A stretch of 32,270 nt of DNA from Oscillospiraceae bacterium (GTDB lineage Bacteria; Bacillota; Clostridia; Oscillospirales; Oscillospiraceae), in NCBI GenBank assembly GCA_017466215.1, contig JAFTUO010000072.1:1-32270 (forward strand). Direction: 5' to 3'. The notes under the pieces were generated by a model, which had not been told where the DNA came from, did not search any database, and saw only the letters and a program-made list of their open reading frames with translations. A program made the translations under genes and the position numbers. This document shows, piece after piece, positions 1 to 32,270 of this stretch (its first letter is position 1; each line of letters opens with the position of its first letter).

Positions 1-1
1 C

Positions 2-427
2 ACCTTTGCCTCCGAGCATTTCTGCCGGGTGTACGCCAAGGATTCTATGAATCGCAAGCAGTTTGTGAAATGTACGGAGCAGATCGCCCATGAGGGTGCT
101 ATCCAGATCTTCAAGGTGCCCAATTCCGGTATGGAAGAGGTCATCGTAGGCGTCGTTGGTACGCTGCAGTTTGACGTGTTCCAGTACCGTATGAAGAACG
201 AGTACGGCGTGGATCTGCGGATGGAGGGCCTGCCCTATGAGGAGATCCGCTTCATCGAAAGCTATCCCGGCGATGTTGCCGATCTGAATTTGGGCTCGGA
301 TGCGGAGCTGCTGGAAGACTACCGTGGCCGCAGCCTGCTGGTGTTCAGCAGCTACTGGGCAATCGACTTCACCTGCCGCCGCAACCCCGGCCTGGTGCTG
401 AAAGAGATCGTCGTAGAAGAAGGTTAA
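2..427 (+). CDS. prfC: Peptide chain release factor 3, C-terminal part (gene runs in from the left)
   Basis: This is the last 141 codons of a gene that begins before the window; the first complete codon is at base 2. RF3 is a cytoplasmic translational GTPase that removes RF1/RF2 from the ribosome after peptide release. What is visible is the C-terminal domain: a segment EGAIQIFKVP followed by VGTLQFDVFQYRMKNEYGV, which matches the conserved 'GxLQFDV...RLxxEY' block of RF3 domain III, and an ending SYWAIDFTCRRNPGLVL typical of Firmicutes RF3. The GTPase domain is outside the window, so the call rests on this C-terminal block only. No convincing plus-strand terminator follows; a dispersed repeat begins within 100 bases of the stop. 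A relative among the EF-G-like GTPases is the only real alternative. Confidence 0.85.
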   Translation, partial: TFASEHFCRVYAKDSMNRKQFVKCTEQIAHEGAIQIFKVPNSGMEEVIVGVVGTLQFDVFQYRMKNEYGVDLRMEGLPYEEIRFIESYPGDVADLNLGSDAELLEDYRGRSLLVFSSYWAIDFTCRRNPGLVLKEIVVEEG

Positions 428-465
428 TAAGCTTATCGTAGGGCTGGGGCTTGCTCCCGCCGCTA

Positions 466-506
466 AACAAAAATGTAACCGCAGCACCATACTCGGTGCT
501 GCGGTT
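466..506 (-). terminator. Intrinsic terminator for the minus-strand ATPase operon
   Basis: A perfect 12-bp stem (477-488 with 495-506, loop ATACTC) is followed on the minus strand by a T-rich run (bases 466-474 read as T on that strand). It lies about 175 bases past the stop of the ATPase gene. There is no T run on the plus-strand side, so it is probably not the prfC terminator. Confidence 0.6.
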
Positions 507-526
507 AACTATTGTTATGGAAAGTG

Positions 527-645
527 TGTCATTCCGAGGGAGCGGAGCGACAGTGGGAATCTCCTGGCACAATCTAACGAAAAGCTATGCAGAATCAAAT
601 GTTGCATCGGGGGATTGCCACGGCCCGTTGGGCCTCGCAATGACA
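527..645. repeat. Dispersed inverted-repeat element, copy 1
   Basis: The ends are TGTCATTCCGAGG (527-539) and CCTCGCAATGACA (633-645), inverted relative to each other with one mismatch, and the interior carries a second inverted pair (GGGAATCTCC... / ...GGGGATTGCC). Related elements occur at 22905-23027 and 28422-28533 in this window. It has no ORF of note; it looks like a small non-coding MITE- or REP-like repeat. Confidence 0.8.
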
Positions 646-680
646 GTAGGGCGGGAGCAAGCCCCCGCCCTACAATGAGG

Positions 681-2822
681 TTACATTTTCTTTTCCCGGC
701 CCTGGCAGGTGAAGAGGATGACCTGCTTGTTTTCGGCGGTTTCCCGCAGAATATCCAGAGTTACGGCCAGGCGCTTATCGTCAAAGCGCACCAGCGCATC
801 GTCCAGCACCAGCGGTGCTTCCGGGGTCAGCTCCTCGGCTACGGAAAGCCGCAGCGCCAGATACAGCTGATCCACCGTGCCGTCGCTGCGCCATTGGGCT
901 GAGCGCATCGTGTCCTCGTTTTCCGCAGAGGCGTTGACGCTCAAATCTTCTGTCAGGGTCAGACGCTGATAGCGGCCGCCGGTCAGTTTGCCAAACAGCT
1001 CCTGGGCCCGCTTGGCGATCCGGGGCGCGAAGCGCCGCTGCAATGTGGTGGTGGCGTCCCGGAGGGAATCCTGGGCCATTTCCAGGGCGTAGTAGGTGTC
1101 TTCCAGCCGAGCGATTCGACGGTTTAGCGTATCTAGCCGGGCTTTCAACAGGGATTCCTGGCCAAGGGTTTCCGCCTGACCCAGGTGCTGACCCAGCTGC
1201 AGATGCAGCTGCCGTTGTGTAAAGCGGGCATCGGCCAGCTTCTGATCCGTTTCCTCGGCGGAACAGGTCAGTTCATCGGGCTTGGTGGGCTTGGCAGCGG
1301 GCTGGGCAGAGGATCGCAGCGCCTGCAGGATCGTCTCTGCCGTCTGGGCTTCCCGGCGGGCATCCTCCAGCTCTTCCCAGGCAGCCAAAGTCTGTCTGCA
1401 GCTGAGCAAAGCTTCCTTCAAGCCCTTACCGCCGGAGATCTCAGCGATCTGCGCATCCAGCGCGATCCGGCGGGATTCATAAGAAGCATTTTCCGCCTGC
1501 CATTTACCAAGAGCATCCTGATATGCGGCCTGGGCGGCAGCATATGCTTTCGCATCGTTGACCCACTTATCGGGCGCAAGTCCCGGATGTCGCTGATACA
1601 GCGCATCCTGCTCAGCCCGAATCTTTTTTGTCCGCAGGGTAATCAGCGATGCAACCAGTACCAAAATACTGGCAACTGGGCCACCAATCAACAGCAGAGG
1701 ATTGGTGACAGAAAAGCCAAACCGGGCAATCAAAGTACCGCCCAGTACAAGCGCAGCAAGGATCAGCAAAATGGCGATAACGCCGTTTTGCTTTTTCTTT
1801 TTGGTTTCCAGAGTATTTCTCTTAGCAAAATCCTCTTCCGCAGCCGCTACCACATCGGCAATGCCGGCGTAATGTGGGAGCGTAGCTGGCTCGGTGGGCT
1901 TTTGGGGCAGGGAAGCAGCTTCCGTCTGCAGATCCAGCCATTGATCCTGCAGCTGTTGCGCCCGTGCTGCGGTCTTTTCGGTCTCAGCCTTGGTAGGCAG
2001 ACCTGCGCAGGCGGTTTCCTTTTCAGTAAGCAGTTTTTGCGCCTGCTCCTGCGCCGCAAGGGCGGCTTCGGTGCGGGTTGCATTCTCCAAGGAGGCGGCA
2101 TATTTCAGCGCCGCGCTGTGATTTTCCAGAGCAGCGATCTGTGCCTCCAGCTCTTGCTGCTGTACCTTGGTGGCTTCTGCCTTTTTCTGCAGATCGTACA
2201 GATCATCCAGCTGCGCGCGGAGCAGATCCCGCTCGTTTTCTGCCTGAGGCAGCAGGCCGCTCTTATTGTAGCGGCATTTGTTTTTCAGATCCTTCAGGGT
2301 CTCTGCCAGCTTGTCGCCGGCACCGCTTTCATCGCCGGTGGTAACCAGGTTATTCAGCCTGCGCCGCAGGGCATCGTCCTGGGTAACCGGCAGATCCGTC
2401 AGCTTCAAAAAGCCTGAGCGGACGAATACGCTGCGCTCCACGCCCAGAAGCATTTGGCCGCAGTTTGCGCCGTTCAGCTCCGGGATCTCCAAACCGGTTT
2501 CCGTTTCATAAGCCTGAAAATCGCTGAAGATCAGCCGGCCCTTTGTTCTGCGCTCAATGGTAATGTCCCGGCCGTTCCAGTTCAGGTCAATGCGGCCGGT
2601 CATCGGCGCGCCGGACCAGGGGGCATAGCGCTCTTTATCCGCCAATGCTGCGCCGGTGGAACGGGCCCGGGTGTCGATGCCGTAGAGCATATTGACCAAA
2701 AATGCGCACCAGGTGGATTTACCCCATTCGTTGGGAGCTTCGATGATGTTCAGGCCCGGTTCAAGGGTCAAGGTTTCGTGTTCCAGCTTGCCGAAGGTGG
2801 CAGTCATAGAATAGATTTTCAC
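681..2822 (-). CDS. SbcC/YhaN-like coiled-coil ATPase with central membrane hairpin
   Basis: A 713-residue ABC/SMC-type ATPase, expected to work with the phosphoesterase encoded just upstream as a nuclease complex of the SbcCD/YhaNO kind acting on DNA ends. The Walker A region is EAPNEWGKST (residues 28-37), with Ala where the first P-loop Gly normally sits. Long Ala/Gln/Glu-rich coiled coils follow (about 190-335). Two hydrophobic segments, about 347-366 and 374-396, sit in the middle of the coil, as in YhaN-type proteins, suggesting membrane tethering. The second coil leads to a signature-like SDGTVDQLYLALRLS (646-660) and Walker B APLVLDDALVRFDD (669-682). The H-loop position reads FTCQG, so Gln replaces the usual His. 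Start is GTG at 2822, overlapping the upstream stop as GTGA, with AGGAGGTGA eight bases before it. Its exact substrate cannot be read from sequence. Confidence 0.85.
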   Translation of the reverse strand: MKIYSMTATFGKLEHETLTLEPGLNIIEAPNEWGKSTWCAFLVNMLYGIDTRARSTGAALADKERYAPWSGAPMTGRIDLNWNGRDITIERRTKGRLIFSDFQAYETETGLEIPELNGANCGQMLLGVERSVFVRSGFLKLTDLPVTQDDALRRRLNNLVTTGDESGAGDKLAETLKDLKNKCRYNKSGLLPQAENERDLLRAQLDDLYDLQKKAEATKVQQQELEAQIAALENHSAALKYAASLENATRTEAALAAQEQAQKLLTEKETACAGLPTKAETEKTAARAQQLQDQWLDLQTEAASLPQKPTEPATLPHYAGIADVVAAAEEDFAKRNTLETKKKKQNGVIAILLILAALVLGGTLIARFGFSVTNPLLLIGGPVASILVLVASLITLRTKKIRAEQDALYQRHPGLAPDKWVNDAKAYAAAQAAYQDALGKWQAENASYESRRIALDAQIAEISGGKGLKEALLSCRQTLAAWEELEDARREAQTAETILQALRSSAQPAAKPTKPDELTCSAEETDQKLADARFTQRQLHLQLGQHLGQAETLGQESLLKARLDTLNRRIARLEDTYYALEMAQDSLRDATTTLQRRFAPRIAKRAQELFGKLTGGRYQRLTLTEDLSVNASAENEDTMRSAQWRSDGTVDQLYLALRLSVAEELTPEAPLVLDDALVRFDDKRLAVTLDILRETAENKQVILFTCQGREKKM

Positions 2823-3892
2823 GGCAGCTTCACCTCCTGACCGTCCAGGATCTGGCGGGATATCCGCGCAGCTAGTTTTGCACGGCTGCTGAGAACGGCA
2901 CTTTCGGACTGCGTCTTATCGTGCAGCAGGCCAAAGTATACGCCCTCCAGCGTGTCCGCGCCCAGATCGCTCCACAGATCCATCTCAGGACGGGTCTCGT
3001 CACGAAGCGTCAAATTGGGAATGTGGGGGAATTGGGCCGCAACTTCTTCCAAATTCACACCGGCGCTGTAACCGGTAAGGGTAATGCGGTAAAAATCGCT
3101 GCTGTCAATGCCGGGCAGCAGGGAAGCGACGGCAGCCGCGGCATCATCGCCGGCCTCCACCTCTTCATCATAGAATCGGGGCGTGTCCAGCGGCACAAAA
3201 TATGCCTTAACTTCCTCGTCCAGCGTGGCGATCAGGACACCCTTTGGGCCCAGCTCGTCATAGCCGTGTCCCATGGGACAACCGGGCCAGGCACACAGCG
3301 TGTCACCGGCGCGGAAGCTGCCGCCCTTGTGGATGTGGCCCATTGCCAGGTAGTCAAGGCCGGATTCCAGCACCTGGGGCTTGCTGACGGGGCAGTAGGG
3401 AGAGTTGGCAACACCGGGATCGCCGTGGAGCACACCGATGGCCCATCGGGCCTGCGTTTCTGCCTTAAAATGCTTCAGCAGGGCAGGGCAGTCCATCGCT
3501 TCATAGCCTGCGCCGTAGATGGTACAATCCAATTCCGGAAGATCGTAGGCTTCGATTTGGGGCTTGGTAAAAATATGGACATTTCCCGGCCATTCTTCTG
3601 TTAAGTAAGGGGAATCCTTACCGCAGAAATCGTGGTTGCCCGGGGTGATGACCACCGGGATCTTGACGATTTCCAGCGCGGTGCGGACGGCGGTCATACT
3701 TTCCTTGGTATAAGGACCGTCAAACAGGTCGCCGGCCAGGAGCATCAGATCACAATTTTCCGCCTTGCAGAGCTTGGCGATCTTCTCAGGGATCTTGCGC
3801 AATTCCTTGCGCAGACGATTGGCCTCTTCTTCGCTATGACCGGACATAGGGGCGTCCAGATGCCAGTCAGCGCTGTGCAGTATTTTCATCAT
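2819..3892 (-). CDS. SbcD/YhaO-like calcineurin-type DNA phosphoesterase
   Basis: A 357-residue metallophosphoesterase, the probable nuclease partner of the ATPase that overlaps its 3' end by four bases. The five metal-binding motifs are complete and in order: DWH (residues 9-11), GDLFDG (54-59), GNHD (85-88), HGD (156-158) and GHIH (185-188), so catalysis should be intact. The protein is close in length to SbcD/YhaO proteins, with a C-terminal region (about 250-357) that in this family contacts the coiled coil of the partner. The start overlaps the end of the ymdB-like gene by 26 bases; two consecutive ATG codons (3892 and 3889) both lie a good distance from an AAGGGTGG ribosome binding site. 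Strong translational coupling through all three genes is implied. Cytoplasmic; no signal peptide. Confidence 0.88.
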   Translation of the reverse strand: MMKILHSADWHLDAPMSGHSEEEANRLRKELRKIPEKIAKLCKAENCDLMLLAGDLFDGPYTKESMTAVRTALEIVKIPVVITPGNHDFCGKDSPYLTEEWPGNVHIFTKPQIEAYDLPELDCTIYGAGYEAMDCPALLKHFKAETQARWAIGVLHGDPGVANSPYCPVSKPQVLESGLDYLAMGHIHKGGSFRAGDTLCAWPGCPMGHGYDELGPKGVLIATLDEEVKAYFVPLDTPRFYDEEVEAGDDAAAAVASLLPGIDSSDFYRITLTGYSAGVNLEEVAAQFPHIPNLTLRDETRPEMDLWSDLGADTLEGVYFGLLHDKTQSESAVLSSRAKLAARISRQILDGQEVKLP

Positions 3893-4661
3893 TCAGATCC
3901 ACCCTTTCTGCCTTGCGGCAAAGTCCTGACTCGGTGTCGATGGTAAAGAGCACAGCCTCCAGCTTCGTCGGGCCGTTTGCCCATTGGTAACGCTGTGTCA
4001 GATCGCCGCGGAATTTGGCGATGGAAAGCTCCGGGCGAATGCCCAAAACAGAATGCGCGGGGCCGGTCATACCCAAGTCCGTGACATAGCCCGTTCCCTT
4101 GGGCAGCACCTGGGCATCGGCAGTGGGGACGTGGGTATGGGTGCCCCAAACGGCGCTGACCCGTCCGTCCAGCATATAGCCCATCGCCAGCTTTTCAGAG
4201 GTGGCCTCGGCGTGCAGCTCCACCAGGAAGATTTTGGCGGAAACTTCCTTGAGAATCTTGTCGATCATCAAAAAAGGATTGTCCGGGCCGTAGTCCATAT
4301 TGCAACGGCCGATCAGATCAATGACGGCGATGGGGCCAACCTTGCTGTCATACACGCCATAGCCCCGTCCCGGCGCCTGGGGTGCAAGATTGGCAGGCCG
4401 CAGAATGCGGGAATTGTCCTCCAGATAGGGGACCAGCTCCCGCTTGCCAAAGGTGTGGTTGCCCATAGTGATCACATCCGCGCCGGCATCGAAAATATCC
4501 TCTGCCTGCTCCGGGGTCAGACCCACCACGGCGGCATTTTCGCCGTTTACCACTACGAAATCTGCATTTGTTTTCCGCTTCAGGTAGCGAAGGCTGCGGC
4601 GGATGCGGTCCATACCGGGATTACCCACCACGTCGCCAACTGTCAGAACTTTGAAATCCAC
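3867..4661 (-). CDS. ymdB: YmdB-family metallophosphoesterase (cyclic nucleotide phosphodiesterase)
   Basis: A 264-residue protein of the TIGR00282/YmdB family. The Bacillus member hydrolyses 2',3'-cyclic nucleotides and affects biofilm and motility decisions. The characteristic metal ligands are visible: D10 in TVGDVVG, VNGENA (38-43), GNHTFGKRE (67-75), VELHAEATSEK with H150, and WGTHTHVPTAD with H175 and H177. Length matches the family (about 260). The start is a GTG at 4661 with AAAAGGAGG (4670-4678) eight bases upstream; a sigma-A-type promoter lies at 4692-4720. In many Firmicutes ymdB follows rny; here it leads an operon with SbcD- and SbcC-like genes instead, linking it to nucleic acid turnover. 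Family assignment is firm; the physiological substrate in this organism is inferred. Confidence 0.88.
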   Translation of the reverse strand: MDFKVLTVGDVVGNPGMDRIRRSLRYLKRKTNADFVVVNGENAAVVGLTPEQAEDIFDAGADVITMGNHTFGKRELVPYLEDNSRILRPANLAPQAPGRGYGVYDSKVGPIAVIDLIGRCNMDYGPDNPFLMIDKILKEVSAKIFLVELHAEATSEKLAMGYMLDGRVSAVWGTHTHVPTADAQVLPKGTGYVTDLGMTGPAHSVLGIRPELSIAKFRGDLTQRYQWANGPTKLEAVLFTIDTESGLCRKAERVDLNDENTAQR

Positions 4662-4691
4662 GGAGTTTTCCTCCTTTTACTCGTTTCTTTA

Positions 4692-4720
4692 AGTATATAC
4701 GAAAAACCGCACCGATGCAA
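4692..4720 (-). promoter_or_regulatory. Promoter of the ymdB-phosphoesterase-ATPase operon
   Basis: On the minus strand, TTGCAT (4715-4720), a 17-base spacer and TATACT (4692-4697), about 30 bases before the GTG start. It is back to back with the asnS promoter about 90 bases away. Confidence 0.75.
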
Positions 4721-4812
4721 GCAATGCACATAAATTTCAGGGCCAAAAGGTGGTTTGCACTTGGAAAATGCTACAGTTTTTTGATATTTTGCTTAAAAAT
4801 GCAAGTTTCCTC

Positions 4813-4841
4813 TTGTAAATTCTGCTGATTTGGCGTATACT
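4813..4841 (+). promoter_or_regulatory. Promoter of asnS
   Basis: TTGTAA (4813-4818), 17-base spacer, TATACT (4836-4841). The start codon follows at 4877, leaving a leader of about 30 bases, too short for a T-box. Confidence 0.75.
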
Positions 4842-4876
4842 TTAGCTATATTTTCAAGTGGCAGGAGGAATTGATT

Positions 4877-6268
<1,392 letters not shown>

Positions 6269-6280
6269 TAAAAAAATGGA

Positions 6281-6311
6281 AAATGCTCCGTCGTTTGACG
6301 GAGCATTTTTT
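6281..6311 (+). terminator. Terminator of asnS
   Basis: Stem 6281-6292 with 6297-6308 (GCTCCGTC/GACGGAGC core, loop GTTT) followed by a T run. It begins 12 bases after the asnS stop. Confidence 0.9.
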
Positions 6312-6375
6312 ACTGATTTTTTCACATATAATAAAAAGCGTTTTGCACACCCTAATTTTTGAGGGAGGGATCGCT

Positions 6376-6789
6376 GTGAAAAAATTAATTGTAATTTTGT
6401 CGCTGTTTTCGTTGCTGTTGACCGGTTGCAGACGCAGCAATGCAGTGCAGCCCGCTCAATGCAGGCTCATAACGGGCATCCACGTTACCTTTGACGACGG
6501 CCCGCTGCATACCCAGCGCCAGTACACGGCATCCGCCAAAGTCCGGGCAATATTGAATTATCTGCGCTGGCTGGACCCCTACGGATCGCCGGAGGAAGAT
6601 CCGGAGCAGGTTTCCGGCAGCAGCTTTCGTATCACGCTGCAATACTCCGACGGCTGCGAAAAGAATTACGTGCAAAAGGCGGATCGCTTTCTTTTGGAGG
6701 ATGGCAAGCCCTGGAAACGCATTGATCCCACCCGGGCCCAGACCCTAAGCCAGATCCTGGGCCAGATGGCCAGCGATGGAGAAAAATAA
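6376..6789 (+). CDS. Small lipoprotein of unknown function
   Basis: A 137-residue protein beginning KKLIVILSLFSLLLTGC, a short signal peptide with a lipobox (LLTG followed by Cys at about residue 18), so it should be lipid-anchored to the outer face of the membrane. After a short linker the domain (about 30-137) is mixed alpha/beta and carries an FDDGPL stretch and a YSDGCEKNYVQKADRF strand pair; I do not recognise the family. The start is GTG 6376, chosen because GGGAGGG (6363-6369) lies six bases upstream and the signal peptide starts exactly there; upstream ATG codons in the same frame fall inside the asnS terminator. A TATAAT at 6327-6332 may be its -10, but no good -35 is visible. It is followed directly by a strong terminator. 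Confidence 0.8.
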   Translation: MKKLIVILSLFSLLLTGCRRSNAVQPAQCRLITGIHVTFDDGPLHTQRQYTASAKVRAILNYLRWLDPYGSPEEDPEQVSGSSFRITLQYSDGCEKNYVQKADRFLLEDGKPWKRIDPTRAQTLSQILGQMASDGEK

Positions 6790-6825
6790 AAGCACCGTCT
6801 GTCTTTCGACAAACGGTGCTTTTTT
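6789..6825. terminator. Bidirectional terminator shared by the lipoprotein gene and tRNA-Gly
   Basis: A 14-bp stem with one mismatch (6790-6803 with 6808-6821, loop TTTC) has a T run on the plus side and a T-rich run on the minus side. Its plus-side T run ends at the base that encodes the end of the tRNA-Gly CCA, so the tRNA 3' end and the hairpin abut. Confidence 0.88.
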
Positions 6826-6900
6826 GGAGCGGGTGACGAGGCTCGAACTCGCTACCTCCACCTTGGCAAGGTGGCGCTCTACCGGATGAGCTACACCCGC
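6825..6900 (-). tRNA. tRNA-Gly (anticodon GCC)
   Basis: On the minus strand the 76-base cloverleaf starts GCGGGTGTAGCTC at 6900. It has a 7-bp acceptor stem (GCGGGTG/CACCCGC), an anticodon loop CTTGCCAA giving GCC (Gly, reads GGC/GGU), a TTCGAGC T-loop, discriminator U and an encoded CCA (6825-6827). The U discriminator is standard for bacterial tRNA-Gly. It has its own consensus promoter and ends against the shared terminator. Confidence 0.96.
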
Positions 6901-6912
6901 GGAACGAAACCT

Positions 6913-6940
6913 ATTATAGCACGCTTCGTGGATTTGTCAA
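6913..6940 (-). promoter_or_regulatory. Promoter of tRNA-Gly
   Basis: Minus strand: TTGACA (6935-6940), 16-base spacer, TATAAT (6913-6918). Both hexamers are perfect consensus, as expected for a stable RNA gene. Confidence 0.9.
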
Positions 6941-6982
6941 TACATTTTTTGCTTTTTTCTAGCTAAAATGCATACTCAAAAG

Positions 6983-7011
6983 TTGCGTAGGAGAACGAAT
7001 TGTGGTATAAT
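6983..7011 (+). promoter_or_regulatory. Promoter of the MazG-like gene
   Basis: TTGCGT (6983-6988), 17-base spacer, TATAAT (7006-7011), with the start codon 30 bases on. Confidence 0.8.
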
Positions 7012-7040
7012 GCCTGCAAAACAGCAAAGGAGAATAGAGA

Positions 7041-7376
7041 ATGAACATTTCGATTGACGCGCTGCAGGCGTATCTTAAAGACCGGTACGGCGGTTGGACC
7101 ACAGAGCAGAGTATGTTTATGAAGCTGGTGGAGGAAATCGGCGAGGTCGCCGAGGTACTGAATAAGCGCGCTGGCAGAAAGGCTTCCGACGAAACCGACC
7201 TATCGGAGCAGCTGGGAACGGAACTGGCAGATATGATTCATTACATCGTTGCCATAGCCGCTATCAATGATATTGACCTGACCAGAATCATTGTAGAAAA
7301 GGATCGAAAGGCATCCGTAAAGTATAACCATAAAGTTAATCTGGAAACATTCTTGGCCAATCGGGAAGAATATTAG
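7041..7376 (+). CDS. MazG-like nucleotide pyrophosphohydrolase
   Basis: A 111-residue all-alpha protein of the MazG/HisE-like NTP pyrophosphatase superfamily, which splits (d)NTPs to the monophosphate and pyrophosphate and is thought to clean up abnormal nucleotides. The metal-binding signature is seen as EEIGEVAEVLN (31-41, with E31, E32 and E35) and ELADMIHYI (61-69, with E61 and D64), the usual EExxE...ExxD arrangement. The length corresponds to one MazG domain, so a dimer or tetramer is expected. Start ATG 7041 follows AAAGGAG by about eight bases. It stands alone with its own promoter and terminator. The exact nucleotide substrate cannot be told from sequence. Confidence 0.85.
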   Translation: MNISIDALQAYLKDRYGGWTTEQSMFMKLVEEIGEVAEVLNKRAGRKASDETDLSEQLGTELADMIHYIVAIAAINDIDLTRIIVEKDRKASVKYNHKVNLETFLANREEY

Positions 7377-7394
7377 AGTCGTGTTTGGAAAGCA

Positions 7395-7579
7395 AAAGGC
7401 CCCCTCTCCTCCGCGCTAAGTGCCGCCGCTATGCGGCGGTTGCGCTCTGTACGCCCGCCTGCGGGCGGGTGTGACGAGGGGGCTGGATTTTTGCGAAGCA
7501 AAAAGACTGGGGGAGAGAAAACAATCCCTCAGTCAGCCTGATCGGCTGACAGCTCCCTTTACACAAGGGAGCCTTTTTT
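7395..7579. repeat. Compound GC-rich repeat ending in the mazG-side terminator
   Basis: The 204-base gap after the MazG-like gene is a chain of hairpins: GGCCCCCTC/GAGGGGGC outer pair (7400-7485 region), CCGCCGC/GCGGCGG, CGCCCGCC/GGGCGGG, TTTTTGC/GCAAAAA, GTCAGCC/GGCTGAC (7531-7550) and finally GCTCCCTT/AAGGGAGC (7552-7559 with 7565-7572) followed by six Ts. The last hairpin is a good plus-strand terminator. The whole resembles composite dispersed repeats of Clostridia; no gene is seen. Confidence 0.65.
7552..7579 (+). terminator. Terminator of the MazG-like gene
   Basis: Eight-bp stem GCTCCCTT/AAGGGAGC with loop TACAC, then C and TTTTTT. It stops just before the stop codon of the convergent AraC-type gene. 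Confidence 0.8.
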
Positions 7580-7580
7580 A

Positions 7581-8744
7581 TTAGAAAGAGCGGACGGATT
7601 TGGCATATTCCGTGGGGGTGATACCGAATTTGTCCTTAAACTGCCGGGAGAAATGATGCACCGTGGAGTACTGCAGCGCCGCGGCAATCTCAGAGAAATT
7701 CATCGAATTTTCCCGGATCATCTGCTTGCTCTCCTGCAGCTTGATGCGGCGGATGTATTCGCCGGGGGAGATCTGCAGATTCTTGTGGAACAGCGCCGTC
7801 AGATAGCTGGGGCTGACATCCACCATCCGCGCCACGGTGGGAACGGACAGCTTTTCCCGGATATGGGCGCTGACATACTGTTGGGCGCGGCGGATGATCT
7901 CGTTTTCAGAATGGACGGAATTGGAGGCCTTCAGCCGGGTGTCGGCATCGTCGGTGCTGCGCAGCAGGAAGATAAGGAACTGGGTCAACAGGGAAATGAT
8001 CAGGTCAGAGGAATACTTGTCCATCCGGTCCTGTTCGTGGAGAAGCTGCTGCAGCAAAAATGCAGCGCGCTGGGGGATTTTGAACTTGCGGTTGATCAGA
8101 AGCGGCAGCTGCGTGGTCTGAAGATCAAAGGAGATGGTTACATATCGGGGCGCAACATCCACATCCGCGTACTGCATATGCCACTGATTCGGGCCGTAGA
8201 GCATCAGCTCGCCCTGCTCCAGCACGGTCTCCTGGCCATCCACCACGGAGTGCAGCGTGCCCTGATCCACATAGGTCAGCTCCATCATCGGGTGGGATTC
8301 GCCGGAGAATACAAAGCCCCGCTCCTTTTCGTGGTAGAAAAACGTGTAAAGCTCCGTGACCCGCACTTGAGGCGGATAACGAAAATCCTGGGCAGGCTGA
8401 GATTCCTCGGTGCGTTTCGGCAAACTCTGGGCACTGAGGGAAACGGCAAAAGCATTCTGCCGGAACGGGGAGAGGGAAAAGTAAACGCCGGCACGGATGC
8501 ACACGCCCTTATCCAGATAGTAGTGCTGGAACTGCTTCTGATCCAGAGAAACGGATAGCACCGTCATACCCTTGCCGCAATGCACAAAGGTATCAGACAG
8601 CGCCTGATAGACCGCCGCATCGCCCTGCTCGGAGGAGATGGTTATGGTCTGCACGTTTGCGGCGGAAAAAGACGCATTGGCCGTACGCTCCGGAGGGACA
8701 GTGCCGAAATCCTTAAAATTCAGTTGGTTGAGATGTCTGACCAT
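7581..8744 (-). CDS. AraC-family transcriptional regulator with cupin sensing domain
   Basis: A 387-residue regulator. An N-terminal segment of about 110 residues I do not recognise is followed by a cupin-like AraC sensing domain (about 140-215, with ELTYVDQGTL and GELMLYGPNQWHMQY, the usual two cupin blocks including the W-H). The C-terminal double helix-turn-helix (about 285-387) has SVPTVARMVDVSPSYLTALFHK and the diagnostic HHFSRQFKDKFGITPTEYAK spread over its two halves. AraC/cupin regulators usually sense sugars or small ligands and control a neighbouring transport or catabolic gene, but here the flanks are housekeeping genes, so the target is unknown. Start ATG 8744 has GGGAGGG (8752-8758) seven bases upstream. 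It is transcribed from a promoter embedded in the obg terminator. Confidence 0.93.
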   Translation of the reverse strand: MVRHLNQLNFKDFGTVPPERTANASFSAANVQTITISSEQGDAAVYQALSDTFVHCGKGMTVLSVSLDQKQFQHYYLDKGVCIRAGVYFSLSPFRQNAFAVSLSAQSLPKRTEESQPAQDFRYPPQVRVTELYTFFYHEKERGFVFSGESHPMMELTYVDQGTLHSVVDGQETVLEQGELMLYGPNQWHMQYADVDVAPRYVTISFDLQTTQLPLLINRKFKIPQRAAFLLQQLLHEQDRMDKYSSDLIISLLTQFLIFLLRSTDDADTRLKASNSVHSENEIIRRAQQYVSAHIREKLSVPTVARMVDVSPSYLTALFHKNLQISPGEYIRRIKLQESKQMIRENSMNFSEIAAALQYSTVHHFSRQFKDKFGITPTEYAKSVRSF

Positions 8745-8759
8745 AGAAAATCCCTCCCA

Positions 8760-8791
8760 TAAAAAATAGAGCCACAGATTGTGGCTCTATT
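8760..8791 (-). terminator. Terminator of obg, overlapping the araC-type promoter
   Basis: Perfect 12-bp stem (8765-8776 with 8780-8791, loop of three) followed on the minus strand by a run of Ts (8761-8766). It lies 43 bases past the obg stop. The -10 hexamer of the regulator gene uses the upstream arm of this stem. Confidence 0.85.
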
Positions 8792-8817
8792 ATACACAAA
8801 ATAGTTGAAAATGGCAA
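8789..8817 (-). promoter_or_regulatory. Promoter of the AraC-family regulator
   Basis: Minus strand: TTGCCA (8812-8817), 17-base spacer, TATAAT (8789-8794). Transcription would start inside the hairpin that terminates obg. Confidence 0.72.
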
Positions 8818-8833
8818 ACATTTTCTTCAAAGA

Positions 8834-10108
8834 TTATCTTTGATATTCAAATTCGAAGTCGTAAATGTCCACGGTGTCGCCGTCCTGGATGCCCATTTCC
8901 TCCAGACGGACGAAAAGTCCGCACTTTCTCAGCTGCAGATCGAAATAATTCCGGGACTCGTAATCGTCGAAATTGATATTTTCGATGAGCCGCTCCAGAT
9001 ACCGGCCGGTGATCAGCCAGGTGCTGCCGTAGTGCTCGATCTCGAATTCGTTGGGGTCGCTGGGGGCTTCTACGATCTCCACATATTCCGGCTCGTAAAT
9101 GGTAACCGGGGGCAGAGTGCGCAGCTTTTCCGCCACCACGCGCATCAGCGTTTTTGTGCCCTGGGTCGTGCCGGCGCTGATCTCGTACAGCGCGCAGCCG
9201 GCGGCCTCTACGTGCTCGCGCAGGCGCTCCAAATTGTCGGATTCCGGCATCAGCAGATCTACCTTGTTGGCGGCTACGATCATCGGGCGGTTGGAAAGAT
9301 CCACGCTGTAATTCTGCAGCTCCGCGCAGATGGCGTCGAAATCCTCCACGGGGTCGCGGCCTTCGCTGCCGGAAACGTCGATGACGTGGACCAGCAGGCG
9401 GCAGCGATCAATGTGCCGCAGGAAATCGTGGCCCAGGCCTGCGCCGTCAGCAGCGCCCTCGATAATGCCGGGAATGTCCGCCATAACGAAGGAAACGCCC
9501 TCATCCACGTAAATGACGCCCAGATTGGGGAACAGAGTCGTAAAATGGTAGTTGGCGATCTTGGGACGGGCGTTGGAAGTAACGCTTAAAAGGGTAGACT
9601 TGCCCACGTTGGGGAAGCCCACCAGACCCACATCGGCCAGCAGCTTCAGCTCCAGAATGATGTCCCGCTCCTCGCCCTTCAGGCCGGCCTTTGCAAACCG
9701 GGGGACTTGCCGGGTGGGAGTGGCGTAGTGGGCATTGCCCCAGCCGCCGCGGCCGCCCTTGGCGATGATGTGATCCTCGCCGGTGGACATATCCACGATG
9801 ATCTGGTTGGTTTCCGCGTCCCGGACCACGGTGCCTCTGGGCACCTGGATGATCAGCGGCTCGCCACGCTTGCCGCTCATTTTGCGGCCCATACCGTTGA
9901 TGCCGGCTTCTGCGGCGTATTTGCGCTTATAGCGGAAATCCAACAGGGTAGAGAGGTTAGCGTTGACCCGCAGGAGCACGCTGCCGCCCTGACCACCGTC
10001 GCCGCCGTCCGGGCCGCCGGATGCCACGTATTTTTCCCGGTGGAAGGCTACCGCACCGTCACCGCCGCGGCCGCCGACTACCGTAATTCGCACTTTATCT
10101 ACAAACAT
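8834..10108 (-). CDS. obg: GTPase Obg (ribosome assembly)
   Basis: A 424-residue essential GTPase acting in large-subunit maturation and stress control, cytoplasmic and ribosome-associated. The glycine-rich Obg fold covers about 1-158 (repeated GG motifs such as GGRGGDGAV and GGDGGQGGS). The G domain has G1 GFPNVGKS (164-171), switch/G2 region around FTTLFP, G3 DIPG (211-214) and G4 NKVD (281-284). A C-terminal OCT domain (about 345-424) is present, as usual in Firmicutes Obg of this length. Start ATG 10108 has AAGGAGG eight bases upstream. It closes the rplU-prp-rpmA cluster, but a terminator-like hairpin separates it from rpmA, so its level may be set apart from the ribosomal proteins. Confidence 0.97.
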   Translation of the reverse strand: MFVDKVRITVVGGRGGDGAVAFHREKYVASGGPDGGDGGQGGSVLLRVNANLSTLLDFRYKRKYAAEAGINGMGRKMSGKRGEPLIIQVPRGTVVRDAETNQIIVDMSTGEDHIIAKGGRGGWGNAHYATPTRQVPRFAKAGLKGEERDIILELKLLADVGLVGFPNVGKSTLLSVTSNARPKIANYHFTTLFPNLGVIYVDEGVSFVMADIPGIIEGAADGAGLGHDFLRHIDRCRLLVHVIDVSGSEGRDPVEDFDAICAELQNYSVDLSNRPMIVAANKVDLLMPESDNLERLREHVEAAGCALYEISAGTTQGTKTLMRVVAEKLRTLPPVTIYEPEYVEIVEAPSDPNEFEIEHYGSTWLITGRYLERLIENINFDDYESRNYFDLQLRKCGLFVRLEEMGIQDGDTVDIYDFEFEYQR

Positions 10109-10146
10109 AGAGTATCCTCCTTATTGACAAGGAATTGCTCAGACTA

Positions 10147-10185
10147 GAAAAAGAAAGGCTGTCGCAAGCTTAGTTTGCAACAGCC
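10147..10185 (-). terminator. Terminator or attenuator between rpmA and obg
   Basis: Minus strand: 11-bp stem with one G-U pair (10175-10185 with 10157-10167, 7-base loop) followed by TTTCTTTTT. It lies 20 bases after the rpmA stop. No clear promoter is visible between it and obg, so read-through is needed for obg unless a weak promoter exists. Confidence 0.75.
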
Positions 10186-10205
10186 CTTCGTTTCTCATAC
10201 GCTTT

Positions 10206-10487
10206 TTACTGCTCGGCGTACACGGAGCACTGCCGGCGGTCCTTACCCTTGCGCTCAAATCTGACGGTGCCGTCAACCAGAGCAAACAGGGTGTCATCCT
10301 TGCCGATGCCCACATTGACACCGGGATGGATGTGAGTGCCTCTCTGGCGAACCAAAATGTTGCCAGCCAGAACAAACTGACCGTCTGCGCGCTTGACGCC
10401 CAGACGCTTGGCCTCGGAATCACGGCCGTTCTTGGTGGAACCGCCGCCCTTGTGGTGAGCGAAGAACTGAATACCAATCTTCAGCAT
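10206..10487 (-). CDS. rpmA: 50S ribosomal protein L27 with cleavable N-terminus
   Basis: A 93-residue L27, a large-subunit protein reaching the peptidyl transferase centre. It starts [18 protein letters not shown]: the leader ending in FF before Ala is the Firmicutes-type N-terminal extension, removed by Prp between residues 9 and 10 to expose the mature end. The [12 protein letters not shown] and [16 protein letters not shown] blocks are typical. I place the start at ATG 10487 because GGAGGTG lies eight bases upstream, inside the end of prp; an ATG eight codons further upstream would add residues foreign to L27. It lies four bases after prp, so the substrate and its protease are translated from one message. 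Confidence 0.97.
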
Positions 10488-10491
10488 AGTG

Positions 10492-10815
10492 TTACACCTC
10501 CAAAACTTCAATATAATCAGAATAATCGTCCCGCATACTGCAAAGTGTCAGCATCATTCCGGCAAGTACTGCCTGAATTGCATCCTCTTCATCGCAGGAT
10601 GTGGGCAGGGTCAGGGTGATGCGTGCATCCTCTTCCTTGACCCGAACCTTGGCATTTGCGCCACACACTTCATTGATGGTGGCCTCAGCCATGGTAACAA
10701 CAGCGGAGATGGCGGCGCAGACGATGTCGCTGCCAGCTTCAGCATAACCGCTGTGTCCGGAGACGGAGAATCCTGTGATTCTGTCGCCATCCATAAAAAA
10801 CTCGCATCTTGTCAT
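10492..10815 (-). CDS. prp: Ribosomal-processing cysteine protease Prp
   Basis: A 107-residue YsxB/Prp family protein, which trims the N-terminal extension of L27. The catalytic pair is visible in [19 protein letters not shown]21 in the GHSGYA motif and C33 in the SDIVCAAIS motif, spaced as in the family. Length is typical (about 105-110). It is in the classic position between rplU and rpmA. Only three bases separate it from the rplU stop and no Shine-Dalgarno is apparent before ATG 10815, which suggests that it is translated by coupling from rplU and at a lower level than the ribosomal proteins. Confidence 0.95.
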
Positions 10816-10818
10816 AAA

Positions 10819-11130
10819 TTACAGTGCGATCTTGGTGATTTCCACCTTGGTGTAGGGCTGACGATGACCGATCTTCTTCTTCTCGCCCTTCTTAGCCTTG
10901 TAGCGCAGAACGTGGATCTTCTTGCCCTTGCCGTTCTTAACTACGGTAGCCTCAACGCAAGCGCCCTCAACAGTGGGGGTGCCGACCTTGGTGTTCTCAC
11001 CGTCCAGGACGGCCAGAACCTGCTCGAACTTTACGGTGGACTCAGCCTCAGCGTTCAGCTTTTCGATGTAGAGGATATCACCCTCAGCAACGGTGTACTG
11101 CTTGCCACCAGTAACGATAACTGCCTTCAT
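10819..11130 (-). CDS. rplU: 50S ribosomal protein L21
   Basis: A 103-residue L21, a 23S rRNA-binding protein of the large subunit. It starts [18 protein letters not shown] and ends with [13 protein letters not shown], both diagnostic. ATG 11130 is preferred to an upstream in-frame GTG at 11142 because the resulting length is standard and AGTAGGTG lies about nine bases ahead. It is first in the cluster and is preceded by a structured leader and a consensus promoter, consistent with autogenous control. Confidence 0.97.
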
Positions 11131-11219
11131 TTTTGTTTTCACCTACTTTATTTTGTGTAGTCTCGCTCTAAAGGCGGGTGCATTTGGGCGCACCAACTTA
11201 AGCCTCTTCAATGCGGCTT
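11131..11219 (-). promoter_or_regulatory. Structured L21 leader (probable ribosomal protein autoregulatory element)
   Basis: Between the promoter and rplU the minus-strand leader contains two small hairpins: AAGCC/GGCTT (11215-11219 with 11200-11204) and GGTGC/GCACC (11190-11194 with 11177-11181), then an unpaired A-rich stretch to the start. Size and hairpin order resemble the L21 leader of low-GC Firmicutes. Assignment was by eye; a covariance-model scan against the L21 leader family would settle it. Confidence 0.55.
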
Positions 11220-11223
11220 GTCC

Positions 11224-11252
11224 ATTTTAGCACCGGAAATGGGAAAAGTCAA
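11224..11252 (-). promoter_or_regulatory. Promoter of the rplU-prp-rpmA cluster
   Basis: Minus strand: TTGACT (11247-11252), 17-base spacer, TAAAAT (11224-11229). Confidence 0.85.
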
Positions 11253-11329
11253 GGACTTTTTCGCATTTTTTTGGTGATTTTTCGCGGTTTTGCCGGGAAG
11301 ATAATTTTATAAAAAAAGACAAAAAGTGT

Positions 11330-11358
11330 TTGACAAAAGGTTGCTGCTGGGTTATAAT
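11330..11358 (+). promoter_or_regulatory. Promoter of tRNA-Val
   Basis: TTGACA (11330-11335), 17-base spacer, TATAAT (11353-11358): perfect consensus, 13 bases before the mature tRNA. Confidence 0.93.
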
Positions 11359-11371
11359 CCGTTATGCGCCT

Positions 11372-11448
11372 GGACGATTAGCTCAGCTGGCTAGAGCATC
11401 CGCTTGACGTGCGGAAGGTCATAGGTTCGAGTCCTATATCGTCCACCA
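11372..11448 (+). tRNA. tRNA-Val (anticodon GAC)
   Basis: A 77-base cloverleaf: acceptor stem GGACGAT/ATCGTCC, D-arm GCTCAGCTGGCTAGAGC, anticodon loop TTGACGT within CCGC/GCGG giving GAC (Val), T-arm with TTCGAGT, discriminator A and encoded CCA (11446-11448). Pieces of its 3' half recur several times in the following 1.6 kb, which marks it as the likely anchor of an insertion hotspot. Confidence 0.96.
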
Positions 11449-11450
11449 AA

Positions 11451-11487
11451 AATCCTGAATGCGAGAGCGTTCAGGATTTTTACTTTT
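11451..11487 (+). terminator. Terminator of tRNA-Val
   Basis: Twelve-bp stem with one G-U (11451-11462 with 11467-11478, loop GAGA), then a T-rich run, directly after the CCA. Confidence 0.88.
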
Positions 11488-11492
11488 TACCT

Positions 11493-11590
11493 CTTCACTC
11501 TTCACTTTTCACTAAAAACGCATTCCGGATTTTTGGAAGTAATAAGTAATAGTGAATAGTGAAAAAGTATTTTGCAAGGCATTGCCTTGC
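11493..11590. repeat. Imperfect inverted repeat of TTCACT units ahead of the four-helix-bundle gene
   Basis: Three TTCACT-like units at 11493-11514 face AGTGAA units at 11550-11568, and a separate GCAAGGC/GCCTTGC hairpin lies at 11574-11590. The sequence is AT-rich and unlike the flanking core genes. It probably belongs to the mobile unit carrying the next gene. Confidence 0.6.
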
Positions 11591-11615
11591 ACTTTTTACT
11601 TTATGACAGTATAAT
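11587..11615 (+). promoter_or_regulatory. Promoter of the four-helix-bundle gene
   Basis: TTGCAC (11587-11592, overlapping a hairpin arm), 17-base spacer, TATAAT (11610-11615). Confidence 0.7.
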
Positions 11616-11635
11616 AATCGAAAGGGGTGAAAGTG

Positions 11636-12001
11636 ATGAAAGAAAGTCCTTTAATGATAAAGTCAAAAACCTTTGCTCTTGATGTAATCAAAGTTTGTAA
11701 AGAATTAAGATCAGTAAAGTGTGAAAGTGCCCTTATCAATCAATTCTTGCGTTCGGGAACAAGTATTGGTGCGAATATCCGTGAGGCATTTTATGCTCAC
11801 GGCCCGGCCGATTTCATAGCAAAGCTGCAAATTGCTCTTAAAGAATGTTCTGAAAGTGAGTACTGGATAGAACTGCTTTTGGAAAGTGGATATTATAACG
11901 ATAAGTCGCTATTAGAGCAATGCACTGAGGTTAAGCGAATTCTGATTTCTTCCATCAATACCGTAAAAGCGAAGCAGAATAACGGAGCAAAAGAACAATA
12001 A
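11636..12001 (+). CDS. Four-helix-bundle protein (S23 / 23S rRNA intervening-sequence family)
   Basis: A 121-residue helical protein of the TIGR02436/S23 family, first known from ORFs inside 23S rRNA intervening sequences and related in fold to Avd proteins of diversity-generating retroelements. Family hallmarks are present: an N-terminal KTFALDVIKVCKEL helix, the QFLRSGTSIGANIREAF block and the ALKECSESEYWIELLLESGY block. Function in the family is not established; nucleic acid binding is suspected. ATG 11636 is chosen over GTG 11627 because AAGGGG (11622-11627) is correctly spaced to it. Base composition is clearly lower in GC than the core genes, the gene is placed right after tRNA-Val, and repeats flank it, all pointing to horizontal arrival. 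Confidence 0.88.
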   Translation: MKESPLMIKSKTFALDVIKVCKELRSVKCESALINQFLRSGTSIGANIREAFYAHGPADFIAKLQIALKECSESEYWIELLLESGYYNDKSLLEQCTEVKRILISSINTVKAKQNNGAKEQ

Positions 12002-12092
12002 CGGTACCTTATAAATGAAGAATGTACTGTTATTTGATTGCAAAAACCGTTGATATTACTAGGTTTTTCCCCAAGTCCTATAAGAATACGCG

Positions 12093-12140
12093 TACCAAAT
12101 AAAAAAGACCATCCAATCGGATGGTCTTTTTTATTTGGTA
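12093..12140. terminator. Strong bidirectional terminator with 22-bp stem
   Basis: Bases 12093-12114 pair perfectly with 12119-12140 (loop AATC), with A runs on one side and T runs on the other in both orientations. Read on the minus strand it directly follows a fragment of the tRNA-Val T-arm (12150-12164), so it may be a tRNA terminator moved together with that fragment. Confidence 0.85.
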
Positions 12141-12149
12141 TGGTATTCA

Positions 12150-12164
12150 GATATAGGACTCGAA
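12150..12164 (-). repeat. Inverted fragment of tRNA-Val T-arm
   Basis: The 15 bases read TTCGAGTCCTATATC on the minus strand, identical to bases 11426-11440 inside tRNA-Val. Confidence 0.75.
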
Positions 12165-12299
12165 GAGGGCGGCGGTCCGCAGACCGCAAAAAAGTGTCCG
12201 GGGGACACTTTTTTAGGCCGGGGAAGAGTCCTATTGCTATACAGGCGCAGCCGGAGGGCTGTGGATGCATAGCAATCTTGTGATTGCGCTGCCATTGGC

Positions 12300-12330
12300 A
12301 GGCAGAAAATGCAAATCGAGTCCTATATCG
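12300..12330 (+). repeat. 31-bp direct repeat carrying a tRNA-Val 3' fragment, copy 1
   Basis: Identical over 31 bases to 12997-13027. The second half (from 12316) equals the tRNA-Val 3' half; at this copy identity with the tRNA continues to 12333 (18 bases, through the acceptor strand ATCGTCC). It then runs into GGACGAT, the same seven bases as the tRNA 5' end, forming a 20-bp palindrome. Confidence 0.88.
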
Positions 12331-12346
12331 TCCGGACGATATATCA

Positions 12347-12375
12347 TTGAAAAACAAGCTGTATTATGATATACT
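12347..12375 (+). promoter_or_regulatory. Promoter of the orphan gene at 12395
   Basis: TTGAAA (12347-12352), 17-base spacer, TATACT (12370-12375). It starts four bases after the tRNA-end palindrome, so the gene comes with its own promoter. Confidence 0.72.
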
Positions 12376-12394
12376 TCCCCTAAGAGGTGATTGA

Positions 12395-12811
12395 ATGGCA
12401 AAAGGCAACGTATATATGTCGAGCTATCCCGATAATCCGCCAGACTGGTATTGGGTCAGCGGTTTGCACGATGCTTGCATTGTTGGTGTTGAAACATTTG
12501 AATTTCCGTTCGACTATAATATGTCCATTAAAGAAAAGGATAAATATAATCGCAATCTTATGACCTTGAGAATCAATGCAAAAGGTGCGATATATGACAA
12601 TAAGGTCAAAGAAATCCGCCTGTTTAATTATGAAGTTTTAACTGAGGATATTTCTTTGAAAGGCAGAAAAGAAGTGTGGTGGCTAGCAGATAGACTTGTT
12701 GATCATATTGACTATTATACCTTGGAAATAGATTTGCAGGATTTTGATGCTGATCCTGAAGATTGTACATTCAAAATAAAATTTGAACGAGCAGAGGTGG
12801 ACAGGAAATAG
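12395..12811 (+). CDS. Hypothetical protein, AT-rich, unknown family
   Basis: A 138-residue soluble protein that I do not recognise. It is rich in aromatic and acidic residues (DWYWVSGLHDACIVGVETF near the start, then EVWWLADRLVDHIDYYTLEI at about 94-113) and looks mainly beta with no signal peptide, membrane segment or Cys motif. The GLHDA start after a Trp-rich lead resembles small beta proteins seen in accessory loci, but no function should be assigned. ATG 12395 has AAGAGGTG (12382-12389) five bases ahead. Promoter at 12347-12375 and terminator at 12873-12896 make it a self-contained cassette. Composition is clearly lower in GC than the core genes, so transfer is likely. Confidence 0.75.
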   Translation: MAKGNVYMSSYPDNPPDWYWVSGLHDACIVGVETFEFPFDYNMSIKEKDKYNRNLMTLRINAKGAIYDNKVKEIRLFNYEVLTEDISLKGRKEVWWLADRLVDHIDYYTLEIDLQDFDADPEDCTFKIKFERAEVDRK

Positions 12812-12872
12812 AGAAACTTTTAGCCTTTCTTACCCCCATTTACACACCTTTTAGTCGTTCCTTCGCATAAAG

Positions 12873-12904
12873 AAACCACACCGTTCGGTGTGGTTTTTCT
12901 TTTT
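12873..12904 (+). terminator. Terminator of the orphan gene
   Basis: Ten-bp stem AAACCACACC/GGTGTGGTTT (12873-12882 with 12887-12896, loop GTTC) followed by TTCTTTTT. On the minus strand it sits just beyond a degraded tRNA 3' end (12904-12926). Confidence 0.88.
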
Positions 12905-12926
12905 GGTGGCCTGGGACTCGAACCCA
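12904..12926 (-). pseudogene. Remnant of a tRNA 3' end
   Basis: On the minus strand this reads a T-loop GGGTTCGAGTCCCA, then GGCCACCA, i.e. T-arm, short acceptor strand and CCA, followed by a terminator. No D-arm, anticodon arm or 5' acceptor strand precedes it, so it is a fragment and not a functional tRNA. The acceptor bases differ from tRNA-Val, so it derives from another tRNA. Confidence 0.6.
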
Positions 12927-12982
12927 TCTAAATGCGGCGCGGATGAGCGCCGCCGGCGAGGGCTGGACCGAGCCGAACCTTT

Positions 12983-13007
12983 ATTTTCTGCCTGAAAGGC
13001 AGAAAAT
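12983..13007. repeat. 10-bp hairpin overlapping direct repeat copy 2
   Basis: ATTTTCTGCC (12983-12992) pairs with GGCAGAAAAT (12998-13007), loop TGAAA. The right arm is the first part of the 31-bp direct repeat, so the repeat's edge is also a hairpin arm here but not in copy 1. Confidence 0.7.
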
Positions 13008-13027
13008 GCAAATCGAGTCCTATATCG
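12997..13027 (+). repeat. 31-bp direct repeat carrying a tRNA-Val 3' fragment, copy 2
   Basis: Identical to 12300-12330; tRNA-Val identity covers 13013-13027 and then stops. Sequence just before both copies also shares a GC-rich block (GCGC..GCCGG.GAGGGCTG at about 12246-12262 and 12948-12966), so the repeated unit is longer than the exact 31 bases. Confidence 0.88.
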
Positions 13028-13064
13028 GGAGGGACTATCGTTTCTCAATGCATTGATATTTGCA

Positions 13065-13808
13065 TTAAGAACCCTTTTTTGTTTTCAGCAATAGAAAATC
13101 TGGTTTATGTAGCAGATCTTGATATTCTGGATGCGTTTCAAGCAATTCCTCTGTTGGCAAAGGTTCAATCATTTGCTCTATTGAAAAACCTGTTTCAATC
13201 AATGTGGATATGATGTTAGAGAATGTTCTGTGATATACTTTTACATTATCGACAAACCAAGTTGCTTCTCGTTCTCCTTCAATGCCGTAATTGGAAAGAT
13301 TCAAATATTTCTTCTTTCCACTTTCATCCCGTGTCCATCTGTCACCGCTAGAGTGACAAGTTACGAACGGGTGCTCTTGAGAGAAAACAAATATGCCGTT
13401 TGCATCCAACAAGGAATATATGGCCTTTACCACACCTGCAAAGTCTTCAACATAATGAAACGCCAATGAACTGACAACAACATCAAAAGACTCATTGAGA
13501 TGTCTTATATCCTCCATAGGCATATTCATGTACGAGATTTTTGCGTCGCTGTTTTCTGCCTTAGCAATCTCTAACATTTTACTCGAAATATCAATGCCTA
13601 AGACTCTGGTTGCGCCCAGATCAACGAACATTTTGCAATGTTCTCCAAAGCCACAACCCAAGTCCAGAACTCTTTTTCCTTCAAGATCTGGTAACATAGA
13701 AAACAGTGCAGGAATTTCAAATAAATTATTGGCATTTACCTTGTTTTCCCTGATTTTCTTATAGCCATCGAAGAAAATCTCGTTGTCAAATATGTTCTGT
13801 TGTGCCAT
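13065..13808 (-). CDS. Class I SAM-dependent methyltransferase
   Basis: A 247-residue Rossmann-fold methyltransferase of the UbiE/BioC-like group. SAM-binding motif I is VLDLGCGFGEH (47-57), the acidic residue ending strand 2 is D73 in LGIDIS, motif II/III region is PMEDIRHLNESFDVVVSS, and the post-core region is FVFSQEHPF. The acceptor substrate cannot be read from sequence; stand-alone genes of this type often modify small molecules. ATG 13808 is preceded by GAGAGGA about eight bases upstream. The gene is clearly AT-richer than the core genes, points against its neighbours and lies at the far side of the tRNA-Val fragment cluster, consistent with recent acquisition. Confidence 0.88.
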   Translation of the reverse strand: MAQQNIFDNEIFFDGYKKIRENKVNANNLFEIPALFSMLPDLEGKRVLDLGCGFGEHCKMFVDLGATRVLGIDISSKMLEIAKAENSDAKISYMNMPMEDIRHLNESFDVVVSSLAFHYVEDFAGVVKAIYSLLDANGIFVFSQEHPFVTCHSSGDRWTRDESGKKKYLNLSNYGIEGEREATWFVDNVKVYHRTFSNIISTLIETGFSIEQMIEPLPTEELLETHPEYQDLLHKPDFLLLKTKKGS

Positions 13809-13844
13809 ATCGTTTTCCTCTCAAACTGGAATTGTCACAACAAA

Positions 13845-13873
13845 ATTATACTCCGCTTCCAAATGAAAATCAA
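13845..13873 (-). promoter_or_regulatory. Promoter of the methyltransferase gene
   Basis: Minus strand: TTGATT (13868-13873), 17-base spacer, TATAAT (13845-13850). Confidence 0.72.
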
Positions 13874-13895
13874 GGGCGGATGTGGGCATCCGCCC
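13874..13895. repeat. GGGCGGATG hairpin, dispersed-repeat type
   Basis: Nine-bp perfect stem GGGCGGATG/CATCCGCCC (13874-13882 with 13887-13895) flanked by CCTACG. It directly abuts the -35 of the methyltransferase promoter. From here to the T-box promoter at 14040 I see no gene. Confidence 0.65.
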
Positions 13896-14039
13896 CTACG
13901 ATCGCTTTTTTGGCGTAGTTCAAGACCCTCTCCCCGGGAGAAGGGAAAGGGATAGGCGATCTGGCTGTGTTTGTGCGTTTTGCTTCCCGAATAATGCAAA
14001 ATTTCACGGACATTTGTCGATATATCGGGGACATTCTTA

Positions 14040-14068
14040 TTGACTTTCCGCTTGAAAGATGGTATAGT
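14040..14068 (+). promoter_or_regulatory. Promoter of the T-box-controlled aryl acid operon
   Basis: TTGACT (14040-14045), 17-base spacer, TATAGT (14063-14068). Transcription would start near 14075, about 13 bases before the T-box stem I, giving a leader of about 300 bases to the first start codon. Confidence 0.85.
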
Positions 14069-14085
14069 TATCAATATTGTAAAAC

Positions 14086-14338
14086 GCGATGACGAAACCC
14101 AGTAAGCGCTACTGTTCCTCTTGCAGAGAGCTGCCGTTTGGTGCAAGGCAGCAGGGGAAAAGCGCCGAATTCCTTTCTGAGCGGCTCTGCTGAACATTTT
14201 AGTAGGCGGAGACGGGTGCGCCCGATACTGCGCTTACGGTCTGTTGGGATCGGATAAGGCCGCGGAAGCCGCGGTAAATTGAGGTGGTACCACGGGGTAA
14301 ACTCGTCCTCTGCTGGAAAGCAGAGGACTTTTTTGTTT
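14086..14338 (+). promoter_or_regulatory. T-box leader, specifier UUC (Phe), with terminator
   Basis: A tRNA-sensing transcription antitermination leader. Stem I begins with the GATGAC kink-turn element (14088-14093) and AGTA (14101-14104) of the specifier loop. The distal AGAGAGCTGCC...GGCAGC arm is at 14124-14152. On the return strand AGCGC CGAA precedes TTC at 14170-14172, the codon-like specifier. The T-box TGGTACCACG is at 14285-14294. The terminator is a perfect 10-bp stem GTCCTCTGCT/AGCAGAGGAC (14305-14314 with 14319-14328) and a T run. UUC is codon for Phe. The bulge reads UGGU, pairing with a tRNA ending A-CCA, as tRNA-Phe does. A one-base shift would read UCC (Ser), but bacterial tRNA-Ser ends G-CCA and would need UGGC. 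Uncharged tRNA-Phe should let transcription through. Confidence 0.92.
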
Positions 14339-14371
14339 TACCCCATATTACGTTTGAAAGGGCATAGAATT

Positions 14372-16009
14372 ATGGTCATTACGGATTATTTGGAACGCAA
14401 TGCCAGACTGATCGGCGCAAAAACCGCGCTGGTAGAGGTCAACCCCTCCGAGGAACGGGACAATGCCGTTACCTGGCGGGACTTTAATCTGATCGAAAAT
14501 GCAAACCCCGATGCACCCTACCGCCGGGAAATGAGCTGGCAGGATTTTGACCGCCGGGCTAACCGATTTGCAAACCTGCTGCTGAGCCGCGGCCTGCAAA
14601 GGGGCACAAAGGTCGCCATTTTGCTGATGAACTGCTTGGAGTGGCTGCCCATTTATTTCGGCGTGCTCAAGGCAGGCTGCATCGCCGTGCCGATGAATTT
14701 CCGCTATTCTTCTGATGAGATCAAGTATTGTCTGGACTTAGCAGATGCGGAGGTGCTGGTGTTCGGCCCGGAATTTGTCAGCCGGATGGATGCCATCGAA
14801 GCCGATCTGGACTTTTTGAAGATGATGTTCTTCGTGGGTAAGAACGGCCCGGAATACACGGAAGACTGCCTGCGGTTGATGGATTTCTGCTCCTCCAAGG
14901 CACCTCCCGTATTGCTGACAGAAGATGACCACGCGGCCATCTATTTCTCCTCCGGCACTACCGGCTTCCCTAAGGCGATCCTGCACGATCACAGATCCCT
15001 GACCTGCGCTTGTATGGTAGAGCAAAACCACCACGGCCAGACCGCCGACGATGTGTTCCTGTGCATCCCGCCGCTGTATCATACCGGCGCAAAAATGCAC
15101 TGGTTTGGCTCACTCCTTTCCGGCAGCAAGGCAGTTCTGCTTCGGGGCGTGAAGCCTGAGTGGATTCTGCGGGCTGTGACGGAAGAAAAATGCACCATCG
15201 TTTGGCTGCTGGTGCCCTGGGCCCAGGATCTTTTGGATGCTGTGGATTCCGGCCGCATCAACCTGGGCGACTATTACTTAGATCAGTGGCGACTGATGCA
15301 TATCGGCGCGCAGCCTGTTCCCCCCAGTCTGATCCGCCGCTGGATGGAAAAATTCCCCCACCATCAGTATGACACCAACTATGGCCTTTCCGAGTCTATC
15401 GGCCCGGGCTGCGTGCATCTGGGCGTGGAGAATACCCACAAGGTGGGCGCCATCGGCAAGCCCGGTTATCTGTGGGAGACTAAGATTATCGACGAACACG
15501 GGGCGGAGGTTGCACAGGGTGAGGTCGGCGAACTGGCCGTCAAGGGCCCCGGCGTGATGCTGTGCTACTACAAGAATCCGGAGGCGACCGATGAGGTGCT
15601 GAAGGGCGATTGGCTCTGGACCGGCGATATGGCCCGTATGGACGAAGATGGATTTATCTACCTGGTTGACCGCAAGAAGGACGTGGTCATTTCCGGTGGT
15701 GAGAACCTCTATCCCGTCCAGATCGAAGATTTCCTCCGGGGCTTCGACAAGATCAAGGATGTGGCCGTCATTGGCCTGCCGGATGCCCGTCTGGGTGAGA
15801 TTGCCGCGGCCATCGTGGAGATCAAGGAGGGCGTAACCTGCACCGAGGAGGAGATCAATGCCTTCTGCATGGGCATGCCCCGGTATAAGCGTCCCAAGCA
15901 GATCATCTTCGACAAAATCCCCAGAAATCCCACCGGCAAGATCGAAAAGCCGGCTCTGCGTGAAAAATACTGCAAGGGCCGCCTGGTGGAAAGCCAGATC
16001 ACCGGTTAA
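14372..16009 (+). CDS. AMP-forming acyl-CoA (probable aryl acid) ligase
   Basis: A 545-residue adenylate-forming ligase: carboxylate + ATP + CoA to acyl-CoA + AMP + PPi. Core motifs: phosphate loop YFSSGTTGFPKAILH (191-205), YGLSES (337-342), TGD (417-419), the hinge region DRKKDVVISGGENLYP (433-448) and the C-terminal catalytic Lys in PRNPTGKIEK (K523). All key residues are present. The chain length of the substrate cannot be read, but as first gene behind a Phe T-box and in one unit with iorAB an aryl acid is the natural candidate. ATG 14372 is chosen because AAAGGG (14357-14362) is nine bases upstream and the family N-terminus begins there; upstream codons in frame lie in the terminator hairpin. 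The gene is controlled by the T-box leader. Confidence 0.88.
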   Translation: MVITDYLERNARLIGAKTALVEVNPSEERDNAVTWRDFNLIENANPDAPYRREMSWQDFDRRANRFANLLLSRGLQRGTKVAILLMNCLEWLPIYFGVLKAGCIAVPMNFRYSSDEIKYCLDLADAEVLVFGPEFVSRMDAIEADLDFLKMMFFVGKNGPEYTEDCLRLMDFCSSKAPPVLLTEDDHAAIYFSSGTTGFPKAILHDHRSLTCACMVEQNHHGQTADDVFLCIPPLYHTGAKMHWFGSLLSGSKAVLLRGVKPEWILRAVTEEKCTIVWLLVPWAQDLLDAVDSGRINLGDYYLDQWRLMHIGAQPVPPSLIRRWMEKFPHHQYDTNYGLSESIGPGCVHLGVENTHKVGAIGKPGYLWETKIIDEHGAEVAQGEVGELAVKGPGVMLCYYKNPEATDEVLKGDWLWTGDMARMDEDGFIYLVDRKKDVVISGGENLYPVQIEDFLRGFDKIKDVAVIGLPDARLGEIAAAIVEIKEGVTCTEEEINAFCMGMPRYKRPKQIIFDKIPRNPTGKIEKPALREKYCKGRLVESQITG

Positions 16010-16033
16010 TAAACAGAAAGCTTGTGATTTTTT

Positions 16034-17596
16034 ATGGATCTATTGATTAAGCTTCCGATGGTCATCCTGTTCTTTGCCGTTATGATCGCCATCGGAATTT
16101 ACTGCAAAAAGCACTCCACCAATGTGGACGACTTTGTGCTGGGTGGACGCAGCGTCGGCCCGTGGCTGACTGCCTTTGCCTACGGCACATCCTATTTTTC
16201 CGCGGTGGTGTTTGTGGGCTACGCTGGCCAGTTCGGCTGGAAGTACGGCATCGCCGCCACCTGGGCAGGTATCGGCAATGCTATCATCGGCTCGCTGATG
16301 GCTTGGGCGATCCTGGGTCGCCGCACCCGGATTATGACCCAGCACTTAAACAGCGCGACGATGCCCCAGTTCTTTGAAAAGCGGTTTGCCAGCCCCGGCC
16401 TGAAGCTGGCGGCGTCTGCCATTATCTTCATCTTTTTGATCCCCTACACCGCATCCCTTTACAACGGCCTGAGCCGGCTGTTCGGTATGGCGTTCAACAT
16501 CGACTATTCTGTTTGCGTCATTGTGATGGCTGTCATCACCGCCATCTACGTCATTGCCGGCGGCTATATGGCAACGGCTATCAACGATTTTGTCCAGGGC
16601 ATCATTATGATCGTGGGCATCATCGCGGTGATCGCCGCGGTGCTGAAAGGGCAGGGCGGCTTTGCGGAAGCACTGACCCAACTGGGTCAGGTGTCCGATC
16701 CTGCGGTGTCCGACGTTCCCGGTGCATTCGTTTCTTTCCTGGGTCCTGACCCTGCCAACCTGCTGGGCGTGGTGGTCCTGACTTCTCTGGGTACTTGGGG
16801 TCTGCCCCAGATGGTCCAGAAGTTCTACGCCATCAAGAGCGAGAAAGCCATCAACAAGGGTATGATCATCTCCACGGTGTTCGCCCTGATCGTGGCCGGC
16901 GGCTGCTATTTCCTGGGCGGCTTTGGACGGCTGTTTGCTGACCGGGTGGATGTGGCGAAAGAAGGCTTCGATGCCATTATTCCCGCGATGCTCTCTGATC
17001 TTTCACCGTTCCTGATTTCGATTGTCGTTATTTTGGTGCTTTCCGCATCGATGTCTACGCTGTCATCGCTGGTGCTGACCTCCAGCTCCACGCTGACGCT
17101 GGACTTCATCAAGGGAAATGTGGTAAAGAAGATGGATGAAAAGCGTCAGCTTCTGTCCATCCGGGTGCTGATCGTGGTGTTTATCCTCATTTCCGTTGTG
17201 CTGGCGCTGATCCAGCACAAGTCCAATGTGACCTTTATCGCCCAGCTGATGGGCATTTCCTGGGGTGCGCTGGCAGGTGCATTCCTGGCTCCGTTCCTGT
17301 TCGGCCTGTACTGGAAGAAGACTACGAAGGCCGCCGTTTGGGCCAGCTTCCTGTTCTCTACGGTGGTTATGCTCTGCAATATTCTCTTCCCCCAGTATTT
17401 CCCGGCACTGTTGCGCACCCCCATCAATGCCGGCGTGTTCTGTATGCTGTTTGGACTGATTCTGGTTCCTGCGGTCAGCTTACTTACGAAAAAGCCCGAA
17501 AAGGCACATATCGAGCAGGTCTTTTCCTGCTATGACTGCACTGTAACCGTTTGCGTAACCGACTCCATTGGGGAGACAAAGGAGGAAACCCTATGA
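16034..17596 (+). CDS. Sodium:solute symporter (SSS family), likely organic acid uptake
   Basis: A 520-residue membrane protein of the SSS/PutP superfamily with about 13 hydrophobic helices. Family marks include DDFVLGGRSVGPWLTAFAYG near residues 32-51, the TM helix with SYFSAVVFVGYAGQ, and a C-terminal half with SASMSTLSSLVLTSSST, where the paired Ser/Thr residues correspond to the Na2 site region. It imports an organic solute with sodium; the operon suggests an aryl acid such as phenylacetate, but this is inference. The last 25 residues contain an odd Cys pair (CYDCTVTVCV) after the final helix. The start ATG 16034 has only a weak ribosome binding site. The stop overlaps the iorA start as ATGA, so translation is coupled. 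Confidence 0.9.
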   Translation: MDLLIKLPMVILFFAVMIAIGIYCKKHSTNVDDFVLGGRSVGPWLTAFAYGTSYFSAVVFVGYAGQFGWKYGIAATWAGIGNAIIGSLMAWAILGRRTRIMTQHLNSATMPQFFEKRFASPGLKLAASAIIFIFLIPYTASLYNGLSRLFGMAFNIDYSVCVIVMAVITAIYVIAGGYMATAINDFVQGIIMIVGIIAVIAAVLKGQGGFAEALTQLGQVSDPAVSDVPGAFVSFLGPDPANLLGVVVLTSLGTWGLPQMVQKFYAIKSEKAINKGMIISTVFALIVAGGCYFLGGFGRLFADRVDVAKEGFDAIIPAMLSDLSPFLISIVVILVLSASMSTLSSLVLTSSSTLTLDFIKGNVVKKMDEKRQLLSIRVLIVVFILISVVLALIQHKSNVTFIAQLMGISWGALAGAFLAPFLFGLYWKKTTKAAVWASFLFSTVVMLCNILFPQYFPALLRTPINAGVFCMLFGLILVPAVSLLTKKPEKAHIEQVFSCYDCTVTVCVTDSIGETKEETL

Positions 17597-19329
17597 AAAC
17601 ACTGATGCTTGGCAACGAAGCCGTTGCCAGAGGCCTTTACGAGGCCGGCTGCAGCTTTGTGTCCAGCTATCCCGGCACGCCCAGTACCGAGATCACTGAG
17701 TGCGTAGCCAAATATAAAGAAGTCTATGCCGAGTGGGCGCCCAATGAAAAGGTGGCGATGGAGGCTGCCTTTGGCGCAAGCCTTGCCGGCAAGCGCAGCT
17801 TCTGCGCCATGAAGCACGTGGGCCTGAACGTGGCGGCGGATCCGCTGTTTACCGTGGGCTACACTGGCGTGAATGCAGGCTTTGTCATCGGCGTGGCGGA
17901 TGATGCAGGTATGCATTCTTCCCAGAATGAGCAGGATTCCCGCCATTATGCCCGGGCATCCAAGATCCCTATGCTGGAGCCGGCGGATTCGAAAGAGGCC
18001 CTGGCCTTTACCAAGCTGGCCTATGAGTTGTCTGAGCAGTTCGATACCCCCGTTTTTATCAAGATGTGTACCCGGGTTTCCCACTCTCAGAGCATCGTAG
18101 AGCCCGGCGACCGCATTGAGGTCAGCAAGCCCTACGAAAAGAATCCCCAGAAGTACATTATGATGCCCGGAAACGCCAAGCGCCGCCACCCCATCGTGGA
18201 AGAGCGTACCAATGCATTGGTGCAGTGGGCGGAAACGGCTGAGATCAACCGTGTTGAAGATGGCACTGACCGTAAGATCGGCATTATCACCTCTTCTACT
18301 TCCTATCAGTACGTGAAAGAGGTTTGCGGCGATCGTTACAGCGTGCTGAAGCTGGGTATGATCTGGCCGATGCCCAAGCAGAAGATCATTGATTTTGCCA
18401 AGACGGTGGAAAAATTGGTGGTTGTGGAAGAGCTGGACAGCTTCATCGAGACCCATTGCCGTCAGCTGGGCCTTGACTGCGTTGGCAAGGAAATCTTCTC
18501 CTGCATCGACGAATTCTCCCAGAATCTGGTCGCTGAAAAGCTGGGTGTTTCCACCCAGTCCGGCACCAAGCTGGATGCCGCCATCCCTCCCAGACCCCCC
18601 GTTATGTGCGCCGGCTGTCCCCACAGAGGCCTGTTCTACACCCTGGCGAAGAACAAGGTTACCGCTCTGGGCGATATCGGCTGCTATACCCTGGGCGCTG
18701 TGCCGCCTCTGGCCGCGCTGGATACCACCATCTGTATGGGCGCTTCCGTCTCCGGTATGCACGGCTTTACCAAGGCCGGCGGCGCGGAGGGAAGAAAAGT
18801 TGTGGCGGTCATCGGCGACTCCACCTTTATGCACTCCGGTGTTACAGGCCTGATCAATATGGCCTACAATGAATCCTGCGGAACGGTCATCATCGTGGAT
18901 AACTCCATCACCGGTATGACCGGCCATCAGCAGAATCCCACCACCGGCTTCAACCTGAAGGGCGATCCCTGCACCAAGATAGACCTGGAGACCCTGTGCC
19001 GCGCGGTTGGCATCAACCGTGTCCGGGTGGTCGATCCCTACGATCTGGCCGCTTGCGATGCCGCCATCAAGGAGGAAACCGCGGTGGATGAGCCCTCTGT
19101 GATCATCTCCCGCCGTCCCTGCGCGCTGCTGAAATATGTCAAGCACAAGAAGCCCATCATTGCCAATGCCGACAAGTGCGTTGGCTGCAAGGCTTGTATG
19201 AAGATCGGCTGTCCTGCTATCAGCATTGTGGATAAAAAGGCCCGTATCGACAACACCCTCTGCACCGGCTGCGGTGTTTGCGCACAGCTGTGTAAGTTCG
19301 ATGCACTGACGGCAGCAAAGGAGGACTGA
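17593..19329 (+). CDS. iorA: Indolepyruvate:ferredoxin oxidoreductase, alpha subunit
   Basis: A 578-residue catalytic subunit of the oxygen-sensitive enzyme that interconverts aryl-pyruvate + CoA + oxidised ferredoxin with aryl-acetyl-CoA + CO2 + reduced ferredoxin. N-terminal pyrimidine-binding domain: SYPGTPSTEI (25-34) and NEKVAMEAAFGAS (51-63). TPP pyrophosphate domain: CAGCPHRGLF, GDIGCYTLG and GDSTFMHSGVTG. The C-terminus carries two [4Fe-4S] motifs: C529, C532, C535, C540 (CX2CX2CX4C, the altered spacing usual for IorA) and C557, C560, C563, C567. ATG 17593 has AAAGGAGG (17578-17585) seven bases upstream and overlaps the symporter stop. Cytoplasmic, working with IorB. The reaction is reversible; the T-box and AMP-forming ligases argue for the reductive carboxylation direction here. 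Confidence 0.95.
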   Translation: MKTLMLGNEAVARGLYEAGCSFVSSYPGTPSTEITECVAKYKEVYAEWAPNEKVAMEAAFGASLAGKRSFCAMKHVGLNVAADPLFTVGYTGVNAGFVIGVADDAGMHSSQNEQDSRHYARASKIPMLEPADSKEALAFTKLAYELSEQFDTPVFIKMCTRVSHSQSIVEPGDRIEVSKPYEKNPQKYIMMPGNAKRRHPIVEERTNALVQWAETAEINRVEDGTDRKIGIITSSTSYQYVKEVCGDRYSVLKLGMIWPMPKQKIIDFAKTVEKLVVVEELDSFIETHCRQLGLDCVGKEIFSCIDEFSQNLVAEKLGVSTQSGTKLDAAIPPRPPVMCAGCPHRGLFYTLAKNKVTALGDIGCYTLGAVPPLAALDTTICMGASVSGMHGFTKAGGAEGRKVVAVIGDSTFMHSGVTGLINMAYNESCGTVIIVDNSITGMTGHQQNPTTGFNLKGDPCTKIDLETLCRAVGINRVRVVDPYDLAACDAAIKEETAVDEPSVIISRRPCALLKYVKHKKPIIANADKCVGCKACMKIGCPAISIVDKKARIDNTLCTGCGVCAQLCKFDALTAAKED

Positions 19330-19331
19330 GT

Positions 19332-19904
19332 ATGAAGACAAAGAATATTATGATTGTCGGCGTCGGCGGTCAGGGAAGTCTGCTGGCCTCCAAGCTTCTG
19401 GGACGTATGCTGCTGCAGAAGGGCTATGACATCAAGGTGTCCGAGGTCCACGGTATGAGCCAGCGCGGCGGCAGCGTGGTTACCTATGTTCGCTTTGGCG
19501 ACAAGGTCTATTCTCCCGTTATTGACAAGGGCGAGGCTGACTTTATCGTCTCCTTTGAGCTGCTGGAGGCTGCCCGCTGGACGGAGTACTTAAAGCCCGG
19601 TGGAAAGATCGTGGTCAATACCCAGGAGATCAGCCCGATGCCCGTGATCACCGGCGCTGCCGAGTATCCCCAGGGACTGGTGGAGCAGATGAAAGCTGCC
19701 GGCCTGGACGTGGATGCCATCGACGCTCTGGCGTTGGCCCAGCAGGCAGGTTCTGCCAAGGCTGTTAACATCATTCTGATGGGCCATCTGTCCCGCAGCT
19801 TCGACTTTGCTGAAGAAGACTGGATGGAAGCCATCGAAAATTGCGTTCCTGCAAAATTCTTAGAGCTTAACAAAACTGCGTTCAAATTGGGCCGCAGCAT
19901 CTGA
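19332..19904 (+). CDS. iorB: Indolepyruvate:ferredoxin oxidoreductase, beta subunit
   Basis: A 190-residue gamma-type domain subunit of 2-oxoacid:ferredoxin oxidoreductases, which completes the IorAB heterodimer and contributes to CoA binding. The GVGGQGSLLASKLLG block (10-24) and the EVHGMSQRGGSV block (about 38-49) are the family hallmarks. Length matches IorB (about 190-200). It begins two bases after the iorA stop, with AAAGGAGG placed across the end of iorA, so the two subunits are made together. The name is for the indolepyruvate family; phenylpyruvate and hydroxyphenylpyruvate are also normal substrates. Confidence 0.95.
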   Translation: MKTKNIMIVGVGGQGSLLASKLLGRMLLQKGYDIKVSEVHGMSQRGGSVVTYVRFGDKVYSPVIDKGEADFIVSFELLEAARWTEYLKPGGKIVVNTQEISPMPVITGAAEYPQGLVEQMKAAGLDVDAIDALALAQQAGSAKAVNIILMGHLSRSFDFAEEDWMEAIENCVPAKFLELNKTAFKLGRSI

Positions 19905-19925
19905 ACAGAAAAGAGGAAAATCAAA

Positions 19926-21224
19926 ATGGGAAATTATTTTCAGCCGGAAATCGAAACTGCCTCCAGAGAACAGATCCTGGCCTGGCAGAATGAGCGCCTG
20001 GTCAAGCAGGTGCAGCACGTATGGGACAATGTTCCCTACTACCGCAAGAAGATGGAAGAAAAGGGTCTGACCCCCGCTGACATTCAGGGTGTTGACGACC
20101 TGAAGAAGCTTCCTTTCCTGACCAAGGATGACCTGCGGGAAGCCTATCCCTACGGCCTGCTGGGCAAGCCCCTGTCTGATTGCGTCCGCATCCAGTCCAC
20201 CTCCGGCACTACCGGCAAGCGCGTTGTTGCATTCTACACCCAGCACGATATTGATCTGTGGGAAGATTGCTGCGCCCGCGCTATCGTCGCCGCCGGCGGC
20301 ACCAAGGATGATGTGTGCCACGTTTCCTATGGCTACGGCCTGTTTACCGGCGGCCCTGGCCTGAACGGCGGCTCTCACAAGGTGGGCTGCCTGACCCTGC
20401 CGGTTTCCTCCGGCAACACCGAGCGGCAGCTGCAGTTTATGACCGATCTGGGCTCTACCATTTTGTGCTGCACCCCGTCCTACGCCGCATATCTGGCTGA
20501 AAGTATTCACGAGCGTGGCCTGCGGGATCAGATCAAGCTGAAGGCCGGTATTTTCGGCGCAGAGGCCTGGAGTGAAAAGATGCGTGAGGATATCCAGAAC
20601 AGTCTGGGCATCAAAGCCTACGATATTTACGGTCTGACGGAGACCTCCGGTCCGGGCGTCAGCTTCGAATGCGAGGAGCAGACCGGTATGCATATCAACG
20701 AGGACCACTTCATCGCTGAGATCATCGACCCCGAAACCGGCGAGGTCTTGCCGGAAGGCTCTAAGGGCGAGCTGGTCTTCACCGCTATCACCAAGGAAGC
20801 ATTTCCCCTGCTGCGCTACCGCACCCGCGACATCTGCGTGCTGACCAGAAAGCCTTGCTCCTGCGGCAGAACCCACGTGAAGATGTCCAAGCCGATGGGC
20901 CGCAGCGACGATATGCTGATCATCAAGGGCGTCAATGTGTTCCCGTCCCAGATCGAGCAGGTGCTTCTGGAGCAGGGCTATCCTGCCAACTACCAGATCG
21001 TTGTTGACCGTGTCAACCATTCCGACACCCTGGAGGTTATGGTGGAGATGACCCCGGAGAACTTCTCTGACTCTCTGGCCAAGGTCACCTCTATGGAAAA
21101 GAAGCTGGTGGATGCGCTGAAGGCGATGCTGGGCATCTACGCCAAGGTCCGCCTGGTCGCACCCAAGACCATTGCCCGTAGCGAGGGCAAGGCTGTCCGT
21201 ATCATTGACAAGCGTAAGATTTAA
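19926..21224 (+). CDS. paaK: Phenylacetate-CoA ligase
   Basis: A 432-residue PaaK-family AMP-forming ligase: phenylacetate (or a related aryl acid) + ATP + CoA to the aryl-acetyl-CoA. Motifs: STSGTTGK (91-98), YDIYGLTE (231-238), RYRTRD (296-301) followed by the Cys-rich PCSCGRTH (309-316) that is typical of the family, and GRSDDMLIIKGVNVFPSQIE (324-343). The C-terminal Lys lies in SEGKAVRIIDKRK. Length is typical of PaaK (about 430), shorter than the first ligase in the operon. A GAGGAAAA ribosome binding site precedes ATG 19926. Placement directly after iorAB and before an ACT gene is a common arrangement in anaerobes. It would supply the thioester that IorAB carboxylates. Confidence 0.94.
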   Translation: MGNYFQPEIETASREQILAWQNERLVKQVQHVWDNVPYYRKKMEEKGLTPADIQGVDDLKKLPFLTKDDLREAYPYGLLGKPLSDCVRIQSTSGTTGKRVVAFYTQHDIDLWEDCCARAIVAAGGTKDDVCHVSYGYGLFTGGPGLNGGSHKVGCLTLPVSSGNTERQLQFMTDLGSTILCCTPSYAAYLAESIHERGLRDQIKLKAGIFGAEAWSEKMREDIQNSLGIKAYDIYGLTETSGPGVSFECEEQTGMHINEDHFIAEIIDPETGEVLPEGSKGELVFTAITKEAFPLLRYRTRDICVLTRKPCSCGRTHVKMSKPMGRSDDMLIIKGVNVFPSQIEQVLLEQGYPANYQIVVDRVNHSDTLEVMVEMTPENFSDSLAKVTSMEKKLVDALKAMLGIYAKVRLVAPKTIARSEGKAVRIIDKRKI

Positions 21225-21236
21225 GGAGGGGACAAG

Positions 21237-21665
21237 ATGGTATATCAAATATCTGTTTTTCTGGAAAACCGCGCCGGCCAGTTTGCCGAGATCACCACGA
21301 CTCTGGCGGACAACGGCATTGATATGCGGGCGATCTCCGTGGCGGAGACCGCAGATTACGGCATTCTGCGCTTGATCGTGGACAATGCCGAGAAGGCCAC
21401 ATCCATTCTGATGCAGCACGGCTATCTGCTATCTATGACCCCCGTGCTGGTGGTTGCCGTTTCGGATGAGCCCGGCGGCATTGCTCCCGTGCTGGCTACG
21501 GTTGCGGAGGGCAATATTGACATTGAATATATGTACTCCCTGTTTACCCACGCCGAGGGTAAGGCATACATCGTTTTCCGCGTCAACGAGACGGAAAAGT
21601 TCGTTTCTCTGCTGGCAACCCACGGCATTACTCCCACCACTGCCGAAGAACTGGGCATCCACTAA
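21237..21665 (+). CDS. Tandem ACT-domain protein (amino acid sensor)
   Basis: A 142-residue protein made of two ACT domains (about 1-68 and 70-140), each beta-alpha-beta-beta-alpha-beta, beginning YQISVFLENRAGQFAEIT and, in the second copy, TPVLVVAVSDEPGGIAPVLA. The GQF and GGI turns at the start of each first helix are the ligand-binding positions in ACT domains. No enzyme domain is attached, so it is a regulatory protein binding an amino acid, plausibly an aromatic one given the operon, and could act on the neighbouring ligase or oxidoreductase. The protein partner is not known. AAGGAGGGG lies just before ATG 21237, and it starts 12 bases after paaK. Confidence 0.9.
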   Translation: MVYQISVFLENRAGQFAEITTTLADNGIDMRAISVAETADYGILRLIVDNAEKATSILMQHGYLLSMTPVLVVAVSDEPGGIAPVLATVAEGNIDIEYMYSLFTHAEGKAYIVFRVNETEKFVSLLATHGITPTTAEELGIH

Positions 21666-21686
21666 TCATTACCGAGGTACAAAGCT

Positions 21687-22856
21687 ATGCAAGAAATGAG
21701 CAGAAAAAATCAATACTTTACGGATTCCGTCATCCGGCGAATGACCCGCATTTCCTTGGATTGCGGTGCCATCAACCTGGCCCAGGGCTTCCCGGATTTT
21801 GATCCGCCCAAGGCAATGCTGGATCGCTTAAATGAGGTTAGCTATCTTGGCCCTCACCAGTACCCCATCACTATGGGCGCACCCAATTTCCGCCAGGCGC
21901 TGGCCAGAAAGTGCGGCCGGTTTATGGGCCGTGAGCTGAATCCTGACACCGATATGGTGGTTACCATCGGCTCTACCGAGGCAATGGTGGATACCATCTT
22001 CGCCCTGACCAACCCCGGCGATAAGATCGCAATGTTCTCTCCCTACTTTGAGAACTACCGCGCCCAGGCCATTATGGCCCAGTGCGAGCCGGTCTTTATC
22101 CCCCTGGTGCCGCCTACGTTCAACTTTGATCCCAATGTGCTGGAGGATGCCTTCAAGCAGGGCCTGAAAGCCATCCTGATCTGCAATCCCTCCAACCCCA
22201 GCGGCAAGGTCTTCACTTATGATGAGCTGAAGATGATCGCCGATCTGTGTATCAAGTATGACGTCTATGCCATTATGGACGAAGTGTATGAGCACATCGT
22301 CTACGAGGGCCACAAGCACATCTATATGAACAGCCTGCCCGGTATGTGGGAGCGCACGGTTTCTTGTTCTTCTCTGTCCAAGACCTATTCCATCACCGGC
22401 TGGCGCTTGGGCTACGCCATCGCACCCAAGCCCATTATGGACCGCATTAAGCAGTATCACGACTTTAACACCGTCGGCTGCGCATCTCCGCTGATGGAGG
22501 CGGCTGTGGTGGGCCTGGATATGCCCGACAGCTACTATGAAGAATTCGGCGCACACTATGCCCATATGAAGAAGCTGTTTACGGAGGGCCTGGATCGCAT
22601 CGGCATTCCCTATACCGATCCTCAGGGCGCATACTTCGTGCTGGCTGACATTTCTCCGTATATGAAGAAGGGTCAGACCGATGTGGAGTTCTGCGAAGAA
22701 ATGGCCCGCAAGGTGGGCGTTGGCGCAGTTCCCGGCACGTCCTTCTTCAGTGAAAAGGGCGTCAACAGCATTGTACGCTTGCACTTTGCGAAGCTGGATT
22801 CCACGCTGAATGAAGCGCTGGATCGGCTGTCTCACATTAAAGAAAAGATGCTCTGA
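21687..22856 (+). CDS. Class I/II PLP aminotransferase, probably aromatic
   Basis: A 389-residue fold-type I aminotransferase of the AspC/PatA-like group. Seen: LAQGFPDFDPP (31-41), NPSNPSGK (167-174), the Asp that contacts the pyridine nitrogen in MDEVYEH (D198), the Schiff-base Lys in SLSKTYSITGWRLGY (K232) and the C-terminal carboxylate-binding Arg in SIVRLHFAK. It would convert aryl-pyruvate plus an amino donor (glutamate or aspartate) to the aromatic amino acid, the last step of the pathway. The sequence alone does not prove aromatic specificity. ATG 21687 has GAGGT ten bases ahead; an in-frame ATG three codons on is an alternative. It is the last clear gene of the T-box operon; a repeat element follows. 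Confidence 0.9.
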   Translation: MQEMSRKNQYFTDSVIRRMTRISLDCGAINLAQGFPDFDPPKAMLDRLNEVSYLGPHQYPITMGAPNFRQALARKCGRFMGRELNPDTDMVVTIGSTEAMVDTIFALTNPGDKIAMFSPYFENYRAQAIMAQCEPVFIPLVPPTFNFDPNVLEDAFKQGLKAILICNPSNPSGKVFTYDELKMIADLCIKYDVYAIMDEVYEHIVYEGHKHIYMNSLPGMWERTVSCSSLSKTYSITGWRLGYAIAPKPIMDRIKQYHDFNTVGCASPLMEAAVVGLDMPDSYYEEFGAHYAHMKKLFTEGLDRIGIPYTDPQGAYFVLADISPYMKKGQTDVEFCEEMARKVGVGAVPGTSFFSEKGVNSIVRLHFAKLDSTLNEALDRLSHIKEKML

Positions 22857-22865
22857 TACTGACAA

Positions 22866-23071
22866 AAGCCCTGAGGGCGCAAGCCGAATGTCATTAAGTT
22901 AGTATGTCATTGCGAGGAGGGCGAAAGCCCGACGCGGCAATCTCCCGGTACATTCCCCACCACTGCATAGCACTTGCAGAGGTTGTGCCGGGAGATTCCC
23001 ACGGGCCTGACGGCCCTCGGAATGACAGCTTCTTTTAACTTGATGACTTTGGGCGCAAGCCTTCGGGGCTT
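22866..23071. repeat. Nested inverted-repeat element, copy 2 of the TGTCATT family
   Basis: The inner element 22905-23027 has ends TGTCATTGCGAGG and CCTCGGAATGACA and an internal pair GCAATCTCCCGG / CCGGGAGATT. It is framed by a second imperfect inverted pair, 22866-22900 with 23037-23071 (26 of 35 positions agree by my count). It occupies nearly all the gap between the aminotransferase and azlC. No gene and no other terminator are seen there, so the folded repeat may itself end or protect the operon message. Confidence 0.8.
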
Positions 23072-23094
23072 TCCTTCGAAACGAGATGTAAACG

Positions 23095-23802
23095 ATGAAA
23101 TCTAAGGAATTCTTTGCTGGCCTGAAGGCGGGTATGCCGGTGTGCGTCGGCTATTTTTCCGTCAGCTTTGGCTTTGGCGCAATGGCTATCGCCCAGGGCA
23201 TAACGGTCTGGCAGGCTATACTGATCTCTGCATCCAATCTGACCAGCGCAGGTCAGTTCGCGGGGCTGACGGTCATCGCGACAGGGGCGGCGATCATCGA
23301 GATGATCCTGACCCAGCTGGTGATCAACAGCCGGTACGCTTTAATGAGCCTTGCCCTGGGACAGCGCTTGGGCCCCAATGTAGGGGCCGGCAAACGGCTG
23401 ATCGCTGCGTTTTTCAATACAGATGAGGTTTTTGCTCTGGGTATGTCCAGGGGAAAACAGCTGACCACCGGCTTTTTCGTAGGCGTCGGCACAGTGGCGG
23501 CGCTGGGCTGGATATCCGGAACGGCTATGGGCGCAATCGCCGGCTCGCTGCTGCCGGAATCTGTGCGGATGGCCCTGGGCGTGATGCTCTACGGTATGTT
23601 TATCGCCATTGTTGTCCCCCAGGCGAGGGAGGAAAAGCCGATCCTAATATCGGTGATCCTGGCGCTGGTGCTTGGCTGTCTGTTTGCCTGGTGTCCTGGG
23701 TTGAATCAGATCTCTGACGGTCTGGCTATCGTGATCAGCACCGTTCTGGCGGCCTCTGCCTGCGCCGTGCTGTTCCCGGTGGAAGAGGAGGTGGCGCAGT
23801 GA
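23095..23802 (+). CDS. azlC: AzlC-family amino acid exporter, large subunit
   Basis: A 235-residue inner-membrane protein of the AzlC/YgaZ family, which with AzlD exports branched-chain amino acids or analogues. It begins FFAGLKAGMPVCVGYFSVSF and has SASNLTSAGQFAG, both family-typical, and about seven to eight hydrophobic helices. The length is standard. The start ATG 23095 has only a weak ribosome binding site (GAG about nine bases upstream). It overlaps azlD by four bases. No clear promoter is visible between the repeat and the gene, so it may be read from the T-box operon, which would link amino acid efflux to the aryl acid genes; this is uncertain. Confidence 0.92.
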   Translation: MKSKEFFAGLKAGMPVCVGYFSVSFGFGAMAIAQGITVWQAILISASNLTSAGQFAGLTVIATGAAIIEMILTQLVINSRYALMSLALGQRLGPNVGAGKRLIAAFFNTDEVFALGMSRGKQLTTGFFVGVGTVAALGWISGTAMGAIAGSLLPESVRMALGVMLYGMFIAIVVPQAREEKPILISVILALVLGCLFAWCPGLNQISDGLAIVISTVLAASACAVLFPVEEEVAQ

Positions 23803-24101
23803 AGATCTACCTCTACATTCTTGTGATGGCGGTTACCACCTATTTGATCCGGGCGTTACCGCTGACACTTTTCAAGAAACCCATCCAAAATCGGTTTTTG
23901 AAGTCGTTTTTGCACTATGTTCCCGCGGCTTGCCTGGCGGCGATGACCTTTCCTGCCATCCTTTCCGCTACGGAAAACTGGATCAGCGGCGCCATCGGTC
24001 TTGCAGTTGCGGTTTTGCTGGCATTATGCAAGAAGAGCCTGATCGTCGTGGCAGTTGCAAGCTGCGCAGCCGTATTTTTGACGGAATTTATTATCCATTA
24101 A
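23799..24101 (+). CDS. azlD: AzlD-family amino acid exporter, small subunit
   Basis: A 100-residue protein with four predicted helices, partner of AzlC. The sequence YLIRALPLTLFKKPIQNRF near the start and the YVPAACLAAMTFP block are typical of AzlD. It starts at GTG 23799, overlapping the azlC stop as GTGA, with GAGGAGG immediately upstream inside azlC. Followed by a good terminator. Confidence 0.92.
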   Translation: MKIYLYILVMAVTTYLIRALPLTLFKKPIQNRFLKSFLHYVPAACLAAMTFPAILSATENWISGAIGLAVAVLLALCKKSLIVVAVASCAAVFLTEFIIH

Positions 24102-24136
24102 AAGAATCCTGCCAAATCGGCAGGATTCTTATTTTA
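24102..24136 (+). terminator. Terminator of azlCD
   Basis: Twelve-bp perfect stem (24102-24113 with 24119-24130, loop of five) followed by ATTTTAT. Confidence 0.85.
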
Positions 24137-24140
24137 TAGC

Positions 24141-24169
24141 TTGACAAATACTGTCAGTTTATGGATAAT
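24141..24169 (+). promoter_or_regulatory. Promoter of the ion-transporter-superfamily permease
   Basis: TTGACA (24141-24146), 17-base spacer, GATAAT (24164-24169), only 24 bases before the start codon, so the leader is very short. Confidence 0.75.
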
Positions 24170-24192
24170 GGGGTTGTTTTTGGGAAAGGGAA

Positions 24193-25326
24193 GTGAAGAC
24201 AACGAACCATTTATTTTCCTATCGGGAAGTCCGGGGCTTTATCAAGAAAAATGTGGTAATGGTCATCGCGATGATCGCCGCGGCGATCACCTGCTTTTTG
24301 GTGCCGCCGGATAGAGAGTATCTCGATTATTTTGATGTCAAGACATTGACCTGCTTGTTCTGCGTGTTGGCAGTTGTCTGCGCTCTGAAGAATATCAATT
24401 TCTTCTATGTGCTGGCGAAGAAACTGATCCGGGTGTTCCGAAATGCCCGTGTCTGCATTCTGGCGTTGGTGTATATTACCTTTATAGGGTCAATGCTGAT
24501 CGCCAACGATATGGCATTGCTGACGTTCCTACCTCTGGGTACGTATGTGCTGACCACCACCGGCAAGGGCAAGTATATGGCCTTTACCTTTATTATGCAG
24601 AACATCGCGGCCAATCTGGGCGGTATGCTGACACCCTTTGGCAATCCGCAAAATCTCTACCTATATACCAAGTTCCAGATTCCAACAATGGAGTTTATGG
24701 GGATTATGGCCGCGCCCTTCGCGCTGGCAATCGCGCTGATCACACTCAGCTGTATCATCTTTGTAAAGCCTGAGCCATTTGCGCTGAAGGATGAAAAGGT
24801 GTCCCTGCCGGCAGGCCGTTCCATTGTGTACCTTCTGCTATTTATTCTGGCAATCGCTATCGTATTTCGGGGAATTCCCTATATGGTCGGCCTGGTGGTG
24901 ATACCTGCTGCGCTGCTGGTTTTGGACAGAAAAGCGCTAAAAATGGTGGATTATCCGCTTCTGCTGACATTTGTGTTTTTCTTCGTTTTTTCCGGAAATA
25001 TGGCGAGAATTGATGAAGTTCGGTCTGTATTTTCTTTCCTTTTGGAGAAAAATACACTACTGGTTTCTGCGCTGTCATGTCAGGTGATCAGCAATGTTCC
25101 TTCGGCAATTTTACTGTCCCAGTTTACCGCCAACTATAAGCATCTGCTGCTCGGCGTCAATATCGGCGGCGTGGGAACGCTGATCGCATCCCTGGCCAGC
25201 CTGATCACATTCCGGGAGTACAGCAAGCTGAATAAGGGCAAGACCGGGCATTATATGCTGATGTTTACTGCATTTAACTTTGCATTCTTAATTATTTTGG
25301 CGGCGTTCAGTATGCTGTTCCAATAA
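24193..25326 (+). CDS. Ion-transporter-superfamily permease (SLC13/ArsB/citrate-transporter type)
   Basis: A 377-residue polytopic membrane protein with about ten helices. The block GGMLTPFGNPQNLYLY (about 139-154) and its counterpart SNVPSAILLSQF (about 306-317), together with ANDMALLTFLPLG, are the paired re-entrant motifs of the IT superfamily (DASS/CitMHS/ArsB-NhaD). The substrate, a dicarboxylate, citrate-like anion, arsenite or sodium, cannot be told. It is somewhat shorter than usual (400-450), having no extra N-terminal helices. The only possible start upstream of the first helix is GTG 24193; an AAAGGG is very close (two bases), so the more distant GGGA at 24182-24185 is the likelier ribosome binding site. 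It converges with gltS on a shared terminator. Confidence 0.75.
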   Translation: MKTTNHLFSYREVRGFIKKNVVMVIAMIAAAITCFLVPPDREYLDYFDVKTLTCLFCVLAVVCALKNINFFYVLAKKLIRVFRNARVCILALVYITFIGSMLIANDMALLTFLPLGTYVLTTTGKGKYMAFTFIMQNIAANLGGMLTPFGNPQNLYLYTKFQIPTMEFMGIMAAPFALAIALITLSCIIFVKPEPFALKDEKVSLPAGRSIVYLLLFILAIAIVFRGIPYMVGLVVIPAALLVLDRKALKMVDYPLLLTFVFFFVFSGNMARIDEVRSVFSFLLEKNTLLVSALSCQVISNVPSAILLSQFTANYKHLLLGVNIGGVGTLIASLASLITFREYSKLNKGKTGHYMLMFTAFNFAFLIILAAFSMLFQ

Positions 25327-25356
25327 AAAAGATCCTGCCATAGGGCAGGATCTTTT
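25327..25356. terminator. Bidirectional terminator between permease and glutamate symporter
   Basis: Thirteen-bp perfect stem (25327-25339 with 25344-25356, loop ATAG), A-rich on the left and T-rich on the right, lying between two convergent stops 33 bases apart. Confidence 0.92.
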
Positions 25357-25359
25357 GCT

Positions 25360-26793
25360 TTATTGCTCGGCTTCGTCTTCCCAGGGGATTACGGGCTTGT
25401 CAGCATAGTGCTTCTTGAAAATTCTTCTGCGGAACAGATAGATAGTGTAAACAGACCACAGCACAAAGAAAATGGCGCAGGCGATGATCGCATTGGTGGG
25501 GGATTTGCAGGCAAAGCCCAGCAGCAACAGCAGAGGAGCAATCATTACCATTGCAGGGAAGTTGGAAAGAATGTACAGGCTGGAGGTGGGTGTCCGCAGA
25601 CCCGGGTCAACCTCCTTCATAAGGATCATACCGTTGGAAGCCGTGCCGGTCAATGTACCGTAGCTCATCAGGAACATCTCGTGCTCAAAGCCCTTGAAGC
25701 ATTCCTTGCTGACCTTGCGGATATAGATGTAGGTAAGCACCGCACCCACGACGCTGAGGATCACAACGGGCAGGATGTAGTTTTTGATGTCGTTGATCTC
25801 AATGGCTGCCACGCCGGCGACGATCATCAGATCGAAGGAGAAGCCGGAAATGCGGTCCATCTGGTAGTTGTTGATGTAGCCCCGGTGCATCAGATTGTGC
25901 CGCTGCAGCCGGTTGACCACAAACTTGATCAGCATAGCCGCCAGGGAAGCCCACAGGAAATTGAAGCCCCAGGCGATGCTGTTTGTGAAATCGGAAAGGA
26001 TGCCCAGCAGGCACATAAAGCCGAAAGAGAGGGCATAGGCCAGCGCTACAAAGCCGGCCTGCAGGGTGAACTTGTCCACAGATTCGTTGTCCGGGATTTC
26101 GTTTCCACAGGGGTTGGTCTGGTCGATAATTTCATCGGTGGGGCGGGAATTGCGGACGTGCAGACCGCCGCGCTTTTTGTAGATGTTGATGTAAAGTACG
26201 CCGAACACGGACGCCACCACGAAGCCGATGGAGGCCAGGGACAGGCCGAAGCTTCCGTTGCCGGCAAACTGAGCAGCGGCGGTGTTGGTAAACTTAATGT
26301 CCCAGGTCAGCGCGTTGCCGGGACCCTGACCGTAAGCCAGAGGCAGGATCAAGCCGCAAATGTAGGAAACGATCTGATCACCGTAACGGGTCAGCAGAAA
26401 CAAAATGATGGTGATACCAAGGCCCACAAAGGCCTGCATCATATAAGTACCGCCCTGCAGGGCGCCAAATTCCAGCACCTGGGCTTTGTTGGTCTTATGG
26501 GTGATCTTTTCCGTCTTCAGGGTCATTGCGGCGAAGCCAATGGCTAGGCAGTGGTAAGTAATGACCTGCATCAGGCGGTTGTCCACGATAAGGAAATCAA
26601 ACTGCTTTGCAACGATGTTTACGATCAGCAGCAGAGCGCCGCCCAGCAGCGCCGAGGGAATCAGACATTTGCGAAACAGCGGGATGGTACGCCGGAGAAT
26701 GTTGCCCAGCATCAAGAAAAGCAGCAGCAGTCCCAACTGCACCAAAAACGCCCAAACAGGGCCGTAATTGGCTAAAGTAAAATCCCAATCCAT
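25360..26793 (-). CDS. GltS-type sodium:glutamate symporter
   Basis: A 477-residue membrane protein of the ESS (GltS) family, importing glutamate with sodium. It has about 12 helices in two inverted halves; each half carries a Gly/Ser/Thr-rich re-entrant loop: LPLAYGQGPGNALTWDIKF in the first and SYGTLTGTASNG in the second. The hydrophilic central stretch (about 210-240) is longer and more polar than in E. coli GltS, so family membership is clear while substrate is less so. I use ATG 26793; an upstream in-frame TTG at 26805 directly abuts the AGGAG and cannot use it, while ATG sits 12 bases from it, a slightly long gap. It has its own promoter and ends at the shared terminator. Glutamate would be the amino donor for the transaminases in this window. 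Confidence 0.78.
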   Translation of the reverse strand: MDWDFTLANYGPVWAFLVQLGLLLLFLMLGNILRRTIPLFRKCLIPSALLGGALLLIVNIVAKQFDFLIVDNRLMQVITYHCLAIGFAAMTLKTEKITHKTNKAQVLEFGALQGGTYMMQAFVGLGITIILFLLTRYGDQIVSYICGLILPLAYGQGPGNALTWDIKFTNTAAAQFAGNGSFGLSLASIGFVVASVFGVLYINIYKKRGGLHVRNSRPTDEIIDQTNPCGNEIPDNESVDKFTLQAGFVALAYALSFGFMCLLGILSDFTNSIAWGFNFLWASLAAMLIKFVVNRLQRHNLMHRGYINNYQMDRISGFSFDLMIVAGVAAIEINDIKNYILPVVILSVVGAVLTYIYIRKVSKECFKGFEHEMFLMSYGTLTGTASNGMILMKEVDPGLRTPTSSLYILSNFPAMVMIAPLLLLLGFACKSPTNAIIACAIFFVLWSVYTIYLFRRRIFKKHYADKPVIPWEDEAEQ

Positions 26794-26831
26794 AACAAAG
26801 ACCAACTCCTCTGTGGCAGAATATCACTGTC

Positions 26832-26860
26832 AGTATAAAACTTTTCCGCATTTTTGTCAA
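26832..26860 (-). promoter_or_regulatory. Promoter of the glutamate symporter gene
   Basis: Minus strand: TTGACA (26855-26860), 17-base spacer, TATACT (26832-26837). Confidence 0.88.
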
Positions 26861-26907
26861 TAAAATGAACGGCTCGCTGCATCCTGCCGATTTCTTTTTG
26901 CATATCG

Positions 26908-26936
26908 TTGCATTTCCTAAAAAACTGTGCTAAACT
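26908..26936 (+). promoter_or_regulatory. Promoter of the hexosaminidase gene
   Basis: TTGCAT (26908-26913), 17-base spacer, TAAACT (26931-26936), divergent from the gltS-type promoter about 50 bases away. Confidence 0.72.
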
Positions 26937-26967
26937 CAATATATGTTACAAAAAGGGAGGTCATTTT

Positions 26968-28410
26968 ATGATCCATACCATACTTCCCACTCCGAAGAAA
27001 ACCGAGGTTTTTGAGGGGATTACTTACGTCAAAGCCGCGATTTTTACGGATTATGCGCCCTTTGCGGCCCATTTGTCTGCCTTTGCCGATGCCGCGGAGA
27101 AAATTCACGATACATCCGTTGCGATTGCTAATGGCGGTATTCGCGTGGAATACAATGCCGCGCTGGCAGAGAATGCGTATATCTTCGATTCCCGGGAGGG
27201 TATCGTAGTGCGGGCCTCCGCTGTCCAGGGCCTGATGTACGGCCTTTCCACAGCGCTCCACGTTGTGGAAAGCTGCGAGGGGGGCTTCCAATGCGAAAAG
27301 GCCTGCATTGAAGACCATCCCGACAAGGAATACAGAGGCCTGATGGTAGATCTGGCCCGCTGCTGGCATCCGGCGAAGCAGGTCTTGCGCTTCATTGATC
27401 TGTGCTTTGCACTGAAGATACGGCATCTGCACCTGCATTTTGTCGACGATCAGCTCTACACGCTGCCTTCCAAGGCATTCCCCAATCTGCCCGGCAAGCG
27501 GCACTATAGCTTTGATGATATTGCTGCCGTTTGCGAGTATGCCAAGCTGCGGGGCGTGATCCTGATCCCCGAGTTTGAAGCCCCCGGCCACAGCAAGCAG
27601 CTGAATCTAAAGTACCCCGAGATTTTTGCCAACAACATCGAAAATAAGGACGAGGCCATCCTGGTCGCCGAGGGCGGTCAGGTCATCAACGCCGACAGCC
27701 TGGTCTGCGCCGGCAAAACGGAAACGATGGAGGCTATCCGCACGCTGCTGGCTGAAATCTGCGAAATGTTCCCAGACTCTCCTTACATCCACATCGGCGG
27801 CGACGAGGCCAATATCAAGGCCTGGAATCTCTGCCCCGATTGCGTGAAATATATGAAAGACCACGGTCTGACCGGCGAAAAGGAGCTTTACAGCGAATTT
27901 ATTGCCCGGGTCACCCAGGCTGTTCTGGACCTGGGCAGAACGCCCATCGTCTGGGAGGGCTTCCCCAAGGTGGGCGCGGAGCGCATTCCCCGCGAAACCA
28001 TCGTCATCGCCTGGGAATCCCATTATCATCTGGTACACGATCTGCTGGAGGAGGGCTTCCGGGTCATCAATTCTTCCTGGCAGCCGCTGTACATTGTTGA
28101 CAATCTGGACCTGAAGTGGGGGCCCAAGGAGCTACTGGCGTGGAATACTTACAACTGGCAGCACTGGTGGCCGGAGTCCTACGCCTGCGCCAATCCCATC
28201 CAGCTTGCGCCCACCGATCAGGTGCTGGGTGCGCAGCTGAGTATTTGGGAATGTACGTATGAGCGGGAGATCAATACTGCGATGCATAACGCAACCACCC
28301 TTTCCGAGCGGCTGTGGGCAGTAGACCAGAAATGGGACGATTTCTCGGCGTACCACAAGCGCCACGGCGCAATGATCAGCCGCATCGCCCGATTGATTGC
28401 CGAAGTATAA
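26968..28410 (+). CDS. GH20 beta-N-acetylhexosaminidase, intracellular
   Basis: A 480-residue glycoside hydrolase family 20 enzyme, removing terminal N-acetylglucosamine or N-acetylgalactosamine with substrate-assisted catalysis. A small N-terminal GH20b-like domain (about 1-115) precedes the TIM barrel (about 120-430). Key blocks: RGLMVDLARCWHP (123-135), HLHFVDDQ (155-162), PEFEAPGHSK and the catalytic Asp-Glu pair in HIGGDEA (D279, E280), then Trp-rich loops (AWNTYNWQHWW) that line the sugar pocket. There is no signal peptide, so it acts in the cytoplasm on imported oligosaccharides from mucin, peptidoglycan or chitin. ATG 26968 has AAAGGGAGG seven bases upstream; an ATG 20 codons further up precedes the -10 region and is rejected. 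Single-gene unit. Confidence 0.93.
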   Translation: MIHTILPTPKKTEVFEGITYVKAAIFTDYAPFAAHLSAFADAAEKIHDTSVAIANGGIRVEYNAALAENAYIFDSREGIVVRASAVQGLMYGLSTALHVVESCEGGFQCEKACIEDHPDKEYRGLMVDLARCWHPAKQVLRFIDLCFALKIRHLHLHFVDDQLYTLPSKAFPNLPGKRHYSFDDIAAVCEYAKLRGVILIPEFEAPGHSKQLNLKYPEIFANNIENKDEAILVAEGGQVINADSLVCAGKTETMEAIRTLLAEICEMFPDSPYIHIGGDEANIKAWNLCPDCVKYMKDHGLTGEKELYSEFIARVTQAVLDLGRTPIVWEGFPKVGAERIPRETIVIAWESHYHLVHDLLEEGFRVINSSWQPLYIVDNLDLKWGPKELLAWNTYNWQHWWPESYACANPIQLAPTDQVLGAQLSIWECTYEREINTAMHNATTLSERLWAVDQKWDDFSAYHKRHGAMISRIARLIAEV

Positions 28411-28421
28411 ATATAAAATGC

Positions 28422-28533
28422 TGTCATCCCGAGCGAGCATTTGCGAGCCGAGGGATCTTCGCACTATGTCTGCATTTGCAGTAAATGTAGTGCCAGGATT
28501 CCTCGATTCCGCTTCGCTCCACTCGGAATGACA
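28422..28533. repeat. Dispersed inverted-repeat element, copy 3
   Basis: Ends TGTCATCCCGAG (28422-28433) and CTCGGAATGACA (28522-28533), with an inner pair CGAGGGATC / GATTCCTCG. Same family as the elements at 527 and 22905 but with a different interior. It lies between two convergent genes and may serve as their terminator. Confidence 0.8.
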
Positions 28534-28556
28534 GCGTTTTTGCGTTGTTGATTGTT

Positions 28557-28913
28557 TTAGTCTGCCCCTTGAATGTCCAGCAGCTCCAGGACCTGCTGGC
28601 CACGAGCGGTGAGGGCGAAGCTGCCCCGGACGGGGTAATCGCCATAGGCGGTTTCGCTGCAGCCTTTCAGCGGCGCGTCGTAATCAATGCTGATCAGCTG
28701 CTTTTTCTCCAGGCATTGCAGGATCAGACTGTGTTCTTCGTCGGGGCGCTCCGTATATATTGGCGTCGTATCATCTGCCCTGCGGGCCACCGGCAGAAAG
28801 GGGATCTGCCCCAGCTGCTGTAAAACAGAGATCTCGCCCTCCGTTAAGGTCAATGCACCGCTGCAGCCGGTGCAGCTTTGACAGTTTCCGTTGCAGTTTT
28901 TACATCCGATCAT
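28557..28913 (-). CDS. Small protein with N-terminal Cys cluster, unknown function
   Basis: A 118-residue protein with five Cys in the first 17 residues (C4, C7, C11, C14, C17), a spacing that could hold a zinc ion or an Fe-S cluster, followed by a region that looks like a winged-helix fold: LTEGEISVLQQLGQIPFLPV as a helix-turn pair and FALTARGQQVLELLDI at the end, typical of the last strands and helix of MarR/winged-helix proteins. I do not know the family; it may be a metal- or redox-responsive regulator, but DNA binding is not shown. ATG 28913 has AGGAGGGG about five bases upstream and a consensus promoter precedes it. Single-gene unit, in normal composition for the genome. Confidence 0.75.
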   Translation of the reverse strand: MIGCKNCNGNCQSCTGCSGALTLTEGEISVLQQLGQIPFLPVARRADDTTPIYTERPDEEHSLILQCLEKKQLISIDYDAPLKGCSETAYGDYPVRGSFALTARGQQVLELLDIQGAD

Positions 28914-28939
28914 AGTGCCCCTCCTGATGCTTTTCTTGG

Positions 28940-28968
28940 ACTATAACAGTATTTTTTATCCTTGTCAA
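28940..28968 (-). promoter_or_regulatory. Promoter of the Cys-cluster protein gene
   Basis: Minus strand: TTGACA (28963-28968), 17-base spacer, TATAGT (28940-28945). Confidence 0.88.
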
Positions 28969-29024
28969 GGAACTATGCACAGCATAGTGGAGAAAAAAAG
29001 ATCCCTTTCTATCTATTTCGCATA

Positions 29025-29053
29025 TTGTAATTTAGGGAAAAAGGTGGTATGAT
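29025..29053 (+). promoter_or_regulatory. Promoter of serC-serA
   Basis: TTGTAA (29025-29030), 17-base spacer, TATGAT (29048-29053). About 60 bases separate it from the start codon, with no evident leader structure. Confidence 0.75.
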
Positions 29054-29112
29054 GTGTGGTATACATTTGTTTTCGTCCTACGGACAATTTTTATCTCTGG
29101 GAGGAATGAAAT

Positions 29113-30192
29113 ATGGCAAGAGTTTATAACTTTTCTGCCGGTCCGGCTGTGCTGCCGGAGGAGGTGCTGCAGCAGGCAGCAAATGAAATGCTCGACTACC
29201 GTGGAAGCGGTATGTCTGTGATGGAGATGAGTCATCGGTCTAAGACCTATCAGCAGATCCTCAGTACTGCCGAGGCGGATATTCGGGAGCTGATGAACAT
29301 TCCCGACAACTATAAGGTTCTGTTCCTGCAGGGCGGTGCGTACCAGCAGTTTGCCGCTGTGCCGATGAATTTGATGAAGAACCGGGTGGCGGATTATATT
29401 ATCACCGGCCAGTGGGCCAAGAAAGCCTGGCTGGAAGCCCAGATCTACGGCACAGCCAATGCAGTTGCATCCTCTGCCGACAAGGGCTTTTCCTACATCC
29501 CCGACTGCTCGGATCTTAACATCAGCGAAAACGCTGACTATGTGTACATCTGCGAAAATAACACCATTTACGGCACAAAATTCAAGACCCTGCCCAATAC
29601 CAAGGGCAAGCCCCTGGTTGCGGACGTTTCCTCCTGCTTCCTGTCTGAGCCGGTGGACGTTACCAAGTATGGTATGCTCTACGGCGGCGTGCAGAAGAAT
29701 ATCGGCCCTGCCGGCGTAGTGATCGCCATTATCCGGGAGGATCTGATCACCGAGGATGTGCTGCCCGGCACACCCACGATGCTGCGCTACAAGACCCACG
29801 CCGACAACGGCTCTCTGTTCAATACGCCGCCTGCCTACGGCATTTATATCTGCGGCCTGGTATTCCAGTGGCTGAAGAGTATCGGCGGCCTGAAGGCCAT
29901 CGAGGCCCGCAATCAGGAAAAGGCGGCTATTCTGTACGATTTCCTGGATAGCAGCGATATGTTCCGCGGTACTGTTGTAAAGCAGGATCGCTCCCTGATG
30001 AACGTTCCTTTTGTAACCGGCAATGCCGACCTGGACGCAGAATTCGTCAAGGCTGCGGAAACTGCAGGCTTTGTCAACCTGAAGGGACACCGCACTGTCG
30101 GCGGTATGCGCGCCAGCATCTACAATGCAATGCCCAAGGAGGGCGTTGAAAAACTGGTGGCCTTTATGAAAGACTTTGAAAGAAGGAAATAA
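29113..30192 (+). CDS. serC: Phosphoserine aminotransferase
   Basis: A 359-residue class V PLP aminotransferase converting 3-phosphohydroxypyruvate and glutamate to O-phosphoserine, the second step of serine synthesis. It begins VYNFSAGPAVLPEEVL, the SerC hallmark. GGAYQQFAAVPMNL is the substrate and phosphate loop, D171 in VADVSS faces the pyridine nitrogen and the Schiff-base Lys is K195 in YGGVQKNIGPAG. Length is standard. ATG 29113 has TGGGAGGAA seven bases upstream. It is followed two bases later by serA, so the two enzymes are co-expressed. No serB is present in the window. Confidence 0.96.
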   Translation: MARVYNFSAGPAVLPEEVLQQAANEMLDYRGSGMSVMEMSHRSKTYQQILSTAEADIRELMNIPDNYKVLFLQGGAYQQFAAVPMNLMKNRVADYIITGQWAKKAWLEAQIYGTANAVASSADKGFSYIPDCSDLNISENADYVYICENNTIYGTKFKTLPNTKGKPLVADVSSCFLSEPVDVTKYGMLYGGVQKNIGPAGVVIAIIREDLITEDVLPGTPTMLRYKTHADNGSLFNTPPAYGIYICGLVFQWLKSIGGLKAIEARNQEKAAILYDFLDSSDMFRGTVVKQDRSLMNVPFVTGNADLDAEFVKAAETAGFVNLKGHRTVGGMRASIYNAMPKEGVEKLVAFMKDFERRK

Positions 30193-30193
30193 T

Positions 30194-31357
30194 ATGTATC
30201 CCATCCATTACTTAAATTCCATTTCGCCCAAGGGCACGACGCTGTTTACCGAGGATTATACGCAAGCGGCCAATGCCGACGAAGCCAAGGCAATCCTGGT
30301 GCGCAGCGCTTCGATGCACGATATGGAGTTTTCGCCGAATCTTCGTGCCATCGCCCGTGCCGGTGCAGGCGTGAACAATATTCCCCTGGATCGCTGTGCA
30401 GAGAATGGTATCGTGGTGTTCAACACTCCCGGCGCCAACGCCAACGGCGTAATGGAGTTGGCGCTGTGCGGTATGCTGCTGGGCAGCCGGGATATCGTGG
30501 CGGGCATCAACTGGGTGCAGTCCATTAAGACTACCTCTGATATCGCCAAGCAGGTGGAAAAGGGCAAATCCAAGTTCGCCGGTACAGAGATCGCCCACAA
30601 GAAGCTGGGCGTTATCGGTCTGGGTGCCATCGGCGGCCCGCTGGCCAACGCTGCCCGGAAGCTGGGTATGGATGTCTATGGCTGCGACCCCTACATCTCC
30701 ATTGATGCCGCCTGGCATCTGGACAGCCACATCATCCGGGTCAAGACCCGGGAGGAGATCTACGCCAATTGCGACATTATCTCCGTCCACGTGCCGCTGC
30801 TGCCGGACACCAAGCATATGATCAACGCCGAGGCTCTGAGCCTGATGAAGGATGGCGTGATTCTCTTGAATTTCGCCCGGGATGCGCTGGTTGATGACGA
30901 TGCGCTGGAGCAGGCGCTGAAAACCGGCAAGGTCAAGCGCTACATCACCGACTTCCCCAACGACAAGACCGCCAATATGGCCGGCGTCGTGGCGATTCCT
31001 CACCTGGGCGCATCCACGGAGGAATCCGAGGATAACTGCGCCAAGATGGCCGTCAAGCAGGTGATGAACTACCTGGAAAACGGCAACATCATCAACTCCG
31101 TGAATTTCCCCACCATTGATATGGGCATCTGCACCAAGGCAAGCCGTATCCTGCTGCTGCACAGGAACATTCCCAATTCTCTGGGTCAGTTCACCTCGGT
31201 TGTTGCCCGGGATAACCTGAACATCTCGGATCTTCTGAACCGAAGCAAAGGAAGCTACGCCGTTACCATGCTGGATCTGGATACCCCCGCATCCCAGGCC
31301 GTTCTGGACGACCTGCGGAGCATCGAAGGCGTGCTGAGAGTTCGCTTGATTAAGTAA
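30194..31357 (+). CDS. serA: D-3-phosphoglycerate dehydrogenase with ACT domain, variant active site
   Basis: A 387-residue NAD-dependent 2-hydroxyacid dehydrogenase making 3-phosphohydroxypyruvate. Substrate domain 1-95 and about 290-310; NAD domain with GLGAIG (142-147) and the acidic D165 in GCDPY. Catalytic Arg is R229 in NFARDAL, catalytic His is H270 in IPHLGAST. The usual Glu of the DVFxxEP block is replaced: the region reads ITDFPND, with D257 at that place. A C-terminal ACT domain (about 315-387) should give feedback by serine. It is shorter than E. coli SerA at the N-terminus. ATG 30194 has AGAAGGA six bases upstream at the very end of serC. Function is supported by the serC partnership. 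Confidence 0.93.
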   Translation: MYPIHYLNSISPKGTTLFTEDYTQAANADEAKAILVRSASMHDMEFSPNLRAIARAGAGVNNIPLDRCAENGIVVFNTPGANANGVMELALCGMLLGSRDIVAGINWVQSIKTTSDIAKQVEKGKSKFAGTEIAHKKLGVIGLGAIGGPLANAARKLGMDVYGCDPYISIDAAWHLDSHIIRVKTREEIYANCDIISVHVPLLPDTKHMINAEALSLMKDGVILLNFARDALVDDDALEQALKTGKVKRYITDFPNDKTANMAGVVAIPHLGASTEESEDNCAKMAVKQVMNYLENGNIINSVNFPTIDMGICTKASRILLLHRNIPNSLGQFTSVVARDNLNISDLLNRSKGSYAVTMLDLDTPASQAVLDDLRSIEGVLRVRLIK

Positions 31358-31397
31358 AAAAGAAGCTGTCCTCGCATCTGCGGGGGCAGCTTCTTTT
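31358..31397. terminator. Bidirectional terminator after serA
   Basis: Eighteen-pair stem with two G-U pairs (31358-31375 with 31380-31397, loop ATCT), flanked by A and T runs, between the convergent serA and DUF362 genes. Confidence 0.9.
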
Positions 31398-31399
31398 GC

Positions 31400-32266
31400 T
31401 TATTCAATTTCAATTAATTCATATTCCCGCGAGCCGATGCCCAGCTTTGCGGCGGCTTCGATGGTGTGCACACCGTTGCGGGATTCGATGCGCTCGATCA
31501 GATGAGGCTTGCCGGGATCAGAGCAGGCGTAGACCAGATCTACACAGGCCTGATCAATGGCCACCGGGTCGGCGGACACCAGAATGCCGATGTCAGCGAT
31601 GCAGGGATCTTCCGCCACGGAGCAGCAGTCGCAGTCAACGCTCATATTTTTCATCACATTGACATATACGATCTGACCCTTGAAATAGTCTGTTACAGAG
31701 CTGGCGGCGTCTGCCATCGCCTCCAGGAAGGAGTCGTGGTCGGCGTCCCAGAGGATGTCCACATCGCCTGCGCCGTGGATGAATTTCTTGCCGTAGGCAG
31801 AAGCCACGCCGATGGACAGCTGCTTCAGCGCGCCGCCGTAGCCACCCATAGGATGACCCTTGAAATGGCTCAGCACCAGCATAGAGTCGTAATTTACAAT
31901 GTCCTTGCCCACATAGTTCTTCTGAATTACCTTGCCATTCGGGATATCCAGCACCAGATCCGGGCCTTCTGCGTCCAGAATATCCACAGTATAGTGCTGG
32001 GTCCAGCCGTGCTTATCCATCGTGGCAATATGGGCGCCGGTGGTGTCCCGGCCGCCTGCGTAGGCGGTGTTGCACTCAACGATAGTGCCGCCGACGTGAT
32101 CGGCAATGGGCTTCCAGAATTCCGGCCGCAGGAAATTCTGATTCCCCGGCTCGCCGGAGTGGACCTTGAGGGCCACATTTCCGGGCAGCTCCTTGCCCAA
32201 ACGCTTATAAAGCTCCAGCACCTTTTCCGGTGTGATCGTTCTGCTGAAATATACGGTAGATCTCAT
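31400..32266 (-). CDS. DUF362 domain protein
   Basis: A 288-residue DUF362 protein. The family is frequent in anaerobes and often has an attached ferredoxin domain; none is visible here. Blocks typical of the family are VALKVHSGEPGNQNFLRP near the N-terminus, HGWTQ followed by DIPNGKVIQKNYVGKDIVNYDSMLVLSHFKGH split over several strands, and ADIGILVSADPVAIDQACVDLV near the C-terminus, with a Cys-rich stretch CDCCSVAEDPC ahead of it that may bind metal. Function is not established. The ATG at 32266 lies four bases from the window edge; the N-terminus matches the usual start of the family, but an upstream extension cannot be excluded. Confidence 0.85.
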   Translation of the reverse strand: MRSTVYFSRTITPEKVLELYKRLGKELPGNVALKVHSGEPGNQNFLRPEFWKPIADHVGGTIVECNTAYAGGRDTTGAHIATMDKHGWTQHYTVDILDAEGPDLVLDIPNGKVIQKNYVGKDIVNYDSMLVLSHFKGHPMGGYGGALKQLSIGVASAYGKKFIHGAGDVDILWDADHDSFLEAMADAASSVTDYFKGQIVYVNVMKNMSVDCDCCSVAEDPCIADIGILVSADPVAIDQACVDLVYACSDPGKPHLIERIESRNGVHTIEAAAKLGIGSREYELIEIE

Positions 32267-32270
32267 AGCA

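Follow-up and report, generated by a model that had tools for sequence, protein, structure and literature searches.

The 32,270-nucleotide contig analysed here (the window), from an Oscillospiraceae bacterium, contains a seven-gene operon headed by a complete T-box leader with a phenylalanine specifier, and most ligase-led operons of this kind in the genus carry such a leader. Very probably, the leader switches the operon on under phenylalanine starvation and the encoded proteins rebuild phenylalanine from an aryl acid, likely phenylacetate.

The leader RNA (14080-14313; forward strand, as for all features below) matches the Rfam T-box model RF00230 over its full length (model positions 1-219) with 133.9 bits and an E-value of 7.3e-30, the gathering score in cmscan being 93 bits. 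It is the highest-scoring of the 11 T-boxes in its own genome; the 12 genomes that were scanned whole have 6-15 each. A sigma-70-like promoter, identified by sequence match (TTGACT-17-TATAGT), lies at 14040-14068, and in an alignment TTGAC-like sites precede many, not all, homologous T-boxes. A sequence-only reading of this DNA had proposed a promoter and a complete T-box leader here and had suggested the covariance scan; both elements are in place. At 14305-14328 an intrinsic terminator (GTCCTCTGC/GCAGAGGAC, 10 pairs followed by a T tract) shares sequence with the 3' half of the antiterminator, and the two folds could compete. The whole leader folds better than shuffled sequences (z -2.78), with a minimum-energy fold that has the terminator and lacks the full canonical stem I; folded in isolation, the antiterminator was no better than shuffles (z -0.73).

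Which amino acid does the leader sense? The Rfam alignment and a rule for reading stem I both give UUC (Phe) as the specifier codon, at 14170-14172. Applied to other T-boxes of the same genome, the rule recovered all four expected codons: GTC before valS, TAC before tyrS, CTG before a LeuA-like gene and TGG before trpB. These control targets were named by eye from the proteins alone, and the own-genome T-boxes L005-L008, L010 and L011 are excluded from the controls. The T-box bulge, UGGU at 14285-14288, is complementary to the ACCA end of tRNA-Phe (discriminator A73). In this genome tRNA-Tyr also has A73, and tRNA-Trp has G73; across loci, wherever the bulge of a UUC T-box could be read (27 cases) it was UGGU, as it was in 15 of 15 UAC T-boxes, and UGGC was found in three of the six UGG T-boxes (the L162 T-box, on the opposite strand, is included here under UUC and lies outside the tally of T-box loci). 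Specifiers shifted by one base upstream (AUU, Ile) or downstream (UCC, Ser) were rejected because the stem I rule yields the expected codon in the four controls, because ligase-led loci vary at this position as UUC or UAC, and because a UGGU bulge suits A73. The specifier is thus for Phe, as had been read from the letters, and not for an unrelated amino acid.

Seven genes follow in the same direction, neighbours overlapping by up to 4 bases or standing up to 24 bases apart, which agrees with the tightly packed unit described before. The first, lig (14372-16009; PF00501, PF13193), encodes an AMP-forming acyl-CoA ligase. Its best NCBIfam match, PRK06187, is under the cut-off, and comparison with solved structures returned other acyl-CoA ligases only; we propose that it is an arylacetate-CoA ligase, arylacetate being the putative substrate. 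An SSS sodium:solute symporter (16034-17596; PF00474) comes next and is proposed, from the position of its gene, to take up the aryl acid. The iorA gene (17593-19329), for the alpha subunit of an indolepyruvate/arylpyruvate:ferredoxin oxidoreductase (IOR), passes the cut-off of TIGR03336 (694 bits, cut-off 650.9). What we take to be the cluster cysteines and the TPP motif (GDS...N) of IorA are invariant in 13 of 13 aligned sequences, that of the window included, and its relatives among solved structures are all distant (best E 7.9e-13). The beta-subunit gene iorB (19332-19904; PF01558) passes NF005325 (284.8 bits, cut-off 230) and is under the cut-off of a second beta-subunit model, TIGR03334 (185.5 bits, cut-off 205.8). 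The fifth product (19926-21224) scores 499.5 bits against the phenylacetate-CoA ligase model TIGR02155, below its equivalog cut-off of 646.3, and its best matches of solved structure are the phenylacetate-CoA ligases 2y27, 2y4o and 4r1l (E < 1e-117); since the cut-off is missed and the likeness comes through these structures, we call it only PaaK-type. An ACT-domain pair protein (21237-21665; PF19571, ACT_8) probably senses an amino acid, and a class I/II aminotransferase (21687-22856; PF00155) is proposed to catalyze the last step, phenylpyruvate to Phe. The aminotransferase gene also follows act in L042, L048, L049, L065, L070, L104 and L151. The parts of an aryl-acid route, namely CoA ligase, IOR and aminotransferase, are therefore encoded together.

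A conserved neighbourhood had been expected, and within the genus it was found: of the 27 ligase-led ior operons whose contigs extend upstream, 25 have a T-box there. One further ligase-led locus, L076, is too short; its contig and those of L040, L042, L069, L074 and L078 start inside the operon, where a leader cannot appear. The genus T-boxes number 28 in 26 loci, 24 with UUC and four with UAC (Tyr); L056 and L057, matched by the profile alone, have identical T-box sequences and are counted as two loci. In most of these operons a single Phe T-box stands over the whole unit. The profile search found no T-box at the ligase-led loci L050 and L059, and L061, with a close iorA (74% identity), has neither lig nor a T-box ahead of it. 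Nor was there a match at the genus loci whose iorA is distant and of a different type (L045, L052, L062, L066 and L073, 48-51% identity; L075, 38%). The gaps at L050, L059 and L061, and in many relatives, are what one might expect had the T-box arrived by chance or by recent insertion, with no tie to the ior genes, but its presence on 25 of 27 genus operons and its recurrence across five families at class level make such an origin exceedingly improbable.

The wider samples were searched with a T-box profile (cut-off 1e-5) built from these T-boxes, so that the absences reported outside the genus are provisional, as the profile may miss divergent T-boxes. In a sample of the class (80 iorA loci), seven of nine ligase-led loci had a T-box, all UAC, versus none of 20 paaK-led loci (Fisher p 2e-5), and T-boxes on ior operons recurred in five families. 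Among 80 named relatives, only four of 23 ligase-led loci had one and 19 did not; one of the four, L154, is a partial match to the profile alone (positions 17-191). T-boxes were likewise absent from two of three ligase-led loci in the order set and from two of nine in the class sample. An Rfam rescan of nine ligase-led loci without a profile match, seven of the 19 named ones (L101, L102, L103, L108, L119, L127 and L136) and both from the class sample (L200 and L214), found no T-box over the gathering score. Earlier matches to a regular expression allowing two mismatches were mostly unconfirmed and are superseded by the profile search.

The Tyr specifiers bear on which acids are used. The operon may serve Phe and Tyr together, lig and the SSS symporter handling 4-hydroxyphenylacetate and PaaK handling phenylacetate, with IorAB and the aminotransferase in common; the specifier would then name only the amino acid that is limiting in the lineage. 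Such dual service, which refines and does not exclude the explanation given at the outset, strikes us as quite possible, if on balance short of probable. Both ligases are present in the window, in two genus loci (L047 and L079) lig-sss is preceded by a Tyr T-box and iorA by a Phe T-box of its own, and of the class T-boxes on ligase-led operons, all seven Tyr, four (L262, L264, L265 and L266) head units with no paaK within the downstream stretch examined. However, paaK is present in three class Tyr units (L261, L263 and L267), one Phe T-box covers everything in most genus operons, and excerpts of PMC13285125 describe an assayed Clostridium difficile arylacetate ligase of broad substrate range, the ranges of the ligases here being putative.

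Trp (UGG) T-boxes occur in part of a divergent iorA subfamily, although in the class sample only two of 11 such loci had a T-box. Units in the order Trp T-box-iorA-iorB-paaK-like were found at L237/L268 and L081/L270. At L085 and L087 several kb separate the Trp T-box from iorA, and at L245 about 1.5 kb; these three are counted among the six UGG T-boxes above, and we make no claim that ior is under their control. The earlier proposal of a Phe salvage unit is supported by the T-box match, the Phe specifier and the conserved neighbourhood. Because Tyr keys occur in some relatives and in the class sample, and Trp keys on some divergent IORs, a better description of the unit is aryl-acid salvage under T-box control, the specifier being exchangeable.

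In which direction does IorAB run? The distribution of the T-boxes and their specifiers favours flux from aryl acid through aryl-CoA and arylpyruvate to amino acid. In a fermentative operon, IorAB would instead oxidatively decarboxylate arylpyruvates to aryl-CoA, and the ligases working backwards would release aryl acids with a gain of ATP. AMP-forming ligases can run in reverse in some syntrophs. According to the excerpted text of PMC13285125, IOR is reversible and active in Pyrococcus amino acid fermentation, and in Bacteroides an IOR next to an AMP-forming ligase reportedly makes phenylacetate from Phe. We nevertheless judge the fermentative direction improbable for this operon, since the T-box would be an odd regulator for a degradative operon: under a T-box for Phe, Tyr or Trp, induction would come just when the substrate is scarce, and the occurrence of all three specifiers on IOR operons is hard to fit with fermentation. 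Moreover, the domain search found neither a kinase nor a phosphotransacylase among the seven genes; the same excerpts (PMC13285125, 2026) place kinases beside fermentative arylpyruvate oxidoreductases and state that IOR with an AMP-forming ligase may be biosynthetic. Ligase type alone is no proof of direction, because the Bacteroides pair reportedly works from Phe towards phenylacetate, and in C. difficile one arylpyruvate-type oxidoreductase also adjoins an arylacetate ligase, with no direction assigned (PMC13285125).

The genome of the window (G000) also encodes aroC (chorismate synthase) and prephenate dehydratase, making the aryl-acid operon a salvage, supplementary route; replacement of a lost shikimate pathway is not supported. 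Among 149 genomes, ior was not enriched in those lacking aroC (12 of 20 vs 65 of 129 others, p 0.48), a genome being scored by hand count of strong iorA, with partial matches at contig ends included.

The salvage mechanism that we propose would begin with a shortage of Phe, when uncharged tRNA-Phe would pair with the leader at its UUC specifier and its UGGU bulge, stabilizing the antiterminator and letting the polymerase go on to transcribe the seven genes. Import of the aryl acid would be the work of the SSS protein, the acid being most likely phenylacetate from neighbouring gut microbes, and the PaaK-type ligase, the first ligase or both would convert it to aryl-CoA. IorAB, acting in the reductive direction, would then form phenylpyruvate from aryl-CoA, CO2 and reduced ferredoxin, and the aminotransferase would convert this to Phe, with the ACT pair probably serving as an amino-acid sensor. 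Relatives with a Tyr (UAC) key would use the matching substrate 4-hydroxyphenylacetate, and divergent IORs with a Trp (UGG) key, indoleacetate.

In methanogens the aryl-acid route itself is already known, and it has been suspected for Bacteroides; the pathway was reportedly described in Methanococcus maripaludis by Porat et al. in 2004. M. maripaludis is an archaeon, whereas the present operon is bacterial and comes with a transporter, two ligases, an ACT protein, an aminotransferase and a tRNA-sensing leader. Bacteroides has the same enzyme pair, IOR and an AMP-forming arylacetate-CoA ligase, for which the excerpts of PMC13285125 suggest a biosynthetic role, leaving the direction open and making no mention of a T-box. 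Rumen cultures are stated to be able to make Phe from phenylacetate (PMC7356843), the excerpted text naming neither genes nor control. The Phe, Tyr and Trp T-box regulons of Firmicutes place the same class of leader on amino-acid supply genes, and the surveys, as excerpted, list tRNA ligases, tyrosine biosynthesis genes and transporters (PMC2494555, PMC3766115); the word 'indolepyruvate' is absent from their main texts, the part searched. We found no description of T-box control of IOR in the literature searched, and an earlier mention may exist in survey tables.

Which way IOR runs in gut anaerobes is a matter not yet settled, and on it depends in part which of them make and which consume phenylacetate, p-hydroxyphenylacetate and indoleacetate. 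A tRNA-sensing leader is an independent genetic hint of both the direction and the product of IOR, readable from sequence in many species. It seems to us reasonably likely that tRNA-sensing operons for aryl-acid salvage form a family in gut Clostridia, that their specifier (UUC, UAC or UGG) marks the product and the IOR direction, and that a one-base swap between UAC and UUC re-targets the enzymes between Tyr and Phe. If so, the T-box regulon would take in a further way of making aromatic amino acids, under three amino-acid keys, and phenylacetate, 4-hydroxyphenylacetate and indoleacetate, though usually discussed as microbial end products, would be consumed by these hosts under regulation.

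The ior operon of the window carries a T-box leader and is well conserved in its genus. The T-box leader (14080-14313, + strand) matches RF00230 over its full length at 133.9 bits against a gathering score of 93 (E 7.3e-30), the top score among the 11 T-boxes found in its own genome (1.56 Mb, 83% complete). A promoter-like site, TTGACT-17-TATAGT, lies at 14040-14068, and a terminator of 10 pairs followed by a T tract at 14305-14328. Downstream come, in order, genes for an acyl-CoA ligase, an SSS symporter, IorA, IorB, a paaK-type ligase, an ACT_8 pair protein and an aminotransferase, all co-directional, the closest neighbours overlapping by 4 bases and the widest gap being 24 bases. The promoter, the complete leader and the tight run of seven genes claimed in the sequence-only reading are thus borne out. 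IorA and IorB both exceed their curated cut-offs. The PaaK-type ligase falls below the PaaK equivalog cut-off (499.5 vs 646.3 bits) and has phenylacetate-CoA ligases as its top solved-structure matches; the first ligase is similar to a wide range of acyl-CoA ligases and is above none of the cut-offs shown.

Which amino acid does the leader sense? Stem I places the specifier codon, UUC (Phe), at 14170-14172 (+ strand), by a rule that reads the three bases 5' of the 3' strand of lower stem I, separated from it by a single spacer base. Applied to four further T-boxes of the same genome, the rule gave GTC, TAC, CTG and TGG ahead of genes recognised by eye as valyl-tRNA synthetase, tyrosyl-tRNA synthetase, LeuA-like and trpB, respectively. 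The Phe reading, as originally proposed, is independently backed by the bulge, since its sequence UGGU fits the ACCA 3' end of the genome's tRNA-Phe; tRNA-Tyr also ends in ACCA and tRNA-Trp in GCCA. Across the T-boxes tallied, the bulge was UGGU in 27/27 UUC T-boxes where it was readable (including L162, on the opposite strand) and in 15/15 UAC T-boxes; the six UGG (Trp) T-boxes were split between UGGC (three) and UGGU (three), and the trpB T-box of the window's genome has UGGC.

Conservation was assessed from the iorA surroundings of 38 same-genus genomes (41 loci counting the window). A T-box heads 25 of the 27 operons that begin with the first-type ligase and have enough upstream sequence, so that the neighbourhood proposed from the window is a kept one; the exceptions are L050 and L059. 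Where the T-box would be expected in L050, apparent repeat filler (by eye) precedes the ligase, and the ligase, symporter, iorA and iorB genes are present. At L072, whose contig begins within the symporter gene, a T-box lies immediately 5' of iorA. Rfam backs the T-boxes of the window, of 15/15 rescanned loci and, by whole-genome scan, of eight more of the 26 genus T-box loci; those of L056 and L057 are profile matches only. These 26 loci hold 28 T-boxes (24 UUC, 4 UAC), as L047 and L079 each carry two, UAC before the ligase-symporter pair and UUC before iorA. In both, a TTGACA site precedes the UUC T-box.

The aminotransferase follows the other genes both in the window and at L042, L048, L049, L065 and L070. 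It is followed in the window by azlC and azlD (23095-24101), also found in L065 (89 and 87% identity), which may encode an amino-acid exporter linked to this operon. The spacer before azlC (22857-23094) holds, by eye, a REP-like inverted element, GTCATTGCGAGGAGGGCGAAAGCC ... GGAATGAC. Elsewhere in the window, two open frames on the - strand, one of 510 aa (4796-6325) and one of 390 aa (29035-30204), have no Pfam match at 1e-5, and may be on the wrong strand because long + strand frames overlap both.

Among the 80 named best relatives, a T-box was found at 4/23 ligase-led loci (L104, L107 and L151, UAC; L154, a partial match, UUC), 0/8 paaK-led loci and 2/44 others (L116 and L117, both UUC). 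All seven genes stand behind a Tyr leader in L104 (Candidatus Avoscillospira avistercoris) and L151. In L116 and L117, from two MAGs (one labelled Oscillospiraceae), the T-boxes lie about 500 bases 5' of iorA and the first-type ligase is on the opposite strand; the L117 T-box passes Rfam.

In the same order (22 loci), T-boxes precede 1/3 ligase-led loci (L089, UAC) and 3/3 divergent iorA loci (all UGG), and occur at 0/7 other loci, two further loci being too short; at paaK-led loci the count is 1/7 (L087, UGG), this one 5 kb distant and perhaps with another target. Among 80 iorA loci drawn across the class, 7/9 ligase-led loci had a T-box (L205, L220, L224, L233, L240, L255, L259), all UAC and all over the Rfam gathering score, against 0/20 paaK-led loci (Fisher p 2e-5); other loci gave 0/39, and divergent iorA loci (37-39% identity) 2/11, both UGG. 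Both paaK and act are present in three Tyr units out of the seven (L261, L263, L267); downstream of the other four, paaK was not found within the fetched stretch (L262, L264, L265, L266). Trp T-boxes lie directly 5' of iorA in L013, L081 and L237, where they score 70-85 bits with the Rfam model (under the gathering score, E of 3e-13 or lower); iorA is followed there by iorB and a PaaK-like gene (L013; L270 for L081, L268 for L237).

From these counts the T-box is typical of the window's genus and of some of the class and missing in many relatives, absences outside the genus being provisional because the search profile there was built mostly from the window's group. In an IorA tree (FastTree, 151 rows, 48/148 inner branches weakly supported), UAC loci fall among and around UUC loci, and the clade of divergent IorA holds 5/6 UGG loci.

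In which direction does the pathway run? T-box leaders open when the cognate tRNA is uncharged, and opening on uncharged tRNA-Phe would suit a supply route and not Phe breakdown. Because Phe, Tyr or Trp specifiers head operons that combine IorAB with an AMP-forming ligase, the reductive direction is the best reading for the oxidoreductase of T-box operons. We infer the flux and the substrates, as well as what the ACT pair does and what the symporter carries. From the paired leaders at L047 and L079, and from the Tyr units in which no paaK was found, we conjecture that 4-hydroxyphenylacetate is the substrate of the first ligase and phenylacetate that of PaaK. Conversion of Phe to phenylacetate is reported for a Bacteroides indolepyruvate oxidoreductase (PMC13285125), and the discussion of that paper regards a Bacteroides enzyme of this kind next to an AMP-forming ligase as possibly biosynthetic; the work itself, on Clostridium scatologenes and C. 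difficile, finds that several arylpyruvate oxidoreductases have kinases as neighbours and that one (Cd3c) has an arylacetate ligase next to it. Methanococcus uses aryl acids in making its aromatic amino acids (PMC4162585), and phenylacetate can be converted to Phe in rumen cultures (PMC7356843).

The window's genome encodes chorismate synthase and prephenate dehydratase, and the operon would therefore be a salvage route in a likely prototroph. The ior genes were not enriched among relatives lacking aroC (12/20 vs 65/129 others). Three genomes of one family (G135, G093 and G117; loci L098, L099 and L100; 97-98% complete) have iorAB and no chorismate synthase match; for prephenate dehydratase, G093 is listed without it, and the match list has no entry for G117 or G135. 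They are candidates for aryl-acid salvage as the main source.

The original interpretation, a Phe T-box over a seven-gene operon for salvage of phenylacetate to Phe, is thus supported in its main lines. In searches of one open-licence literature library, which did not include two main T-box surveys, we found no earlier description of T-box control of ior. The operon joins a known leader class to a known but rarely described route, and its specifier offers a clue, legible in the genome sequence, to the product and direction of an indolepyruvate oxidoreductase operon.
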